64,000 bases of DNA from Diaphorobacter limosus (GTDB lineage: Bacteria; Pseudomonadota; Gammaproteobacteria; Burkholderiales; Burkholderiaceae_C): positions 528,501 through 592,500 of the forward strand of contig NZ_CP136921.1 in NCBI RefSeq assembly GCF_033100095.1, in the 5' to 3' direction. The notes beneath the pieces were generated by a model. It saw nothing but the letters and a program-made list of their open reading frames with translations. It had not been told where the DNA came from and did no database searches. Positions 1-64,000 of this stretch are shown in pieces. The stretch's first letter is position 1. Every line of letters starts with the position of its first letter. A program made the translations under genes and the position numbers.

Positions 1-726
1 ATCGCGCCGGCCTTCATTGAAGAGCTCCAGGCCCAAGCCCACGAGAACCCGGTCAAGGGGCTTCGCGCGGCCTTGCTGGTTATGCACGCGCCAAGTGACG
101 CGGTGGTGGACATCGGCGAGGCACAGGACCTGTTCAAGGCGGCCAGACATCCTAAGAGTTTCATCAGCCTGGACGATGCGGACCATCTGCTCACGCGCCC
201 GGCCGATGCGCAGTATGCGGCTGACCTGATTGGCGCCTGGGCCTCGCGGTTTCTGCCGATGCGAGCCGAGCGAAACGATGCGCCGTCGGACCTTCGTGCG
301 GGCGAGGTGTGGGTGGGGGAGCACGATCACGCCTTCTGGCGATCGATGCGAGCAGGTCCGCACCACCTCGACGCCGATGAGCCCAAGGAAGTGGGTGGTG
401 GCGAACGCGGGCCCGATCCTTATGAACTTCTGCTGATGTCGCTGGGCGCCTGCACGTCCATGACATTGCGCCAGTACGCCAAGCGAAAAGGCTATGCGCT
501 CAAGGATGTCCAGGTCAGGTTGCGTCATGAGCGCGCGCACGCGACCGATTGCCAGGAGTGCGGGGATCGCTCGGGACAGGTTGACCACGTCACGCGGCAG
601 CTCCTGCTGAGCGGACCGTTGAGTGAAAGCCAGCGACAGGACCTGTTGCGCATCGCCGATCGTTGCCCCGTGCATCGAACGCTGGAGAACCATCCGGTGA
701 TCACCACCACACTGATTCGGGACTGA
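1..726 (+). CDS. Alpha/beta hydrolase - OsmC fusion protein (5' end outside window)
   Basis: The reading frame is open from the first base, so the gene starts upstream. The first ~80 visible residues resemble the end of an alpha/beta-hydrolase domain: a ...LLVMHAPSDAVVD.. strand carrying the acid, then DADHLL, which supplies the usual late histidine. The last ~130 residues are an OsmC/Ohr-type domain with the two peroxidatic-type cysteines in LGACTSMTLRQYA and RCPVHRTL. Bifunctional hydrolase/OsmC proteins are a known family, and OsmC domains reduce organic peroxides through these cysteines. It heads a close-packed plus-strand cluster (32 bases to the next gene), which supports an oxidant or electrophile detoxification role. 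The hydrolase substrate is unknown. Confidence 0.85.
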   Translation: MAPAFIEELQAQAHENPVKGLRAALLVMHAPSDAVVDIGEAQDLFKAARHPKSFISLDDADHLLTRPADAQYAADLIGAWASRFLPMRAERNDAPSDLRAGEVWVGEHDHAFWRSMRAGPHHLDADEPKEVGGGERGPDPYELLLMSLGACTSMTLRQYAKRKGYALKDVQVRLRHERAHATDCQECGDRSGQVDHVTRQLLLSGPLSESQRQDLLRIADRCPVHRTLENHPVITTTLIRD

Positions 727-758
727 TCCCAACCACACACAAACGAAGGAGACGGAGC

Positions 759-1040
759 ATGAGAGCCATCTGGAAAGGCACCACCATCGCTGAGAGCGAT
801 GACATCGTGGAAGTTGAAGGCAACGCCTATTTCCCACACGACGCGTTGCGCCCGGAACATTTCAAACCAAGCGATACGCACACCACCTGTCCATGGAAGG
901 GGCGGGCCAGCTACTACGACGTCGTGGTCGGCGAAGACGTGAACGCTGACGCGGCGTGGTACTACCCGTCGCCCAAGGCTGGTGCGGAGGCGGTGACCGG
1001 CAGGGTGGCGTTCTGGCGCGGTGTCGAGGTGCGGCCATGA
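759..1040 (+). CDS. DUF427 domain protein
   Basis: This 93-residue protein fits the DUF427 family: a short beta-rich protein starting MRAIWKGTTIAES, with the family-typical run THTTCPWKGRASYYDV in the middle and a YYPSP...VAFWRGVEV ending. The ATG is preceded by GAAGGAG about 9 bases upstream. The stop codon overlaps the start of the next flavoprotein gene (ATGA), so the two are translationally coupled. DUF427 proteins have no firmly established function. They often sit beside oxidoreductases, as here. An earlier in-frame start at 663 exists but lies inside the upstream gene and lacks a ribosome site. Confidence 0.85.
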   Translation: MRAIWKGTTIAESDDIVEVEGNAYFPHDALRPEHFKPSDTHTTCPWKGRASYYDVVVGEDVNADAAWYYPSPKAGAEAVTGRVAFWRGVEVRP

Positions 1041-2446
1041 GCGGGGAACAGAGGTTCGACGCGATCGTGATCGGAGCCGGTCAGGCCGGTCCCTTTCTGG
1101 GCGCGACACTCGTTGCCCGGGGTATGAAGGTGGCGCTCATCGAGGAGCGTGACCTGGGTGGTACCTGTGTCAATCGGGGCTGCACCCCAACCAAGACCCT
1201 ACGCAAGTCGGCTCGTGTGGCTCACATGGCGCGCCGGGCCAGCGAATTCGGTGTGCAAACCGGGTCGGTCCAGGTCAACTTCAGGGCAGCGATGGAGCGC
1301 ATGCAACGCCGGGTGGAGGAGGCTCGCTCTGGCCTGCAGGCCTGGCTGGGCCAGTTGGAAGGACTCACCATCATCAAGGCGCGCGGTCGCCTGGCGGGCC
1401 GTGAAGGCGAACAGTTCGTGGTGCTGGCCGGCGAGCATCAGCTGGTGGCGCCCAAGGTGGTGCTGAACACCGGCACACGTCCCTTTGTTCCGCCGGTGCC
1501 TGGGCTGGACGAGCTGCCGTTCCTGGACAACGAACGGCTGTTGGCGCTGCGTGAATTACCGTCCAGGCTGGTGATCATCGGCGGTGGATACATCAGCCTG
1601 GAGATGGCTCAGATCTTTCGGCGGCTGGGAAGTGAGGTTGCCATTCTGGAAACAGGGCCCCGCCTCACGGCCCGCGAGGACGAGGACATTGCAGCCGCTG
1701 TGACCGGAATGCTGACAGCGGAAGGCATCGAAGTGAACACCGGCGTGCGCATTGAGCGGGTCGGCAAGGCGGACAACGACGCTGGCGTGCGGGTGCAGTT
1801 GGCTGGTGGCCGCAGCGTGGATGGCAGCCACCTGCTGGTGGCCACCGGGCGAATACCGAACACCGACTGTCTGGGCCTGGAAACGGTGGGCCTGGAGGTC
1901 AGTGCGCGAGGCTACCTGGTCACCAACGACCGGCTCGAAACCGCGGTTCCCGGCATCTGGGCGCTGGGTGACATCAATCAGCGCGGGGCCTTTACCCACA
2001 CCAGCTACCACGATCAGGACATCGTGGCGGAGAACCTGGCCGGAGGGCAACGCAGCGCCGCCGCGCGCGTCGGCATTTATGCCATGTTTACCGATCCTCC
2101 GCTGGCCCACGTCGGTCTTTATGAGGCCGACGCGCGAAAACTCGTGACCGAAGGGCGACGCATTTCCCAGGCGGTTCACGCCATGAAGGACGTCAGTCGC
2201 GCGAAGGAAGAAGGCGAAACCGTGGGCAAGATCAAGCTCCTCATCGATGAGGACAGTGGTCATTTCCTCGGAGCGACCATGCTCGGGATCCAGTCGGACG
2301 AGATCATTCAGGCGATCGGTCTGGTGATGGCCAGTGGCGGCACCTGGAAGTTGGTCCGGGATGCATTGCCCGTTCACCCGACGGTCACCGAGTTCCTGCC
2401 CACCATCATTGATCGACGCAAGCCCTTGACCGCAAGTTCTGGGTGA
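1037..2446 (+). CDS. Mercuric-reductase-like FAD/NAD(P) disulfide oxidoreductase
   Basis: This 469-residue protein belongs to the pyridine nucleotide-disulfide oxidoreductase family (dihydrolipoamide dehydrogenase / mercuric reductase). It has an N-terminal FAD Rossmann motif VIGAGQAG at ~11-18, the redox-active pair C44 and C49 in GGTCVNRGC, a second nucleotide motif IIGGGYIS near 185, ATGRIPN, the second FAD motif ALGDIN, and a C-terminal dimer domain ending with the family HPT motif (LPVHPTVTEF). It lacks the N-terminal HMA domain and the C-terminal vicinal cysteine pair of true MerA, so Hg(II) reduction is not supported and the substrate is unknown. The start chosen overlaps the DUF427 stop. 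The next gene follows after 17 bases, so it is part of the same operon. Confidence 0.88.
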   Translation: MSGEQRFDAIVIGAGQAGPFLGATLVARGMKVALIEERDLGGTCVNRGCTPTKTLRKSARVAHMARRASEFGVQTGSVQVNFRAAMERMQRRVEEARSGLQAWLGQLEGLTIIKARGRLAGREGEQFVVLAGEHQLVAPKVVLNTGTRPFVPPVPGLDELPFLDNERLLALRELPSRLVIIGGGYISLEMAQIFRRLGSEVAILETGPRLTAREDEDIAAAVTGMLTAEGIEVNTGVRIERVGKADNDAGVRVQLAGGRSVDGSHLLVATGRIPNTDCLGLETVGLEVSARGYLVTNDRLETAVPGIWALGDINQRGAFTHTSYHDQDIVAENLAGGQRSAAARVGIYAMFTDPPLAHVGLYEADARKLVTEGRRISQAVHAMKDVSRAKEEGETVGKIKLLIDEDSGHFLGATMLGIQSDEIIQAIGLVMASGGTWKLVRDALPVHPTVTEFLPTIIDRRKPLTASSG

Positions 2447-2463
2447 GCCGGAGGACCCACACC

Positions 2464-3072
2464 ATGCCCATCAACCGCTCATTCAGCGGCCGCAATCGCG
2501 ATGTCCACAACCACGGCGGTCGACTTCCGCCAGGACAGTCCCTGACGGAAGGTTTTCCCGTGCTGACTGCGGGCCCCACCCCAAAAGCCTTGGCGCTTGG
2601 CGATTGGCGCTTGACCTTGAAGGTCGGTGTGCGGCCGGTTCGCGTTTGGACCTGGAGCGAATTCCAGGCCCTGCCCCAGACCGAGCAGGTGGTCGATATC
2701 CATTGCGTTACCACCTGGTCGAAATTCGACACCCGCTGGCGCGGTGTGACGTTGGACACCTTGTTGCAGGCGGCCGGACTGGAAGCGCCCACGCCTTGGG
2801 TGTTGGCGCATTCTCAGGACGGCTACTCCACCAACGTGCCGTTGGCCGATCTGACACAAGGGCGCGCAATGATCGCAACGCACTACGACGACCGACCGCT
2901 CGCGCCCGAGCACGGGGGACCGGCACGCCTGTTGGTGCCGCATCTCTACTTCTGGAAGTCGGCCAAGTGGGTCAATGCGCTGCAGTTCAACGAGCGCGAC
3001 GAGGCCGGGTTCTGGGAACTGCGGGGCTATCACATGCGAGGCGACCCTTTCAAGGAAGAGCGCTATGGATGA
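2464..3072 (+). CDS. Sulfite-oxidase-like molybdopterin protein
   Basis: This 202-residue protein has an oxidoreductase molybdopterin-binding (sulfite oxidase) fold. The probable molybdenum-ligating cysteine is C81 in DIHCVTTWSKFDTRWRGV. The later segments DGYSTNVPL, HGGPARLLVPHLYFWKSAKWV and ERDEAGFWELRGYH are typical of the short, cytosolic sulfite-oxidase-like group. No Tat signal and no haem domain are seen. ATG 2464 is preferred because GGAGG lies 10 bases upstream; a GTG at 2443 overlapping the previous stop is the alternative. It overlaps the following flavin reductase gene by 8 bases, so that reductase is a plausible electron partner. A MOSC protein 3.4 kb downstream also fits a molybdenum-cofactor theme. 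Confidence 0.88.
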   Translation: MPINRSFSGRNRDVHNHGGRLPPGQSLTEGFPVLTAGPTPKALALGDWRLTLKVGVRPVRVWTWSEFQALPQTEQVVDIHCVTTWSKFDTRWRGVTLDTLLQAAGLEAPTPWVLAHSQDGYSTNVPLADLTQGRAMIATHYDDRPLAPEHGGPARLLVPHLYFWKSAKWVNALQFNERDEAGFWELRGYHMRGDPFKEERYG

Positions 3073-3826
3073 GGCTGTTGGTCAACACCGGCTGAGCTGG
3101 CAGACCGCACGCATCGATGCGTTGCAGGCACTGACTCCACGCGTCATGCGGGTGGTGCTGCGTCCTGACAGATGGGTTCGCCCGAGGCCGGGCCAGCATT
3201 TGGATGTCCGACTGACAGCGGAAGACGGCTATCAGGCACAACGGAGCTATTCACTCCTCTCACCTCCTCAACGTACCGGGCTCTATGAGCTTGGCATTGA
3301 GCGTTTGGACGATGGCGAAGTATCCACCTGGTTTCACGACAAGGCCCAGCACGGCGAAACGATTGAAGTCCTCGGACCGGTTGGAGGTCATTTTGTGCTT
3401 GACGAGTCGAACACACGACCAGCCTTGCTGATTGGGGGAGGATCTGGCGTCGTTCCCCTTTTGTCCATGGCAGCGCAACGCGTGGGTGCATACAGCCAAG
3501 CGCATACAACGCTGTTGGTTGCCGCACGCCATCTTGACGAAGTGTTGCTCTGGCCCACCCTGCAGCGATGGGAAGCGTTTACGCCGCGGTTTCGCAGCCG
3601 ACTGGCGCTCTCGCGGGATACCTGTGCCCCGCGCGCACAGGACCACGTTGGCCGCATTGATGGAGCCGATGTTGCTTGGGCATTGCAGCAATTGGGTGAT
3701 GTGGCGACCGAATCTGCGCAGGTTTTCATCTGCGGGCGTAATGACTTTGTCGAGTCCATCGTTCATATGGTCACCGGGCTAAATGTGCCCGAGGTCTCCA
3801 TCCGCACCGAGCGCTTCGGAAGTTGA
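3065..3826 (+). CDS. FAD/NAD(P)-binding ferredoxin-reductase-type protein
   Basis: This 253-residue FNR-family protein has the FAD-binding barrel motif QRSYSLLS near residue 60 and the nucleotide-binding loop LLIGGGSGVVPLLSM near 125. The C-terminal region holds VFICGRNDFVESI, and no [2Fe-2S] ferredoxin domain follows. The start overlaps the end of the sulfite-oxidase-like gene by 8 bases. I infer that this protein passes electrons from NAD(P)H to, or accepts them from, that molybdoprotein. Such two-gene pairs occur in other proteobacteria, but the physiological substrate is unknown. Confidence 0.87.
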   Translation: MDEAVGQHRLSWQTARIDALQALTPRVMRVVLRPDRWVRPRPGQHLDVRLTAEDGYQAQRSYSLLSPPQRTGLYELGIERLDDGEVSTWFHDKAQHGETIEVLGPVGGHFVLDESNTRPALLIGGGSGVVPLLSMAAQRVGAYSQAHTTLLVAARHLDEVLLWPTLQRWEAFTPRFRSRLALSRDTCAPRAQDHVGRIDGADVAWALQQLGDVATESAQVFICGRNDFVESIVHMVTGLNVPEVSIRTERFGS

Positions 3827-3847
3827 CTCTCTTTTTTCTCATCTGCC

Positions 3848-5056
3848 GTGACACCTGAAGACATCCGCCTAACCCGATACGTCTCTGTCCGTTCGCGCAG
3901 CGAACGTCTGTGTGCCCCTCTGAGTGCCGAGGACCATGTTCCCCAACCGGTTTCCGACGTCAGTCCGCCGAAGTGGCACTTGGCCCACACCACGTGGTTC
4001 TTCGAGACTTTTGTCCTCGCGAAACAACAGCCGGACTATCGACTGTTCCATCCTCTGTATGGCTACCTGTTCAACAGCTACTACGAATCGGAGGGCGCTC
4101 ACCTGGCACGCCCGCAGCGAGGGAGCTTGAGTCGCCCGACGGTGGCTGAGGTGATGGCGTATCGCGCGCATGTGGACGAGTCCATGCGCCGTATGCTGAA
4201 GGAACCACTGGAGCCCGCGGTCGCGGCCTTGGTAGAGCTGGGCATGCAGCATGAACAACAGCATCAGGAGTTGCTGATCACAGACATCAAGTACATCCTG
4301 GGCCACAACCCATTGCATCCGGCGTATGACCCTCTGGGCATCGGTCCCCAAGATGTGACGGCCGAACATGATGGAACCTGCCCACCACTGGACGATTGGC
4401 TTAGCGTCGAAGGGCAGACGATTCGCATGGGCCACCAGGGGCCAGGGTTCGCCTTCGACAACGAGTCGCCATCGCATTTGGCGCTCATTCAAGGAGTAGA
4501 CATCCGTGTGGCGCTAGTCACCAATGATGAATACCTTCAGTTCATGCGCGACGGAGGATATCAGCGCCATTCGCTCTGGCATGCGGAAGGCTGGGACTGG
4601 GTGCAAACGCTTAAATTCCGTGCGCCGATGTACTGGCAGCCCGACCCTAACCAGCCTGACGGATGGGGTCATTACACGCTCCAGGGGGTGATGCCGCTGA
4701 CCAGTCAGGCACCAGTCACGCATGTCAGTTACTACGAGGCACACGCTTTCTGCGATTGGGCGGGGTGGCGATTGCCCACCGAGTTCGAGTGGGAAGCAGC
4801 GGCAAGCCGGTTCGACTGGGGGCGTCGATGGGAATGGACGCGCAGTGCCTATCAGCCCTATCCCGGTTTTGCCCGCAGCGAGGGCGCAGTGGGCGAATAC
4901 AACGGGAAGTTCATGGTGAACCAGCAGGTCTTGCGCGGAGCGTCCTGGGCCACATCGCCGGGCCACGCCCGTTTGACATACCGGAACTTCTTTCACGCTC
5001 CGTTGCGTTGGCAGTTCACGGGCATCCGTCCTGTTCGCTCGCGGGAGTCCGCATGA
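3848..5056 (+). CDS. egtB: EgtB, ergothioneine-synthesis sulfoxide synthase
   Basis: This 402-residue protein is a non-haem iron enzyme that joins trimethyl-histidine (hercynine) to a cysteine-type thiol with O2. An N-terminal DinB-like domain carries the three-histidine iron site: H47 in WHLAHTTW, and H135 and H139 in HEQQHQELL. The C-terminal half is an FGE-sulfatase-type domain with PVTHVSYYEAHAFCDWAGWRLPTE, WEWTRSAYQPYPGF and VLRGASWAT. Translation appears to begin at a GTG, 21 bases after the previous stop. The stop overlaps egtD by four bases (ATGA), so the two ergothioneine genes are coupled. No egtA, egtC or egtE is present, as is usual for proteobacterial egtBD pairs, so the thiol donor cannot be told. 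Confidence 0.95.
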   Translation: MTPEDIRLTRYVSVRSRSERLCAPLSAEDHVPQPVSDVSPPKWHLAHTTWFFETFVLAKQQPDYRLFHPLYGYLFNSYYESEGAHLARPQRGSLSRPTVAEVMAYRAHVDESMRRMLKEPLEPAVAALVELGMQHEQQHQELLITDIKYILGHNPLHPAYDPLGIGPQDVTAEHDGTCPPLDDWLSVEGQTIRMGHQGPGFAFDNESPSHLALIQGVDIRVALVTNDEYLQFMRDGGYQRHSLWHAEGWDWVQTLKFRAPMYWQPDPNQPDGWGHYTLQGVMPLTSQAPVTHVSYYEAHAFCDWAGWRLPTEFEWEAAASRFDWGRRWEWTRSAYQPYPGFARSEGAVGEYNGKFMVNQQVLRGASWATSPGHARLTYRNFFHAPLRWQFTGIRPVRSRESA

Positions 5057-6030
5057 CTGATCGGGACAGACTGACGGAGCATGTTCTGCAAGGGTTGACG
5101 CGACCACAGAAGGCGCTCTCATCCGCTTGGTTCTACGACGATGAGGGCTCGCGCCTGTTTCAGCAGATCATGGCGCTGCCCGAGTACTACCTCACACGCC
5201 TTGAGCACGAGCTGCTGCGCTCACGCGCGGATGAGCTTTCCCGGTGGATAGATCCTCGGTGCAGCCCGATCGATCTGATTGAACTGGGCAGCGGCGACGG
5301 GGCCAAAACGCTGTCGCTGTGCCAGGCACTGGCGCAACGTGAAGTGGATTGCATCTACAGGCCTATGGATGTGTCCGCACACGCCCTAGCGGATCTGAGC
5401 CGCCGCTTTGACACGTACCTCCCCCGCATGGCCATCGAACCGGTGCTGGGAGACTATTTCGAGCATTGGCCTCAGATTGCCGAAGGGCGACGCCAGGTTG
5501 CAATGTTGCTGGGCAGCAATCTGGGCAACCTCGACGAACACGGTGCCGTCAAGCTGCTGCAGCGGGTGCATTCGCATTTGCGCCCGGGTGACCTTGTGCT
5601 GCTTGGTCTGGATCTGGTCAAGGACCCGGCCATGCTGCGCGCAGCTTACGACGACTCTCAAGGCGTGACAGCTGCGTTCAATCTGAACCTGCTGACACGG
5701 TTGAATCGCGAGTTGGGCATGGACTTCGATCTTGCGAAATTTCGTCATTACGCCAGCTACTGTCCGCTGGAACACGTGGCCAGGAGCTTTCTGGTTAGCC
5801 AGGTGGACCAGGTGGTCAACAGCAAGACCCTCGACCGAGGTTTCGTTTTCCTTGCCGGCGAGACCATCTACACGGAGCAATCTCAGAAGTACACGATGGC
5901 TTCTATTGAACACCTCGCAGCCCAAAGCGGGTTTGACAACACCTGCACCCTGACCGACCCCCGAGGCTGGTACGCCATCACCGTCTGGCACCGGCTACCG
6001 TTCACCCCAACGCAACAAACGTCGACCTGA
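5053..6030 (+). CDS. egtD: EgtD, L-histidine N-alpha-methyltransferase
   Basis: This 325-residue SAM-dependent methyltransferase converts histidine to hercynine, the first step of ergothioneine synthesis. Visible family features are YYLTRLEHELL at ~45-55, the SAM loop LIELGSGDGAKT at ~75-86, DVSAHAL, LGSNLGNL and the late WYAITVWHRLPF. The length is normal for the family (about 320). The start codon overlaps the egtB stop, so EgtB and EgtD should be made in similar amounts. The gene after it begins 13 bases later, behind an AAGGAG ribosome site. Confidence 0.95.
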   Translation: MTDRDRLTEHVLQGLTRPQKALSSAWFYDDEGSRLFQQIMALPEYYLTRLEHELLRSRADELSRWIDPRCSPIDLIELGSGDGAKTLSLCQALAQREVDCIYRPMDVSAHALADLSRRFDTYLPRMAIEPVLGDYFEHWPQIAEGRRQVAMLLGSNLGNLDEHGAVKLLQRVHSHLRPGDLVLLGLDLVKDPAMLRAAYDDSQGVTAAFNLNLLTRLNRELGMDFDLAKFRHYASYCPLEHVARSFLVSQVDQVVNSKTLDRGFVFLAGETIYTEQSQKYTMASIEHLAAQSGFDNTCTLTDPRGWYAITVWHRLPFTPTQQTST

Positions 6031-6043
6031 AAAAGGAGTCCTA

Positions 6044-6490
6044 ATGAGCAACAAGACCCATCTGCGCCAGACCATGCTGGACCTTGCCGAAGGGCGCCTG
6101 CGGTTTGCTGAACAGACCTATGCGCAATACCTGGTCGGTGCGGCGGGCCGCGGAGATGAACCCAGTGAAAGCGATGCGGCGTCGCGGGCCGTCAACAATG
6201 CTGCTCTGGCGCAGGCGTTCGAATGCCCCATTCACGACCACCAGGAGGCCCTGGAAGTCTTGCGTCAGATCGATTTCGGTCCCCGGGATTCGGTGGAGAC
6301 AGGCGCCGTGGTTCGCATCGACGGGCGTTGGTTCGTGATTGCGGTTGCCAGCGATGCCTTCCAGTGCGACGGCAACACCTACATGGGAATTTCCACCCAG
6401 GCGCCCATCTACGCAGCGATCGCAGATGCCCGAGCCGGTGATGTTGTCAGCTTCCGGCAACGCGAACTGCACATAGAGGAAGTCTTGTGA
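6044..6490 (+). CDS. GreA/GreB-C-terminal-like (FKBP-fold) protein
   Basis: This 148-residue protein has a C-terminal half (from about DFGPRDSVETGAVVRIDGRWF to SFRQRELHIEEV) resembling the FKBP-like C-terminal domain of GreA/GreB/Rnk factors. It lacks the long N-terminal coiled coil that reaches into the RNA polymerase channel, so cleavage-factor activity is unlikely. Binding to polymerase or another partner is only a guess. An AAGGAG ribosome site precedes the ATG, and the gene sits 13 bases after egtD, within the same cluster. Confidence 0.7.
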   Translation: MSNKTHLRQTMLDLAEGRLRFAEQTYAQYLVGAAGRGDEPSESDAASRAVNNAALAQAFECPIHDHQEALEVLRQIDFGPRDSVETGAVVRIDGRWFVIAVASDAFQCDGNTYMGISTQAPIYAAIADARAGDVVSFRQRELHIEEVL

Positions 6491-6513
6491 TGCACCTCAT
6501 TCGAGTCTGAACG

Positions 6514-7050
6514 ATGGGCAGCACGCTGCGCGACCTGGTCCGGCGCTTTCATGGCACAGGTCGGCTTGATGCCATCGTTCTGCGCCCGGATCGCCTCAAG
6601 GACGCAGTGTCCGTGCAGGAGGCCAGGGCCGAACCGGGTCTCGGGCTGATTGGCGATCACCGCTCCCTGAAGCTTCGTCAGTCGGATGCGCAACGCCATC
6701 GCGAGCTGAGTCTGATCCAAGCTGAGCACCTTGGCTTGCTCGGGGTCTGGACGGGGCAAGCTCCAATTGCCCCGGAGCGTTTGCGGCGCAACCTTGTGAT
6801 CTCGGGCATCAACGTCGCCGCAATGCATTCACCCTTCCGGGAAGAACGCTTTGTCTGGCGAATTGGCGGATCGGTCCGCATTGAAATCACGGGGCCATGT
6901 CCTCCTTGTTCACGCATGGAGGACGAACTCGGTGAAGGCGGTTACGCCGCGCTGCGCGGTCACGGGGGCGCCACGGCACGGATCGTCGTAGGTGGCGTGC
7001 TACGGGTTGGAGATACCGTTAACCTTGACGTTGAATCCACCGTGGGTTGA
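6514..7050 (+). CDS. MOSC domain protein
   Basis: This 178-residue protein contains a MOSC (molybdenum cofactor sulfurase C-terminal) domain. The segments RPDRLKDAVSVQEARA, GLIGDH, RRNLVISGINV, and the cysteine region TGPCPPCSRMEDELGEGGYAALRGHGG match the family. MOSC proteins bind or carry sulfide near Mo-cofactor enzymes (YiiM/YcbX relatives). Together with the sulfite-oxidase-like gene upstream it makes a molybdenum link in the cluster likely. The role in this cell is inferred. Confidence 0.85.
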   Translation: MGSTLRDLVRRFHGTGRLDAIVLRPDRLKDAVSVQEARAEPGLGLIGDHRSLKLRQSDAQRHRELSLIQAEHLGLLGVWTGQAPIAPERLRRNLVISGINVAAMHSPFREERFVWRIGGSVRIEITGPCPPCSRMEDELGEGGYAALRGHGGATARIVVGGVLRVGDTVNLDVESTVG

Positions 7051-7055
7051 TAGCC

Positions 7056-7988
7056 ATGATCGAAGCAGAGCGTACGCCTGGGTTTCTCCATCTTCTCCAG
7101 ATGACCGGCGGTGCGTCGTGGTTGCACATGTGCATCCACCACCGCGAGACGGAGAGTTTTCTCTCAAGCGTGACCGGCCTGGACAAGCTGATCGCCGCAG
7201 CGATGGTGTCTGAAGATACCCGCTCGCGGTTGCGCGTCCACGGGCAGGGCGTGATGGTTTTGCTCAAAGCGATGCATTTGAGAGCTGATGGAGTGGGGCA
7301 TCCGGAGGACATGGTGTCCATGCGAATCTGGATTGATGAGCGTCGGGTTATCACGACCCGCGAGGAGGATGTGGATCCCATCCTCGAACTTGCGGAAGAC
7401 ATCTCTCAGGGGCGGGGCTCGGCAACGCCAGGTGACTTCCTTTGCGATCTCATCGAAGAGCACCTCTCGGAAGTTTCCGAGCAGGTCGAGATGCTAGAGG
7501 ATGGGGTGAATCTGATCGGCGGCCTTCTGGTTCAACACCAGACGGAAGCGGCATGCCCGAGCATGGCCAATACCCAGACCGCGATCTCTGGCTTTCTCCG
7601 TCATCTTGGCCCCCAGCGGGCCGTTCTTCAAACGTTGACAACCCTCGTCGTCCCGCCGCTGAATACCAATCATCGAGGCCGACTGGAGGAGCACCTGAAC
7701 CAGCTGTTGCGGTTGCTCGAAACGCTGGAGAATTTGCGTGACCGTATCGATATCCTCAGTGACCGGGCAAACCGCATTCAGGAGCGACAGCTGAATCAAA
7801 GCTCTTATGTTTTTGCCGTGGTATCCACAATCTTCTTGCCCTTGAACTTTGTCACTGGCCTGTTTGGCGCCAATCTTCTGGGACTGCCGTTCGCAGATGC
7901 CACCAATGGCTTCTGGGTGTTGGTAGGTCTTTGCTTACTAATGAGTGTTGGGTTGGTAGCGGTCTTTCGCTGGTTCAAATGGCTTTAG
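7056..7988 (+). CDS. CorA/ZntB-type divalent cation transporter
   Basis: This 310-residue protein has the CorA-family layout: a long cytosolic N-terminal domain with helical segments (residues ~130-240), then two C-terminal membrane helices. The loop after the first helix reads TGLFGANLLGLP, so the pore signature is GAN rather than the GMN of Mg-type CorA, which favours the ZntB branch. ATG 7056 lies 5 bases after the MOSC stop; an in-frame TTG at 7047 is less likely. It is the last gene of the left cluster. No terminator is obvious before the IS remnant that starts near 8073. Confidence 0.82.
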   Translation: MIEAERTPGFLHLLQMTGGASWLHMCIHHRETESFLSSVTGLDKLIAAAMVSEDTRSRLRVHGQGVMVLLKAMHLRADGVGHPEDMVSMRIWIDERRVITTREEDVDPILELAEDISQGRGSATPGDFLCDLIEEHLSEVSEQVEMLEDGVNLIGGLLVQHQTEAACPSMANTQTAISGFLRHLGPQRAVLQTLTTLVVPPLNTNHRGRLEEHLNQLLRLLETLENLRDRIDILSDRANRIQERQLNQSSYVFAVVSTIFLPLNFVTGLFGANLLGLPFADATNGFWVLVGLCLLMSVGLVAVFRWFKWL

Positions 7989-8072
7989 TAGACGGTTTGT
8001 GGACTGTTTGAGATGTATCTTCGGAGCCGTCCATCAAGGACGGGTGCGCTGTTAGGAAAAACGATACGTGCC

Positions 8073-8522
8073 TGTTGATTCATCAGCACAACTGAGCCAG
8101 TGATCACGTCGAATACTGAGCCACTGGGTTGATGGATGTTCTGGCTACTCGGTTGTGGATAAGTCTATCGGGTCTGCTGCTTTTCGATCTCCTTTCTGAG
8201 CTTTTGCACGTGGCTTGGACGGTGCCGCGCCAGCGGCACTGGAGTGCTTGAATCGCCAGCTCTCATTGCCTGTCTCCACGATGTGGCAGTGGTGCGTGAG
8301 GCGGTCGAGCAAGGCGGTTGTCATCTTGGCGTCGCCGAAGACGCTGCTCCATTCCGAGAAGGTGAGGTTGGTGGTGATCACCACGCTCGTTCGCTCGTAG
8401 AGCTTGGAGAGCAGGTGGAACAGCATCGCACCGCCCGACTGCGTGAACGGCAGGTAGCCCAGTTCATCCAGGATCACCAGATCGACGTACATCAGCCGGT
8501 GTGCCAACTGCCCGGACTTGTT
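8073..8522 (-). mobile_element. Remnant of an IS21-family element, cut by an IS1071 derivative
   Basis: The stretch begins with TGTTGATTC and contains repeated TGAGCCA blocks (8094-8135) typical of IS21-family ends. The 3' part of an istB helper gene follows on the minus strand. Homology stops exactly at 8522, where the IS1071 inverted repeat begins. It is a different element from the IS21 copies at 42944 and 63615: the proteins are clearly related, but the DNA differs. The 84 bases between zntB and this remnant show nothing else. Confidence 0.75.
8145..8522 (-). pseudogene. istB: istB helper ATPase, C-terminal fragment
   Basis: About 125 residues of an IS21-type IstB ATPase remain. Visible are the Walker B region [13 protein letters not shown], then [40 protein letters not shown] and a charged tail ending DPIDLSTTE. 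The Walker A half is missing because the gene is cut at 8522 by the IS1071-derived repeat. It cannot be functional alone. Confidence 0.85.
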
Positions 8523-9470
8523 GGGGTCTCCTCGTTTTCAGTGCAATAAGTGACGGTACGAAAAGCTAGCACTGGCGCGGAGGTGGTGTTGGTAGATCGT
8601 TGATTTCATTGACTTTCCTGTTCACTTTCAAATCTGCGATTCGTGGCGTCAAACCGTGGTCGGTTTCATCCATTGGTGCCAGTTATCGATGCATTTGGCC
8701 GCGAAGGCAGGATTTGGTCAGCATAGCGGTCAACCGGGAAGCGAAACACACCCCGCAAGTTGATGCTCTCCAGCCTGGTGGGCGCAATCTTCCCGATCAG
8801 TTCCGGTGGAATGACCTGGCGGCGGTTCGACCAGCGATCCAGGACCGCCTGCATCTGTGAGGTATTCCACGCCATCACGATGTTGGCCATCAGGCTCAAC
8901 GCATCGGCCACAGCCTGCATTTCATCGACACGTTTGGCCTGCGCCGGGCTGATCCGGCCGGTATAAATGGCGCGCTTGAGGGCGTTAACAGCCTCGCCCC
9001 GATTGAGCACCCGGCGCAACTCGTTCCTGAAAGCGTCCTTGACAAAGTAGTCAGCCAAAAACGCCGTACGCAGCAACCGCCCCAATTGCACGCCAGCCTC
9101 ATAGATTGGATCGCCCTGGGCGGCAGAACCGAACCGCGCAAGAGCTGCCACCGCACTGGCATGTCCGCTCATGACCGAGGCTGCCAGGTGCACCAGACTA
9201 TCCCAATGCTTTTCGATCAAAGCGACGTCGACATTGGCTTCGCACACCGCAGCGATTTCTGCGGGCACTTTGGTGCCGCGTGGCACAAAGAGGTGGCGCT
9301 GTTTGAGTTCCTTCAACCGCGGGCAAAGATCAAAACCAAGCAAACGGGCACCATACCCGTTTACAAAGCGAACAGGAAAGTCAATGAAATCAACGGTCTA
9401 CCCAGACCACCCCCGCGCCAGTGCTAGCTTTGCGTACCGTCACTTATTGCACTGAAAACGAGGAGACCCC
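8523..9470 (-). mobile_element. IS1071 internal-deletion derivative, copy A (948 bp)
   Basis: The element is bounded by the long IS1071-type inverted repeats. They begin GGGGTCTCCTCGTTTTCAGT at 8523 and end with the complement at 9470, and similarity extends ~100 bases inward. The left arm is the tnpA-3'-side version (GTTGGTAGATCG) and the right arm is the tnpA-5'-side version (CTGGGTAGACCG). Inside, only the last quarter of tnpA (minus strand) remains. The join near 9345 fuses the leader just upstream of tnpA to codons for ARLLGFDLCPRL, and the joint sequence forms an AAACGGG/CCCGTTT hairpin. It can be moved only if transposase is supplied in trans. It matches copy B at 17456 except for one base. 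Flanks are TTGTT and TTCAG, so there is no target duplication here. Confidence 0.9.
8666..9343 (-). pseudogene. tnpA: IS1071 TnpA C-terminal fragment (copy A)
   Basis: 225 residues match the end of the Tn3-family transposase of IS1071, from LGFDLCPRLKELKQRHLFVPRG to SITGTNG. The segment keeps the RVLNRGEAVNALKRA region that should hold the catalytic glutamate. It has lost the two catalytic aspartates, which lie upstream of LGFDLCPR in Tn3-type enzymes. No ribosome site or promoter is obvious, so it is a passenger fragment. Confidence 0.85.
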
Positions 9471-9836
9471 TTCAGGAACGAGTTGCGCCGGGTGCTCAAT
9501 CGGGGCGAGGCTGTTAACGCCCTCAAGCGCGCCATTTATACCGGCCGGATCAGCCCGGCGCAGGCCAAACGTGTCGATGAAATGCAGGCTGTGGCCGATG
9601 CGTTGAGCCTGATGGCCAACATCGTGATGGCGTGGAATACCTCACAGATGCAGGCGGTCCTGGATCGCTGGTCGAACCGCCGCCAGGTCATTCCACCGGA
9701 ACTGATCGGGAAGATTGCGCCCACCAGGCTGGAGAGCATCAACTTGCGGGGTGTGTTTCGCTTCCCGGTTGACCGCTATGCTGACCAAATCCTGCCTTCG
9801 CGGCCAAATGCATCGATAACTGGCACCAATGGATGA
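9471..9836 (+). pseudogene. tnpA: IS1071 TnpA, last ~120 residues
   Basis: The frame FRNELRRVLNRGEAVNALKRA...SITGTNG is the C-terminal end of the IS1071 transposase. Its upstream part ends at 17455 in the other half of the same gene. No start codon belongs to it here. Confidence 0.85.
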
Positions 9837-9979
9837 AACCGACCACGGTTTGACGCCACGAATCGCAGATTTGAAAGTGAACAGGAAAGTCAATGAAATC
9901 AACGATCTACCAACACCACCTCCGCGCCAGTGCTAGCTTTTCGTACCGTCACTTATTGCACTGAAAACGAGGAGACCCC
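9471..9979 (+). mobile_element. IS1071, 3' half (partner of 15826-17455)
   Basis: Plus-strand tnpA sequence begins TTCAGGAACGAGTTGC directly after copy A, runs to the tnpA stop at 9834-9836, and ends with the tnpA-3'-side inverted repeat at 9979. The opening TTCAG is the same five bases that precede copy B at 17451-17455. The two IS1071 halves therefore read as one element split by insertion of the deletion derivative with a 5-bp target duplication, then carried apart by recombination. The sequence after 9979 (CAGAT) is the interrupted umuD gene. Confidence 0.85.
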
Positions 9980-10227
9980 CAGATGCCGGCCTCGATCATG
10001 GACGAGCCTTCGGCGCGGTACAGAAAGGTGGCCGCGGGGTTGCGCACGAGTAATTCATTCAGGTCAAGGCTGTCTTCCTGAAAATCCTCGGCTGGCGATG
10101 GGAAGCCCAGCGCCGCGCGCGCCGCAGCCATGGGCAGATAGCAGACAGCGGGATCGACCCGCCCCGACCCCATGGGGATCGCAATCGTGTCACCCAGGGA
10201 TGAGGTACTCTCAGTTGTGCTGTACAT
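9980..10227 (-). pseudogene. umuD: umuD, N-terminal fragment truncated by IS1071
   Basis: About 83 residues of a LexA/UmuD-type protein remain. FPSPAEDFQEDSLDLNELL and the serine region ATFLYRAEGSSMIEAGIW correspond to the UmuD cleavage-site and catalytic-serine segments. The gene is cut after GIW and the frame then runs into the IS1071 inverted repeat (GSPRFQCNK, stop). The catalytic-lysine half and any umuC are missing. The candidate ATG at 10225-10227 lies inside the LexA box at 10220-10235, so a downstream start is possible. It is an orphan of a plasmid- or phage-type SOS mutagenesis operon. Confidence 0.8.
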
Positions 10228-10235
10228 ACGTACAG
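10220..10235 (-). promoter_or_regulatory. LexA (SOS) box in front of truncated umuD
   Basis: CTGTACATACGTACAG is a perfect 16-bp palindrome matching the enterobacterial-type consensus CTGT-N8-ACAG. A TATACT -10-like hexamer overlaps its upstream side on the minus strand. It should make the umuD-remnant promoter DNA-damage inducible, although only a fragment and antisense IS1071 sequence lie downstream. Confidence 0.85.
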
Positions 10236-10500
10236 TATAAATCGACTGACCTATCTGGCGCTGCCTGTCTCGGCTGGCCGTGCGTCGTTTCGCTGTCTAT
10301 GCCTGGGTCGCCTGCTCAACCCGCTGCAAGAGGCTTAGGCATCACCCACCAGGGCGGTCAGCGCCTGGGCGATGTGTTCGGCATTCACGTCCGCGCCCAG
10401 GACGTAGCCCGCGACCGCAGCGCATCAGCTGCCGCCGGTCAGGCCGCAGTGCCTCAATGCACTCACGCAGCAGCGTGAGCGTCTGGGTGATTTTGGACTG
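10236..10500 (-). other. Short non-genic stretch, possibly decayed coding sequence
   Basis: No complete gene is seen. On the minus strand, the frame continuing past the kfrA-like stop reads ITQTLTLLRECIEALRPDR, and a second frame reads VAGYVLGADVNAEHIAQ up to a stop near 10340. This could be one small decayed gene with a frameshift. I recognise no family. Confidence 0.3.
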
Positions 10501-11118
10501 TCATGCAGCTTCCAGACGGCCCCGGAGATGGGCGGCCTCCTGCTGGGCCTTGGCCAGCTCCTGGGCCTGCTGCGCGGCCAGTGTCTCGGCGCGCGTGGCG
10601 CGCTCCAGCGCCGCCTGCGCCTGCGCCTGGGCCACGGCTGCGGCTTGCTGCGCAGTTATGGCCTGTTCCCGCGCCGCATCGAGAACAGCGCGCAGGCGCT
10701 CGCCTTCGGCCTGCAGCGCATCAACCCGCCCCGTGAGCGTATCGCGCTCCCCGCGCAGTGCCTGTGCCTGCGCTGCCAGCTCGTCACGCTCGCCCTCCAG
10801 CACCTCGCCCGCTGCGGCCAGATCCGCAGCCTCGGCCTGCGCCTGGTCGATTTCGGCCTGGGCGGCTTCACGCGCGGCGGTTGCCGCGCCTGCCAGCTCG
10901 GCGGCAATGGCAGCGGCCAGCGCCGGCGGTAGCTCCTGCCCAGGTGCTGCTGCTGGGCGTGCCTTGCGCCACGCGGCCAAGTGCCTCTGGATGGTGTTCG
11001 GGCTTCCGGTGTCGCCGAGCCGCTCGCGCACCCCGCGAATGGTGGGCTGCTGACCCTCGGCATGCAGCGCCTCGGCGGCTGCTGCGACGTGGGCGGCGGT
11101 GATTCCTGGGCGCGCCAT
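10501..11118 (-). CDS. KfrA-like plasmid DNA-binding coiled-coil protein
   Basis: This 205-residue protein has an N-terminal KfrA-type DNA-binding domain (ARPGITAAHVAAAAEALHAE, PTIRGVRERLGDTGSPNTIQRHL, residues ~2-50). A long alanine/glutamine/glutamate-rich coiled coil runs nearly to the C-terminus. KfrA proteins occur on broad-host-range plasmids and conjugative elements, where they repress their own promoter and aid stable inheritance. AAAGGA lies 8 bases before ATG 11118, so this start is chosen over in-frame ATGs further upstream. Its presence marks this block as plasmid- or ICE-derived. Confidence 0.82.
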   Translation of the reverse strand: MARPGITAAHVAAAAEALHAEGQQPTIRGVRERLGDTGSPNTIQRHLAAWRKARPAAAPGQELPPALAAAIAAELAGAATAAREAAQAEIDQAQAEAADLAAAGEVLEGERDELAAQAQALRGERDTLTGRVDALQAEGERLRAVLDAAREQAITAQQAAAVAQAQAQAALERATRAETLAAQQAQELAKAQQEAAHLRGRLEAA

Positions 11119-11148
11119 ATCATATCCTTTCATATTTAGACATATATG

Positions 11149-11212
11149 GTATGCGATACAGATACGATATCGACGTCTTTTTTTCTCATCGATAGGAGGT
11201 CGTATCGTAGAA
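11149..11212. promoter_or_regulatory. Candidate KfrA operator / divergent promoter region
   Basis: The 194-base gap between the divergent kfrA-like and SRAP genes is AT-rich on the kfrA side. It carries repeated CGATAC units: 11154-11159 and within 11161-11172 on the plus strand, and the inverted form GTATCG at 11202-11207. KfrA proteins are known to bind repeats in their own promoters, so these are plausible operators. This is an inference from spacing and symmetry only. Confidence 0.4.
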
Positions 11213-11312
11213 CACCCATAAGTCCCGCATCCGACTTGCTCGCCAACGACGTTGCGTACCAATCGAGGCAAAACTCGGCTGCGACGAACGGGCATGGCTA
11301 TATCCTTGCGAC

Positions 11313-12011
11313 ATGTGCAATCGTTATGAAACACCCGAGGAGCGCGAAATCGAGCGCACCTGGCACGTCGGACGAGACCAGCCTGGACGATGGTGGGATG
11401 AGGTCGTGTTTCCGCGTGGCAAGGGGGTTTTCATCCGCAGAGCCGCGCACGATGCGGGGTATCGGCGTGAGCTGGTGACCGGCCAGTGGGGCCTGATCCC
11501 ATGGTTTGCCAAGGCGGCGAAGCTGCCGTACAGCACCAACAACGCTCGCAGCGAGGAATTGGCCGCGAAGGCGACATTTAAGCAGCCCTGGGCCCGCGGT
11601 CAGCGCTGCATCATTCCGGCCAGATCGTTCGATGAGCCTTGCTGGGAGACTGGCAAGAATGTCTGGTGGCGCTTCAGGAGTGCCGACGGTCAGCCATGGG
11701 GTCTGGCTGGACTATGGAACACCTGGATCGACCAATCCTCCGGCGAAGTTCACGAGAGCTACACCATGCTTACCGCCAACGCCGATCATCACCCGCTGAT
11801 GCGGCGCATGCACAAACTAGATCCGCGCTTGCCACCTGATCTGCAGGACAAACGAAGCGTGATTCCACTGGCACCGCAGGTGTGGGACGCCTGGCTGGCG
11901 GGAACGCCGCAAACCGCGCAAGGCTTATTCAAAGTACCAGAAGAAAGCAGTTTTGCCGTGGAAATACCTAACAAGGTTGCGCCACGCCAAGTGGACGATG
12001 CCCAGCCCTGA
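11313..12011 (+). CDS. SOS response-associated peptidase (SRAP; YedK/HMCES family)
   Basis: This 232-residue protein starts MCNRYETPEE, giving the invariant catalytic Cys2. It also has the family segments GQWGLIPWFAK, NNARSEEL, RCIIPARSFDEPCW, GLAGLWNTW and SYTMLTANADHHPLMRRMH, which hold the DNA-binding and active-site histidine. SRAP proteins crosslink to and shield abasic sites in single-stranded DNA. The gene lies in the plasmid-like block with umuD and kfrA remnants, where such genes often accompany SOS functions. It is intact and followed 20 bases later by the type ISP gene. Confidence 0.93.
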   Translation: MCNRYETPEEREIERTWHVGRDQPGRWWDEVVFPRGKGVFIRRAAHDAGYRRELVTGQWGLIPWFAKAAKLPYSTNNARSEELAAKATFKQPWARGQRCIIPARSFDEPCWETGKNVWWRFRSADGQPWGLAGLWNTWIDQSSGEVHESYTMLTANADHHPLMRRMHKLDPRLPPDLQDKRSVIPLAPQVWDAWLAGTPQTAQGLFKVPEESSFAVEIPNKVAPRQVDDAQP

Positions 12012-12031
12012 ACACTGAAGAATCAAAAACA

Positions 12032-15000
12032 ATGACCGCTCTCTCCCAGCTCCTGGACACCTACCGCAATGCAGCCGCTTCCGAGCGCGAAAAAGGCACC
12101 TACTTTGAAGAGCTGATGCTGGCCTATCTGCGCAACGAAGCCAGCTACCGCGACCTGTACGCCAAGGTATGGACGTATGCCGACTGGGCGGGTGAGCAAG
12201 ACCTGGACAAGCGCGATGCGGGCATTGACCTGGTGGCTCAGACGCAGACCGGCGAAATTCACACCATCCAGTGCAAGCTGTACGCCAGTGACTACCGCCT
12301 GCAAAAAAGCGATATCGACAGCTTCTTTACTGCTTCCGGCAAGAAGCCATTTGTTCACCGCATCATCGTCAGCACCTGCCTGCATTGGAGTGAACACGCC
12401 GAAGATGCCCTGCGCGACCAGCAGCCTCCTGTCAGCAAGATTGACCTGAGTGACCTGGAGGCGAGCCAGATCGACTGGGCCAAGTACCAGCCGCAGCAAG
12501 CGCCCACGCTCAAGCCCAAGAAGGCGCTACGACCGCACCAGCAAAGCGCCTTGAATGCCACGCTGACAGGCTTTGTACGTGAAAGCCGAGGCAAGCTCAT
12601 CATGGCCTGCGGCACGGGCAAGACCTTCACCAGCCTGAAAATTGCCGAAGCCTATGCAGGAGCAGGAAAGCGCGTGCTGTTCCTGGTTCCCAGTCTGTCG
12701 CTGCTGTCGCAGACCCTGACCGAGTGGACTCAGGAAAGCGCCATCCCCTTGCACAGCTTTGCCGTGTGTTCTGACAGCGACGTGGGCAAGAAGCGCAAGA
12801 TGGATGATGACGTGGTGCAGACCTTCACCCACGAGCTGCGTTACCCCGCCACGACAGACCCTGCACGATTGGCCCAGGAGATGGGCAAGCGCCATGACGG
12901 TGACCACATGAGCGTGGTGTTCAGCACCTACCACTCCATCGACACCATCAGCCAGGCGCAGAAAGCGCACGGCCTGCCCGCGTTTGACCTCATCGTGTGC
13001 GACGAAGCCCACCGCACTACGGGGGCCACCTTTGGAGACGATGACGAAAGCAACTTCGTCAAGGTGCATGACGCGGGATTCATTGCAGCGGGCAAGCGCC
13101 TGTATATGACGGCCACGCCGCGCATCTATGGCGACAACGCCAAGGTCAAGGCTGAAGCCGACAACGTGGCTTTGTGCTCCATGGACGACCCACTGCTGTA
13201 CGGGCCGGAGCTGTACGTCATCAACTTCTCGGAGGCTGTGCGCCTGGGCCTGCTGTGCGACTACAAGGTGGTGGTTCTGGCGATTGAAGAAAGCCACGTC
13301 AGTCGCCGCATTCAAGACCTGCTCAAGAACGACAACAACGAGCTGCGCGTGGACGATGCCGCCAAGATCATTGGCTGCTGGAAAGCATTGGCCAAGCAGG
13401 GTCTGCATGACGACTTGGTGGGCGATGGCGACCCCATGAAACGCGCCGTGGCCTTCTGCCAGGTCATCGAGCAGAAGAAAGGCAGCAAGACTCACAAGGT
13501 CAGCTCCAAACAGATTGCGGGCATGTTCCAGGCCGTGGTGGAAGCCTACCAGGCCAGTGAAACCGACCTGAGCGACGAAGAACGCAACAGCCCGTCCTTT
13601 AACCTGACGTGCGAGGCCGACCATGTGGACGGCAGCATGAACGCCAGCGAGAAAGAGGCCTTGCTGACGTGGCTCAAAAACGAACCGCCAGAAAACACCT
13701 GCCGCGTCCTCTCCAACGTGCGCTGCCTCTCAGAAGGCGTGGACGTGCCCGCTCTGGATGCCGTGCTGTTCCTCACCCCGCGCAACTCTCAGGTGGACGT
13801 GGTGCAGTCCGTGGGTCGTGTCATGCGCAATGCCCCCGGCAAGAAGCGCGGCTATGTGGTGTTGCCCGTGGTTATCCCGGCAGGCGTGGAGCCACACGAA
13901 GCCCTGAACGACAACCAGACCTACAAGGTGGTGTGGCAGGTGTTGCAAGCGCTGCGCAGCCACGACGACAAGTTTGACGCCCTGGTCAACAAGCTGGATC
14001 TGATTGGCCGCGATCCTGCCAAGATGGAAGTCATCGCCATCACCGACAAGGTGGACAAGAAGCAGACCAGCAAGTCCAAAGACGGTGACGGCAAAACCCT
14101 CCCCAAAAACAAAAATGCTGGCCGCAACGGCTTCAGTATTGGCAACCCTGACGCGCCGGGTGGCCCCAGCCAGGAGCAGTTGCAAGGCGATCTGCAATTT
14201 GAGGTGGGCGAGGTGGAAAAAGCCATCTACGCCAAGCTGGTGCAAAAGGTGGGCAACCGCCACCACTGGGAAGACTGGGCCAACGACATTGCCAAGATTG
14301 CCCGCACCCACATCGATCGCATCCAGGGCATCTTGGACAACCCCGCCAATACCAAAGAGCAGCAAGCCTTTGCCACCTTTGCCGAAGAGCTGCGCGACGA
14401 CCTGAACGGCAGCATCAGCGATGGCGAGATTGTGGAAATGCTGGCCCAGCACCTCATCACCAAGCCGGTGTTTGATGCCCTGTTTGCCGACTACAGCTTT
14501 GCCGAGCACAACCCCATGTCCAAGGCCATGCAGGGCGTGCTGGAAGCCTTGCACGAGCACCGCCTGGACAAAGAAGCTGACACCCTGCAAAAGTTCTATG
14601 ACAGCGTGAAGCTACGCGCTGAGGGCATCGACAGCGCCGCAGGCAAACAGAAAATCGTGGTGGAGCTGTACGACAAGTTCTTCCGCAACGCCTTCCCTAA
14701 GATGACCGAGCGCCTGGGCATCGTCTATACGCCCGTGGAGGTGGTGGACTTCATCCTGCACAGCGTCAATGACCTGCTCAAGCAGGAGTTCGGCCAGACC
14801 CTGGGCAGCAAGGGCGTGCACATCATCGACCCTTTCACTGGCACCGGCACCTTCGTCACCCGGCTGCTGCAATCGGGCCTTATCAGTCCTGACGAGCTGC
14901 CGCACAAGTACAAGCACGAGATTCACGCCAATGAAATTGTGCTGCTGGCCTATTACATCGCCGCCATCAACATCGAGGCCAGCTACCACAGCCTGGTGGG

Positions 15001-15825
15001 CGGCAAGTACGTGCCATTTGAAGGCATCTGCTTGACCGACACCTTCCGGATGTACGAGAAGGACGATTTGGTCAGTGCCCTTACGGTGGATAACAGCGCC
15101 CGGCGCAAGCGGCAGAAGAAGCTGGATATTCGGGTGATTGTGGGGAATCCTCCGTATTCCGTAGGTCAGACCAGCGCCAACGACAACAACGCCAATATCG
15201 ACTACCCGCACCTGGACGAGCGCATCCGCTCTACCTATGCGACTGGCTCAGTAATGACTTCTGTCAGGCAGCTCTATGACAGCTACATCCGCGCCATTCG
15301 CTGGGCTTCCGACCGCATTGGCAATGCGGGGGTGATTGGTTTTGTGACCAATGCGGGATGGGTTGAGTCCAACCAAGCCGACGGCCTGCGTAAATGTCTG
15401 GCCGATGAGTTCTCCAACATTTATGTGTTTCACTTGCGGGGGAATCAACGCACCAGCGGAGAGACATCGCGCAAAGAGGGCGGCAAGATTTTTGGCAGTG
15501 GTAGCCGCGCACCGATTGCGATTTCGCTGCTGGTCAAAAACCCGAATGCCGCACAGCATGGCCGCATCTATTTTCACGACATTGGCAACTACCTGAGCCG
15601 TGAGGAAAAGCTAGAAAAGATAGCTGCTTACTAAAGCCTGGCGGGTGTTACCGCCAAAAATGGCTGGAGCAGCATCACCCCAGATGAACACGGTGACTGG
15701 CTCAAGCAGCGTGATGACAGCTTTGGCGAGTTCATTGTCTTGGGCGATAAAAAGAGCGACGACGCGAAGCTGTTTGACAACTTCTCATTGGGCGTTGCTT
15801 CTGGGCGCGATTCCTGGGCCTACAA
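12032..15825 (+). pseudogene. Type ISP restriction-modification enzyme, nonsense mutation and 3' truncation
   Basis: The 1200-residue open part has three domains in order. The first is a PD-(D/E)xK nuclease (KRDAGIDLVAQ and HTIQCKLY, residues ~65-90). The second is a superfamily 2 helicase with Walker A MACGTGKTF near 193, DEAH-type CDEAHRT near 325 and TATPRIYGD, then late motifs SEGVDVP and QSVGRVMR. The third is an N6-adenine methyltransferase with DPFTGTGTF near 935 and catalytic NPPY near 1042. A TAA at 15632-15634 stops the frame. The same frame then reads on as recognisable protein (TAKNGWSSITPDEHGDWL, DDSFGEFIVLGDKK) until the IS1071 end at 15826. The C-terminal target-recognition domain of this ~1600-residue family is therefore missing. 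It is probably inactive as a restriction system. Confidence 0.88.
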
Positions 15826-17455
15826 GGGGTCTCCTCGTTTTCAGTGCAATAAGTGACGGTACGCAAAGCTAGCACTGGCGCGGGGGTGGTCTGGGTAGAC
15901 CGTTGATTTCATTGACTTTCCTGTTCGCTTTGTAAACGGGTATGGTGGCCTCCCACTTTTGAGGTTCACGATGCAGGGTTGGCACACAACGTTTTTGGGG
16001 ATGCGTGGGCTCCCCCGCGATATCAGCGACTTCGAGATGAAGGCATTTTTCACCTTCGATGGTGCCGAGCGCGACGCAATCAATGCACGCCGAGGTGATT
16101 CCCACAAGCTTGGTCTGGCGCTCCATATTGGTTTCCTGCGCATGAGTGGGCGTTTGCTCGGTGCCTTTCGGGTAATTCCAGTAGCCTTGTGGCGCCACCT
16201 TGGCAACGAGCTTGGCATTGCAGCACCAGAAGTCGCCTCGCTGAGAGCCATGTATGAACGCGGGCGCACGCTATTCGATCACCAACAAGTAGCCTGCACG
16301 GTGCCCTTGGATTCCAGTGGATGAGCGAGCACCAGCGCCGCTCACTGGTACGTGAACTGCGCGACGAAGTGGCGCGCTGCGCCGACCGCGATCAGCTACT
16401 CGTGCGGGCGCGTCAATGGCTGTACAAGAACAAGCTGGTGATCGTGCACGAGCGGGCAATTCGGACACTGATTGCGGCGGCACTTGCCCAGTTTGAAGTT
16501 GAAACAGGCACCGCCATCGCCGCCAGCGTTGATCCAGCAACACTTGATCGCTGGCGAGCCTCAGTTTCAGAGCTGCGCCCAGATGGACAAACCCAGCAGA
16601 GTTGGCTATGGGCTGCACCGGCGAAACACTCAACCCGCCAAATCAGCGAGGTACTGGAGCGCATCGACCTGCTTTACACGCTGGACGTTCATAAGCACCT
16701 GGCAGACATCCCCGATCTCATCTTGCGCCGCTACGCGCGCCGACTTGTCTCCAGGCCGCCCTCAGCCGGAGCCAAGATCAAAGAGCCAGCGCGCACCGTG
16801 GAGGTCGCATGCTTTCTTCGGTATTGCCTGTTCACCACCACAGACCAGTTGATCCTTATGGTGCAGCGCCGGATCGCCGATCTGTGGCGTCAGGCTGCCG
16901 CCGATGTCCCCGCTACCGTCAATTGGGCCGCAATGTACAAAACGCTGCTCGGCGAACTTGTTGCCTTGAGCGCGCAAGGTGCGGTGCCAGATGCTGAGTT
17001 GCGTGCCCGTCTTGAAGCCTTGATCACCGAAACCCAGAAACGCAAACCACCGAGCAGGGCCTCCCTGGTCCGCGAGGGATTGATTGATGGAATTCGCCCC
17101 GTGCGGTCGTTGCTCGTCGCCATTGCAAAGCTGCCCGTTTGCTTGGTTTTGATCTTTGCCCGCGGTTGAAGGAACTCAAACAGCGCCACCTCTTTGTGCC
17201 ACGCGGCACCAAAGTGCCCGCAGAAATCGCTGCGGTGTGCGAAGCCAATGTCGACGTCGCTTTGATCGAAAAGCATTGGGATAGTCTGGTGCACCTGGCA
17301 GCCTCGGTCATGAGCGGACATGCCAGTGCGGTGGCAGCTCTTGCGCGGTTCGGTTCTGCCGCCCAGGGCGATCCAATCTATGAGGCTGGCGTGCAATTGG
17401 GGCGGTTGCTGCGTACGGCGTTTTTGGCTGACTACTTTGTCAAGGACGCTTTCAG
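15826..17455 (+). mobile_element. IS1071, 5' half with internal tnpA deletion
   Basis: It begins with the tnpA-5'-side inverted repeat (GGGGTCTCCTCG at 15826; GGGTAGACCG inner version) directly after the broken type ISP gene. tnpA starts at 15971. The copy stops at TTCAG (17451-17455), where the deletion derivative (copy B) is inserted. The rest of the gene is at 9471. An internal deletion joins ...LVAIAKL to ARLLGFDLCPR near 17128, which is the same right-hand endpoint as in copies A and B. The base at the left flank (TACAA) has no matching duplication at 9980. Confidence 0.85.
15971..17455 (+). pseudogene. tnpA: IS1071 TnpA, N-terminal part, frameshifted and internally deleted
   Basis: The N-terminus MQGWHTTFLGMRGLPRD is that of the Tn3-family IS1071 transposase. 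The frame breaks near 16303 (GTGCCCTTGGATTCC, about two extra bases) and continues in another frame as WMSEHQRRSLVRELRDEV to ~17128. The frame then changes again at the internal deletion and resumes as GFDLCPRLKELKQRHL before ending at the insertion point in codons for VKDAF. The central region with the two catalytic aspartates is gone, so no active enzyme can be made. Confidence 0.85.
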
Positions 17456-18404
17456 GGGGTCTCCTCGTTTTCAGTGCAATAAGTGACGGTACGAAAAGCT
17501 AGCACTGGCGCGGAGGTGGTGTTGGTAGATCGTTGATTTCATTGACTTTCCTGTTCACTTTCAAATCTGCGATTCGTGGCGTCAAACCGTGGTCGGTTTC
17601 ATCCATTGGTGCCAGTTATCGATGCATTTGGCCGCGAAGGCAGGATTTGGTCAGCATAGCGGTCAACCGGGAAGCGAAACACACCCCGCAAGTTGATGCT
17701 CTCCAGCCTGGTGGGCGCAATCTTCCCGATCAGTTCCGGTGGAATGACCTGGCGGCGGTTCGACCAGCGATCCAGGGACCGCCTGCATCTGTGAGGTATT
17801 CCACGCCATCACGATGTTGGCCATCAGGCTCAACGCATCGGCCACAGCCTGCATTTCATCGACACGTTTGGCCTGCGCCGGGCTGATCCGGCCGGTATAA
17901 ATGGCGCGCTTGAGGGCGTTAACAGCCTCGCCCCGATTGAGCACCCGGCGCAACTCGTTCCTGAAAGCGTCCTTGACAAAGTAGTCAGCCAAAAACGCCG
18001 TACGCAGCAACCGCCCCAATTGCACGCCAGCCTCATAGATTGGATCGCCCTGGGCGGCAGAACCGAACCGCGCAAGAGCTGCCACCGCACTGGCATGTCC
18101 GCTCATGACCGAGGCTGCCAGGTGCACCAGACTATCCCAATGCTTTTCGATCAAAGCGACGTCGACATTGGCTTCGCACACCGCAGCGATTTCTGCGGGC
18201 ACTTTGGTGCCGCGTGGCACAAAGAGGTGGCGCTGTTTGAGTTCCTTCAACCGCGGGCAAAGATCAAAACCAAGCAAACGGGCACCATACCCGTTTACAA
18301 AGCGAACAGGAAAGTCAATGAAATCAACGGTCTACCCAGACCACCCCCGCGCCAGTGCTAGCTTTGCGTACCGTCACTTATTGCACTGAAAACGAGGAGA
18401 CCCC
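17456..18404 (-). mobile_element. IS1071 internal-deletion derivative, copy B (949 bp)
   Basis: It has the same structure and orientation as copy A at 8523: tnpA-3'-side repeat at left, truncated tnpA on the minus strand, tnpA-5'-side repeat at right. The only difference noticed is one extra G near 17776 (CCAGGGACC against CCAGGACC). It is inserted antisense into the IS1071 5' half after TTCAG. The matching TTCAG follows copy A, not copy B. The right flank (GCAGAAGG) is a truncated LysR gene. Confidence 0.9.
17599..18277 (-). pseudogene. tnpA: IS1071 TnpA C-terminal fragment (copy B), frameshifted
   Basis: The protein is identical to the copy A fragment from LGFDLCPRLKEL to TSQMQAV. There the extra G near 17776 shifts the frame (…AVPGSLVEPPPG), so even the C-terminal fragment is broken. 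Confidence 0.8.
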
Positions 18405-19050
18405 GCAGAAGGCCATGGCGCTCTCGCACGCGGGCGGCCTGCTGAACCTGGCCGTGCTGCCCACGCTGGGCACGCGCTGGCTGATACCGCGCCTGGGATC
18501 GTTCACGGCGCAGCACCCTGATGTAACTGTGAACTGTGCAGCGCGCACCGAGCCGTTTGACTTTGCCGGCACGCCTTTTGATGCCGCCATCCATTTTGGC
18601 GCCCCCACCTGGCCTGGCGCCGTGTGCGAGTTCCTGATGCGCGAAGAGGTGGTGCCCGTGGCCAGCCCAGCCTTTCGCCAGGGGCATGGCATACGCAGCC
18701 CGCAGGATCTGACGCGCGTGGTGCTGTTGCAGCAAAGCACGCGCCCCACGCAATGGGCCGAGTGGTTTGAACAGGTGGGCGCACCCACCACCGTGGCGCT
18801 GCGCGGCCCGCGCCTGGAGCATTTCGCCATGATTGCCCAGGCCGCGGTGTGTGGCCAGGGCGTGGCCCTGTTGCCGCGCTTCTTGATCGCGCAGGAGCTG
18901 GCCAGCGCCGGCTTGGTGCAATTGTTTGACGATGCGGTTGTGAGCGCCGACGCCTACTACCTTGTCTACCCCGAAGCGCGTGCGCAGACGCCGCTGGTCA
19001 TGGGCTTCAGAGACTGGCTGCTGGTGCAGTGCGCGGGTAGTCAGGAGTAG
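18405..19050 (+). pseudogene. LysR-family regulator, effector-binding domain only
   Basis: About 214 residues correspond to a LysR substrate-binding domain of the GcvA-like group: NLAVLPTLGTRWLIPRLGSF, HPDVTV, FDAAIHFGAPTWPG, VVPVASPAFR, CGQGVALLPRFLI. The N-terminal helix-turn-helix is missing because the gene is cut at 18404 by the IS1071 derivative. The frame is open back into the inverted repeat, which supplies an artificial ATG at 18355. The C-terminus is intact and ends 3 bases from the convergent qmcA-like gene. Confidence 0.85.
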
Positions 19051-19053
19051 GCA

Positions 19054-19965
19054 TCAACGTTGGCTGGTCTGGATCATCTTCATGGCTGACGCCACCAGGG
19101 CCGAGACCTCGGTCATGTTGCTGGGCACGATGAGGGTAGTGGTGGCGTCGGCGGCGACCTTGCTGTAGGCATCGACGGCCTTCTCGGCCACCTTGAGCTG
19201 CACCGCCTGGTCGCCGCTGGGCTGGCGGATGGCGGCGGCGATGCGCTCGATGGCGCCGGCGGTGGCATCGGCCACGGCGGTGATGGCGGCGGCCTCGCCC
19301 TCGGCGTTGTTGATGGCGGCCTGCTTCTCGCCCTCCGACTTGGCGATGAAGGCCTGACGCTCGCCCTCGGCCAGGTTGATCTGCTCCTGGCGCTTGCCCT
19401 CCGATGTCGCGATCACGGCGCGCTTTTCGCGCTCGGCGGTGATCTGCGCCTGCATGGCGCGCAGGATCTCGGCTGGGGGCGTCAAGTCCTTGATCTCGTA
19501 GCGCAGCACCTTCACGCCCCAGTTGAGCGCCGCCTCGTCGATGGCTTCGACCACCTTGGCATTGATCAGGTCGCGCTCCTCAAAGGTCTTGTCCAGCTCC
19601 AGCTTGCCGATGACCGAGCGCAGCGAGGTCTGCGCCAGCTGCGTCACGGCGCTGATGTAGTTGCTTGAGCCGTAGCTGGCGCGCATCGGGTCGGTGACCT
19701 GAAAGTACAGGATGCCGTCCACCTGCAGCTGCGTGTTGTCCCTGGTGATGCACACCTGGCTGGGCACGTCCAGCGGAATTTCCTTCAGGCTGTGCTTGTA
19801 GGCAATGCGATCGATGAAGGGAATGATGAACTTCGGGCCGGGCGAGAGGGTACCCGCGTACTTGCCCAGGCGCTCCTTCACCCAGGCATGCTGCTGGGGC
19901 ACGATCTTGACGGCGCGGGCGATGAAGATCACGGCGATGACGAAGAGGACGATGGCGACTTCCAT
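19054..19965 (-). CDS. qmcA: SPFH/band 7 (stomatin-like, QmcA-type) membrane protein
   Basis: This 303-residue protein has one N-terminal membrane helix (VAIVLFVIAVIFIARAV) and an SPFH/band 7 domain (VPQQHAWVKERLGKY, PFIDRIAYKHSLKEI). A coiled-coil region full of EGE/EGK repeats follows (ATSEGKRQEQINLAEGERQA). SPFH proteins form large ring assemblies in membrane microdomains. The NfeD gene immediately upstream on the same strand (27 bases) is the usual partner of this family. The likely role is membrane organisation or protease regulation. Confidence 0.93.
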   Translation of the reverse strand: MEVAIVLFVIAVIFIARAVKIVPQQHAWVKERLGKYAGTLSPGPKFIIPFIDRIAYKHSLKEIPLDVPSQVCITRDNTQLQVDGILYFQVTDPMRASYGSSNYISAVTQLAQTSLRSVIGKLELDKTFEERDLINAKVVEAIDEAALNWGVKVLRYEIKDLTPPAEILRAMQAQITAEREKRAVIATSEGKRQEQINLAEGERQAFIAKSEGEKQAAINNAEGEAAAITAVADATAGAIERIAAAIRQPSGDQAVQLKVAEKAVDAYSKVAADATTTLIVPSNMTEVSALVASAMKMIQTSQR

Positions 19966-19992
19966 GGGGGGTATTCTTTCTGTGATTTCAAG

Positions 19993-20424
19993 TTACAGCG
20001 GATCGACCAGCAGCCGGTTGCCCACCAGCTCGGCCACGCGATGAGCGCCGACCGACGGGGTGATGCCAGGACGGTGGATGGCAGTCCAATTGGCGCCGCG
20101 GTATTTGACCTGAGCGGTGCCGTCGGCCTGCCAGGCGTCGATGAAGACGGTTTCGCCCACGTCCAGGTTCACACTGCGCTCGGCCCGGGGGCTGGGTTCG
20201 CCCGGGCGTGAGCGGCGCTTGATATAGGCCACCAGCACCGTGCTGGCCCCGACCACGGCGCAGGTCACGATCTGCATCGTCAGGCCCAGGCCCATGTGCG
20301 CTGCCACGGCGCCTGCGGCCATACCTATGGCCAGCATCAGCAGGTAGAAGGTGCCGCTGAGCAGCTCTATGGCCACGGTGACACCTGCCATCAGCCACCA
20401 GAGAGTGGCGGGATTGAGGTTCAT
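19993..20424 (-). CDS. NfeD-family membrane protein
   Basis: This 143-residue protein has N-terminal hydrophobic segments (LWWLMAGVTVAIELLSGTFYLLMLAIGMAAG, then a second helix pair to ~70). A small C-terminal OB-fold domain (NLDVGETVFIDAWQADGTAQVKYRGANW) follows, as in short NfeD proteins. ATG 20424 follows AAGGAGA by 7 bases and is preferred to an upstream ATG at 20523. It is co-transcribed with the stomatin-like gene, and NfeD and SPFH proteins are known partners. Confidence 0.9.
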   Translation of the reverse strand: MNLNPATLWWLMAGVTVAIELLSGTFYLLMLAIGMAAGAVAAHMGLGLTMQIVTCAVVGASTVLVAYIKRRSRPGEPSPRAERSVNLDVGETVFIDAWQADGTAQVKYRGANWTAIHRPGITPSVGAHRVAELVGNRLLVDPL

Positions 20425-20571
20425 GTTGTATCTCCTTGGCTCGTATTGTGGTTTTTTGTTTCCAGTGCGACGAATTTTGGGCGAAATACCAGCAGTTTCA
20501 TAGGTAACAAGCCCATTTTTCATACACTTCGCGCCTATTTTGTTTATTGACCAGGTTGCCGGAGGCAGCGC
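20425..20571. promoter_or_regulatory. Divergent promoter region (nfeD / decarboxylase)
   Basis: This 147-base gap separates divergently transcribed operons and is clearly more AT-rich than its neighbours (e.g. TTTTTTGTTT, CCTATTTTGTTTATTG), so it must carry both promoters. No confident operator is visible. GGAGG lies 8 bases before the decarboxylase ATG. Confidence 0.5.
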
Positions 20572-22959
20572 ATGAAATTTCGCTTTCCCATCGTCATCAT
20601 CGACGAGGACTATCGTTCAGAAAACACCTCCGGCCTGGGGATCAGGGCGCTGGCCCAGGCCATAGAGGCCGAGGGCTTCGAGGTGCTGGGCGTGACCAGC
20701 TATGGCGACCTGAGCCAATTTGCCCAGCAGCAAAGCCGCGCCAGCGCCTTCATCCTGTCCATCGATGATGAGGAGTTCACCCTGGGCACGGGGCAGGATC
20801 CCATCGTGCACAGCTTGCGCGCCTTCATCGAGGAGGTGCGGCGCAAGAACGTCGAGGTGCCGATCTACGTGCACGGCGAGACCAAGACCGCGCGCCACCT
20901 GCCCAACGACATCTTGCGCGAGCTGCACGGCTTCATCCACATGTTCGAGGACACGCCCGAGTTTGTGGCCAAGCACATCATCCGTGAGGCCAAGAGCTAC
21001 CTGGAGGGGGTGCAGCCGCCGTTCTTCAAGGCGCTGCTGGACTATGCCGAGGATGGCTCCTACAGCTGGCACTGCCCAGGCCACTCGGGTGGCGTGGCGT
21101 TTTTGAAGAGCCCGGTCGGCCAGATGTACCACCAGTTCTATGGCGAGAACATGCTGCGCGCCGACGTGTGCAACGCGGTGGAAGAACTCGGCCAGCTGTT
21201 GGACCACAACGGCGCGATTGGCGAGTCCGAGCGCAATGCCGCGCGCATCTTCAACGCCGACCACTGCTTCTTCGTCACCAATGGCACCAGCACGTCCAAC
21301 AAGATCGTCTGGCACCACGCGGTGGCGCCGGGCGACGTGGTGGTGGTGGATCGCAACTGCCACAAGTCGATACTGCACAGCATCATCATGACCGGGGCCA
21401 TTCCGGTGTTCCTTAAGCCCACGCGCAACCATTTCGGCATCATCGGCCCGATACCGCAAAGCGAGTTCGAACCAGCCACCATCCAGGAAAAGATCCGCGC
21501 CAACCCCTTGCTCAAGGATGTGGATGCGGCCGCAATCAAGCCGCGCGTGCTGACGCTGACGCAGTCCACCTACGACGGCGTGCTCTACAACACCCAGACC
21601 ATCAAGGGCATGCTCGATGGCTATGTCGATAACCTGCACTTTGACGAGGCCTGGATTCCGCATGCGGCCTTCCACCCGTTCTACGGCACCTTCCATGCCA
21701 TGGGCAAGAAGCGCGCGCGGCCACAGCATTCGGTGGTCTATGCCACGCAGTCGGTGCACAAGCTGCTGGCCGGCATCAGCCAGGCCTCGCACGTGCTGGT
21801 GCAGGACAGCCAGACCACCAAGCTCGACCGCCACCTGTTCAACGAGGCCTACCTGATGCACACCTCGACCAGCCCGCAGTACAGCATCATCGCCAGCTGT
21901 GACGTGGCGGCCGCCATGATGGAGCCGCCCGGCGGCACGGCGCTGGTGGAGGAAAGCATCGTCGAGGCGCTGGACTTTCGCCGCGCCATGCGCCAGGTGG
22001 CCGAGGAATTCGGCAAGGACGACTGGTGGTTCAAGGTCTGGGGCCCCGAGGAGCTCGTGGATGAGGGCCTGGGCACGGCCGAGAACTGGGTCTTCCGCAG
22101 CAAGGGCAAAAAGAAGAACGGCGCCGCCAATGCCAGCAAGTGGCACGGTTTTGGCGATCTGGCCGATGGCTTCAACATGCTGGATCCGATCAAGTCCACC
22201 ATCGTCACCCCCGGCCTGAACTTGGACGGAAAATTTGGCAAGACCGGCATTCCGGCCTCCATCGTCACCAAGTACCTGGCCGAGCACGGCGTGGTGGTCG
22301 AGAAGACGGGGCTGTACAGCTTCTTCATCCTGTTCACCATTGGCATCACCAAGGGTCGCTGGAACACGCTGCTGGCCGCGCTGCAGCAGTTCAAGGACGA
22401 CTACGAGAAGAACCAGCCGATGTGGCGCATCCTTCCAGAGTTTTGCCAGCAGCACAAACGCTACGAGAAGATGGGCTTGCGTGACCTGTGCCAGCATGTG
22501 CACGAGCTATACGCAAAGTTCGACATCGCGCGCCTGACGACCGAGATGTACCTCTCAGACCTGACCCCGGCCATGAAGCCCAGCGACGCCTATGCCCACA
22601 TTGCCAAGCGCAAGACCGAGCGCGTGCCCGTCGATGAGCTGGAAGGCCGCATCACCACCAGTCTGATCACGCCGTACCCGCCGGGTATTCCGCTCCTGAT
22701 CCCGGGTGAGGTCTTCAACAGGAAGATCGTGGACTACCTCAAGTTCGCGCGCGAGTTCGCCAAGCTGTGTCCCGGTTTCGAAACCGACATCCACGGCCTG
22801 GTGGAGATCGAGGACGAAAGCGGTAACGTGCACTACTACGCTGACTGCGTGGCCCAGCCGGGCGCCACCGCTGCGCCCAAGGCGCGTAGCGCACGTGCAT
22901 CGGCCAAGGATAAGCTGGTGCAAGTGGGCAGCGACGGCCCCTTCGGCCGCACCCTCTGA
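20572..22959 (+). CDS. Arginine/lysine/ornithine decarboxylase (PLP, fold type I)
   Basis: This 795-residue protein belongs to the large inducible basic amino acid decarboxylase family (AdiA/LdcC/SpeC). It has an N-terminal response-regulator-like wing domain starting FPIVIIDEDYRSENTSG, then the PLP core with the aldimine lysine K397 in TQSVHKLLAG, the FDEAW aspartate and HCPGHSGG-type entry sequences. A C-terminal domain follows to ~760 and then a basic alanine-rich tail (APKARSARASAKDKLV). Similar length and the LPNDILRELHGFIHMFEDT wing favour the AdiA-like arginine branch, but substrate cannot be fixed by eye. The product would be agmatine, cadaverine or putrescine. A strong terminator follows. 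Confidence 0.9.
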   Translation: MKFRFPIVIIDEDYRSENTSGLGIRALAQAIEAEGFEVLGVTSYGDLSQFAQQQSRASAFILSIDDEEFTLGTGQDPIVHSLRAFIEEVRRKNVEVPIYVHGETKTARHLPNDILRELHGFIHMFEDTPEFVAKHIIREAKSYLEGVQPPFFKALLDYAEDGSYSWHCPGHSGGVAFLKSPVGQMYHQFYGENMLRADVCNAVEELGQLLDHNGAIGESERNAARIFNADHCFFVTNGTSTSNKIVWHHAVAPGDVVVVDRNCHKSILHSIIMTGAIPVFLKPTRNHFGIIGPIPQSEFEPATIQEKIRANPLLKDVDAAAIKPRVLTLTQSTYDGVLYNTQTIKGMLDGYVDNLHFDEAWIPHAAFHPFYGTFHAMGKKRARPQHSVVYATQSVHKLLAGISQASHVLVQDSQTTKLDRHLFNEAYLMHTSTSPQYSIIASCDVAAAMMEPPGGTALVEESIVEALDFRRAMRQVAEEFGKDDWWFKVWGPEELVDEGLGTAENWVFRSKGKKKNGAANASKWHGFGDLADGFNMLDPIKSTIVTPGLNLDGKFGKTGIPASIVTKYLAEHGVVVEKTGLYSFFILFTIGITKGRWNTLLAALQQFKDDYEKNQPMWRILPEFCQQHKRYEKMGLRDLCQHVHELYAKFDIARLTTEMYLSDLTPAMKPSDAYAHIAKRKTERVPVDELEGRITTSLITPYPPGIPLLIPGEVFNRKIVDYLKFAREFAKLCPGFETDIHGLVEIEDESGNVHYYADCVAQPGATAAPKARSARASAKDKLVQVGSDGPFGRTL

Positions 22960-22989
22960 CGCGCCACCTGGCATACCGGTCAGGCCAGA

Positions 22990-23020
22990 ACCGAGGGTGA
23001 GCTATGGCCCTCGGTTTTTT
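22990..23020 (+). terminator. Intrinsic terminator after decarboxylase gene
   Basis: ACCGAGGG (22990-22997) pairs perfectly with CCCTCGGT (23008-23015), followed by a run of T to 23020. It ends the decarboxylase transcript. Confidence 0.9.
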
Positions 23021-23029
23021 CTATTGTTT

Positions 23030-23117
23030 TGGCTCAAGTAGCGATATCTGTTGATTGGCCCGTGCCACGCTCGGTAGGCTTGTCATTCGGCGTCAATAGG
23101 AATCGCTACTTGAGCCA
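23030..23117. repeat. 16-bp perfect inverted repeat around a 56-bp core
   Basis: TGGCTCAAGTAGCGAT at 23030-23045 is exactly repeated in inverse form at 23102-23117 (ATCGCTACTTGAGCCA). The core shows no coding potential. It lies between the decarboxylase terminator and the end of the convergent ligase gene. It could be a miniature mobile element or a structured RNA or DNA site. Confidence 0.7.
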
Positions 23118-23123
23118 TTGTTT

Positions 23124-23160
23124 TGATAGCTGATAGCGCTTTATGGACGGGCGCTAGGGC
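23124..23160 (+). repeat. Comamonadaceae-type intergenic repeat, copy 1
   Basis: GATAGCTGATAGCGCTTTAT continuing GGACGGGCGCTAGGGC matches the pattern ATAGCTGnnnnCGCTTnATGnA..GCT seen at three other places in the window. The ligase stop codon (23154-23156, minus strand) is inside this copy. Confidence 0.6.
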
Positions 23161-24032
23161 CCGATTTGGCTAGTTTTTTCACCCGGTGGCTGATCCGCCC
23201 GCACGCGCCAGAAGCGCGCAAAGCGTGGCAGACCGCCGGCGTGCGTGCCGTTGAAGCGGTAGGTCACCAGCGTGCCCAGCGGTGGCGGATCGCGGCGCAG
23301 TGCATCGCTCAGGCCGCTGCCCAGGCGAAAGCGCTGGCCGTCCGGCATTTGCACCAGCAGCGCCCCGGTCTGGCCCGCGTACTTGCCGCGTCCCGGTACA
23401 TGGCCCACCACCAGGCCTTCCGCATCGTCGAAGGACTTGAGCTTGAGCAAATCCTCGCTGCGCCCGCCGCGGTAGGGCGCATCCCCCCGGCGCAGCATCA
23501 GGCCCTCGGCGCCGGCCTTGTCGTGGGCGCGCAGCTGCTGCATCAGCTCGCCATGGCTGGCCACGCGCCACTGCGGCACCGCCTGCACCCAGGGCTGGCC
23601 AATGGCTTCGACCTGGCGTTGCAGAGTGGGCAGCCGGGCATCGAAACCACCCGGCGCGCTGGGCACATCGAACACCATGTAGCGCAGGCCGCGCCACTGC
23701 GCGTCGTCGGGCGCGCCGGCCGCCACTGCGGCCTGCGCGGCGGCGAACCGGCCGCGTCCGGCCCACAGCTCGCCATCCAGGGGCTCTGCCGGCCAGCCGG
23801 CGGTAAACCAGGCGGGTGCGCGAATCGGCAGGCCCTGGCGGCTTTGCAGCTGGCTGCCCGTCCACAGCGCGCGTACGCCGTCGTATTTCTCGCTGACCCG
23901 GTAGGCGGTCACGTCTATTCCAGGGTGGTAACGCTGTGCCAACGTGGGCGAGGGCGGAGCGGCATGCGCCGCCATGCAACCCAAAATCATCAAAAAACAT
24001 AGCTGCAAACGCTTTATATATAAGCGCTGCAT
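23154..24032 (-). CDS. Periplasmic ATP-dependent DNA ligase (LigE-like)
   Basis: This 292-residue protein is a minimal ATP-dependent DNA ligase. The adenylation lysine is in motif I SEKYDGVRALW (K49). Later come LDGELWAGRGRF (motif III-like region), EGLMLR (motif IV) and LLKLKSFDDAEG (motif V), then a C-terminal OB-fold ending RFARFWRVRAD. Residues 1-25 form a signal peptide (LQLCFLMILGCMAAHAA), as in the exported LigE-type enzymes of other beta- and gamma-proteobacteria, which are thought to act on incoming DNA in the periplasm. The start ATG 24032 and the stop at 23154 both lie inside copies of the ATAGCTG...CGCTT repeat. Confidence 0.9.
   Translation of the reverse strand: MQRLYIKRLQLCFLMILGCMAAHAAPPSPTLAQRYHPGIDVTAYRVSEKYDGVRALWTGSQLQSRQGLPIRAPAWFTAGWPAEPLDGELWAGRGRFAAAQAAVAAGAPDDAQWRGLRYMVFDVPSAPGGFDARLPTLQRQVEAIGQPWVQAVPQWRVASHGELMQQLRAHDKAGAEGLMLRRGDAPYRGGRSEDLLKLKSFDDAEGLVVGHVPGRGKYAGQTGALLVQMPDGQRFRLGSGLSDALRRDPPPLGTLVTYRFNGTHAGGLPRFARFWRVRADQPPGEKTSQIGP
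23999..24032 (+). repeat. Comamonadaceae-type intergenic repeat, copy 2 (encodes ligase start)
   Basis: ATAGCTGCAAACGCTTTATA continuing TATAAGCGCTGCAT fits the same repeat pattern. On the minus strand it supplies the start codon and the first ~11 residues (MQRLYIKRLQL) of the ligase signal peptide. Confidence 0.6.
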
Positions 24033-24234
24033 GTGAAAAACATGCTCAGTATCATGGCGGTTCGGGCGCAAAGTGGCATCAACGCGGCGCATGGGATCTC
24101 CCGGGTGGCTTGTCGAGGCCGCATGAACATGCTTGCACAGGGGCAGCGGTGGTGCGGCGGCCTCGGTGGTGAATTCGGGAGGCGGGGGCGAGCCCGTAAA
24201 CTGTAGGCGTCATTCACCCCCCTAAGGAGCACCG

Positions 24235-24459
24235 ATGTTTCCCGAGTATCGCGACCTGATTACCAAGATCAAGGGCCAGGACGGCCACTTCACGCGCCTG
24301 TTTGACAAGCACAACGAGCTGGACCAACTGATCAAGAACATGGAGGCGCGCATCGTCGCCGCCACGATCCATGAGATCGAGAAACTGAAGAAGGAGAAGC
24401 TGCTGCTCAAGGACCAGATCTACGCGCACCTGCGACGCGTGGACGGGGCGCAAGCCTGA
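24235..24459 (+). CDS. YdcH/DUF465 family small coiled-coil protein
   Basis: This 74-residue protein matches DUF465 throughout: FPEYRDLITKIK, HFTRLFDKHNELDQLIKNME, EIEKLKKEKLLLKDQIYAHL. It is one long helical coiled coil. An AAGGAG ribosome site precedes the ATG. DUF465 proteins are widespread in proteobacteria with no settled function. It is monocistronic. Confidence 0.9.
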   Translation: MFPEYRDLITKIKGQDGHFTRLFDKHNELDQLIKNMEARIVAATIHEIEKLKKEKLLLKDQIYAHLRRVDGAQA

Positions 24460-24540
24460 TGCTGCCTGCCTGAACCATCCAGCCCCGCAGGCCATTGTTG
24501 CTGGCAGGGTTTTTTCATTGCCGGGCCGCCCCAAGATGAA

Positions 24541-24562
24541 AAGCCCCCCTCGGGGGGCAGCG
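24541..24562 (-). terminator. GC hairpin with T-run on the minus strand
   Basis: GCCCCCC and GGGGGGC (24543-24558) form a very stable stem with a two-base loop, followed on the minus strand by TTTT. It would stop transcription leaving the IS630 element leftward. Its original owner was lost when the IS and LysR rearrangement occurred. Confidence 0.5.
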
Positions 24563-24574
24563 GGCTACGCGAGG

Positions 24575-25659
24575 CTAGTGTAGTGTTCCATTCTGTTTGG
24601 AGCTTAATCGGCTATTGGCCCGAATGACCTTCTGCAGGATGTCGCGGGCGCTCTTGGTCCAGATGAACGGTTTGGGGTTGGTATTGTGATGTGCCACGTA
24701 TTCATCAATGGCGGCCACCAGCTGCGGCACGCTGGTGAATACGCCGCGGCGCAGCCGTTCTGTGGTCAGGTCACGAAAGAAACGCTCGACCATGTTCAGC
24801 CACGACGCCGAGGTCGGCGTGAAGTGCATGTGAAAGCGCGGGTGCTTGGCCAGCCAGTCCTGCACCACCGGGTGCTTGTGCGTGGCGTAGTTGTCGGCGA
24901 TCAGGTGCAGCGTTTTGTCCTTGGGTGTCTCGCGGTCGATCTGCTTGAGGAACTTCAACCACTGCACATGGGTGTGGCGCTGCTGGCATTGGCTGATGAC
25001 TTGGCCATCGAGCACGTTGAGCGCCGCAAACAATGTGGTCGTGCCGTGGCGCTTGTAGTCGTGCGTCATCGTCTGCGCACGCCCCTTCTTCAGGGGCAGT
25101 TCCGGCTGCGTGCGATCGAGCGCCTGCACCTGGCTCTTCTCGTCGCAGCACAGCACCAGGGCATGCTCAGGCGGGGACATGTACAAGCCCACGATGTCTT
25201 CGAGCTTCTGGGCAAACTGGGGGTCACGCGAGACCTTGAAGCTGTGCACCAGATGCGGCTTGAGCCCGTGCGCATGCCAATGGCGCATCACGGTGCTGGC
25301 GCTGACGCCCAGCAGCGTGCCCATCTTGCGGTGCTCCAGTGCGTGATCGCTTCGGGGCTGCTCTGGGTTGTCAACTGCACCAGCTGGGCCACGTCCACCT
25401 TTACCGGCGGCGCGCCGCGTGGCAAGTCGCGCTCGATAGCCTTGATGCCGCCTTGCAGGTAGCGCTCGCGCCAGCGCGCCGGCTGCATGCGACCGATGCC
25501 CAGTTGCGCGGCAATATCCTTGTTGTTCAGGCCCTGGTCTGCCAGCAAGATGATGCGTGCGCGCTGCGCCAGACGTACGCTCGTCAGGCCCGAGCGCCAA
25601 AGCTTCGTCAACGCCGCACGCTCTTCATCCGTCAATTCGATCTTTGGCGCAACTCGCAT
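24575..25659 (-). pseudogene. IS630-family transposase, one-base frameshift
   Basis: The N-terminal part (from ATG 25659, [19 protein letters not shown]) holds an HTH domain with [12 protein letters not shown]. The C-terminal part carries the DDE catalytic triad: [25 protein letters not shown] and [13 protein letters not shown]. The two parts are in different frames. The break is near 25330, where GAGCACCGCAAG would need one more C to give [15 protein letters not shown]. No slippery run typical of programmed shifting is obvious. The stop codon uses flanking target bases. Confidence 0.85.
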
Positions 25660-25740
25660 GGATTGGCTCCCTTTCAAGCTCCAGTTAAGCATGGGATACC
25701 AGCCGACTTTTTAAGTTCAATCAAGAATCGAACGCTACAC
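24578..25740 (-). mobile_element. IS630-family insertion sequence
   Basis: Imperfect terminal inverted repeats GTGTAGTGTTCCATTCT (24578) and AGAATCGAACGCTACAC (to 25740) are flanked on both sides by TA (24576-24577 and 25741-25742), the usual IS630 target duplication. One transposase gene on the minus strand fills the element but is frameshifted. The LysR gene on its right has no counterpart on its left, so a deletion or rearrangement occurred next to it. Confidence 0.88.
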
Positions 25741-25742
25741 TA

Positions 25743-26070
25743 GCAGCGCCGGTAGTCGCGATGGCGTGATACCGTCCGACAAGGCGATGCGCAACTGGCC
25801 GTGAAAACCATTGGCGGCCGATCTGACGCTGTCGCGTGCCTGCTCTATGGAGGCAAAGACGCGTGGAACGTGTTCCAGGAAAAGTCGCCCCGCACGGGTC
25901 AGTTGAGTGCTGCGGGTGGTGCGAACAAACAGGCGTGCTCCTAGTTCCTCTTCCAGCTCCTTGACGGCGCGGGACAGGGGCGACTGATCGATATGCAACC
26001 GTTCTGCAGCACGGGCGAAGTGGAGCTCCTCAGCAACCGCCAAAAAGTAACGAAGGTGACGTAATTCCAT
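25743..26070 (-). pseudogene. LysR-family regulator, N-terminal fragment
   Basis: 109 residues begin MELRHLRYFLAVAEELHFARAA and give a complete winged helix-turn-helix (DQSPLSRAVKELEEELGARLF) and the start of the effector domain (GQLRIALSDGI). The gene ends at the IS630 boundary. It is not the missing half of the LysR fragment at 18405, because both fragments include the start of the effector domain. Confidence 0.88.
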
Positions 26071-26082
26071 AATTTTGCGCCT

Positions 26083-27600
26083 TCATGAAATTTCGCTTTC
26101 TGAAAGAATCGAAAAACGCATCAGCGTGCGCTGGCGCGCTCGCGCGTGGTCCACCACGGGCAGCGGGTAGTCCACGCCCAGGCGCAGGCCGCAGGCGGCC
26201 AGAGCGGCGGGTTTCATGGCTGCGGGAAAGTGGATGTGCGCATCGGGCACGCGCGCCAGCTCGGGCAGGTAGCGGCGAATGAAACCCCCGTCGGGGTCGA
26301 AGCGCTGCGACTGCATGATGGGGTTGAAGATGCGAAAGTAAGGCTGGGCGTCGCACCCGGTGGACGCTGCCCACTGCCAGCCGCCGTTGTTCGCCGCCAG
26401 GTCGTAGTCGTTCAGGTGCTGGGCAAAAAAGCGCTCGCCGCGGCGCCAGTCGATGCCCAAATCCTTGGTCAGAAAGCTCGCCACCACCATGCGCAGGCGG
26501 TTGTGCATATAGCCGGTTTGCAGCAACTGGCGCATGGCGGCGTCGACCAGCGGGTAGCCGGTGCGCGCCTCGCGCCAAGCCTGCCACAGCGCGGGCGCTT
26601 CTTCCCACTGCAACCGGTCGTACTCGGGCTTGAACGACTGCGTGACGACCTGCGGGTGGTGCCACAGAATCATGAAGTAGAAGTCGCGCCAGGCCAGTTC
26701 GGATAGCCAGGTCTGTGCGCCCTGGCAGCCCTGGACAGCCTGTTTTGCCGCCAGCCGCGCCAGCTGGCGGATGGACACGGTGCCAAAGCGCAGGTGCACC
26801 GACAGGTAGGACACGCCCTTGCGCCCAGGGTAGTCACGCGCCTCCTGGTACGCCGCCATGCGCGGCACAAAGTCTTGCAGCAGCCGCTGTGCGCCGCTCA
26901 TGCCCGTGGGCAGGGGTAGCTCGTGCAAATTGGTGGGGCCAAAGCCCAGCTCTGACAGCGTGGGCAGGCGTTCACCGGCGGGCAGCGGCGCCAGGTGCTG
27001 GGCGTAGCGATCGACGGGGTAGGGTGTGAGCTGGAAATCGTCAAGACTTTGCAGCCAGGCGCGCTTGTAGGGCGTGAACACGCTGTAGGGCCGGCCCTGC
27101 TGGGTCAGCACCTCGTCCCGGTCGAGCAGCACCTGATCCTTGTAGTCGCTGAAGGCAATGCCCAGCGCATGCAAGGCCTGGGCCACGTGCTGGTCGCGGG
27201 CGATGGCCTGGGGCTCGTAGTCGCGATTGACCAGCACCTCCTGCACGCCCAGCTCTTGCGCCAGCTGCACGATGCATGGCAGCGCGGGGCCATGGCGCAC
27301 GATCAACCCGCCGCCGGGCGCGCCGCTTTGCGCGGCCAGCCGCTGCAGGCCGTCGTGCAGCTCCAGCACGCTGGCGTGGATGAATTCCACACGGCGATCC
27401 TGGCGCTGATTCCCGTGATTGGGCAGCGCGTCCAGGATGTCGGTATCGAACACGAAGGCGCAATACACCCTCGGATACCGGCGCAGCGCGTGGTACAGCG
27501 CGGCATGGTCGCCGCAGCGCAGGTCGCGGCGCAGCCAGACCAGGGCGCTTGTTGCACTGGCAGGCGGCTGTTGCGTGTCGGTGTGGGCTGGGGCTGTCAT
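26083..27600 (-). CDS. phrB: Deoxyribodipyrimidine photolyase
   Basis: This 505-residue class I-type photolyase is the last gene of the ten-gene operon. The N-terminal antenna-cofactor domain opens with SALVWLRRDLRCGDHAAL. The FAD domain includes YPGRKGVSYLSVHLRFGTVS, TWLSELAWRDFYFMIL, TGYMHNRLRMVVASFLTKDLGIDWRRGE and NNGGWQWAASTGCDAQPYFRIFNP. It repairs UV-made pyrimidine dimers using blue light. It starts 12 bases after the GST gene. Its place in the operon led by genes next to LitR suggests light induction. Confidence 0.95.
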   Translation of the reverse strand: MTAPAHTDTQQPPASATSALVWLRRDLRCGDHAALYHALRRYPRVYCAFVFDTDILDALPNHGNQRQDRRVEFIHASVLELHDGLQRLAAQSGAPGGGLIVRHGPALPCIVQLAQELGVQEVLVNRDYEPQAIARDQHVAQALHALGIAFSDYKDQVLLDRDEVLTQQGRPYSVFTPYKRAWLQSLDDFQLTPYPVDRYAQHLAPLPAGERLPTLSELGFGPTNLHELPLPTGMSGAQRLLQDFVPRMAAYQEARDYPGRKGVSYLSVHLRFGTVSIRQLARLAAKQAVQGCQGAQTWLSELAWRDFYFMILWHHPQVVTQSFKPEYDRLQWEEAPALWQAWREARTGYPLVDAAMRQLLQTGYMHNRLRMVVASFLTKDLGIDWRRGERFFAQHLNDYDLAANNGGWQWAASTGCDAQPYFRIFNPIMQSQRFDPDGGFIRRYLPELARVPDAHIHFPAAMKPAALAACGLRLGVDYPLPVVDHARARQRTLMRFSILSESEIS

Positions 27601-27612
27601 CTTGGTTGGGCT

Positions 27613-28302
27613 TCAGGCTTGCATCAACACCGGCCCGCCCTTGTCCAGCGCTCGCTGGTAAGCCGGCCGTTCCTGCATGCGCTGGCGGTAGGCAACGAGG
27701 TGCGGCCACTGGGACTCGTCGCCGCCCCGCGCGAGGGCGGCCTCAACGGAAAAGCTCATCTGAAAATCGGCCATGCTCAGGTGCTCGCCGTCAAACCAGC
27801 GGTTCTTGGCCAAATGCCCATCGATGAACGCCAGCGCGGTTTGAACGTTGGGGTGAATGAGTTTTTGCTGCACTTTGCTGCATAGGGCGCGTGCGATCGG
27901 GCGCACAAAAAACGGCATGGGCTGGCGCGGAATGGTGTCGAAAACCAGCTTCATGACCAGCCAGTTCATCAACGAGCCTTCCGCGTAGTGCATCCAGAAG
28001 CGGCACTGGCGATGTTCGGGTGTCCCCCGCGCCGGCTCCAGCTGGGCCAGTTCGTTCCGTGCCTGGGCGCCAAAGCGTTCCACCAAGTATTCGATGATGG
28101 CGCCCGATTCGGCCACCACGGTATCGCCATCGGTCACCACGGGCGACTTGCCCAGCTGGTGGATTTGCTTGAGCGCCGCAGGCGCCAGTCGGCTCACCGG
28201 GTCGCGCCGGTAGAGGCGGATGTCATAGGGAACGGCCAGCTCTTCGAGCAGCCAGAGGATGCGCTGCGAGCGCGACGTTTCAAGGTGATGGACGGTAAGC
28301 AT
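27613..28302 (-). CDS. Glutathione S-transferase family protein
   Basis: This 229-residue protein has a thioredoxin-fold N-terminal domain (LTVHHLETSRSQRILWLLEEL, GKSPVVTDGDTVVAESGAIIEYL) and an all-helical C-terminal domain. The SRSQR segment places the serine/arginine residues used for glutathione activation in many bacterial GSTs. The start overlaps the end of the NTF2-like gene by 23 bases, so it is in the operon. It presumably handles oxidised lipid or other electrophiles, but its substrate is unknown. Confidence 0.9.
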   Translation of the reverse strand: MLTVHHLETSRSQRILWLLEELAVPYDIRLYRRDPVSRLAPAALKQIHQLGKSPVVTDGDTVVAESGAIIEYLVERFGAQARNELAQLEPARGTPEHRQCRFWMHYAEGSLMNWLVMKLVFDTIPRQPMPFFVRPIARALCSKVQQKLIHPNVQTALAFIDGHLAKNRWFDGEHLSMADFQMSFSVEAALARGGDESQWPHLVAYRQRMQERPAYQRALDKGGPVLMQA

Positions 28303-28795
28303 GGGGCACCTTGGTGGTTAAAGTAGCCGAGGCGGATCGGCGCAGCCAGCGCATCAGGCCACCCAGCACGGGCAGTTTTTCGTACAGCTCCTGGGCGGCA
28401 TCCCAATAGTCGCGGTGCAGCGCCACGCGGCCCTGGGCGTCAAAGCGCACCAGGGTGGCACCGTGGATGCATTGCTCCACCTGCGGGCGCCAGCGGCGCA
28501 TGCGAAAGCGGAACTCCCAGCCCATAAAGGCCTGGTCGCCTTGCACGATGTGCTGGGTGACGGCAAAGCGGGGCTGATCCAGCGTGGCGAACATGTGCGC
28601 AAAAATCTGCGCGATGGCGGGCACGCCGTGCACGTCGTTGAAGGGGTCCTTGAAATGCGCGTCGGGCGCGTAATAGGCGTCCAGCGTGGCCAGGTGCTCG
28701 GGCGAGAGCTGCTCGTAAAGCGCAATCAGCCGCTGGGTGGCGGCCTGCGCTGTGGCCTGGGTGTCGCCGCAAACGATCGGGGTGGAAACGCGCAT
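28280..28795 (-). CDS. NTF2/SnoaL-like protein
   Basis: This 171-residue protein has an NTF2-like fold, indicated by QRLIALYEQLSPEHLATLDAYYAPDAHFKDPFNDVHG and the later FRFRMRRWRP...VRFDAQGRVALHRDYWDAAQELYEKLPVLG. Members of this group recur beside SDR, DUF3833, CFA-synthase-like and photolyase genes. Whether it is an enzyme is unknown. ATG 28795 follows the SDR stop by two bases. Confidence 0.82.
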   Translation of the reverse strand: MRVSTPIVCGDTQATAQAATQRLIALYEQLSPEHLATLDAYYAPDAHFKDPFNDVHGVPAIAQIFAHMFATLDQPRFAVTQHIVQGDQAFMGWEFRFRMRRWRPQVEQCIHGATLVRFDAQGRVALHRDYWDAAQELYEKLPVLGGLMRWLRRSASATLTTKVPHAYRPSP

Positions 28796-28797
28796 GC

Positions 28798-29580
28798 TCA
28801 AAGCCCCGTGAAACGGTGCACCAGCGGGAAATACCAGCGGTACGGCAGGCAGCGCATGAGCTTGAGCACGCCCGTGAAGCGCTTGGGAAAGTGCAGCTCG
28901 AACTGCCCCCGCTCCCAGCCGCGCATGATGGCTTGTGCCGCCTGCTCCGGCGTGAGCAGTGCCGGCATGGCAAACTGGTTTTGCGCCGTCAGCGGGGTAT
29001 CGACGAAACCGGGGTTGATCAGGCTGACGCCCACGCCCTGAGGGCGCAGGTCAAGAAACAGGTTTTCCGCCAGGTTAATCAGCGCCGCCTTGGTGGGCCC
29101 GTAGGCCAGGCTTTGTGGCAAGGCGCGCCAACCGGCCACGCTGGCCACCAGGCTCAGGTGCGGCGCGCGCCCAGCGCCGGCGGCCTGGAGCAACGCGGGC
29201 ACCACGGCGGCCAGCACGTGCAGCGCGCCCGTAACGTTCACGCTCTGGTGCTGCAGCAGCTCGGGCAAGTCCAGCGCGCCAGCCGACATGGGGCGGTAGT
29301 GGCCGGCGCAGTAGCAGACCAAATCCAGCAGGCCGCCCGCCAACAGCTGCTGCGCCGCGCCGGCGACGGCCTGCGCGTCGGTCACATCCAACGCCAGCGC
29401 CTGGCTGCCGGGGTGCTCGCGCACGAAGGCATCGAGCAAGGCCTGCTGGCGCGCCGACACGCACACCTGCGCGCCACGTGCGTGCAGCAGCGACGCGACA
29501 GCGCGCCCAATGCCGCTGGACGCGCCGATCAGCCACACGCGTTGGCCGCGCCAGTCGGTGATGGGGGGATTGAGCGGCAC
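28798..29580 (-). CDS. Short-chain dehydrogenase/reductase
   Basis: This 260-residue classical SDR has the cofactor motif LIGASSGIGRAV near residue 15 and the active-site YGPTKAALI (Tyr-x3-Lys), with an upstream serine in LSLVASVAGW. A GTG start at 29580 is chosen because AAGGA lies 8 bases upstream and the DUF3833 stop is only 5 bases away. Operon position next to DUF3833, the GPH transporter and the CFA-like enzyme suggests a lipid-related substrate, by analogy with the Rhodobacter RSP_1087-1091 operon (recalled, not checked). Confidence 0.88.
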   Translation of the reverse strand: MPLNPPITDWRGQRVWLIGASSGIGRAVASLLHARGAQVCVSARQQALLDAFVREHPGSQALALDVTDAQAVAGAAQQLLAGGLLDLVCYCAGHYRPMSAGALDLPELLQHQSVNVTGALHVLAAVVPALLQAAGAGRAPHLSLVASVAGWRALPQSLAYGPTKAALINLAENLFLDLRPQGVGVSLINPGFVDTPLTAQNQFAMPALLTPEQAAQAIMRGWERGQFELHFPKRFTGVLKLMRCLPYRWYFPLVHRFTGL

Positions 29581-29584
29581 GGCG

Positions 29585-30121
29585 TTAGTCCTTGGTGAAA
29601 GACAGCAGCACCTCGCCCAGCGTGATGCCAAACTTGCTCATGGTGGCGCGGTTGAGCATCACCCGCTCATCGACCAGGAACATCCAGTCGTCAAACTGCA
29701 CGTCGTACTCCTTGCCGTCCACCGGCAGGCGCAGCGTGTAGTTCCAGCGGAAGGCGTTGCCAGATTCCTGCCCCTTGGCCTCGCCCACCACGTCATCGGC
29801 ACGGCCGGTGTAGCGGCCATCCGCGAGTTTGGCCAGGCGCCAGACGCGGCGCTGGGTGCTGCCGTCGGAATAGCTGAAGGCCTCGTCCAGCACGCCCTGG
29901 TTGCCCTCCCAGTGGCAGTCCATCACCACGGTGAAGCGGCGCACCACCTCGCCGCCGCGTTTTTGAAAAATGCCGTGGGCGCGGATGCGGCCATTGAAAT
30001 AGCGATCCAGCTCCAGCTTTGGGCGCTGCTGCGCGTAGTCGTTCACCTGGGGGCTGGCGCAGCCGGCCAGCACAGCCGAGCCCGCGAGCAGGGCAAGCAA
30101 GACATGGCGGCGTGTGTTCAT
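29585..30121 (-). CDS. DUF3833 family lipoprotein
   Basis: This 178-residue protein has a lipoprotein signal peptide ending in the lipobox AVLAGC (Cys ~21). A DUF3833-like body follows: LELDRYFNGRIRAHGIFQKRGGEVVRRF, WRLAKLADGRYTGRADDVVGEA, WMFLVDERVMLNRATMSKFGI. The start overlaps the transporter stop (ATGA). DUF3833 proteins are often found in this same gene neighbourhood. The function is unknown, but a periplasmic-face, lipid-associated role is plausible. Confidence 0.87.
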   Translation of the reverse strand: MNTRRHVLLALLAGSAVLAGCASPQVNDYAQQRPKLELDRYFNGRIRAHGIFQKRGGEVVRRFTVVMDCHWEGNQGVLDEAFSYSDGSTQRRVWRLAKLADGRYTGRADDVVGEAKGQESGNAFRWNYTLRLPVDGKEYDVQFDDWMFLVDERVMLNRATMSKFGITLGEVLLSFTKD

Positions 30122-31437
30122 GGTGTCACTCCTTGGGGTGGGTTTTGAGAGGCGATCAACAGGCGATGCAGCAACCAGGCCGCCATCAGCTTGAGCGCGC
30201 AGGGCAGCAGCGCATAAATCCATGCCAGGCGTTGCAGTGCCAGCGGATCCTGGCTGCCCGGCAGGTAGCCCAGCCATTGCAGCAGCGGCAGCGTGGCCCC
30301 GGCCGCCAGCGCCAGGTTGAGCTTGGTGGCCAGGTTCCACCAGCCCAGGTAGGCTCCGTCATTCGTTCCCTGTGCGCCGCTGCGCTCGATCAGCAAGGCC
30401 AGCAGTGCGCCGGGCACGGCCAGGTCGGCGCCCAGCGCCGCGCCCGACAGCACGCAGATCACGGCAAATGCCGCCACCTGCCCGCCCTGCAGCGCGGCCG
30501 CCCAGCCAAAGCAGGCCACCGCCAGCAACATGCCGGCCAGCCACGCCCGCTCCAGCCCGAAGCGGCGCACCACCCGCAGCCAACCGGGCATGGACAGCGC
30601 ACCGCTGACGAAATACAGCACCAGGAACAGCGCAATCTGCGGCGACGTAGCCTGCAGCCGATCCTGGGCGAAGAACAACATCAGCGCGGCTGGTATGGCG
30701 CTGGCGATGCCATTGCACAGAAACACCGTCAGCAGACGGCGGAAGGGCGCCTGGGTCAGCGGCTGCCAAAGTTGGCGATAGCGCGGCTCCCGTCCCTCAT
30801 GCCCCTCCTGCGGCGCGGCTGAAAACGGCGGACGCGGCGCCTGCCACAGCGCCAGCCAACCGGCCAGCAATGCCAGTGCGAACACGCCCAGCATGGTGCC
30901 CGCGCCCCAGGCCACCGAGAGCGCGCTGGCCGTGACCACGCCGATCAAGCCCGGCCCCTCGCGCCAGGCCACGATGCGGCTGCGCTGCACGGTGTCACCC
31001 CCCAGGCGCACTCCCCAGGCCTGGTGGGCAATGACCAGCAGACTGTGCGCCAGGCAGGTGAACAAGAGGCCCGCCACCATCCACGCCGCCAGTGCCCCCG
31101 GCCCCCGCACCGGCGGAAAAAACAGCCCCGCCATGCCGCCGCTCAAGAGCAGCGCCGCCGCCCCCGCCACCCACAGCACGGTGTGCGCGGTGCGGCGGTA
31201 CAACTGGTCGCTCAGGCGCCCGAGCAGCGGTTCGGCCCCGGCATCGATCAGCCGCACCAGAAGCAGCAGCGCCCCCACACTGGCCAGCGGCAGGCCAAGG
31301 TTGCTGGCGTAATAGTGCGGCAGCACCACGTACAGCGGCAGCGCGGCAAAGGCCAGCGGCAAGCCCAGCAGCCCGTAGGCCAGCCCGGCGCGCCAGGGCA
31401 GCACCTGCGACGCATCCCATGGCACGGTGTGGGTCAT
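30118..31437 (-). CDS. MFS / GPH-type transporter
   Basis: This 439-residue integral membrane protein has about 12 predicted helices and resembles the glycoside-pentoside-hexuronide:cation symporter branch. LPLAFAALPLYVVLPHYYASNLG, RLIDAGAEPLLGRLSD (the typical charged loop), and GWWNLATKLNLALAAG in the second half are family marks. It overlaps genes on both sides by four bases. Given its neighbours it is unlikely to carry sugar. A lipid or osmolyte substrate is speculation. Confidence 0.87.
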   Translation of the reverse strand: MTHTVPWDASQVLPWRAGLAYGLLGLPLAFAALPLYVVLPHYYASNLGLPLASVGALLLLVRLIDAGAEPLLGRLSDQLYRRTAHTVLWVAGAAALLLSGGMAGLFFPPVRGPGALAAWMVAGLLFTCLAHSLLVIAHQAWGVRLGGDTVQRSRIVAWREGPGLIGVVTASALSVAWGAGTMLGVFALALLAGWLALWQAPRPPFSAAPQEGHEGREPRYRQLWQPLTQAPFRRLLTVFLCNGIASAIPAALMLFFAQDRLQATSPQIALFLVLYFVSGALSMPGWLRVVRRFGLERAWLAGMLLAVACFGWAAALQGGQVAAFAVICVLSGAALGADLAVPGALLALLIERSGAQGTNDGAYLGWWNLATKLNLALAAGATLPLLQWLGYLPGSQDPLALQRLAWIYALLPCALKLMAAWLLHRLLIASQNPPQGVTP

Positions 31438-32048
31438 GGCCCGGCTCCTGGCTTGCGCGCCAGCAAGGCGCTGCGCAGGCCGGGTTCTGACGTGCGTGGC
31501 GACAGCCAGATGCCGAAAAAGCGGCGTGCCAGCTCCGCGTCGTCAATCGCACCCAGGGCCTGCTGGCCGCGCCACAGGCGCATTCCCAGGCCAGGCTGGT
31601 ACAGACCCGTGAGGCGCTCGCCCGGCTGGACGTCGGGCAGCACGGCGGCCAGCGCCCTTTGCCAGCGCTGGGCCTGCGCTGGCGCCAGATCTCCCTGGCG
31701 CTCGATCTCCTCGATGGAGCGCTGGGCAATGGCGGCGCCGGTAAAGGCGCGGTGGTAGGTCAGCTCCAGCGCCAGCGGGTAGGCACCAAAGTTGGCCGCT
31801 TCAAACTGCGGGCCGGCCCACAGGCGCGCGTCGTAGATGCGCAGCCCGAAAAATCGCATCTGCCCCTGGCCCCACAGCGTTGCATCGGGCAGCGCCTGGT
31901 GTATGAAGGCGGGCGGGGCCGATGCGTCCGCTGCCGATACGCCAGGGCCCGCGCTGGCAACAGCCACCCCCATGGCCACCGCTGCGGCCAGCACGCGGAC
32001 TCTCGCCAGGTAAATCAATGGTGAAATCAGGCGGTAAGGCATATGCAT
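31434..32048 (-). CDS. Chalcone-isomerase-like exported protein
   Basis: This 204-residue protein has a signal peptide (VLAAAVAMGVAVASAGPGVSAADA) and a chalcone isomerase-like body: TLWGQGQMRFFGLRIYDARLW, YPLALELTYHRAFTGAAIAQRSIEEIERQG, LTGLYQPGLGMRLWRGQQALG. Bacterial members lack flavonoid chemistry and may bind fatty acids. The start is uncertain (ATG 32048, ATG 32042 or TTG 32051). These codons lie in a copy of the ATAGCTG...CGCTT repeat. It sits directly after the CFA-synthase-like gene, which fits a fatty-acid-linked role. Confidence 0.82.
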   Translation of the reverse strand: MHMPYRLISPLIYLARVRVLAAAVAMGVAVASAGPGVSAADASAPPAFIHQALPDATLWGQGQMRFFGLRIYDARLWAGPQFEAANFGAYPLALELTYHRAFTGAAIAQRSIEEIERQGDLAPAQAQRWQRALAAVLPDVQPGERLTGLYQPGLGMRLWRGQQALGAIDDAELARRFFGIWLSPRTSEPGLRSALLARKPGAGP

Positions 32049-32072
32049 CAAGCGCTGGCAGCTATCATTTTT
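32044..32072 (-). repeat. Comamonadaceae-type intergenic repeat, copy 3
   Basis: Read on the minus strand, GATAGCTGCCAGCGCTTGAT continuing GCATA fits the repeat pattern ATAGCTGnnnnCGCTTnATGnA. It fills the gap between the CFA-like gene and the chalcone-isomerase-like gene and supplies the latter's start codons. Confidence 0.5.
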
Positions 32073-33292
32073 TAATTTTTCACCAATGTGTACTGCACCA
32101 CATCGGTGCTGCCGCTGTCGAAGGCGGCTTCGCAGTACGCGAGGTAGAACTCCCAGGTGCGCAGGAACTTCGCATCAAAACCCTGCGCCAGCACCTGGGC
32201 ATGCTGCTGGGTGAACTGGCGGTGCCAGCGGCGCAAGGTCTCGGCGTAGTCGGCGCCAAAGGCCAGCTCCTCCACCACGCGCAGACCGGCCTGCTGCGCC
32301 GCCGCGCGAAAGCGCGCCGGGCTGGGCAGGCAGCCGCCGGGGAAGACGTACTGCTGGATGAAGTCCGTTCCCTGCACATAGCGCTCGAACAGCACGTCGT
32401 CGATGACGATGCTTTGCACGCAGGCGCGCCCGCCCGGTTTGAGCAAGCGCGCCACGGTGCGAAAGTAGCTGGGCCAGTAGGCCTGGCCAACGGCCTCGAC
32501 CATTTCGATGGAGCAGATGGCGTCGAACGGCGCGTCCTGGATGTCGCGGTAGTCCTGCAGGCGCAGCTCGGCCCGGGCCGCCAGCCCGGCGCGCTGCAAG
32601 CGCTGCTGGCCAAACGCCAGTTGCTCGTTGGAGAGCGTCACGCCGGTCACCCGGGCTTGAAACTCGCCCGCCGCCATCTCGGCCAGCGCGCCCCAGCCGC
32701 AGCCAATCTCCAGCACCCGGCTACCCGCTTGCACGCCGGCGCTGTGCAGCGCGCGGCGCACCTTGGCATGCTGCGCGGCGGTCAAATCGCCCGCCAGATC
32801 GCCCTGGAACCAGGCGGACGAGTAATTCATGCTCGGGTCCAGCCACAACTGGTAGAAGGCGTTGCCCAGGTCGTAGTGGGCCTGGATGTTGCGCCGGCTG
32901 CCGGTGCGCGTGTTGCGGTGGAGCAGATGGCGCAGCCGGTAGGCCAGCCGCCCCCACCAGGCGCCGTACACCAGCGACTCCAGTGCCTCGCGGTTGGCCA
33001 TCAGCAGGCGCAGCAAGTCACCCAAGTGCGGCGTGCTCCAGTGCTGATCGATATAGCCCTCGGCCAGGCCGATGTCGCCCGAGCGCAGCACCGCGCCAAA
33101 CACCCGCCAATCGTGCAGGCGCAGGCTGGCGTGCGGCTGGTTGCCCTGGCCCAGTTGCAGCGTGCTGCCGTCGGGCAGCTCCAGGTGCAGCGTGCCGTGC
33201 TGCAGGCGCTGCAGCAGGCGCAGGCCGTGGCGCGCAGGGGCCGGCAGGCCGGCAGGCAACGAAAGTTGAAACGCAGTGGTCGTGGTGTTCAT
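32072..33292 (-). CDS. Cyclopropane-fatty-acid-synthase-like SAM methyltransferase
   Basis: This 406-residue protein belongs to the CFA synthase / mycolic acid methyltransferase family. The N-terminal lipid-binding region is followed by NIQAHYDLGNAFYQLWLDPSMNYSSAWF, the SAM loop VLEIGCGWGALAEMAA, GVTLSNEQLAFG, and CSIEMVEAVGQAYWPSYF. A true CFA synthase adds methylene to unsaturated phospholipid chains. In this gene neighbourhood the family also includes methyltransferases for furan fatty acids (UfaM type), which I cannot distinguish by eye. ATG 33292 lies 2 bases after the DUF1365 stop. Confidence 0.92.
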   Translation of the reverse strand: MNTTTTAFQLSLPAGLPAPARHGLRLLQRLQHGTLHLELPDGSTLQLGQGNQPHASLRLHDWRVFGAVLRSGDIGLAEGYIDQHWSTPHLGDLLRLLMANREALESLVYGAWWGRLAYRLRHLLHRNTRTGSRRNIQAHYDLGNAFYQLWLDPSMNYSSAWFQGDLAGDLTAAQHAKVRRALHSAGVQAGSRVLEIGCGWGALAEMAAGEFQARVTGVTLSNEQLAFGQQRLQRAGLAARAELRLQDYRDIQDAPFDAICSIEMVEAVGQAYWPSYFRTVARLLKPGGRACVQSIVIDDVLFERYVQGTDFIQQYVFPGGCLPSPARFRAAAQQAGLRVVEELAFGADYAETLRRWHRQFTQQHAQVLAQGFDAKFLRTWEFYLAYCEAAFDSGSTDVVQYTLVKN

Positions 33293-33294
33293 GG

Positions 33295-34131
33295 TCAGTG
33301 GTCGGATGAAGATGAACGGGAAGATGAACGGGACACAGGCATCGCCGGCGCCTGGGGCTTGGTGTGGAACGGCACCTGCTTGAGCCACAGCAGCAAGGCG
33401 TTCCAGAGAATGCGGGCCATCACGCCCAGCGTCAGCAGGGGGTAGCGCCACAGCGCGCGGCGGCGGCTGGCGGCGGTGAGCGGCTCCAGCCGCCCGGCCA
33501 TGCCGGTGAGCAGCACGGGGCCCTCGGCGTCGTGGTAGTCGATGCGCACGCGCGCCGATTGCAGGCCGTCGGCCCCACCCCGGCGAAACTCAAAGCGGTA
33601 GCCGCCATCGATGGCGCAAAACGGTGAGACGTGGAAGGCCTTGCGCGCCCGCAGCTCCTGGCCGTAGTGCGGGTGGTCGAGCAGGTAGGCGTGGCGCTCG
33701 CCAAAGGTGTTGTTCACCTCGGCCACGATGGCGCGCAGGCTGCCGTCCTGGCGGTGGCAGTACCAAAAGCTCACTGGCTTGAAGCTGTAGCCCAGCACGC
33801 GCGGGTAGCACTGCAGCCAGATTTCGCCCTGCGCATCGGTGATGCCCTCGGCCTGCAGCAGCGTCTCCAGCCAGGCCAGCGCGCCGCCCTGGCGCGGGTT
33901 TTTGCCGCCGCCATGGTCGGCGTCGCGAAACGACAGCGCACCCGCGCGGTTGAGCGCCAGCACGCCCGCTGCCTCGGGCCGCCCGCGCAGTGTGCGCATG
34001 GGTAGCAGCAGAAAGAAGGTGGGCACGATGAAGCGGTGGCGGCGCGGGCGCAGCCGGGTGTGCCACACATGGCCAAAGCCGATGTGCGGCACGTTGCCCG
34101 CCGGGGCGGCCAGGTGCATTGCCGGGGTCAT
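33295..34131 (-). CDS. DUF1365 family protein
   Basis: This 278-residue protein matches DUF1365: FGHVWHTRLRPRRHRFIVPTFF, GEIWLQCYPRVLGYSFKPVSFWYCH, VAEVNNTFGERHAYLL, KAFHVSPFCAIDGGYRF. DUF1365 genes almost always sit between a flavin oxidoreductase and a CFA-synthase-like gene, as here, which implies one pathway on membrane fatty acids. Its biochemical activity is not established. It overlaps the oxidoreductase gene by four bases. Confidence 0.92.
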   Translation of the reverse strand: MTPAMHLAAPAGNVPHIGFGHVWHTRLRPRRHRFIVPTFFLLLPMRTLRGRPEAAGVLALNRAGALSFRDADHGGGKNPRQGGALAWLETLLQAEGITDAQGEIWLQCYPRVLGYSFKPVSFWYCHRQDGSLRAIVAEVNNTFGERHAYLLDHPHYGQELRARKAFHVSPFCAIDGGYRFEFRRGGADGLQSARVRIDYHDAEGPVLLTGMAGRLEPLTAASRRRALWRYPLLTLGVMARILWNALLLWLKQVPFHTKPQAPAMPVSRSSSRSSSSDH

Positions 34132-35432
34132 GCTGCCTCCCGCCGGCGCAGTTGCGCCAGCAGCGCATCGGCGGCGCGGTAGCCCGACTGCAGGCCATCC
34201 TCATGAAAGCCATAGCCCGTCCATGCGCCCGCAAACCAGGTGTGCTGCGCGCCTTGCAGCAGCGGCAGCTGCTTTTGCGCGGCCAGCGCCCCCAGGTCGA
34301 ACACCGGGTGGTCGTAGTCGAACGCGCCCAGCACCCGCGCCGGGTCGATGCCGCGCACGGGGTTGAGCGACACCAGCACCGGCTGCGCAAACGGCAGCGG
34401 CTGCAGGCGGTTGAGCCAGTAATGCAGGCAGACGCGGGCAGACTCCTGCGTGCCGTTGGCTGCGCGCTCGTAGTTCCATGCCGCCCAGGCGGCGCGGCGC
34501 CTTGGCATCACGCGGGTGTCGGTGTGCAGTACGGCGCGGTTGGGCTGGTAGCGGATGGCGCCCAGCACCCGCTGCTCGGCGGCGCTGGGCCGCGCCAGCA
34601 GGCGCAATGCCTGGTCGCTGTGTACGGCCAGCACCACGGCATCGAAGTGCTCCACGCCGCTGCCAGTGCGGATAAATACACCAGCGGCATTGCGCTCGAT
34701 GCGCTCTACAGGGGTTTGCAGCCGCGCATCCAGGCCGTCCAGGATGGCATGCACATACTGCCGCGCCCCGCCCGCCACGGTGTGCCACTGCGGCCGGTTC
34801 TGCACCTGGATCAGGCCGTGGTTGTGGCAAAAGCGCACCATGGTGGCCACGGGAAAGCGCAGCATCTGATCGGTCGGGCAGCTCCAGATACAGCCCAGCA
34901 TGGGCAGGAAATACCAGTGGCGAAACGCCGCGCCAAAGCCGTGCTGGTCCAAAAACTCACCCAGCGGCTGGGCCAGCGCCTGCTCCTGGCCACTGTCGGC
35001 CAGCGCAGTGCACAGGCGATTGAAGCGCAGCAGCTCCGACAGCATCCCCAAAAAGCGCGGGCGCAGCAGGTTGCGCCGCTGGGCAAACACGGTGGTCAGG
35101 CTGGAGCCGCTCCACTCCAGCGCCCCGGCGCCCAACGCGCCCGCGCCCGGCACCTGGACGGAAAACGACATGTCCGACGCGGCCGTGGGCACCTGCAACT
35201 CGTCCAGCAGCGCGATCAAGCCGGGGTAGGTGCGCTCGTTGAACACCAGAAAGCCGGTGTCCACCCCGTGCGTCACGGTTTGGCCATGCGCATCGGGCAA
35301 GGACACATCCACGGTGTGGGTGTGGCCGCCGAAGTAGCGACCCGCCTCGAACAGCGTGACCCGCGCCTGCCCGCGCAGCCGGTGTGCGGCCGCCAGGCCC
35401 GAAATGCCCGATCCAATGACTGCGACTTTCAT
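34128..35432 (-). CDS. NAD(P)/FAD-dependent amine-oxidase-like oxidoreductase
   Basis: This 434-residue flavoprotein begins with the FAD motif VAVIGSGISGLAAAHRL, followed by VTLFEAGRYFGGHTHTVDV and FLVFNERTYPGLIALLDEL. It ends with HTWFAGAWTGYGFHEDGLQSGYRAADALL, the second FAD-contact region. This clade pairs with DUF1365 and CFA-like genes. A role in desaturating or oxidising fatty acyl chains is inferred. It is the first gene of the minus-strand operon, 118 bases from the divergent litR start, so its promoter lies in the shared control region. Confidence 0.9.
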   Translation of the reverse strand: MKVAVIGSGISGLAAAHRLRGQARVTLFEAGRYFGGHTHTVDVSLPDAHGQTVTHGVDTGFLVFNERTYPGLIALLDELQVPTAASDMSFSVQVPGAGALGAGALEWSGSSLTTVFAQRRNLLRPRFLGMLSELLRFNRLCTALADSGQEQALAQPLGEFLDQHGFGAAFRHWYFLPMLGCIWSCPTDQMLRFPVATMVRFCHNHGLIQVQNRPQWHTVAGGARQYVHAILDGLDARLQTPVERIERNAAGVFIRTGSGVEHFDAVVLAVHSDQALRLLARPSAAEQRVLGAIRYQPNRAVLHTDTRVMPRRRAAWAAWNYERAANGTQESARVCLHYWLNRLQPLPFAQPVLVSLNPVRGIDPARVLGAFDYDHPVFDLGALAAQKQLPLLQGAQHTWFAGAWTGYGFHEDGLQSGYRAADALLAQLRRREAA

Positions 35433-35493
35433 GGACTTTTCCGATCCGTGATGCTTGCCCGTGCAGCACGGTTGCGCTGCTCCTGTGGCGTAA

Positions 35494-35526
35494 TGTACTA
35501 GACAAAAACATTTTTGTCCTAGACAA
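35494..35526. promoter_or_regulatory. Candidate LitR operator with divergent promoters
   Basis: Two direct 12-bp repeats, TGTACTAGACAA (35494-35505) and TGTCCTAGACAA (35515-35526), are spaced exactly two helical turns apart. The same bases form a large near-palindrome, CTAGACAAAAA (35498-35508) against TTTTTGTCCTAG (35511-35522). TAGACA and GACAAT with 17 bases between them could be the -35 and -10 of litR, and similar hexamers read leftward. Position between divergent operons makes it the best candidate for light-controlled repression. Binding by LitR is inferred, not shown. Confidence 0.6.
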
Positions 35527-35550
35527 TTAAACGAACCAGCCCCAATCGCC

Positions 35551-36525
35551 ATGAATTCACTGACCCCTCCGACCGTCACGGCACCGCCCGCGCCCGGCAA
35601 TGCCGGGCTGCCGATTGCCGCTGTCGAACGCGAAACCGGCCTGGGCAAGGACACGCTGCGCGTGTGGGAGCGGCGCTATCGGTTTCCCACGCCGTCGCGT
35701 GATTCCTCGGGCGACAGGCTGTACAGCCTGGAGCAGGTGCAGCAGCTCAAGCTGATCAGTCGGCTGCTCGATTCCGGCTTGCGCCCTGGCAAGGTGGTCG
35801 GCCTGGGTCAGGCTGCTTTGCAAGACCTGTTGACGCAGCACGCCCCGGTATCGGCTGTCATTTTGTCCAAGACAATCATGGACAATGCAGGCGCTGATCC
35901 CCTGATTGAGGCGCTGCTTCACGCCATTGGCACGCACGACCCGCGCGCCCTGCGGCACGGCCTCAGCCATGCCCAGTTGCGCATGGGGCTGGCCCCGTTC
36001 GTGACCGATCTGGTGGCGCCGCTGACGACGGCGGTGGGCGAAGCCTGGGCGCAGGGGTGTTTTGAAGTCTTTGAAGAACATCTGTACACCGAGGTCATCA
36101 CCGGCGTGTTGCGCCATGCCATCGCCTCGCTGACCCCGCAGCCCGTGCCACAAGGCCCCAAGGTGCTGCTCACCACCGTGCCGCAAGAGCAGCACAGCCT
36201 GGGACTGCTGATGGTCGAGGCGCTGTTGGCGCTGGAGGGCTGCACCTGTGTGTCGCTGGGCACGCAGACCCCGTTGACCGACATCGCCCAGGCGGCGCTG
36301 GCGCATCGCGCCGATGTGGTGGCGCTGAGCTTCAGCAACCTGCACAAGGCTGCCGTGGTGCAGACCAGCCTGCGCGAGCTGCGCGCCCAACTGCCGGCCA
36401 CCACCGCACTGTGGGTGGGCGGCGCGTGTACCGCCCTACACCAATGGCCGCTGCCCGGCATCAGCGCCGTACAGCATCTGTCGGGCTTGCAGCCCTTGGT
36501 GGCGCAGTGGCGCCACGCCCATTGA
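35551..36525 (+). CDS. litR: MerR-type B12-dependent photoreceptor regulator (LitR/CarH-like)
   Basis: This 324-residue regulator has an N-terminal MerR winged helix (AAVERETGLGKDTLRVWERRYRFPTP, residues ~22-50). A four-helix B12-cap segment carries the diagnostic W166-x9-E176-H177 pattern. The cobalamin-binding Rossmann domain has the E213-x-H215-x2-G218 motif. These residues in CarH/LitR hold adenosylcobalamin and its lower histidine ligand. Light breaks the Co-C bond and releases DNA, switching genes on. It is divergently transcribed from the operon at 35432 and leads the plus operon with lipocalin and photolyases, which fits autoregulated light induction. Confidence 0.92.
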   Translation: MNSLTPPTVTAPPAPGNAGLPIAAVERETGLGKDTLRVWERRYRFPTPSRDSSGDRLYSLEQVQQLKLISRLLDSGLRPGKVVGLGQAALQDLLTQHAPVSAVILSKTIMDNAGADPLIEALLHAIGTHDPRALRHGLSHAQLRMGLAPFVTDLVAPLTTAVGEAWAQGCFEVFEEHLYTEVITGVLRHAIASLTPQPVPQGPKVLLTTVPQEQHSLGLLMVEALLALEGCTCVSLGTQTPLTDIAQAALAHRADVVALSFSNLHKAAVVQTSLRELRAQLPATTALWVGGACTALHQWPLPGISAVQHLSGLQPLVAQWRHAH

Positions 36526-36543
36526 CCGAAGGAAGGATTGGCC

Positions 36544-37146
36544 ATGCAGTTCATTGCACGCACGTTAGCCAGCGCACGCACCCCCCTGTCGCGCCGCCAA
36601 CGCCTCGGGCTGCTGGCCCTGCTGGTGGTCGGCACTGGCCTGCTGCTGGCCGGCTGCGCCAGCACGCGCCCGCCGCCCGGCGTCACGGCCGTCACCCCTT
36701 TTGACGTGCAGCGCTACGCGGGCCGCTGGTACGAACTGGCGCGGCTCGATCACGCGTTCGAGCGCGGTATGACCGATGTCACTGCCACCTACACCGCGCA
36801 GGCTGACGGCAGCGTGCGCGTGGTCAACCGCGGCTATGCGAGCGCCACCGGCCAGTGGCGCGAGGCCGTGGGCAAGGCCTTGTTCACCGGCGCGCCCACC
36901 ACGGGCTCCCTCAAGGTATCCTTCTTCGGGCCGTTCTACGGCGGCTACCACGTCGCCGCGCTGGACCCGGACTACCGCTGGGCGTTGGTGCTGGGGCCGG
37001 ACACCAACTACTGCTGGATTCTGGCGCGCGACAAGCAGCTGCCCGCCGCGCAGCGCGACGCCATCGTGGCGCGGGCGCAGGCGCTGGGCGTCGATACCTC
37101 GTCGCTGATCTGGGTACCGCACGAGCGCCAGGATCCGGCGCATTGA
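36544..37146 (+). CDS. blc: Outer-membrane lipocalin (Blc-like)
   Basis: This 200-residue lipoprotein has a signal peptide with lipobox LLLAGC. The lipocalin body has the conserved DVQRYAGRWYELARLDHAFERG and SFFGPFYGGYHVAALDPDYRWALVLGP, then TNYCWILAR. Blc-type lipocalins bind lysophospholipids or fatty acids at the outer membrane. GAAGGA lies before ATG 36544, 18 bases after litR, so it is the second gene of the plus operon. Lipid handling fits the CFA/DUF1365 operon opposite. Confidence 0.93.
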   Translation: MQFIARTLASARTPLSRRQRLGLLALLVVGTGLLLAGCASTRPPPGVTAVTPFDVQRYAGRWYELARLDHAFERGMTDVTATYTAQADGSVRVVNRGYASATGQWREAVGKALFTGAPTTGSLKVSFFGPFYGGYHVAALDPDYRWALVLGPDTNYCWILARDKQLPAAQRDAIVARAQALGVDTSSLIWVPHERQDPAH

Positions 37147-37159
37147 GCGGATGTGAGTC

Positions 37160-38707
37160 ATGGGCTACACCGTCGTCTGGTTCAAGCGCGACTTGCGGGT
37201 ACACGACCATGCCCCGCTGGCACATGCCGCCGCGCATGGCCCGGTGCTGTGCCTGTACGTGGTGGAGCCCAGCCTGTGGGCGCAGCCAGACAGTGCGCTG
37301 CAGCACTACCAGTTTCTGCGCGAGAGCCTGCGCGACCTGGCGCAGCAATTGCGCAGTTGCGGCGCGCGGCTGCAGCTGGCATTGGGCGAGGTGCCAGAGG
37401 TACTGGCCCGGCTGCACGCACTGCAGCCCTTTGCGCGCCTGGTGTCGCACGAGGAAACCGGCAACGGTGCCACCTATGCCCGCGATCTGGCCGTAGCCCG
37501 CTGGTGCCGCCGGCAGGGCGTGGCCTGGCAGGAATGGCCGCAGCACGGCGTGGTGCGGCGCCTGCCCTCGCGCGAGCGCTGGCACGGTCTGTGGCAGGCG
37601 CATATGCAGGCGCCCTGCCTGCCGCCGCCGCTGCCGGCCAGCCTGCGATCTATTTCTTTACCTTGGAGCGACACCTGGCCCGCGCCCGAGACCATGGAGC
37701 TGGCCGACGCGCACGATCCACCCCAGCGCCAGCGTGGCGGGCGCACGCCGGGCCAGCAGGTGCTGCATGATTTTTTGCACATGCGCGGGGCCTGGTATCG
37801 GGACGGCATTTCGTCTCCGTTGACAGCACCCACGGCCTGCTCGCGCCTGTCGCCGTACCTGGCGCTGGGCTGCCTGGGCATGCGCGAAGTGGTGCAGGCC
37901 ACGCAGCTGCGGCAAGTGCAGCTCAAGTCCGCGGATGACCCCCGGGCGGCGCGCCTGCGCCAGGGCCTGGCCGCCTTCATGAGCCGGATGCACTGGCACT
38001 GCCACTTCATCCAGAAGCTCGAATCCGAGCCCGAACTGGAGTGGCGCAACCTGCACCGCGGCTACGACGGCCTGCGTGAAGAGGACTGGAACCCCGCCCA
38101 CTTCGATGCCCTGCAGGCGGGCCGTACTGGCTGGCCCATGGTGGACGCCTGCGTGGCCATGTTGCGCGAGACCGGCTGGGTCAACTTTCGCATGCGCGCC
38201 ATGCTGGTGTCGGTGGCTGCCTACCCGCTGTGGCTGCATTGGCGCGCCGTGGGGCTGTGGCTGGCGCGGCAGTTTCTGGACTACGAGCCCGGCATTCACT
38301 GGAGCCAGATGCAGATGCAGGCCGGCACCACCGGCATCAACACCACGCGCGTCTACAACCCCATCAAGCAGGCGCAGGATCACGACCCCCATGGTGTGTT
38401 CGTGCGCCGCTGGCTGCCCGCGCTGCGGCGCGTGCCCGATGCCTGGCTGTTCGAGCCCTGGCGCATGCCGCCCGAGGTGCAAGCGCGCTGTGGCGTACGC
38501 GTTGGGCAGGACATTGCGACGCCATTGGTCGATCTGGCCAGCGCCACCAAGGCCGCCAAGGCGCGCTTACACGCCTTGCGCAACCAGGAACCGATACGGG
38601 CGGCCAAGGCGGCGATCGTGGAAAAGCATGGCTCGCGCCTGCTGCGCCGCACCGCCGGCCGCCGCCAGCTGCCGTTCACCTCCCCCCAGCAAAGCCTGGA
38701 TTTTTGA
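37160..38707 (+). CDS. Photolyase/cryptochrome family protein
   Basis: This 515-residue protein has an N-terminal photolyase domain (YTVVWFKRDLRVHDHAPLAHAA) and an FAD-binding domain: RLSPYLALGCLGMREV, MSRMHWHCHFIQKLESEP, WPMVDACVAMLRETGWVNFRMRAMLVSVAAY, MQMQAGTTGINTTRVYNPIKQAQDHDP. It differs clearly from the photolyase at 26083 and from the FeS protein at 38872, so the cell has three paralogous families here. Whether it repairs CPDs, (6-4) lesions or acts as a sensor cannot be told. A DUF2256 gene follows after 3 bases, a common pairing. Confidence 0.92.
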   Translation: MGYTVVWFKRDLRVHDHAPLAHAAAHGPVLCLYVVEPSLWAQPDSALQHYQFLRESLRDLAQQLRSCGARLQLALGEVPEVLARLHALQPFARLVSHEETGNGATYARDLAVARWCRRQGVAWQEWPQHGVVRRLPSRERWHGLWQAHMQAPCLPPPLPASLRSISLPWSDTWPAPETMELADAHDPPQRQRGGRTPGQQVLHDFLHMRGAWYRDGISSPLTAPTACSRLSPYLALGCLGMREVVQATQLRQVQLKSADDPRAARLRQGLAAFMSRMHWHCHFIQKLESEPELEWRNLHRGYDGLREEDWNPAHFDALQAGRTGWPMVDACVAMLRETGWVNFRMRAMLVSVAAYPLWLHWRAVGLWLARQFLDYEPGIHWSQMQMQAGTTGINTTRVYNPIKQAQDHDPHGVFVRRWLPALRRVPDAWLFEPWRMPPEVQARCGVRVGQDIATPLVDLASATKAAKARLHALRNQEPIRAAKAAIVEKHGSRLLRRTAGRRQLPFTSPQQSLDF

Positions 38708-38710
38708 GCC

Positions 38711-38875
38711 ATGCACCGCAAGCCGCATCTGCCGCAAAAGCACTGCCTGTGCTGCGGGCGCCTCTTTGCATGGCGCAAAAAATGGGCCAAGGTGTGGGAC
38801 GAGGTGAAGTTCTGCTCCGAGCGCTGTCGCCGCCAGCGCAAGGCCCCGCATCCGCCATCGGGGTTGCAGGAATGA
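38711..38875 (+). CDS. DUF2256 small cysteine-rich protein
   Basis: This 54-residue protein carries four cysteines in CLCCGRLFAWRKKW and CSERCRRQRK, a likely zinc ribbon, matching DUF2256. Its ATG is 3 bases after the photolyase stop, and its own stop overlaps the next start (ATGA). DUF2256 genes typically accompany photolyase/cryptochrome genes. The function is unknown. Confidence 0.9.
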   Translation: MHRKPHLPQKHCLCCGRLFAWRKKWAKVWDEVKFCSERCRRQRKAPHPPSGLQE

Positions 38876-40410
38876 CGGCCGCCCACACCCTGCGCTTGGT
38901 GCTGGGCGACCAACTGCACCCAGGCCACAGCTGGTTTTCCCAGGTGGACGAGCAAGTGGTGTATGTGCTGATGGAGGTGCGCCAGGAGACCGACTACGTA
39001 CTGCACCACGCGCAGAAAATCCTCGCCATCTTCGCCGCCATGCGCGACTTTGCGCGCTACTTGCGCGCGGGCGGCCACCGCGTGCGCTACGTCGCATTGG
39101 ACGACCCCGGCAACCGCCAGTCCATCCCCGGCAACCTGGCAGCACTGGCCGCGCACTACGCCGCCCAGCGCATCGAGTGGCAGCAGCCCGACGAATGGCG
39201 GCTGGACGCCCAACTGCAGGCCTGGGGCGCCGCCCAGCCGCTGGATTGGGCGGTGATGGACAGCGAGCATTTTTTGACCCAACGCGGCGAGCTTGCCGCA
39301 CTGATGGGCCAGCGTAAGCAGTGGCTGATGGAACATTTCTACCGCCACATGCGCCGCCGCTACAAGCTGTTGTTGGACGCCGACGGCGCACCCGAAGGCG
39401 GGCAATGGAATTTTGACCACGACAACCGCAAACGCTGGCCCGGCACCCCGCCCGTGCCCGCCGACTGGCGCCCCCAGCATGACCACAGCGACTTGTGGCG
39501 CATGGTGCAGCGCGCCGGGGTGCAAAGCTTTGGCGACCCGCAAGCCGCCGCCCTGCGCTGGCCGCTGAACCGCACAGAAGCGCTGGCCTGCCTGGATGCC
39601 TTCATCACCACAGCGCTGCCGCATTTTGGCGACTATGAGGATGCACTGGCCGCCCAGGCGCCGCGCCTGTTCCATTCGCTGCTGTCGTTTGCGCTCAATG
39701 TGAAGATGCTGCACCCGCTGGAAGTGGTGCAGCGCGCCAAAGCCGCCTGGCGCGGGGGCCAGGCGCCGCTGGCTGCCGTAGAAGGATTTGTGCGCCAGAT
39801 CGTGGGCTGGCGCGAATACGTGCGCGGCATCTACTGGGCCAACATGCCCGGCTACGAGACGCGCAACGCCCTCGGTCATCACGCCCCGCTGCCGCGCTGG
39901 TTCTGGAACGGCGAGACGCACATGCGCTGCCTGCACCTTGCCATCACGCAGTCGCTGCAAACGGCGCACGCGCACCACATCCAGCGGCTGATGGTGATCG
40001 GCAACTTCGCGCTGCTTGCCGGGCTGGAGCCGCAGGCGCTGCACCGCTGGTACCTGGGTATCTACATCGACGCCTTCGAGTGGGTGGAGCTGCCCAACAC
40101 CCTGGGCATGAGCCAGCGCGCCGATGGCGGCGTGATTGCCACCAAGCCCTATGTGAGCAGCGCCGCCTATCTGCAGCGCATGGGCGACTACTGCCAGGGC
40201 TGCGCCTACGACCCAAAGCAAAAAACCGGCGCGCGCGCCTGCCCCTTCAACGCCCTGTACTGGGACTTTTTTGAGCGTCACGCCCCGACGTTGCAAGGCA
40301 ACCGGCGCCTGGCGCTGGTGTACCGCCAGCTGCAAAAAATGTCCGACGCGCAGCGCGCGGCGCTGCGAACGCAAGCCGGGCATCTGCGCGAACGGCTGGA
40401 CACGCTCTGA
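38872..40410 (+). CDS. Iron-sulfur bacterial cryptochrome/photolyase (FeS-BCP, PhrB-like)
   Basis: This 512-residue protein opens with HTLRLVLGDQLHPGHSWFS, typical of the cryptochrome/photolyase-related (FeS-BCP) family. It carries a C-terminal four-cysteine cluster site (DYCQGCAYDPKQKTGARACPFN). The FAD region includes GWREYVRGIYWANMPGYE and RLMVIGNFALLAGLEPQALHRWYLGIYIDAFEWVELPNT. Characterised relatives bind a [4Fe-4S] cluster, FAD and a lumazine antenna and repair (6-4) photoproducts. It overlaps the DUF2256 gene by four bases. Confidence 0.95.
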   Translation: MTAAHTLRLVLGDQLHPGHSWFSQVDEQVVYVLMEVRQETDYVLHHAQKILAIFAAMRDFARYLRAGGHRVRYVALDDPGNRQSIPGNLAALAAHYAAQRIEWQQPDEWRLDAQLQAWGAAQPLDWAVMDSEHFLTQRGELAALMGQRKQWLMEHFYRHMRRRYKLLLDADGAPEGGQWNFDHDNRKRWPGTPPVPADWRPQHDHSDLWRMVQRAGVQSFGDPQAAALRWPLNRTEALACLDAFITTALPHFGDYEDALAAQAPRLFHSLLSFALNVKMLHPLEVVQRAKAAWRGGQAPLAAVEGFVRQIVGWREYVRGIYWANMPGYETRNALGHHAPLPRWFWNGETHMRCLHLAITQSLQTAHAHHIQRLMVIGNFALLAGLEPQALHRWYLGIYIDAFEWVELPNTLGMSQRADGGVIATKPYVSSAAYLQRMGDYCQGCAYDPKQKTGARACPFNALYWDFFERHAPTLQGNRRLALVYRQLQKMSDAQRAALRTQAGHLRERLDTL

Positions 40411-40434
40411 CTACAGCACCCGAAAGGACTCTCC

Positions 40435-41133
40435 ATGCAATCCCTACCTGCTGGTTACCGCGCGCTGGTGCTTGGCGCCTCAGGCGCTATCGGTGGTGCA
40501 CTGGCCGCCCAATTGCGAGACGACCCATACTGCGCAAAGATGCTCACGTTGGGGCGCTCCACCACGCCAGCTGTGGACTTCGACGCCCCGCCCAGCATTG
40601 CCGAGGCGGCGCACTCATTGTTTACACAAGGCCCATGGAACCTGGTGCTGGTGGCCACAGGCATGCTGCAAGGTCCCACGGGCAAGCCCGAAAAGCGTCT
40701 GACAGACCTGAGTGCCGAGCACATGGCGGCTAGCTTTGCCGTCAACACCATTGGGCCAGCCTTGGCGCTGGCGCATTTCGCCCCGCAGTTGGCGCACGGC
40801 GAGCGCAGCGTGCTCGCGGTGCTTTCAGCCAAAGTCGGCAGCATTGGCGACAACCGCCTGGGTGGTTGGTACAGCTACCGCGCCTCCAAGGCGGCGCTGA
40901 ACATGGTGGTAAAGACGGCGGCCATCGAACTGGCCCGCACCCACCCGCAGGCGGTGGTCGCAGCGCTGCACCCGGGCACCGTGGACTCGGCGCTCTCGGC
41001 CCCGTTTCGCGGCGCGCAAATCTGGCGGCCTGCCCGCGACGCTGCGCGCGACCTCTTGGCGGTGATCGATGGCTTGCAGCCCGAGGACAGCGGGGGCTTC
41101 TGGGCCTATGACGGCCAGCGCCTGCGTTGGTAA
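40435..41133 (+). CDS. Short-chain dehydrogenase/reductase (CsgA/YciK-like)
   Basis: This 232-residue SDR has the cofactor motif LVLGASGAIGGALA, the serine strand SVLAVLSAKVGSIGD and the active-site YSYRASKAALNM (Tyr-x3-Lys), ending GFWAYDGQRLRW. GAAAGGA precedes the ATG, 24 bases after the FeS-BCP gene, so it continues the light operon. Similar SDRs occur next to FeS-BCP genes in other proteobacteria. The substrate is unknown. Confidence 0.9.
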   Translation: MQSLPAGYRALVLGASGAIGGALAAQLRDDPYCAKMLTLGRSTTPAVDFDAPPSIAEAAHSLFTQGPWNLVLVATGMLQGPTGKPEKRLTDLSAEHMAASFAVNTIGPALALAHFAPQLAHGERSVLAVLSAKVGSIGDNRLGGWYSYRASKAALNMVVKTAAIELARTHPQAVVAALHPGTVDSALSAPFRGAQIWRPARDAARDLLAVIDGLQPEDSGGFWAYDGQRLRW

Positions 41134-41162
41134 CCCGCACAACGATTGGAAGGAAACGCACC

Positions 41163-42065
41163 ATGCGCATTCTGCTCACCGGCGGCACCGGCCTGATCGG
41201 CCGGGCCTTGTGCCAGCACTGGCAGCGACAGGGCCACGACCTTTTCGTCTGGAGCCGTGACACGGCTCAAGTACCGCGCCTGTGCAGCGGCGCACAGGGC
41301 ATCGCGCAACTGCAAGCGCTTGACGGTAGCGCGCCGCTGGACGCCGTGGTCAATCTCGCAGGCGCGCCGATTGCCGACCGCCCCTGGACCGCTGCGCGGC
41401 GCGACCTGCTGTGGCACAGCCGTGTGGATCTGACGCGCACCCTGGTCGACTGGATGGGCCGGCAAGCCGCGCCCCCGCGCGTGCTGCTGTCAGGCTCGGC
41501 CGTCGGCTGGTATGGCGACCGCGGCGAGCAATGGCTGGCCGAAGACAGCGCGCCGGGCAACGCCGACTTCGGCAGCCGCCTGTGCGTGGCCTGGGAGCAA
41601 GAGGCCGAGCGCGCGCGCCAGTGGGGCGTGCGCGTGGCGCTGCTGCGCACCGCGCCCGTGCTGGCCCCGCAGGGGGGCATGCTGGCGCGGCTGCTGCCGC
41701 CTTTCAGGTTGGGCCTGGGCGGGCGCCTGGGCAGCGGCCAGCAGTGGATGCCCTGGATCCATCTGGACGACCAGGTGGCTCTGATGGACCACTTGTTGCA
41801 CAACGATGCCTGTAGCGGCCCCTACAACGCCTGCGCACCCGAGGCGGTGCGCAACACCGAATTCACCCAGACCCTGGCGCGCACGCTGGGCCGCCCGGCC
41901 GTGCTGCCCGCACCGGCCTGGGTGCTGCGCCTGGCGCTGGGCGAAATGTCGGTGCTGCTGCTCGGGGGCCAGCGCCTGGCGCCGCGCCGCACGCAGGGGG
42001 CAGGGTTTGCCTGGCGCCATCCCCAGCTGGCAGCGGCCCTGGCGCAGCTGCTGCGAAAATCATAG
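41163..42065 (+). CDS. TIGR01777 family epimerase-like oxidoreductase
   Basis: This 300-residue extended SDR has the N-terminal motif MRILLTGGTGLIGRAL, AVVNLAGAPIADRPW, LLSGSAVGWYGDRGEQWL and a C-terminal DUF1731-type tail from about residue 250. It starts 29 bases after the previous gene behind a GGAAGGAAA site. This family is widespread, with no established substrate. It is the last gene of the plus-strand operon. Confidence 0.92.
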   Translation: MRILLTGGTGLIGRALCQHWQRQGHDLFVWSRDTAQVPRLCSGAQGIAQLQALDGSAPLDAVVNLAGAPIADRPWTAARRDLLWHSRVDLTRTLVDWMGRQAAPPRVLLSGSAVGWYGDRGEQWLAEDSAPGNADFGSRLCVAWEQEAERARQWGVRVALLRTAPVLAPQGGMLARLLPPFRLGLGGRLGSGQQWMPWIHLDDQVALMDHLLHNDACSGPYNACAPEAVRNTEFTQTLARTLGRPAVLPAPAWVLRLALGEMSVLLLGGQRLAPRRTQGAGFAWRHPQLAAALAQLLRKS

Positions 42066-42144
42066 TAAAAATCGTAGCGTATGGCGCGCTGATCCTGGGG
42101 TCGAAACCCGTAGCCAGTGCCTGTAACAATGGCTCGGCGCCTCA

Positions 42145-42777
42145 TCAGGGTTTGGCGAGCAGTTTCTCCAACTGCCCCAGAAACGCCGTGCTTTCGGGCT
42201 CGACCGTGCTCGGGTAGTGGGTGACCGAAAGCCCCGATCGGTCAATGAGGTATTTGTTGAAGTTCCATCCCGGCACTTTGCCGGTCATCTGCGCCAGCTG
42301 TTTGTAGAGTGGGTTGGCATCCGAGCCCCGCACCGCAGAGCGCGCGAACATCGGGAAGATCACGCCATAGGTGTTGTAGCAAAAGTCCGCGATTTCCTTG
42401 TTGTCGTTTTTTTCCTGGAAAAAGTCGTTCGAGGGAAAGCCCAGCACGACCAGGCCGCGGTCTTTGTACTTCTGGAACAGCGCCTCCAGGCCCTGGTATT
42501 GGTACGTGAACCCGCAATAGCTGGCCGTATTGACCACCAGGATCACCTTGCCCTGGTACTGGCACAGCGATTGCGGGCTGTCATCTTGCAATCTGGGAAA
42601 CCTGTGCCTGAGCACCGCCGGGCAACCAGACAAGGCCTGCTCGCCGGCTGCGGCTGCGGTCGGTGCCGGCGGGACACTGGGGACGCCCGCGAAGGCCATC
42701 GGGTGAGAAATAACGAGCAAAAACGCCAACGCACGACCGGACATATACAGCACCCGTGGGAGAGACGATGGTTTCAT
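42145..42777 (-). CDS. Exported glutathione-peroxidase-family protein
   Basis: This 210-residue protein has an N-terminal signal segment (SGRALAFLLVISHPMAFA) and the glutathione peroxidase motif VVNTASYCGFTYQYQGLEAL, with peroxidatic C88 (cysteine, not selenocysteine). The second motif reads GFPSNDFF, so the catalytic Gln of the family is replaced by Asp. The Trp motif GWNFNKYLID is kept. It is convergent with the light operon and probably reduces lipid or organic hydroperoxides in the periplasm. Confidence 0.9.
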   Translation of the reverse strand: MKPSSLPRVLYMSGRALAFLLVISHPMAFAGVPSVPPAPTAAAAGEQALSGCPAVLRHRFPRLQDDSPQSLCQYQGKVILVVNTASYCGFTYQYQGLEALFQKYKDRGLVVLGFPSNDFFQEKNDNKEIADFCYNTYGVIFPMFARSAVRGSDANPLYKQLAQMTGKVPGWNFNKYLIDRSGLSVTHYPSTVEPESTAFLGQLEKLLAKP

Positions 42778-42862
42778 TGTCGTGCAGCGGCTCTAGTCCC
42801 GTAATAACCCTCCCGCCAACCCCGGCGCGCCGCCTGCCCGCACGCGCTGCGGCCGTCACGGC

Positions 42863-42943
42863 GGGTGGCGTGCGAACAGCTTGCCGCGCGCGGTGGCGGT
42901 GATGACGGATACAGCCGGGTGTGTGATGCGCCGCTCCACCGAG
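42863..42943 (-). pseudogene. Short coding remnant cut by IS21 element
   Basis: On the minus strand the bases just left of the IS21 end read SVERRITHPAVSVITATARGK and then LFARHPP and a stop. This looks like the C-terminus of a regulator-type protein, but it is too short to name. The remaining 85 bases to the peroxidase start show nothing clear. Confidence 0.35.
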
Positions 42944-43090
42944 TGTTGGCGCCGATTCAAAATTGAGCCACCGTGCCGCTTGAATTTTGAGCCAGGGCTG
43001 CAAGCCAGCCTGAGAGGGCCGGCTGTGGATAAGTGTAGTGCCTGATCCCGGTTCGTAATCTCCTTGAAGGACTGTTGTCATCGGTATTGA

Positions 43091-43122
43091 AGAAGGCAAG
43101 CCGCGCCAGCGGCTTGCCTTCT
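43091..43122 (-). terminator. Strong hairpin at the end of istB
   Basis: AGAAGGCAAGCCGC (43091-43104) and GCGGCTTGCCTTCT (43109-43122) form a perfect 14-bp stem with a 4-base loop, just after the istB stop. There is no clear T-run, so it may act as a transcript end or as a stabilising or blocking structure. Confidence 0.5.
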
Positions 43123-43127
43123 GGCCT

Positions 43128-43912
43128 TCAAAACGGCTGCCCCTTGTGTGCCTGTTCACGTGCCTTGATGCGTTTCTTGGCCACGGCCGTGCTGTGCAGG
43201 AAGCGGTGCGACTCGTTGCCCGTCTCCACGATGTGGCAATGGTGCGTGAGCCGATCCAGCAGCGCCGTGGTCATCTTGGCGTCGCCAAACACGCTGGACC
43301 ACTCCTTGAAGTCCAGGTTGGTCGTGATCATCACGCTGGTGTGCTCGTAGAGCTTGGAGAGCAGATGGAACAACAAGGCACCTCCAGCCTGGCTGAAGGG
43401 CAGATAACCCAGTTCATCGAGGATGACCAGATCCATGCGCTGCAAGCTCGCTGCGATGCGCCCCGCCTTGCCCTGGGCCTTCTCCTGCTCCAGCGCGTTG
43501 ACCAGATCCACTGTGGAGTAAAACCGCACCCGTGAGCCATGGCGCGTGATGCCCGCCACGCCGATGGCCGTGGCCAGGTGCGTCTTGCCCGTGCCGGGGC
43601 CACCTACCAGCACCACGTTGTGCGCCTGCTCGGTGAACGCCATGCCTGCGAGCTGTTCGATCAGCTTTCTGCCCACCGGCGAGCACTCGAAGTCAAAGCC
43701 CGCCAGGTCGCGGTGCACAGGGAACTTGGCCGTGTGCATCTGGTAGCTGATCGAGCGCATGGCACGGTCGCCGCCTCGGCCTGCAGCAGGTGCTCCAGCA
43801 ACCAGCGCGAGCTCTCCAATGTCGCATGACCGCCTTGCTTGACCAGATCCTCCCAGGCCCCCGCCATGCCATACAGGCGCAGCTCTTTGAGCTCTTTGTC
43901 CAACTCACGCAT
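43128..43912 (-). pseudogene. istB: istB helper ATPase, one-base frameshift
   Basis: The N-terminus [18 protein letters not shown] and the ATPase core ([19 protein letters not shown]alker [14 protein letters not shown]alker B) are in different frames. The break is near 43775, where GAGGCGGCGACCGTGCC would need one more C to read AEAADRAMRS. IstB helps IstA choose targets. The start overlaps the istA stop, as is normal for IS21. An internal ATG at 43760 could still give a protein with the ATPase core. Confidence 0.85.
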
Positions 43913-45320
43913 GATCGGCCTCCTGCACGACAATGTCTGTGCGCAGGCTGTCGTAGCGTGCCGTGTCGGCCAGGGGGGCCTGGCTCACCTGCAGGATGGT
44001 GGCAACTGTCTCGGGCAGGGGCTGTGCCTGCAAGCGTGCCAGCACGTTGATGACGTGTTCGCAGCTCACCCGCCCTGAGGGTGGGGCGCTCTGCAGCGCC
44101 AGCTCCACCGCCACCAGTACCGCGTCCAGCCCTTGCTTGGGCACTTCGGCCAGCACCTGCGCCATGACCTTGTCGCCGCCGTCCTGATGCAGCAGGGCGC
44201 GCCGCATGCGTTGCAAGGGGTCGGGCAGATCGGCAAACGGAGCGCCGTTGCGCAGCGCCCCTGGCTTGCGCTCGATCAGTGGCACGTAGTGCTGCCAGTC
44301 GTAGCGTGTCTGGTTGCGCTCGCTCAGGCGCTCGTGCGTGGCCACCACGGTATCGCCGGCCACCACCACGATCTGCGCCGGGTACAGGTGCGTGCTGACC
44401 ATCTGCCCTGCCCATTCACAGGGCACCGAGTAGCGGTTGCGCGCCACTGTCACCAGGCAGGTGCTGCTGACCCGCACCGGGTGCTCGACGTAGCCGTCAA
44501 ACGCCGCAGGCATGGGCATGAGGTGCTCTTGCTCGAGTTCGAGCATCTCGGCGATGCTGAATTCTTTGTGCTGCGGGTGGCGCAACTCTTGCCACAGGGC
44601 CCGGCAGCGCTCGCCCAGCCAGGCGTTGAGTTCGGCAAAGCTGCCAAAGCGCCGCTGCCCGGCCTCCAGCCAGATGCGCCTGCGACTGTCCTGCACGTCC
44701 TTCTCCACGCGCCCCTTCTCCCAGCCGCTGGCGCGGTTGCAAAAGTCCGCATCGAACAGGTAGTGCGCGCACATGGCGGCAAAGCGGGCGTTGACCACGC
44801 GGCCCTTGCCCTGCCAGAACGCGCCGCTGGCGCACAGCAACATGTGCGAGACCTGCAGCCGGTAGTACACCCCACCGATCACCAGCCCGTCTTCGCTCCA
44901 GTCGAACTGGAAGGCCTCGCCCAGCTCGAACGTCAGGGGCACGAAAGCCTTGGCTGCATCGCCCTGACCTTTGCCTTGGCGCCACTTGCGGATGAAGTCC
45001 GTCACCCGTGTGTACCCACCCTCGTATCCGGCCGCCTTGATCTGCGCAAACAGCGCCTTGGCCGTGCGCCGCTCCTTCTTGGGCCGCCTGGCATCGGCCT
45101 TCAACGCTTGTGTGAGTTCGGCCTCATAGGCCGACAGCTTCGTGGTCTTGACCGCCTCCCGGCGGTACTTGGGCTCGAGCGACTCAACCTCATCGAGCCA
45201 CTTGGCCACCGTGTTCCTCGATAGCCCCGTCTCCCTCGAGATCTGCCTCTTCGTCTTCTTGTCCCGGCGGTGCATCCGCCTGATCTTGCCAATCATGTCC
45301 ATGGTGATCACCTTCTTCAT
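43905..45320 (-). CDS. istA: IstA transposase with internal deletion of the catalytic core
   Basis: About 471 residues remain. The N-terminal HTH (TKRQISRETGLSRNTVAKWL), the first catalytic aspartate in FQFDWSEDGLVIGG and the C-terminal ARNRYSVPCEW and RYDWQHYVPLI regions are present. In complete IstA proteins the segment between AFW and GKGRVVNARF is ~45 residues longer and holds the second aspartate (typically in YDNMKTAVD). Here CASGAFW runs straight into QGKGRVVNARF. The reading frame survives, but the enzyme should be inactive. Start codon choice among ATGs at 45332, 45320 and 45302 is open. Confidence 0.8.
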   Translation of the reverse strand: MKKVITMDMIGKIRRMHRRDKKTKRQISRETGLSRNTVAKWLDEVESLEPKYRREAVKTTKLSAYEAELTQALKADARRPKKERRTAKALFAQIKAAGYEGGYTRVTDFIRKWRQGKGQGDAAKAFVPLTFELGEAFQFDWSEDGLVIGGVYYRLQVSHMLLCASGAFWQGKGRVVNARFAAMCAHYLFDADFCNRASGWEKGRVEKDVQDSRRRIWLEAGQRRFGSFAELNAWLGERCRALWQELRHPQHKEFSIAEMLELEQEHLMPMPAAFDGYVEHPVRVSSTCLVTVARNRYSVPCEWAGQMVSTHLYPAQIVVVAGDTVVATHERLSERNQTRYDWQHYVPLIERKPGALRNGAPFADLPDPLQRMRRALLHQDGGDKVMAQVLAEVPKQGLDAVLVAVELALQSAPPSGRVSCEHVINVLARLQAQPLPETVATILQVSQAPLADTARYDSLRTDIVVQEADHA

Positions 45321-45469
45321 TCCCCTGCTCAAAAATGCAGCAGGGTAGGTAAAACACCTGGCTCAAATTTGCGTCGGCATCACCGCAAAAAGTGGCTCAG
45401 TTTTCGGTCGGCGTCAACACATATATGAAAGATCGACTCCCAAGCTCAGAAAGAGAACTGAAAGGACAG

Positions 45470-46258
45470 ATGTAACCGTAGTCGTCGGCGCCGGCGGCAT
45501 CGGCTTGGCGATTGTCCACCGCATCAGCAGCGGCCGCCATGTCCTGCTCTCCGATCACCGTCAGGAAGCCGCTGACGCGGCCGCCAAATTGCTCGAGAAC
45601 GCGGGATTCGAAACCACGGCCATGCAGGCCGATGTTTCGGATCGAAACTCGATCCAGGCCGTGATCCGCAAGGCGCAGGAACTGGGGCAGATCAAGGCGC
45701 TGGTGCAGGTGGCGGGCGTGTCGCCCTCGCAGGCGTTCATCGAGGCGATCCTCAAGGTCGATCTGTACGGCATCTCGATGCTGCTGGAAGAGTTCGGCCG
45801 GGTGATTGCCAAAGGCGGCTTGGGCGTGGTGATCTCCTCGCAGTCCGGCTACCGCATGCCGGCGCTGACTGCCGCACAGGATGCGCTGCTGGCGACCGCG
45901 CCGGCGGACGACTTGCTGGCACTCGACTTCGTCAAGAACGTCGAAAGCACGCTGCATGCGTGCAACTCGCTGCGCGTGCGCGGCGAGGCAGTGCAGTGGG
46001 CCAAGCGCGGCGCGCAGGTCAATTCGATCCGCCCGGCATCATCGTGAAGCCGCTGGCGCACGACGAACTGCATGGCGAACGCGCGGACTTCTCCCAGGCG
46101 ATGCTGAAGAAGATGCCAGCCGGACGCGCCGGTACGCCGGACGAAGTGGCTGGGCTGATCATGGGGCCGGAAGGCGGCTTTATCACTGGCAGTGAATTCT
46201 TGATCGACGGTGGTGCGACGGCCAATTTCTACTACGATCCGGACGCTGGCAAAGCGTG
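45470..46258 (+). pseudogene. Decayed short-chain dehydrogenase/reductase
   Basis: The sequence reads as an SDR: VVVGAGGIGLAIVHRISSGRH, ADVSDRNSIQAVI, LVQVAGVSPSQAF, SSQSGYRMPAL and, in another frame, AGLIMGPEGGFITGSEFLIDGG. An ATG with AAAGGAC before it (45470) is followed by two stray bases, so the frame is lost at once. A second shift lies near 46033 (CGCCCGGCATC, one G short). The active-site Tyr-x3-Lys is also not evident. It lies directly against the IS21 right end. Confidence 0.75.
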
Positions 46259-46360
46259 ACGGACCAGAAGAAGCGCAATCTGCAGACCGGTTTCTGATGG
46301 GTGACGGAAAGTCATCAAGACCACCAGTCCGCACAAGTATGCCCAGTATTGGCGCTAAAA

Positions 46361-46399
46361 AGCCCTGCGCACCGCATTGGCCGCAGGGCTGGGTTTTTT
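46361..46399. terminator. Bidirectional intrinsic terminator between SDR remnant and fabI
   Basis: AGCCCTGCG (46361-46369) pairs perfectly with CGCAGGGCT (46382-46390). T-runs lie on both sides (TTTTTT to 46399 on the plus strand, TTTTT beyond 46361 on the minus strand). It ends fabI transcription 15 bases past the stop. Confidence 0.85.
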
Positions 46400-46413
46400 G
46401 GCTTTGCGGCGGT

Positions 46414-47214
46414 TTATACCTGATCCGCGCTCAGCCCCGCCGTCTGGCTGAAGCCCCCGTCCACGTAGGTGATCTCGGCCGTCACACCGCTGGCCAGGTC
46501 GGAGAGCAGGAAGGCCGCCACATTGCCCACGTCCTCGATCGTCACGTTGCGGCGCAGCGGGGCGGCGTCGGCCACGCGGCCGAGCAGTTTGCCGAAGTCC
46601 TTGATGCCGCTGGCGGCCAGGGTTTTGATGGGGCCGGCGCTGATGCCGTTGGCGCGGATGGCGCGGCCGTCCGCCGTGCGGCCCACGGCCTCTGCCAGAT
46701 AGCGCACGCTGGCCTCAAGGCTCGCCTTGGCCAGGCCCATGGTGTTGTAGTTGGGGATGCTGCGCAGCGCGCCCAGGTAGGACAGGGTCAAGAGCGACGA
46801 TTTATCGTTCAGGTAGGGCAGGGCGGCCTTGGCCATGGCCGGGAAGCTGTAGGCGCTGATGTCGTGCGCGATGCGAAAGCCTTCGCGTGACAGGCCTTCG
46901 AGGAAGTTGCCGGCAATCGCCTCGCGCGGCGCAAAGCCTATGCTGTGCACGAAGCCGTCAAACTTGCCCCAGGTGGCGGACAGGTCGGCAAACATCTTCT
47001 CGATCTGTGCATCGTCGGCCACGTCGCAGTCAAACACCAGCTTGGAGCCGAACTCTGCCGCAAACTCGCTGATGCGATCCTTGAAGCGCTCGCCCACGTA
47101 GCTGAAGGCGAGCTCGGCCCCCTGTTGGTGGCAGGCGCGGGCGATGCCGTAGGCGATGGAGCGGTTGGACAGTACGCCCGTGATGAGCAGCTTCTTGCCG
47201 GCGAGAAAACCCAT
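46414..47214 (-). CDS. fabI: Enoyl-ACP reductase (NADH), FabI
   Basis: This 266-residue protein is FabI. It has the N-terminal [17 protein letters not shown] cofactor site, and Y146, Y156 and K163 in LSYLGALRS and YNTMGLAK fall at the same numbers as the E. coli catalytic residues. [13 protein letters not shown] lines the substrate loop. It performs the last reduction of fatty acid elongation and is the target of triclosan-type inhibitors. It is divergent from yejA with only 46 bases between the start codons. Confidence 0.97.
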
Positions 47215-47260
47215 ATTCGTTCTCCTGTGGATGCGTTCAGAGGTAATGCAGAATTGTCGC

Positions 47261-49084
47261 ATGCGGTATTGGCTGATCTGTTCACTGTTCTTCCCGTGCC
47301 TGGCGTTGTGGCCCGGCGCGCCTGCGCGGGCCGCGCACGCCTACGCCATGTGGGGCGATCCCGCCTTGCCGGCCGGTTTTGCGCACCTGCCCTATGTGAA
47401 CCCCGATGCGCCCAAGGGCGGCGAGCTGCGCCTGGTGAGCAACCTGCGCGCATCCACCTTCGACAAGTACAACCCGTTCACCATCCGCGGCAACGCGCCG
47501 GCCTACCTGTCGGCGCTGATGTTCGACACGCTGCTGTCCGGCTCGATGGACGAGACCGCCACCGGCTACGGCCTGCTGGCCGAGGACGTCAGCGTGGCGC
47601 CTGACGGTCTGTCGGCCACCTTCCGCCTGCGGCCCGCAGCGCGCTTTCACAACGGCAAGCCGGTCACGGCCCAGGATGTGAAGCACAGCTACGACACGCT
47701 GGTCGGCCCCTACACCTCGCCAGGCTTCAAGACCCTGCTGATCGAGGTGGCCGGCGTGGATGTGCTGGACGATCACACGGTGCGCTACCGCTTCAAGGCG
47801 CCCAACCGCGAGCTGCCGCTGACCGTGGGCGGCCTGCCGGTTTTCAGTCGCGACTGGGGCCTGGGCGAGGACGGCAAGCCCAAGCCCTTTGACCAGGTGG
47901 TCATGGATATTCCGATAGGCAGCGGGCCGTATCGTGTTGGCCCGGTCAACTTCGGCAAGGACATCACCTACGTGCGCGACCCCAACTATTGGGCGCGCGA
48001 CCTCAACGTGCGCCGCGGCACGGCCAACTTCGACCGGGTGCTGATCAAGATCTACAAGGACAACACGGCACGGCTGGAGGCGCTGAAGGCCGGCGAGTTC
48101 GACCTGATGCGTTTTTTCAGCGCCGGCGACTGGGCGCGGCGCGTGAACGGCAAGAAGTTTGATACCGGCGAGCTGGTCAAGGCCGAATTTGCCAACAAGC
48201 TGCCCACGGGCTTCCAGAGCTATGTGCTGAACACGCGCCGGCCACTGCTGGCAGACCGGCGCGTGCGCGAGGCCCTGGGCCTGGCGTTCGACTTTGAATG
48301 GATGAGCCGCCAGTTGTTCTACGGCGCCTACCGGCGCGTACACGGCATCTTCGGCAACACCATGTGCGAAACCCATGGCCTGCCCACTGCGGCGGAGCTG
48401 GCCCTGCTGGAGCCCTGGCGCCAGAATTTGCCGCCCGAGGTCTTCGGCCCCATGTTCGAGCCGCCGGTCACCAAGGACGCCATGGCGCTGCGCGAGCACC
48501 TGCGGCGCGCCCTGGTGCTGTTGAAAGAAGCCGGCTGGGAGGTCAAGGACGGCGTGCTGCGCAACGCCCAGGGCGAGCCTTTTGTGCTGGAGTACATGGA
48601 CAGCAACGAGGGCGGGGTGCGCACGCTGTCGTCGTGGCAGCGCAACCTGGCGAAGCTGGGCATAACGCTCAGGTTCCGCTCGGTGGACTTTGCGCTCTAC
48701 CAGCAGCGGCTGCAGAAGTTCGACTTCGACATCACCACCATCGCCTACCAGGGCACGAACAACCCCGGCCAGGAGTTCGCCGACCTGTTCGGCAGCAAGG
48801 CGGCGGACCAGGAGGACTCGGGCAACTTCCCCGGCGTGAAGAACCCGGCCGTGGACGCGATGATCCGCGCCATGGTGTCGGCCAAGACGCTGCAGCAGAT
48901 GCTGCCCGCCTGCCACGACCTGGACCGCATCATCGCCCACGAGCATTACCTGATCCCGCAATGGTCTGCCTCCACGCACCGCATGGTGTATGACGCCTGG
49001 CGCCTGGCCAAGCCCCCGGTGGTGCCGCCGTACTCGCCGGGCGAGATGTGGGTCATCGATACCTGGTGGTCTAAAAAACCATAG
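47261..49084 (+). CDS. yejA: Peptide ABC transporter, periplasmic binding protein YejA
   Basis: This 607-residue family 5 solute-binding protein has a signal peptide ([27 protein letters not shown]). It then shows YejA marks: [23 protein letters not shown], the [15 protein letters not shown] entry, [27 protein letters not shown] and [15 protein letters not shown]. It delivers oligopeptides (microcin C in E. coli) to the YejBEF transporter encoded downstream. The stop codon (49082-49084) lies in a copy of the ATAGCTG repeat. An ATG at 47246 is an alternative start. Confidence 0.93.
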
Positions 49085-49116
49085 CTGTTTGCGCTTGATG
49101 GATAAGGGCTACAGCC
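49081..49116 (+). repeat. Comamonadaceae-type intergenic repeat, copy 4
   Basis: ATAGCTGTTTGCGCTTGATG continuing GATAAGGGCTACAGCC fits the repeat pattern. It contains the yejA stop codon at its second base. Confidence 0.65.
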
Positions 49117-49129
49117 TGTTTTAATCAAA

Positions 49130-49597
49130 ATGTTCAATCTGGAACACAAGATCCCCCCGCCGGTCGTCGGCCTGGCCTGCGCCGGCCTGGCCTGGCTGCT
49201 GGCCGGCGCCGCGCCAGCTTTGGCGTTGCCGTGGTCGGCTCGGCTGGCGCTGGCCGTGGCGCTGCTGCTGGCCCTGGCCGGCCTGGCGCTGGAGCTGTGG
49301 GGCCTGTGGGTGTTTCGTTGCCACCGCACCACGCCCAACCCGCTGGCGCCCGAACGCGCGCGTGCCGTGGTGCAGTCCGGGCCGTACCGCTTCACGCGCA
49401 ATCCCATGTATGTCGGCGTGGCCCTGCAGCTGCTGGGCTGGTGCGCGTACCTGCGCAACCCACTGGCGCTGCTGGCGCTGGTGGCATTCGTGGCCTACAT
49501 CACGCGCTTTCAGATCCTGCCCGAGGAGCGGGCGCTGGCACAGAACTTTGGCGAGCCATACCGCCAGTACCTGCGCCTGGTGCGGCGCTGGCTCTGA
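49130..49597 (+). CDS. Isoprenylcysteine/phospholipid methyltransferase-like membrane protein
   Basis: This 155-residue protein has about four hydrophobic helices. Its C-terminal region is typical of the ICMT/PEMT family: GPYRFTRNPMYVGVALQLLGW, then RFQILPEERALAQNFGEPYRQYLRLVRRWL, with the SAM- and Glu-containing EER segment. It sits between yejA and yejB on the same strand with 15 bases to yejB, so it is co-transcribed, although it is not part of a standard yej operon. The substrate is unknown; a link to peptide import is not evident. Confidence 0.88.
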   Translation: MFNLEHKIPPPVVGLACAGLAWLLAGAAPALALPWSARLALAVALLLALAGLALELWGLWVFRCHRTTPNPLAPERARAVVQSGPYRFTRNPMYVGVALQLLGWCAYLRNPLALLALVAFVAYITRFQILPEERALAQNFGEPYRQYLRLVRRWL

Positions 49598-49612
49598 ATA
49601 TCATCGACGCCC

Positions 49613-50650
49613 ATGTTTGCCTACATCCTCAAGCGCATCCTGCTCATGCTGCCCACGCTGCTGGGTGTGCTGCTGTTGACCTTCGTCGTCATCCAGTTCG
49701 TGCCCGGCGGCCCGGTGGAGCAGTACCTGGCCGAGGCCAAGGCGGGCGCCGCCGGTGCAGGGGGCGGCGGCGAGGGCGGCGGCATGGCCTACCGCGGCGC
49801 GCAGGGCGTGGACCCCAAGCGCCTGGAGCAGATCAAGGCGCTGTACGGTTTCGACAAGCCGGCGCACGAGCGCTTTATCCAGATGCTGGGGCAGTTCGCG
49901 CGCTTCGACCTGGGGCGCAGCTTTTTTCAGAACAAGGACGTGTGGCAGCTGGTCAAGGAAAAGCTGCCCGTGTCCATCAGCCTGGGGCTGTGGACCTTTT
50001 TCATCAGTTACCTGGTCGCCGTGCCGCTGGGCGTGGCCAAGGCGGTGCGCGCGGGCTCGCGCTTTGACCTGGTGACCACGCTCATCATCCTGGTCGGCTA
50101 TGCGATTCCGGGCTTTGTGCTGGGCGTGGCGCTGCTGGTGGTGTTTGGCGGGCAGCTGCAGTGGTTTCCGCTGCGCGGGCTGACGTCAAGCAACTGGGAG
50201 CAACTGAGCCTGATGGGTAAGGTGACCGACTACCTCTGGCACATCACCCTGCCCATCACCGCCATGGTGGCGGGCAGCTTTGCCGTGACGGCCATGCTGA
50301 CCAAGAACGCGTTTCTGGAGGAGATCCGCAAGCAATACGTGCTCACGGCGCGCGCCAAGGGCCTCACCGAACGCCAGGTGCTCTGGGGCCATGTGTTCCG
50401 CAACGCGCTGATCCCCATCATCACCGGCTTTCCCTCAGCCTTCATTGGCGCGTTCTTCGCGGGTTCGCTGCTCATCGAGACGCTGTTCTCGCTTGACGGC
50501 TTGGGCCTGCTCAGCTACGAGAGCGTGATCCGCCGCGACTACCCCGTGGTGCTGGGCACGCTGTATTTGTTCACGCTGATCGGCCTGGTGACCAAGCTGA
50601 TCTCCGACCTGTGCTACGTGTGGGTCGATCCGCGCGTGAAGTTCGATTGA
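49613..50650 (+). CDS. yejB: Peptide ABC transporter permease YejB
   Basis: This 345-residue inner-membrane permease of the DppB/OppB class opens with FAYILKRILLMLPTLLGVLLLTF and has an extended periplasmic loop (gly/ala-rich, residues ~45-65). The EAA-type coupling segment is near 245 (EEIRKQYVLTARAKGLTERQVLWGHVFRNALIPIITGFP), and DLCYVWVDPRVKFD ends it. It pairs with YejE. After it the operon is broken by a toxin-antitoxin module of ~0.7 kb. Confidence 0.95.
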   Translation: MFAYILKRILLMLPTLLGVLLLTFVVIQFVPGGPVEQYLAEAKAGAAGAGGGGEGGGMAYRGAQGVDPKRLEQIKALYGFDKPAHERFIQMLGQFARFDLGRSFFQNKDVWQLVKEKLPVSISLGLWTFFISYLVAVPLGVAKAVRAGSRFDLVTTLIILVGYAIPGFVLGVALLVVFGGQLQWFPLRGLTSSNWEQLSLMGKVTDYLWHITLPITAMVAGSFAVTAMLTKNAFLEEIRKQYVLTARAKGLTERQVLWGHVFRNALIPIITGFPSAFIGAFFAGSLLIETLFSLDGLGLLSYESVIRRDYPVVLGTLYLFTLIGLVTKLISDLCYVWVDPRVKFD

Positions 50651-50663
50651 TGCCTGGGTTAAA

Positions 50664-50694
50664 AATGGACATAATTTATATCCAACTTGTCCAT
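50664..50694 (+). promoter_or_regulatory. Candidate toxin-antitoxin operator/promoter
   Basis: ATGGACA (50665-50671) and TGTCCAT (50688-50694) form an inverted repeat around an AT-rich centre. TGGACATAATTTATATCCA inside it is itself nearly palindromic and contains -10-like TTATAT. Phd-family antitoxins repress their own promoter at such palindromes, so this is the likely autoregulatory site, 24 bases before the antitoxin ATG. Confidence 0.6.
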
Positions 50695-50717
50695 CATTCA
50701 TCGTCTGGAGGTGCATC

Positions 50718-51008
50718 ATGACCTGGAACATCGCCAGTGCCAAACAGCAGTTCTCCGAGGTCGTGCGCCTGACAGCCGAGGAGCCGCAGGCCATCTACAA
50801 CCGCGACAAACCCGTGGCGGTGCTGATCTCGGCGCAGGAGTACGAGGAGTTCAAGGCCTGGCAGGCGCAGAAAAAACGCCCCACGCTGGCCGAGCAGTTC
50901 GACGAGATCCGGGCGCTGCTGGCCGCGCGGGGCGAGGACGGTATCGAACTGCCGCCGCGCACCACCCGCTACAACCCCATGGTCGATGACCCGCATTACT
51001 GGGATTGA
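50718..51008 (+). CDS. Phd/YefM-family antitoxin
   Basis: This 96-residue protein starts MTWNIASAKQQFSEVVRLTAEEPQAIYNRDKPVAVLIS (read in two parts), the DNA-binding Phd/YefM fold. EYEEFKAWQ follows, and then an acidic C-terminal tail that should wrap the toxin. GGAGGTG lies 7 bases before the ATG. The stop overlaps the toxin start. The module carries its own palindromic promoter region. Confidence 0.93.
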   Translation: MTWNIASAKQQFSEVVRLTAEEPQAIYNRDKPVAVLISAQEYEEFKAWQAQKKRPTLAEQFDEIRALLAARGEDGIELPPRTTRYNPMVDDPHYWD

Positions 51009-51427
51009 TGGGGACGCTGGCAATGCAATTGGCCGATACCAATGTCGTTTCTGAACTCATGCGCAAACGCCCGGATGCGGGCGCGCTGGCGTGGCGCGAG
51101 ATGGTCGATGCCACCTATGGAAAAGTGACCATTTCTGCGGTGACCGTCGATGAAATCATGTACGGCCTGGCGCGCAAGCAGGATGCGGGTTTGCAGGCCT
51201 GGTTTGACGGCTTCATCGGCCGCAACGAGGTACTGCCCGTGACGCAGACCATTGCCTATCGCGCCGGCGAGATGCGCACGGGCTTTTCCCGGCGTGGCGT
51301 GGTGCGCAGCCAGGCCGACATGCTCATCGCCGCCACCGCCCAGATCCACGCCCTGACCCTGGTCACGCGCAATGTGCGCGACTTTGACGGCTGCGGCATA
51401 GGCCTGCTCAACCCCTTTACCGCATGA
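51008..51427 (+). CDS. VapC-type PIN-domain toxin
   Basis: This 139-residue PIN-domain ribonuclease has acidic catalytic residues in LADTNVVSELM (D and E), VTVDEIMYGL (E) and RSQADMLIAATAQIHALTLVTRNVRDFDG (D-D). VapC-like toxins cleave tRNA or rRNA and are held by the cognate antitoxin. The start overlaps the antitoxin stop, or ATG 51023 may be used. The stop overlaps the yejE start (ATGA), so the module has become transcriptionally and translationally fused into the yej operon. Confidence 0.93.
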   Translation: MGTLAMQLADTNVVSELMRKRPDAGALAWREMVDATYGKVTISAVTVDEIMYGLARKQDAGLQAWFDGFIGRNEVLPVTQTIAYRAGEMRTGFSRRGVVRSQADMLIAATAQIHALTLVTRNVRDFDGCGIGLLNPFTA

Positions 51428-52464
51428 GCGCCGCAAGCCCATCCTTGTCCCCCGGCCGCCGCGCCTGGCGGCGTTTCCGTGCCAACCGCCTGGGCTTCTG
51501 GAGCCTGGTGCTGTTCTGCACCCTGGTCGTCATCAGCCTGGCTGCCGAGCTGGTCAGCAACGACCGGCCGCTCATCGTGCGCTACCAGGGGCAGACCTAC
51601 TTCCCCATGCTCAAGGACTACCCCGAGACCACGTTCGGTGGCGACTTCCAGACGCCCGCCGACTACCTCGACCCCTATGTGCGCCGGCGCATCACCGAGG
51701 GCGGCAACTGGGCGCTGTACACGCTCAACCCCTACGGCGCCAATACCCTGAACTACTTCGCCAAGCAGCCCAACCCCTCGGGCCCGTCGCGCGATAACTG
51801 GCTGGGCACGGACGACCGCGGGCGCGACCTGCTGGCGCAGCTGATCTACGGCTTTCGCGTCAGCGTGCTGTTCGGCATGGCGCTCACCGTGGTCGGCGTG
51901 GCGCTGGGCGTGGCGGCCGGGGCCGTGCAGGGGTTCTTTGGCGGCAAGACCGACCTGGCCTTCCAGCGTTTCATCGAGATCTGGGGCTCCATGCCGGAGC
52001 TGTACCTGCTCATCATCTTCAGTGCGGTGTTTGCGCCCAGCATTGCGCTGCTGCTGGTGCTGCTCTCCCTGTTCGGCTGGATGGGGCTGTCGGACTATGT
52101 GCGCGCCGAGTTTCTGCGCAACCGCCAGCTCGACTACGTGAAGGCCGCGCGCGCCCTGGGCGTCAAAAGCGGCCACATCATCTGGCGCCACATACTACCC
52201 AACAGCATGACGCCGGTGGTCACCTTTCTGCCCTTTCGCATGGGCGCGGCCATCCTGGCGCTGACCTCGCTTGATTTTCTGGGCCTGGGCGTGCCGCCGG
52301 GCACACCCAGCCTGGGCGAGCTGCTATCGCAGGGCAAGAACAACATCGACGCCTGGTGGATCTCCATCTTCACCTTCGCCGTGCTGGTGACCACGCTGCT
52401 GCTGCTCACCTTCATGGGCGACGCGCTGCGCGACGCCCTCGACCCCCGCAAGGCGGAGCACTGA
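51424..52464 (+). CDS. yejE: Peptide ABC transporter permease YejE
   Basis: This 346-residue DppC/OppC-class permease has a cytosolic N-terminus (RRAWRRFRANRLGFWSLVLF) and a long periplasmic segment with PMLKDYPETTFGGDFQTPADYLDPYV, typical of YejE. The coupling helix region is near 230 (LRNRQLDYVKAARALGVKSGHIIWRHILPNS). Its start overlaps the toxin stop, so its translation may depend on toxin translation. It forms the channel with YejB. Confidence 0.95.
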   Translation: MSAASPSLSPGRRAWRRFRANRLGFWSLVLFCTLVVISLAAELVSNDRPLIVRYQGQTYFPMLKDYPETTFGGDFQTPADYLDPYVRRRITEGGNWALYTLNPYGANTLNYFAKQPNPSGPSRDNWLGTDDRGRDLLAQLIYGFRVSVLFGMALTVVGVALGVAAGAVQGFFGGKTDLAFQRFIEIWGSMPELYLLIIFSAVFAPSIALLLVLLSLFGWMGLSDYVRAEFLRNRQLDYVKAARALGVKSGHIIWRHILPNSMTPVVTFLPFRMGAAILALTSLDFLGLGVPPGTPSLGELLSQGKNNIDAWWISIFTFAVLVTTLLLLTFMGDALRDALDPRKAEH

Positions 52465-52465
52465 C

Positions 52466-54103
52466 ATGCGCGCCACTGCCCCCATGAACCCTCAGTCGCC
52501 CCCGCTCTTGCAAGTACGGGATCTGGAGGTGCGCTTTGGCGCCAAGCAGGTGGTGCACGGCGTGAGCTTTGACATCGCCCCCGGCGAGAAGCTGGCCCTG
52601 GTGGGCGAGTCGGGTTCGGGCAAGACCGTGACGGCGCTGGCCCTGCTGCGCCTGGCCGGCGACGCCCAGCTGACGGGCAGCGCGCTGATGGCCGGGCGCG
52701 ATCTGCTGCAACTGAGCGAACGCGAGTTGCGCGGCGTGCGCGGCGGCGACATCGCCATGGTGTTCCAGGAGCCCATGACCGCGCTGAACCCGCTCATGCC
52801 CGTGGGCGAGCAGGTGGCCGAGGTTTTGATGCTGAAACAGGCCCTGACCAAGGCACAGAGCGCGCAATCAGCTATCGAATTGTTAGCAAGCACGGGCATC
52901 CCCGAGCCCGCGCGACGCGCCGGCAGCTTCCCGCACCAGCTCTCGGGCGGGCAGCGCCAGCGCGCCATGATCGCCATGGCCCTCGCCTCGCGGCCCAAGC
53001 TGTTGCTGGCCGACGAACCGACGACGGCGCTCGACGTCACGCTGCGCGGCCAGATCCTCGATCTGTTGTCCGACCTGCAGCGCCAGACCGGCATGGCCGT
53101 GCTGCTCATCACGCACGACCTGCTGCTGGTGCGCCGCTTTGCCGACCGCGTGGCGGTGATGGAGCAGGGCGTGCTGGTGGAGCAGGGCGCGGTGGCGCAG
53201 GTGTTTGGTACCCCGCAACATGACTACACGCGCCGCCTGATCGGCAGCACGCCGCAGCGCGACGTGATCGAGGGTGCGGCGGCCGAAGGCGCCACCCCCG
53301 CCGCCCAGGCCGATGCACTGCGCGTTGCCTATCCCGTGCCACTGCCGGGTTTTCGTGGCTGGTTTGCCAAGGGCGAGTTCGTGGCGGTCAACGGCGTGGG
53401 TTTTCAACTGCAGAGCGCGCGCACCCTGGGCGTGGTGGGCGAGTCGGGCTCGGGCAAGTCCACGCTGGCCCAGGCACTGCTGGGCCTGTTGCCGTCAACG
53501 GGTGAGTTGCAGGTGGCGGGCCAGGCCTGGCAGCAGCCGTCGCATGGCAACAGCTCCCATAACCAGGCCTTGCGCCAGCAGGTGCAGGTGGTGTTCCAAG
53601 ACCCGTTCTCGTCGCTGTCGCCGCGCATGACCGTGGAAGAGATTGTCGGCGAGGGCCTGCAGGTGCACGCACCCCAGCTGCCGCTGCCTGAACGCCGCGC
53701 GCGCGTGGCCGCCATGCTGGCCGAGGTGGGCCTGACCGAGGCGCAGTTTCCCGGCCTGCTCGCGCGCTACCCGCATGAATTCTCGGGCGGCCAACGCCAG
53801 CGCCTGGCGATCGCGCGCGCCCTCATCGTGCAGCCGCAGCTGCTGGTGCTGGACGAGCCCACCAGCGCGCTGGACGTGACCATCCAGCAGCAGGTGCTGT
53901 CGCTGCTGCAGCGGCTGCAAAAGGAGCACGCCCTGTCCTACCTGCTCATTACCCATGATGTGGCCGTGGTGCGCGCCATGGCGCATGAGGTCATCGTCAT
54001 GAAGGACGGCGAGGTGGTGGAGTCCGGCAGCGTGCAGCAGGTGCTGGATGCGCCGCAGCACCCCTACACGCAGCGCCTGGTGGAGGCGGCGCGCGCGCCG
54101 TGA
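52466..54103 (+). CDS. yejF: Peptide ABC transporter, double ATPase YejF
   Basis: This 545-residue protein contains two complete ABC ATPase domains. Domain 1 has Walker A GESGSGKT (~45), signature LSGGQRQR (~160) and Walker B LLLADEPT. Domain 2 has GESGSGKS (~325), FSGGQRQR (~435) and LLVLDEPT. This fused arrangement is diagnostic of YejF. ATG 52466 lies 8 bases after a GGAG site; ATG 52484 is an alternative. It powers import through YejBE and ends the operon. Confidence 0.95.
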   Translation: MRATAPMNPQSPPLLQVRDLEVRFGAKQVVHGVSFDIAPGEKLALVGESGSGKTVTALALLRLAGDAQLTGSALMAGRDLLQLSERELRGVRGGDIAMVFQEPMTALNPLMPVGEQVAEVLMLKQALTKAQSAQSAIELLASTGIPEPARRAGSFPHQLSGGQRQRAMIAMALASRPKLLLADEPTTALDVTLRGQILDLLSDLQRQTGMAVLLITHDLLLVRRFADRVAVMEQGVLVEQGAVAQVFGTPQHDYTRRLIGSTPQRDVIEGAAAEGATPAAQADALRVAYPVPLPGFRGWFAKGEFVAVNGVGFQLQSARTLGVVGESGSGKSTLAQALLGLLPSTGELQVAGQAWQQPSHGNSSHNQALRQQVQVVFQDPFSSLSPRMTVEEIVGEGLQVHAPQLPLPERRARVAAMLAEVGLTEAQFPGLLARYPHEFSGGQRQRLAIARALIVQPQLLVLDEPTSALDVTIQQQVLSLLQRLQKEHALSYLLITHDVAVVRAMAHEVIVMKDGEVVESGSVQQVLDAPQHPYTQRLVEAARAP

Positions 54104-54127
54104 GCGCAGCTCCAGGCCACTGCCGGC

Positions 54128-54133
54128 TAGAAT
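54128..54133 (+). promoter_or_regulatory. Probable -10 box of the thrS leader promoter
   Basis: TAGAAT lies 45 bases upstream of the leader ATG, in the short gap after yejF. No good -35 is visible. It would start a leader transcript of about 200 bases before thrS. Confidence 0.4.
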
Positions 54134-54177
54134 ATGCGCTTTACAAGATAACAAGGGCGAGAAAGGCAATGTCGGTT

Positions 54178-54219
54178 ATGACACCGCGAACTACGACGGA
54201 GACCTCCACCGGCCGCTAA
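54178..54219 (+). CDS. Threonine-rich leader peptide for thrS attenuation
   Basis: A 13-codon frame reads [13 protein letters not shown] and then TAA. Six of its thirteen residues are threonine, three of them consecutive, using four different Thr codons (ACA, ACT, ACG, ACC). A GAAAGG site lies 10-15 bases upstream. CGGCC (54210-54214) and GGCCG (54224-54228) form a hairpin over the stop codon. The segment TTCGCGC (54229-54235) can pair with GCGCGGA (54267-54273), which is the left arm of the downstream terminator. This is the classical layout of amino-acid-starvation attenuation: stalling at Thr codons when charged tRNA-Thr is scarce would favour the antiterminator and raise ThrRS synthesis. 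Confidence 0.75.
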
Positions 54220-54263
54220 GGCTGGCCGTTCGCGCCTGCACGAGAGCTTTTCTCACCCTCACC

Positions 54264-54293
54264 AAAGCGCGGACTTTTGTACCGCGCTTTTTT
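54264..54293 (+). terminator. Attenuator (intrinsic terminator) in the thrS leader
   Basis: AAAGCGCGG (54264-54272) pairs perfectly with CCGCGCTTT (54282-54290) and is followed by TTT, giving a six-T run. It lies 45 bases after the leader peptide stop and 53 bases before thrS, so unconditional termination here would silence the essential gene. It must be conditional. Confidence 0.8.
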
Positions 54294-54346
54294 GCTTCTG
54301 GGCCTCAAAGCGCGCGCCGCAACCGCAATTCCCAAGGATTTCTCAC

Positions 54347-56266
54347 ATGCTTCACATCACGCTGCCCGATGGTTCCCAACGCGAATTCCCCGGCCCGGTG
54401 ACCGTGGCCGAGGTGGCCGCCTCGATCGGCGCTGGCCTGGCCAAGGCAGCCCTCGCCGGCAAGATCGGTGACAGGGTGGTCGATACCAGCCACCTGATCA
54501 CCGAAGACAGCCCGCTGGCCATCGTCACCGCCAAGGATGCCGATGGCCTGGAGGTCATTCGCCACTCCACCGCCCACCTGCTGGCCTACGCCGTCAAAGA
54601 GCTGTTCCCGGACGCGCAGGTCACCATAGGCCCGGTGATAGACAACGGCTTTTATTACGACTTTGCGTACAAGCGCCCGTTCACGCCCGAGGATCTGGTG
54701 GCGATCGAGAAGCGCATGGCCGAGCTGGCCGCCAAGGACGAACCGGTGGTGCGCCGCGTGCTGCCGCGCGACGAAGCCGTGGCGTATTTCAAGGGCCTGG
54801 GCGAGCACTACAAGGCCGAGATCATTGCCAGCATCCCCAGCAACGAAGACGTCAGTCTGTACCGTGAAGGCGCGTTTGAAGACCTGTGCCGTGGCCCGCA
54901 CGTGCCCAGCACCGGCAAGCTCAAGCACTTCAAGCTGATGAAGGTGGCCGGGGCCTACTGGCGTGGCGACCATCGCAACGAGATGCTGCAGCGCGTCTAC
55001 GGCACGGCCTGGGCCAGCAAGGACGAACTGCAGAACTACCTGCACATGCTGGAAGAGGCAGAGAAGCGCGACCATCGCAAGCTCGGGCGTGAACTCGATC
55101 TGTTCCACATCGACGAGCATTCGCCCGGCACCGTGTTCTGGCACCCCAAGGGCTGGACGCTTTGGCAGCAGGTCGAGCAATACATGCGCCGCGTCTACCA
55201 GGACAACGGTTACCAGGAGGTCAAGGGTCCGCAAATCCTGGACAAGACCCTGTGGGAGAAGACCGGCCACTGGGACAAGTACCGCGAGAACATGTTCACG
55301 ACCGAGTCGGAAAAGCGCGACTATGCCCTGAAGCCGATGAACTGCCCGGGCCACATCCTGATCTTCAAGCAGGGCATCAAAAGCTACCGCGACCTGCCGC
55401 TGCGCTACGGCGAGTTTGGCCAATGCCACCGCAACGAGCCCACCGGCGGCCTGCACGGCATCATGCGCGTGCGCGGTTTCACGCAGGACGATGGCCATAT
55501 CTTCTGCACCGAAGACCAGATCCAGCCCGAGGTGCTGGCCTTCACGCAGTTGCTGCAGAAGGTCTACGCCGACTTTGGCTATAGCGACATCATCTACAAG
55601 GTGGCTACGCGCCCCGAGGCGCGCATCGGCTCGGATGAGAGCTGGGACAAGGCCGAGGCGGCGTTGATCCACAGCCTGGAGGCGTCGGGCTGCGCGTTCG
55701 AGATTTCGCCCGGCGAGGGCGCCTTCTACGGCCCGAAGATCGAATACACCTTGAAGGACGCCATTGGCCGGCACTGGCAGTGCGGCACGATACAGGTGGA
55801 CTTTTCCATGCCCGAGCGCCTGGACGCCGAATACGTCGGCGAGGATGGCGGCCGCCACCGTCCGGTGATGTTGCACCGCGCCATCGTTGGTTCGCTGGAG
55901 CGCTTCATCGGCATCCTGATCGAGCAGCACGCGGGCGCGCTGCCGGTGTGGCTGGCGCCGCTGCAGGTGGCGGTGCTCAACATCACCGATGCACAGCAGG
56001 ACTACTGTCGCGAAATTGCCGCAAAGCTGCAAAAAGCACTGCCCCATCAAGACCTTAGGGTGGTGACCGATCTGCGCAACGAAAAGATTACGTATAAAAT
56101 ACGCGAGCATGCGCTGCAAAAGCTGCCCTACATCCTGGTCGCCGGCGACAAGGAAAAGGCCGCCGGAGCCGTCGCAGTGCGCGCCCGGGGCAACAAAGAC
56201 CTGGGTGTGATGTCCCTCGACGCCTTTGTCGAACTGATCGCACGGGACATCGCCTCCAAAGCCTGA
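54347..56266 (+). CDS. thrS: Threonyl-tRNA synthetase
   Basis: This 639-residue enzyme has the full ThrRS layout: an N-terminal TGS domain ([16 protein letters not shown], 1-62), the editing domain with [20 protein letters not shown], and the class II catalytic core with [12 protein letters not shown] and [15 protein letters not shown] (motif 2). [23 protein letters not shown] follows and leads into the anticodon-binding domain. The length equals the usual ~640. It is preceded by the Thr-rich leader and attenuator and followed by infC. Confidence 0.98.
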
Positions 56267-56314
56267 TTTTTGAGAATCAAACATCGCTTTGAAGCGCACA
56301 GGTGGTGCGTGAGC

Positions 56315-56338
56315 AGCTACGCTTTTCGTAGCTTTTTT
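56315..56338 (+). terminator. Hairpin with T-run between thrS and infC
   Basis: AGCTACG (56315-56321) pairs with CGTAGCT (56327-56333), followed by six Ts. It resembles a short intrinsic terminator inside the operon and could partly uncouple infC from thrS. The T-run ends 3 bases before the ribosome-binding region of infC. Confidence 0.65.
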
Positions 56339-56355
56339 GATTGAAGGTGAAAGCC

Positions 56356-56961
56356 ATCGCTACTGAATTTCGTGACCGTCGCCAGCGTGAGGAACGCAAG
56401 CACCGTCTGAACCGTGAAATCACGGCGCCTGAAGTGCGCCTGTCTGGTCCTGAAAATGAGCCCATCGGCATCGTCAGCCTGCAGGAAGCCCTGCGCATGG
56501 CGGGCGACCTGGATGTGGATCTGGTGGAAATCGCCGCTACGGCCAGTCCTCCCGTCTGCCGCTTGATGGATTACGGCAAGTTCAAGTACCAGGAGCAGAA
56601 GAAGGCGGCCGAGGCCAAGGCCAAGCAGACGGTCATCGACATCAAGGAAGTGAAATTCCGTCCGGGTACGGATGATGGCGACTACAACATCAAGTTGCGC
56701 AACATCCGTCGCTTCCTGGCCGATGGTGACAAATGCAAGATCACGCTGCGCTTTCGTGGCCGCGAGATCACGCATCAGGAACTAGGCCTAGCACTGCTCA
56801 ACCGCCTGCGTGACGACCTGGCCGACACCATTTTGGTCGAGCAGTTTCCCAAGCTCGAAGGCCGTCAGATGATCATGATGATCGCGCCGGCGCGCAAGAA
56901 GCCTGGGGTCAAGCCGGCGGCAGATGCCGCGCCGGTCGCCAGCGGCAGCGAAGCGGCGTAA
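56356..56961 (+). CDS. infC: Translation initiation factor IF-3
   Basis: This protein of about 201 residues matches IF-3: [31 protein letters not shown] in the N-domain, [16 protein letters not shown] in the linker, [33 protein letters not shown] and [16 protein letters not shown] in the C-domain. No ATG is available at the expected place. The best start is ATC at 56356 (ATC GCT ACT GAA TTT), placed 5 bases after AAGGTGA and giving the usual [10 protein letters not shown]-terminus. A TTG at 56341 is in frame but lacks a ribosome site. infC genes are known for non-canonical start codons (ATT in E. coli), which IF-3 itself discriminates against, giving autoregulation. Confidence 0.95.
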
Positions 56962-56971
56962 GCAAAGAAAA

Positions 56972-57040
56972 TTTGGCCGGCGTCCATTGCGAGATGGGCG
57001 CCAGCCGATAGGCGGTGCGAGAGCATTGCCGCACGGCGGA
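56972..57040 (+). promoter_or_regulatory. Structured leader before rpmI-rplT
   Basis: The 175-base gap between infC and rpmI contains GGCGTCCAT pairing with ATGGGCGCC (56979-57003) and a second hairpin around GCGGTGC...GCCGC. In E. coli the region before rpmI folds into a structure bound by L20 to repress its own operon. A similar role here is plausible but unproven. Confidence 0.4.
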
Positions 57041-57136
57041 CTGTAAAGCCTGCCGTTTTAAAAAGTGGCTCGGGGCCAGCAAGGATGCACAGTGGTGTGC
57101 AGACGCCTCACGAGCACAAATCAAAGGAGCATGCAA

Positions 57137-57340
57137 ATGCCCAAAATGAAGACCAAGAGCAGCGCGAAGAAGCGTTTTCGCGTTCGTCCGGGTGGCACCG
57201 TCAAGCGCGGTCAAGCCTTCAAGCGTCACATCCTGACCAAGAAGACCACCAAGAACAAGCGCCAACTGCGTGGCATCGTGAATGTGCACGACGGTGACAT
57301 GGGCTCCATCGCCAAGATGCTGCCCATGGCTGGCCTGTAA
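57137..57340 (+). CDS. rpmI: Ribosomal protein bL35
   Basis: This 67-residue protein has the typical bL35 sequence ([42 protein letters not shown]). ATG 57137 is chosen over ATG 57131 because AAAGGAG is 7 bases upstream of it. rplT follows after 26 bases, in the usual infC-rpmI-rplT order. Confidence 0.97.
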
Positions 57341-57366
57341 TCAACTGACGAACAAGGAGAAAACAC

Positions 57367-57726
57367 ATGCCTCGCGTCAAACGTGGTGTAACGGCCCGCG
57401 CCCGTCACAAAAAGGTTCTCGCCCTGGCCAAGGGTTTTCGCGGTCGCCGCGGCAATGTCTTCCGCATCGCCAAGCAGGCGGTGATGAAGGCTGGTCAGTA
57501 CGCTTACCGCGATCGCCGCAACAAGAAGCGCGTGTTCCGCCGTCTGTGGATCACGCGTATCAACGCTGCTGCGCGTGAACTGGGCCTGACCTACAGCCAG
57601 TTCACCAACGGCCTGAAGAAGGCCGCCATCGAGATCGACCGCAAGATGCTGGCCGACCTCGCGGTGCACGACAAGGCTGCCTTTGGCAGCATCGTGGAGC
57701 AAGTCAAGGCCAAGCTGGCTGCTTGA
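57367..57726 (+). CDS. rplT: Ribosomal protein bL20
   Basis: This 119-residue protein matches bL20 ([77 protein letters not shown]). L20 is an early large-subunit assembly protein and the known repressor of this operon in E. coli. An AAGGAG site precedes the ATG. Confidence 0.98.
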
Positions 57727-57774
57727 GTTCACGATAGATAGCTACTTGTTTTGTAGCTGTCTGCGCACAAACAG

Positions 57775-57816
57775 CAAGGGCTAGGGCTTGAAAAGGCGCT
57801 AGCCCTTGTTTTATTT
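57775..57816 (+). terminator. Terminator-like hairpin between rplT and pheS
   Basis: CAAGGGCTAGGGC (57775-57787) pairs with GCGCTAGCCCTTG (57796-57808) with one mismatch, followed by TTTTATTT. The preceding bases (GATAGCTACTTGTTTTGTAGCTG, 57735 on) also contain AGCTA/TAGCT repeats, so the unit may be a variant of the intergenic repeat family. No phenylalanine-rich leader like E. coli pheM is seen. Confidence 0.65.
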
Positions 57817-57827
57817 CAAGAGTCGAT

Positions 57828-58880
57828 ATGAACGAGCTGGATTCCCTGGTGACAAGCGCGAGCGAAGCCTTCGCGCATGCTGCAACCCCTGCCGACCTGG
57901 AAAACGCCAAGGCGCTGTTTCTGGGCAAGTCGGGCCGCCTGACTGAACTGATGAAGGGCATGGCGCAGCTCTCGCCCGAGGACAAGAAGACGCGCGGCGC
58001 AGCCATCAACGTCGCCAAGCAGGCTGTGGAGGCCGCATTGACGGCACGTCGCCAGGCCCTGGCCCAGGCCGAGCTGGAACGCCAACTCCAGGCCGAGGCG
58101 TTGGACGTGACGCTGCCCGGCCGCAAGCAAGGCCGTGGCGGTCTGCACCCGGTGTCGCTGACGCTGGAGCGCATCGAGGGCATCTTCGGCTCCATGGGTT
58201 TTGACGTGGCCGACGGCCCCGAGATCGAGACCGACTGGTTCAACTTCACGGCACTGAACACGCCCGAGGACCACCCGGCGCGCTCCATGCACGACACCTT
58301 CTACGTGGAAGGAGGCACCGCCACAGCGCCCAACCTGCTGCGCACGCACACCAGCCCGATGCAGATCCGCCATGCCGTGCAGCATGTGAAGAAATACCGC
58401 GACCTGATTGACGCCGGCCAGGCCATGCCCGAGATCCGCGTCATCGCGCCCGGCCGCACCTACCGCGTCGACAGCGACGCCACGCACTCGCCCATGTTCC
58501 ACCAGTGCGAAGGCCTGTGGATTGGCGAGAACGTCAGCTTCAAGGACCTGAAGGTCATCTTCACGGCCTTCTGCAAGACCTTCTTTGAAAGCGATGACCT
58601 GGTACTGCGCTTTCGCCCCAGCTTCTTCCCGTTCACCGAGCCCAGCGCCGAGATCGACATTCAGTTCCAGAGCGGGCCGCTGGCCGGCCGCTGGCTGGAG
58701 GTGGCCGGCAGCGGCCAGGTGCACCCCAACGTGGTGCGCAACATGGGGCTGGACCCCGAGCGCTTCATCGGCTTTGCGTTCGGCATGGGGCCGGACCGCC
58801 TGACCATGCTGCGCTATGGCGTGAACGATTTGCGCCTGTTCTTCGACGGCGACATCCGCTTCCTGTCGCAGTTCCAGTAA
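57828..58880 (+). CDS. pheS: Phenylalanyl-tRNA synthetase alpha subunit
   Basis: This 350-residue protein has an N-terminal coiled coil (~10-90) and the class II catalytic core: [86 protein letters not shown]. It pairs with PheT as an alpha2-beta2 enzyme. It lies 102 bases after rplT behind a terminator-like hairpin. Confidence 0.98.
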
Positions 58881-59000
58881 CGCAAAAAGGTGAGTTGTTC
58901 GCGCTTGTCCTGATTGGATTTCAACACGTTTTCATATTGAAACGCACGTATAGCAAGCGCAATAAGCTCATTTTTAAAGAGCACGCCAAAGAATCTGACT
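58881..59000 (+). other. pheS-pheT spacer with nested inverted repeats
   Basis: This 120-base spacer, long for pheST, contains GCGCTTG (near 58900) and its complement CAAGCGC (near 58955) around a TTTCAA...TTGAAA hairpin. The arms resemble degenerate, opposed copies of the window's TAGCTG..GCGCTTG repeat. No gene is present. Confidence 0.5.
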
Positions 59001-61445
59001 ATGCAATTTCCCGAATCCTGGTTGCGCGAATTCTGCAACCCCGCACTTTCCACGCAAGAGCTGGCCGACACCCTGACCATGGCCGGCCTGGAGGTCGAAG
59101 AGCTCGCCCCCGTGGCCCCGCCGTTCACAAAGATTGTCGTCGGCGAGATCAAGGAGGCCGTGCAGCACCCCGACGCCGACCGCCTGCGCGTGTGCCAGGT
59201 GGACGTGGGGCAGGGCGCCCTGCTGAACATCGTCTGCGGCGCGCCGAACGCCCGTGTGGGCATCAAGGTGCCCTGCGCCATGGTGGGCGCCGAGCTGCCT
59301 GCGGGCGACGATGGCAAGCCGTTCCTGATCAAGGTTGGCAAGCTGCGCGGTGTGGAGAGCTACGGCATGCTGTGCTCGGCGCGCGAACTCAAGCTGTCTG
59401 AAGACCATGGCGGCTTGCTGGAGCTGCCTGCAGACGCACCCCTGGGCCAGAACATTCGCGACTACCTGAAGCTCGACGACACGCTGTTCACGCTGAAACT
59501 GACGCCGAATCTGGCGCATTGCCTGAGCGTCTATGGCGTTGCGCGCGAGCTGTCTGCGCTGACCGGTGCGCCGCTCGCGCAGCCGCAATTTCCCAAGGCC
59601 GCAACCTCCATCGCCGACCGCGTGCCGGTGATCATCAGCGCGCCCGATCTGTGTGGGCGTTTCTCCGGCCGCGTGATCCGCAACGTCAACACCCGCGCGG
59701 CCACGCCGCAGTGGATGGTGGACCGCCTGGCGCGTTGCGGCCAGCGCAGCGTCTCGCCGCTGGTGGACATCTCCAACTACGTGATGTTCGAGTTCGGCCG
59801 GCCCAGCCACATCTTCGACCTGGACAAGATCCACGGCGGTCTGGATGTGCGCTGGGGAGCTGCGGGCGAGCAGCTCAAGCTGCTGAACGGCAACACCGTC
59901 ACGCTGGACGAAAAGGTCGGCGTGATCGCCGACGAGCGTGCAGTCGAGTCGCTCGCCGGCATCATGGGCGGCGACGCCACGGCCGTGTCCGACGACACGC
60001 GCCACATTTACGTCGAGGCCGCCTTCTGGTGGCCCGAGGCTGTGGCCGGGCGCTCGCGCCGCTACAACTTCTCGACCGACGCCGGCCACCGCTTCGAGCG
60101 CGGCGTCGATCCGCAGCTCACCGTGGAACATATCGAGCGCATCACGCAACTCATCGTCGAGATCTGCGGCACGCCCGAGACGGCTTGTGCCCCCATTGAT
60201 GACCAGCAGGTGAATCTGCCCGCGCCGAACCCGGTGCGCATGCGCGTGGCGCGTGCCGCCAAGGTCATTGGCATGCCGCTGACGCTGGCGCAATGCGTGG
60301 ATGCGCTCAAGCGCCTGGGCCTGCCGGTGCAGCAGGGCGAGGGCGTGCTCACCGTGCAGCCACCGTCCTTTCGCTTCGACCTGCGGCTGGAGGAGGATCT
60401 GATCGAGGAAGTCGCCCGCGTGGTCGGCTACAACAACCTGCCCACGACGCCGCCGCTGGCGCCCATCACGCCCAAGCTACGCCTGGAGTCGCACCGCAGC
60501 AGCTTTGCCGTGCGCCGCGAACTGGCCGCCCTGGGCTACCAGGAAACCATCAACTTCAGCTTTGTCGAAGAGCACTGGGAGAAGGAGCTGGCCGGCAATG
60601 ACACGCCCATCAAGCTGCTCAACCCCATTGCCAGCCAGCTGAGCGTGATGCGCTCGTCGTTGCTGGGTTCGCTCTTGCAGGTCTTGAAGTTCAACCTGGA
60701 TCGCAAGGCTGCCCGCGTGCGCGTGTTTGAACTGGGCCGTGTATTCCTGCGTGATGCCAGCGTGAAGAACACCGACACCACGGTGGAGGGCTTTCATCAG
60801 CCCATGCGCGTGGCCGGTCTGGCCTATGGCGCGCCCGATGCGCTGCAATGGGGCCGCAAGGATAAGGCCGTGGACTTCTACGACGCCAAGGGCGACGTGG
60901 AGGCGCTGCTGGCGCCGCTGCGCCCAACGTTCGAGTCGGCCACGCACCCCGCGCTGCACCCGGGCCGCTGCGCCCGTGTGCTGCTGGCCGGCCAGGCCAT
61001 TGGCTATGTCGGCGAGCTGCATCCGCAGTGGCGCCAGTCCTGGGATCTGCCGACGGCACCAATGCTGTTCGAGCTGGAGCTCGACGCCGTGCTGCAGCGC
61101 CAGGTGCCGGCCTTCCGCGCCGTCGCCAAGCGTCAGCTGGTGGAGCGTGACATTGCCGTGGTGGTGGCCGAGCGCGTTACGCATGACGAGGTGATGCGTG
61201 CCATCCGAGGCTCGTTGCCGGGTGAACTGTTGCGCTCGGCTGTGCTGTTCGACGTCTTCCGCCCTCAGCCGCAACGCGCAGGTGAGGCTATGGCTGCTGG
61301 TGCCATCGCCCAGGGCGAGAAGAGCCTGGCCATTCGCCTGACCCTGGGCAGCGACGCCGAGGCCTTGACCGATGCGCAAATTGATGCCGCCGTGCAGTCC
61401 GTGCTGCAGGCGTTGACCCAGCAAACCGCAGCGAGGTTGCGATGA
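59001..61445 (+). CDS. pheT: Phenylalanyl-tRNA synthetase beta subunit
   Basis: This 814-residue protein has the expected domains: an N-terminal tRNA-binding OB fold ([27 protein letters not shown], ~39-150), the B3/B4 editing region ([22 protein letters not shown]), B5 ([24 protein letters not shown]), the catalytic-like core ([30 protein letters not shown]), and a C-terminal FDX-ACB domain with [16 protein letters not shown]. The stop overlaps the ihfA start. Confidence 0.98.
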
Positions 61446-61780
61446 CGATGGAATCCGAGCCGATGGCAATCGAGTTTGCCGTGGACAGTCTGGAGTCGCC
61501 GGCGCTCACCAAGGCGCAGCTGGCCGATTTGCTGTTCGAGCATATCGGCCTGAACAAGCGCGAGTCCAAGGACATGGTGGACGCGTTTTTCGACCTGATC
61601 GCGCAAAGCCTGATCGCTGGCGAAGATGTCAAGCTCTCGGGTTTTGGCAACTTCCAGATCCGCACCAAGGCCGCGCGGCCCGGGCGCAATCCGCGCACTG
61701 GCGAGGCCATTCCCATCGAGGCACGCCGCGTGGTCACCTTCCATGCCAGCAGCAAGCTCAAGGAGCAGATCCAGGGGTGA
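61442..61780 (+). CDS. ihfA: Integration host factor alpha subunit
   Basis: This 112-residue HU/IHF-family protein has the segments [47 protein letters not shown] and [22 protein letters not shown], which include the DNA-intercalating proline arm. A 15-residue N-terminal extension precedes the conserved part. The ATGA overlap with pheT is the standard pheST-ihfA arrangement. Confidence 0.96.
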
Positions 61781-61891
61781 GCGGCGCCAATGCCAGGTTG
61801 ACACTGCTTTGCTTTTGCAACCGGTGGCAAGCCTGGTGGCCGCAATAGACCTGCAGTACTCTCAACGCTTTCGCCGCGTCAACGCATCACC

Positions 61892-62293
61892 ATGAGCCAG
61901 TCGCTGCCCGCCATACCAGTCAAGCGCTACTTCACGATTGGTGAGGTGGCGCAGTTGTGCGGCGTCAAGCCCCATGTGCTGCGCTATTGGGAACAGGAGT
62001 TCACCCAGCTGCGCCCCATGAAGCGCCAGGGTAACCGGCGCTACTACCAGCACCACGAGGTGCTGATGATCCGCCGTATCCGCGACCTGCTGTACGACCA
62101 GGGTTTCACCATCGTCGGCGCACGCAACCGACTGCATGAGCTGGCGCAGGCAGACAAGGGAGCGCGTGACGCCGCGTTGCCGCCGGATGCATTGGACGAT
62201 CAGCCGATTGATCGTGCCCCCGCCCTGGCCCTGCCGCTGGACTCCAATGCGCTCAGAACGGAATTGGAAGAAATTCGCGCACTTCTTTTTTAG
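61892..62293 (+). CDS. MerR-family transcriptional regulator
   Basis: This 133-residue protein has a MerR winged helix (KRYFTIGEVAQLCGVKPHVLRYWEQEF, residues ~10-38; GNRRYYQHHEVLMIRRIRDLLYDQGFTI) and a short, variable C-terminus without an obvious ligand domain. A homologue follows ihfA in many beta- and gamma-proteobacteria. Its target is not known. Confidence 0.93.
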   Translation: MSQSLPAIPVKRYFTIGEVAQLCGVKPHVLRYWEQEFTQLRPMKRQGNRRYYQHHEVLMIRRIRDLLYDQGFTIVGARNRLHELAQADKGARDAALPPDALDDQPIDRAPALALPLDSNALRTELEEIRALLF

Positions 62294-62326
62294 TGCTGAT
62301 TTTTCGGTATAGAATCCAAGTCTTGT

Positions 62327-62403
62327 CGGCGTGTAGCGCAGCCTGGTAGCGCACTTGCATGGGGTGCAAGGGGTCGCGAGTTCGAATCCCGCCACGCCGA
62401 CCA
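62327..62403 (+). tRNA. tRNA-Pro (GGG)
   Basis: The 77-base gene folds as a cloverleaf: acceptor CGGCGTG (62327-62333) with CACGCCG (62393-62399), anticodon stem CTTGC/GCAAG with loop ATGGGGT, hence anticodon GGG reading CCC, T-arm with GTTCGAATCC, and encoded CCA to 62403. It lies 33 bases after the MerR gene. Such tRNA 3' ends are frequent integration sites, and accessory DNA does follow. Confidence 0.95.
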
Positions 62404-62411
62404 TTTATATC

Positions 62412-62446
62412 AAGGACTTAGCTTCGAAAGGAGCTAAGTCCTTTTT
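62412..62446 (+). terminator. Intrinsic terminator after tRNA-Pro
   Basis: AAGGACTTAGCT (62412-62423) pairs perfectly with AGCTAAGTCCTT (62432-62443), then a T-run to 62446. It ends the tRNA transcript and probably the whole thrS-tRNA unit. Confidence 0.9.
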
Positions 62447-62457
62447 CTTTTCCGTGG

Positions 62458-62481
62458 AAATAGCCCAACAAATAGCCCAAC
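62458..62481 (+). repeat. Tandem 12-bp repeat, possible island junction
   Basis: AAATAGCCCAAC occurs twice in a row with no gap. It lies 55 bases past the tRNA-Pro, at the edge of the accessory tail. It may be a relic of an integrase gene end or attachment region. No integrase is visible in the window. Confidence 0.45.
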
Positions 62482-62600
62482 ACTTCGAATTGGTAGGGCA
62501 CTCTGGCTGATGGCATTGCTGTACGGGCACCTTGAAGAGTGCCGGGCAGACTCCAACATGGACTGTGAGCCATAGAATGGATAAGAAAGAAGGAGAAGCG

Positions 62601-63143
62601 ATGCAGTTTGAACAACTCAACGAACAGAGCTACAAAGCCACCTTGGAGCGCTGGACATGGGAGGCTGATGCCAATGACGTTTTCCCTCACGAGGTAGAGC
62701 GCAAACTTCGCTGGGTCGGTGAACTTTTGTCTAACGGCAAGGGTGACCCGAACTATCGGTCGTTGGCGTATGGCGTTTTCACCGTGGGCTCAGACGTACC
62801 GGCAGCGGTATGCGAGCTGGTCATTTCTCGGAAGACAATGAATGAGCGCTGGCTGAAGCTCTTGAGCGTCATCCTCTCCCCTGAGGTGGAAGCGAAGGTT
62901 GAAGCGGGGGATGTGGAGGCTATCCAAACTGCTGTCATGGCGTATCGCACTGCGGTTTCTGGTGCGTTTGATGCGCAGCTTGAGCACAACGCGGATACCT
63001 TGAAGTTGTACGGGCGGAATGAAGCTATGCTAAAGTTGCTTACTACGCTACTAGCGACTCTTCAGTCATCGGGCTCCGACTTTGATGCGAAGAAGGAAGG
63101 TCGTTGGCTTGTTTTGCGATCTATTTCAACTACTACTACCTGA
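62601..63143 (+). CDS. Hypothetical protein, island-encoded
   Basis: This 180-residue soluble protein has AAGAAGGAGAAG directly before ATG 62601. It is acidic in its first third (RWTWEADANDVFPHEVERKLRWVGEL), then shows RSLAYGVFTV..PAAVCELVISRKTMNERWLKLLSVIL, which has a faint acyltransferase-like feel. It ends GRWLVLRSISTTTT. I recognise no family. Base composition is less GC-rich than the operon before it, fitting acquired DNA after the tRNA. Confidence 0.7.
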   Translation: MQFEQLNEQSYKATLERWTWEADANDVFPHEVERKLRWVGELLSNGKGDPNYRSLAYGVFTVGSDVPAAVCELVISRKTMNERWLKLLSVILSPEVEAKVEAGDVEAIQTAVMAYRTAVSGAFDAQLEHNADTLKLYGRNEAMLKLLTTLLATLQSSGSDFDAKKEGRWLVLRSISTTTT

Positions 63144-63150
63144 GGTTCCT

Positions 63151-63297
63151 ATGTCATCTACACAGTACATCGCAAGGGTGAATGCACACATGCAACTCCG
63201 TGCACAACTGTTGGCTGCGCTGGATAAAGCCATCGGTGAAGTAGGCCAGGAACATGTCGCTCTGGCGTTGATCGACAAAGTGAAGGCTGCTGCGTAG
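63151..63297 (+). CDS. Small hypothetical protein
   Basis: This 48-residue frame (STQYIARVNAHMQLRAQLL, then a helical GEVGQEHVALALIDKVKAAA) starts 7 bases after the previous gene with TGAGGT before it. It is probably a short helical protein of the same operon. No family is recognised. Confidence 0.55.
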   Translation: MSSTQYIARVNAHMQLRAQLLAALDKAIGEVGQEHVALALIDKVKAAA

Positions 63298-63330
63298 TCC
63301 CTTACTGGCGCTGCCTGGAAAAGAAGCCCG

Positions 63331-63614
63331 GAGCTTGTCAGAAATTTTGTGTGTGAGGCATAGCATGTCGACAAGGAGCATGAATGCCACGCAAGACCAA
63401 ACCCACCGCTTTGGCGGACCAGGCGGCACAGCCGCAATTTCACATCCCGGCCGAGCTGCTTGACCAGTTGGTGACCGGGCCCATGACGCCGGGCCAAGTC
63501 CAAGGGCTGTTCGATCAGTTCAAGAAGTCAATTCTTGAGCGGGCGCTGGGCGCCGAGATGAGTCATCACCTAGGCTATGCGCCCGGCCAAGCCAAGCCCA
63601 CAGGCGGATCAGCC
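63331..63614 (+). mobile_element. IS256-family element, 5' fragment
   Basis: GAGCTTGTCAGAAATTTTGT continuing GTGTGAGG (63331 on) resembles an IS256-type terminal repeat and stands just before a transposase start. The element is cut at 63614 by the IS21 copy 2 end. Confidence 0.65.
63384..63614 (+). pseudogene. IS256-family transposase, N-terminal fragment
   Basis: 77 residues (FHIPAELLDQLVTGPMTPGQ, GLFDQFKKSILERALGAEMSHHLGYAPGQ) match the N-terminus of IS256/Mutator-type transposases. AAGGAGC precedes the ATG. The gene is interrupted at 63615 by the IS21 left end, after which the frame is meaningless. Confidence 0.85.
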
Positions 63615-64000
63615 TGTTGGCGCCGATTCAAAATTGAGCCACCGTGCCGCTTGAATTTTGAGCCAGGGCTGCAAGCCAGCCTGAGAGGGCCGGCTGTGGA
63701 TAAGTGTAGTGCCTGATCCCGGTTAGTAATCTCCTTGAAGGACTGTTGTCATCGGTATTGAAGAAGGCAAGCCGCGCCAGCGGCTTGCCTTCTGGCCTTC
63801 AAAACGGCTGCCCCTTGTGTGCCTGTTCACGTGCCTTGATGCGTTTCTTGGCCACGGCCGTGCTGTGCAGGAAGCGGTGCGACTCGTTGCCCGTCTCCAC
63901 GATGTGGCAATGGTGCGTGAGCCGATCCAGCAGCGCCGTGGTCATCTTGGCGTCGCCAAACACGCTGGACCACTCCTTGAAGTCCAGGTTGGTCGTGATC
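63615..64000 (-). mobile_element. IS21-family element, copy 2 (runs off the window)
   Basis: It begins TGTTGGCGCC, identical to 42944, and follows copy 1 base for base to the window edge. The one difference noticed is A at 63724 where copy 1 has C at 43053. It is in the same orientation as copy 1, 20,671 bases away. Confidence 0.92.
63799..64000 (-). CDS. istB: istB helper ATPase, C-terminal part (runs off the window)
   Basis: The minus-strand frame ending at 63799 encodes the same C-terminus as copy 1 ([20 protein letters not shown], then ...EQAHKGQPF). The ATPase motifs lie beyond the window, so whether this copy is intact is unknown. Confidence 0.88.

What the first reader, a model, noticed from the sequence alone, without database searches (positions are those of the whole stretch)
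54128..54346. Threonine-rich leader peptide and attenuator in front of thrS
A 13-codon frame at 54178 has six Thr codons. It is followed by a hairpin over its stop, an alternative pairing segment and a perfect intrinsic terminator just before an essential gene. In E. coli thrS is controlled at translation by ThrRS binding its own mRNA, and Gram-positive thrS uses T-boxes. Ribosome-stalling attenuation of thrS would be a different solution in this lineage. The layout is seen in the sequence; the mechanism is inferred from classical attenuators.
Basis: partly seen in the sequence, partly recalled or inferred. Interest (0 to 1): 0.78.

Follow-up and report, generated by a model that had tools for sequence, protein, structure and literature searches.

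The report
Threonine-sensing leader switch before thrS
A tiny threonine-rich reading frame and a switchable RNA terminator sit in front of the gene for threonyl-tRNA synthetase in many Burkholderiales, and most likely let the cell make more of this enzyme when charged threonine tRNA runs low, a different solution from the one known in E. coli.

Summary
The ORF 54178-54219 ([13 protein letters not shown]) precedes an intrinsic terminator and thrS. Of 110 family genomes read, 91 have its core; each of those ORFs stops before a terminator. Beyond codon 5, Thr is 217 of 819 codons in frame (10 and 30 in the other frames). In 46 other families of the order the sequence diverges, but 20 have a Thr leader. 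Removing the leader's 5' part, as a stalled ribosome would, frees segment 2 to pair with the terminator's 5' arm (shift 0.39 against 0.09 in shuffled controls; 0.20 against 0.02 in other families). Best reading: ribosome-mediated transcription attenuation of thrS by charged tRNA-Thr. Of 29 outgroup loci, 15 have a Thr-anticodon-like hairpin resembling the E. coli operator; in this order it is not seen beyond chance and terminator stems. Unexpectedly, the Thr codon follows the rare Arg codon CGA in 117 of 124 Arg-Thr leaders, also where predicted pairing does not explain it. Function is untested. Rfam has no match; eight searches of the held papers listed no such report, but a 2010 survey could not be read.

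The parts
54128..54133 (+). -10-like element TAGAAT of a promoter for the leader (inferred)
   Evidence: TANRAT 30-110 nt upstream of the leader start in 73 of 91 family leaders, mostly 45-61 nt; the sigma-70 scan found no full promoter here
54160..54166 (+). Shine-Dalgarno-like AGAAAGG, 11 nt before ATG 54178
   Evidence: sequence; GAAAGG-type stretch at this place in most of the 89 relatives printed with the ATG core
54178..54219 (+). Leader [16 protein letters not shown], stop TAA 54217-54219
54185..54191 (+). Segment 1 CGCGAAC, within codons 3-5 of the leader
   Evidence: pairs with segment 2 in the predicted naked fold
54187..54192 (+). CGA-ACT (Arg-Thr) dicodon
   Evidence: CGA 85 of 91 and ACT 80 of 91 in the family; CGA 32 of 33 Arg-Thr leaders of other families
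54209..54225 (+). Hairpin over the stop codon (CCGGCC/GGCTGG)
   Evidence: conserved only in a sub-group
54228..54235 (+). Segment 2 GTTCGCGC, pairs with segment 1 or segment 3
54267..54274 (+). Segment 3 GCGCGGAC, antiterminator partner of segment 2, overlapping the terminator's 5' arm
   Evidence: 8-bp helix in the fold with the leader 5' part removed; population test
54264..54293 (+). Intrinsic terminator (3:4), arms 54264-54272 and 54282-54290, T run to 54293
   Evidence: terminator between leader stop and thrS in 91 of 91 family leaders, shuffled mean 1.1
54347..56266 (+). thrS, threonyl-tRNA synthetase (639 aa), the gene presumed regulated
   Evidence: TIGR00418, E 1.6e-216

Best explanation
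It is a ribosome-mediated transcription attenuator of thrS. Transcription starts just upstream (near 54140, inferred). A ribosome translates the 13-codon leader. If charged tRNA-Thr is plentiful it finishes and leaves; segment 1 pairs with segment 2 and the terminator 3:4 forms before thrS. If charged tRNA-Thr is short, the ribosome stalls at the Thr codons (ACT at codon 5 and those after it), covers segment 1, segment 2 pairs with segment 3, the terminator cannot form and thrS is transcribed. Shown here by computation: coding and pairing anatomy, its conservation and its frame specificity. Inferred: promoter, translation, stalling, termination and the response to threonine.
For: Thr is 217 of 819 tail codons in frame, 10 and 30 in frames +1 and +2; nucleotide-shuffled tails 63.5, sd 7.3. 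All 91 family ORFs stop 18-66 nt before the terminator. Probability that the terminator's 5' arm pairs upstream: naked 0.297 (null 0.525, sd 0.017), stalled at codon 6 0.690 (null 0.610, sd 0.015); difference 0.393 against 0.085 (sd 0.023, largest of 30 nulls 0.141). On 38 diverged leaders of other families: difference 0.204 against 0.022 (sd 0.023, largest of 20 nulls 0.062). Window folds show both alternatives. ATG ORFs of 7-26 codons with Arg-Thr before thrS: 33 of 80 loci of other families, dinucleotide-shuffled 2.5, sd 1.5; 1 of 29 in outgroup orders, shuffled 1.3. One copy in the own genome; a ThrS start follows within 700 nt in 76 of 80 named records with the extended motif.
Against: No expression data. 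With the ribosome parked on the stop codon the terminator arm pairs upstream as in the null (0.596 against 0.591), so a masking of segment 2 at the stop, as in trp, is not supported. Some leaders do not switch (L115, L174) or switch the wrong way (L172, L175, L179, L190). Seven of 91 family leaders have only two Thr codons, 2 of 42 others only one. 19 of 110 family genomes lack the core, though L018, L061 and L093 among them show a diverged leader by eye; 26 of 46 other families showed none that I accepted. Shuffle nulls ignore shared ancestry, and seven of the family windows' features were found with finders of my own making.
Confidence: 0.86

Rival explanations
1. Autogenous translational repression: ThrRS binds an anticodon-like hairpin in its own mRNA leader, as in E. 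coli.
For: It is the textbook thrS mechanism (recalled), and 15 of 29 outgroup loci of the class carry a hairpin with a Thr-anticodon-like loop in the last 90 nt before thrS, shuffled 1.4.
Against: In this order 2 of 80 loci of other families match (shuffled 2.8) and 8 of 110 family loci (shuffled 3.4, largest 7); the eight are the terminator stem itself, and the window is not among them.
Confidence: 0.04
2. The terminator only ends upstream transcription (yejF-like gene, or a tRNA gene in other families) and the ORF is incidental.
For: In other families a tRNA lies directly upstream in 63 of 80 loci by pattern, tRNA-Val(GAC) in 13 of 13 loci given to ARAGORN; some loci have tRNA, terminator and thrS but no leader.
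Against: Thr enrichment in one frame, conserved start and stop, and a -10-like element ahead of the leader in 73 of 91.
Confidence: 0.05
3. A metabolite- or tRNA-sensing RNA (riboswitch or T-box) whose structure happens to include the ORF.
For: Codons 2-5 are conserved to the wobble base (ACA 90, CCG 91, CGA 85, ACT 80 of 91), more than a peptide needs.
Against: No Rfam family but a tRNA elsewhere matches at gathering score in the window, and none at E up to 1 in 54100-54400; in other families the sequence changes while the Thr ORF stays.
Confidence: 0.03

Closest known systems
pheM-pheST attenuator of E. coli (Rfam Phe_leader; recalled)
   Same: leader peptide rich in the cognate amino acid before an aminoacyl-tRNA synthetase gene, terminator and antiterminator
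   Different: other amino acid and gene, no sequence relation seen; here the leader sits before thrS at the head of the run thrS, infC, (rpmI, rplT), pheS, pheT
thrL leader of the thr operon of E. coli (Rfam Thr_leader; recalled)
   Same: Thr-rich leader peptide with a terminator switch
   Different: thrL serves biosynthesis and has eight ACC codons (PMC1183508, passage); here a short leader with core MTPRT or RT and rare codons ACA, CGA, ACT, before the synthetase; no Rfam match
E. coli thrS translational operator (recalled)
   Same: same target gene, same regulatory aim
   Different: protein binds an anticodon mimic and blocks translation; that hairpin is in 15 of 29 outgroup loci and not beyond chance and terminator stems here
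T-boxes before synthetase genes of Firmicutes
   Same: senses tRNA charging to control termination
   Different: a T-box binds tRNA directly and needs no ORF; no T-box match here
Histidine leader peptides before two hisS paralogues in bacilli (PMC2965389, passages)
   Same: predicted leader-peptide attenuation of a synthetase gene
   Different: other phylum and amino acid

Membership tests
Ribosome-mediated transcription attenuator | short ORF rich in codons of the cognate amino acid | tested here: met
   217 of 819 tail codons Thr, frame-specific; translation itself not measured
Ribosome-mediated transcription attenuator | ORF ends before an intrinsic terminator that precedes the gene | tested here: met
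   91 of 91 family leaders, 38 of 42 others by script (the other 4 have a terminator-like stem by eye); shuffled 1.1 and 0.6
Ribosome-mediated transcription attenuator | mutually exclusive pairings switched by ribosome position | tested here: met
   by computation only; single leaders fail
Ribosome-mediated transcription attenuator | ribosome at the stop codon keeps segment 2 from segment 3 | tested here: inconclusive
   0.596 against null 0.591
Ribosome-mediated transcription attenuator | read-through rises when the cognate charged tRNA falls | not testable with these tools
   needs RNA or reporter data
Rfam Thr_leader or Phe_leader | match to the covariance model | tested here: not met
   no match at gathering score in the window or at E up to 1 in 54100-54400
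T-box | T-box covariance model match | tested here: not met
E. coli-type thrS operator | anticodon-like hairpin with an NGU loop just before thrS | tested here: not met
   none in the window's last 90 nt before thrS

The most novel reading that the evidence does not exclude
The thrS leader is built round a fixed slow dicodon, CGA-ACU (rare Arg codon, then a rare Thr codon), which holds the ribosome over segment 1 even in threonine-rich cells. It would set a basal read-through that keeps an essential gene on, and let a leader with only one or two Thr codons act as a detector. In this order the device took the place of the ThrRS-binding type of operator of related orders.
Probability: 0.35. Interest if true: 0.78.

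Novelty: new member of a known kind. Interest (0 to 1): 0.62.

Why it matters
thrS of E. coli is a textbook case of translational autocontrol. Here a group spread over an order appears to use another layer (transcription), another sensor (the ribosome) and another RNA, while many loci of neighbouring orders have an anticodon-like hairpin. That would be a clean natural case of regulatory replacement on one essential gene. The conserved rare dicodon offers a direct test of how codon speed, not only codon number, tunes attenuators. Rfam release 15 has no matching family, so it could be added as one.

Tried and rejected
Rfam at gathering score (whole window) and at E up to 1 (54100-54400): only a tRNA elsewhere, and nothing. 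Simple terminator and promoter scan: nothing at its thresholds. The in-frame ATG 54169 as start: rejected, seen in only a few relatives. The hairpin over the stop as the conserved switch: rejected as a general feature. Pairing of CGAAC with a downstream GTTCG as the full reason for CGA: exact GTTCG in only 32 of 91 family and 6 of 38 other leaders. No covariance model was built and no tree was made.

Rows dropped and choices: the set of 42 leaders of other families was chosen by reading; the script found 33 loci with Arg-Thr plus 7 more with three Thr. Of these 40 I dropped L119 (uncertain) and L187 (no terminator seen) and added L120, L150, L167, L170 by eye (the last three with GTG start). 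L130 and L182 were left out as unclear. Four of the 42 had no terminator by the script and were left out of the switch test. Outgroup: 29 of the 55 non-own class genomes, those nearest in ThrS, so not an even sample. Family: 110 of the 199 genomes with a match; a few reach a contig end (L107 held 234 nt).

Literature: eight searches ran; several listed only part of their hits (20 of 146, 25 of 34, 13 of 14, 12 of 27, 10 of 13). None of the listed titles and abstract starts describes a thrS leader peptide in this group. Passages were read of PMC4833913, PMC2965389, PMC4046918, PMC1183508 and PMC3783181, no whole text. Lopatovskaya, Seliverstov and Lyubetsky 2010 (PMID 20198868, seen only in the reference list) is the likeliest place for an earlier prediction and is not held.

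Full report
What is there. The window is part of a 4.1-Mb genome (G000:C1:528501-592500); a 5.5-kb stretch around thrS is 99.7% identical to a record titled Alicycliphilus sp. (L238), so probably a Comamonadaceae bacterium. Between a yejF-like gene (ends 54103; best NCBIfam model YejF, below its cut-off) and thrS (54347) lie a -10-like TAGAAT (54128), AGAAAGG (54160), an ORF 54178-54219 coding [13 protein letters not shown], and an intrinsic terminator 54264-54293.

Conservation in the family. I read the thrS upstream of 110 family genomes, the own one included. 91 hold a start codon followed by ACN CCN CGN AC (89 ATG, 2 GTG); ORF lengths 11-26 codons, 38 of them 13 and 20 of them 12. Codons 2-5 are ACA 90, CCG 91, CGA 85, ACT 80 of 91. 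Beyond codon 5 sequence and length vary, yet Thr is 217 of 819 codons in frame against 10 and 30 in the other frames and 63.5 (sd 7.3) in shuffled tails. That is expected of a translated Thr sensor and not of an RNA fold alone. All 91 ORFs stop before the terminator, 18 to 66 nt away; a terminator is found in 91 of 91, shuffled 1.1. The core with at most one mismatch is in 225 of 299 family genomes and 113 of 141 genera, and once in the own genome with up to 3 mismatches. In 80 named records with the extended motif, 76 show a ThrS-like start within 700 nt; in three of the other four fewer than 190 nt were held downstream.

The switch. In the predicted naked window RNA, CGCGAAC 54185-54191 pairs with GTTCGCG 54228-54234 and the terminator is free; with the leader up to a ribosome stalled at codon 6 removed, GTTCGCGC 54228-54235 pairs with GCGCGGAC 54267-54274 over the terminator's 5' arm. 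Over 91 leaders the mean pairing of that arm with upstream RNA is 0.297 naked and 0.690 stalled; with the stop-to-terminator stretch dinucleotide-shuffled the values are 0.525 and 0.610, so the shift is 0.393 against 0.085 (sd 0.023). Against the reading: a ribosome parked on the stop gives 0.596, no different from the null 0.591, so a stop-masking step is not supported; release of the ribosome and refolding of 1:2 would be needed.

Other families. From 46 other families of the order (80 loci), a tRNA usually lies just upstream (63 of 80 by pattern; tRNA-Val(GAC) in 13 of 13 loci given to ARAGORN). ATG ORFs of 7-26 codons with Arg-Thr occur in 33 of 80, null 2.5 (sd 1.5), such as MFRTCTTTWC, MFKRTTTTRISR, MSFRTTTTGTLNQG, MAVRTTTTHP. 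I took 42 leaders from 20 families (choice told under Tried and rejected). On the 38 with a terminator by script the shift is 0.204 against 0.022 (sd 0.023), mostly with segment sequences that differ from the window's. Some leaders do not switch (L115, L174) or go the wrong way (L172, L175, L179, L190).

Outgroup. In 29 thrS loci of other orders of the class the leader criterion is at chance (1 of 29, shuffled 1.3), but 15 of 29 have a hairpin whose loop reads like a tRNA-Thr anticodon (CGU or GGU in these; a UGU-like loop was seen by eye in L209), shuffled 1.4. In this order 2 of 80 loci of other families match (shuffled 2.8) and 8 of 110 family loci (shuffled 3.4, largest 7), all eight of them the terminator stem. 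The hairpin resembles the E. coli thrS operator (recalled). Beyond chance the two devices were not found together in what I sampled, which suggests a replacement; direction and date were not tested on a tree, and only the last 90 nt before thrS were searched for the hairpin.

The unexpected feature. Of 133 leaders (91 and 42), 124 have Arg-Thr, and the Arg codon is CGA in 117 (85 of 91 and 32 of 33). CGA is 20 of 1222 Arg codons in thrS of 30 family genomes and 3 of 204 in six window genes; ACT is 2 and ACA 4 of 133 Thr codons in those genes. Where the third base of that codon is predicted mostly unpaired, it is still CGA in 36 of 37 family leaders and 13 of 13 others (91 and 29 leaders examined). 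Nine of 42 leaders outside the family lack Arg-Thr (Leu or Pro before the Thr in seven), so it is not indispensable. In a his-leader reporter, CGA slowed the ribosome and relieved attenuation (PMC4046918, passages; the host, Salmonella, is recalled). I therefore propose, as inference, that CGA-ACU sets a basal read-through for an essential gene. A rival is that CGAACU serves an RNA contact not modelled here, and shared ancestry inflates the counts. Modelling work says that sensitivity gains from many regulatory codons (PMC1183508, passages), which makes the leaders with one or two Thr codons interesting.

Known or new. The mechanism class is classical. The target in this lineage was not seen in the listings of eight full-text searches nor in the passages read of PMC2965389 and PMC4833913; Rfam has no match. 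A 2010 survey that may list it could not be read. I file it as a new member of a known kind, with a possible variant feature.

Noticed in passing
window 56356-56358: infC (IF-3, TIGR00168, 250 bits) probably starts at an in-frame ATC behind an AAGG; E. coli infC uses the rare start AUU (recalled). The mechanical ORF list starts it at TTG 56341.
   Followed up: partly
window 56315-56338: Terminator-like hairpin AGCTACG/CGTAGCT with a T run between thrS and infC.
   Followed up: no
window 57775-57816: Terminator-like hairpin CAAGGGCTAG/CTAGCCCTTG with TTTTATTT just before pheS, without a Phe-rich leader ORF visible to me, unlike E. coli pheM (recalled).
   Followed up: no
L041, L042, L050, L056, L069, L081, L100: Family genomes without the leader in which a -10-like element is followed within very roughly 15-80 nt by the terminator-like hairpin before thrS; perhaps a remnant (by eye).
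   Followed up: no
L111-L190 (63 of 80 by pattern): A tRNA gene, tRNA-Val(GAC) in the 13 checked, directly upstream of the thrS leader or of a bare terminator before thrS; the same tRNA stretch is seen by eye in several outgroup loci.
   Followed up: partly
L195, last 170 bases before thrS: Several Thr-anticodon-like hairpins in a row before thrS in an outgroup genome (by eye).
   Followed up: no
L037, L041, L053 (partly L057) before the terminator: A recurring short palindrome of the type GCTATCAAAnnnATAG just before the terminator in some family genomes, perhaps an interspersed repeat (by eye).
   Followed up: no
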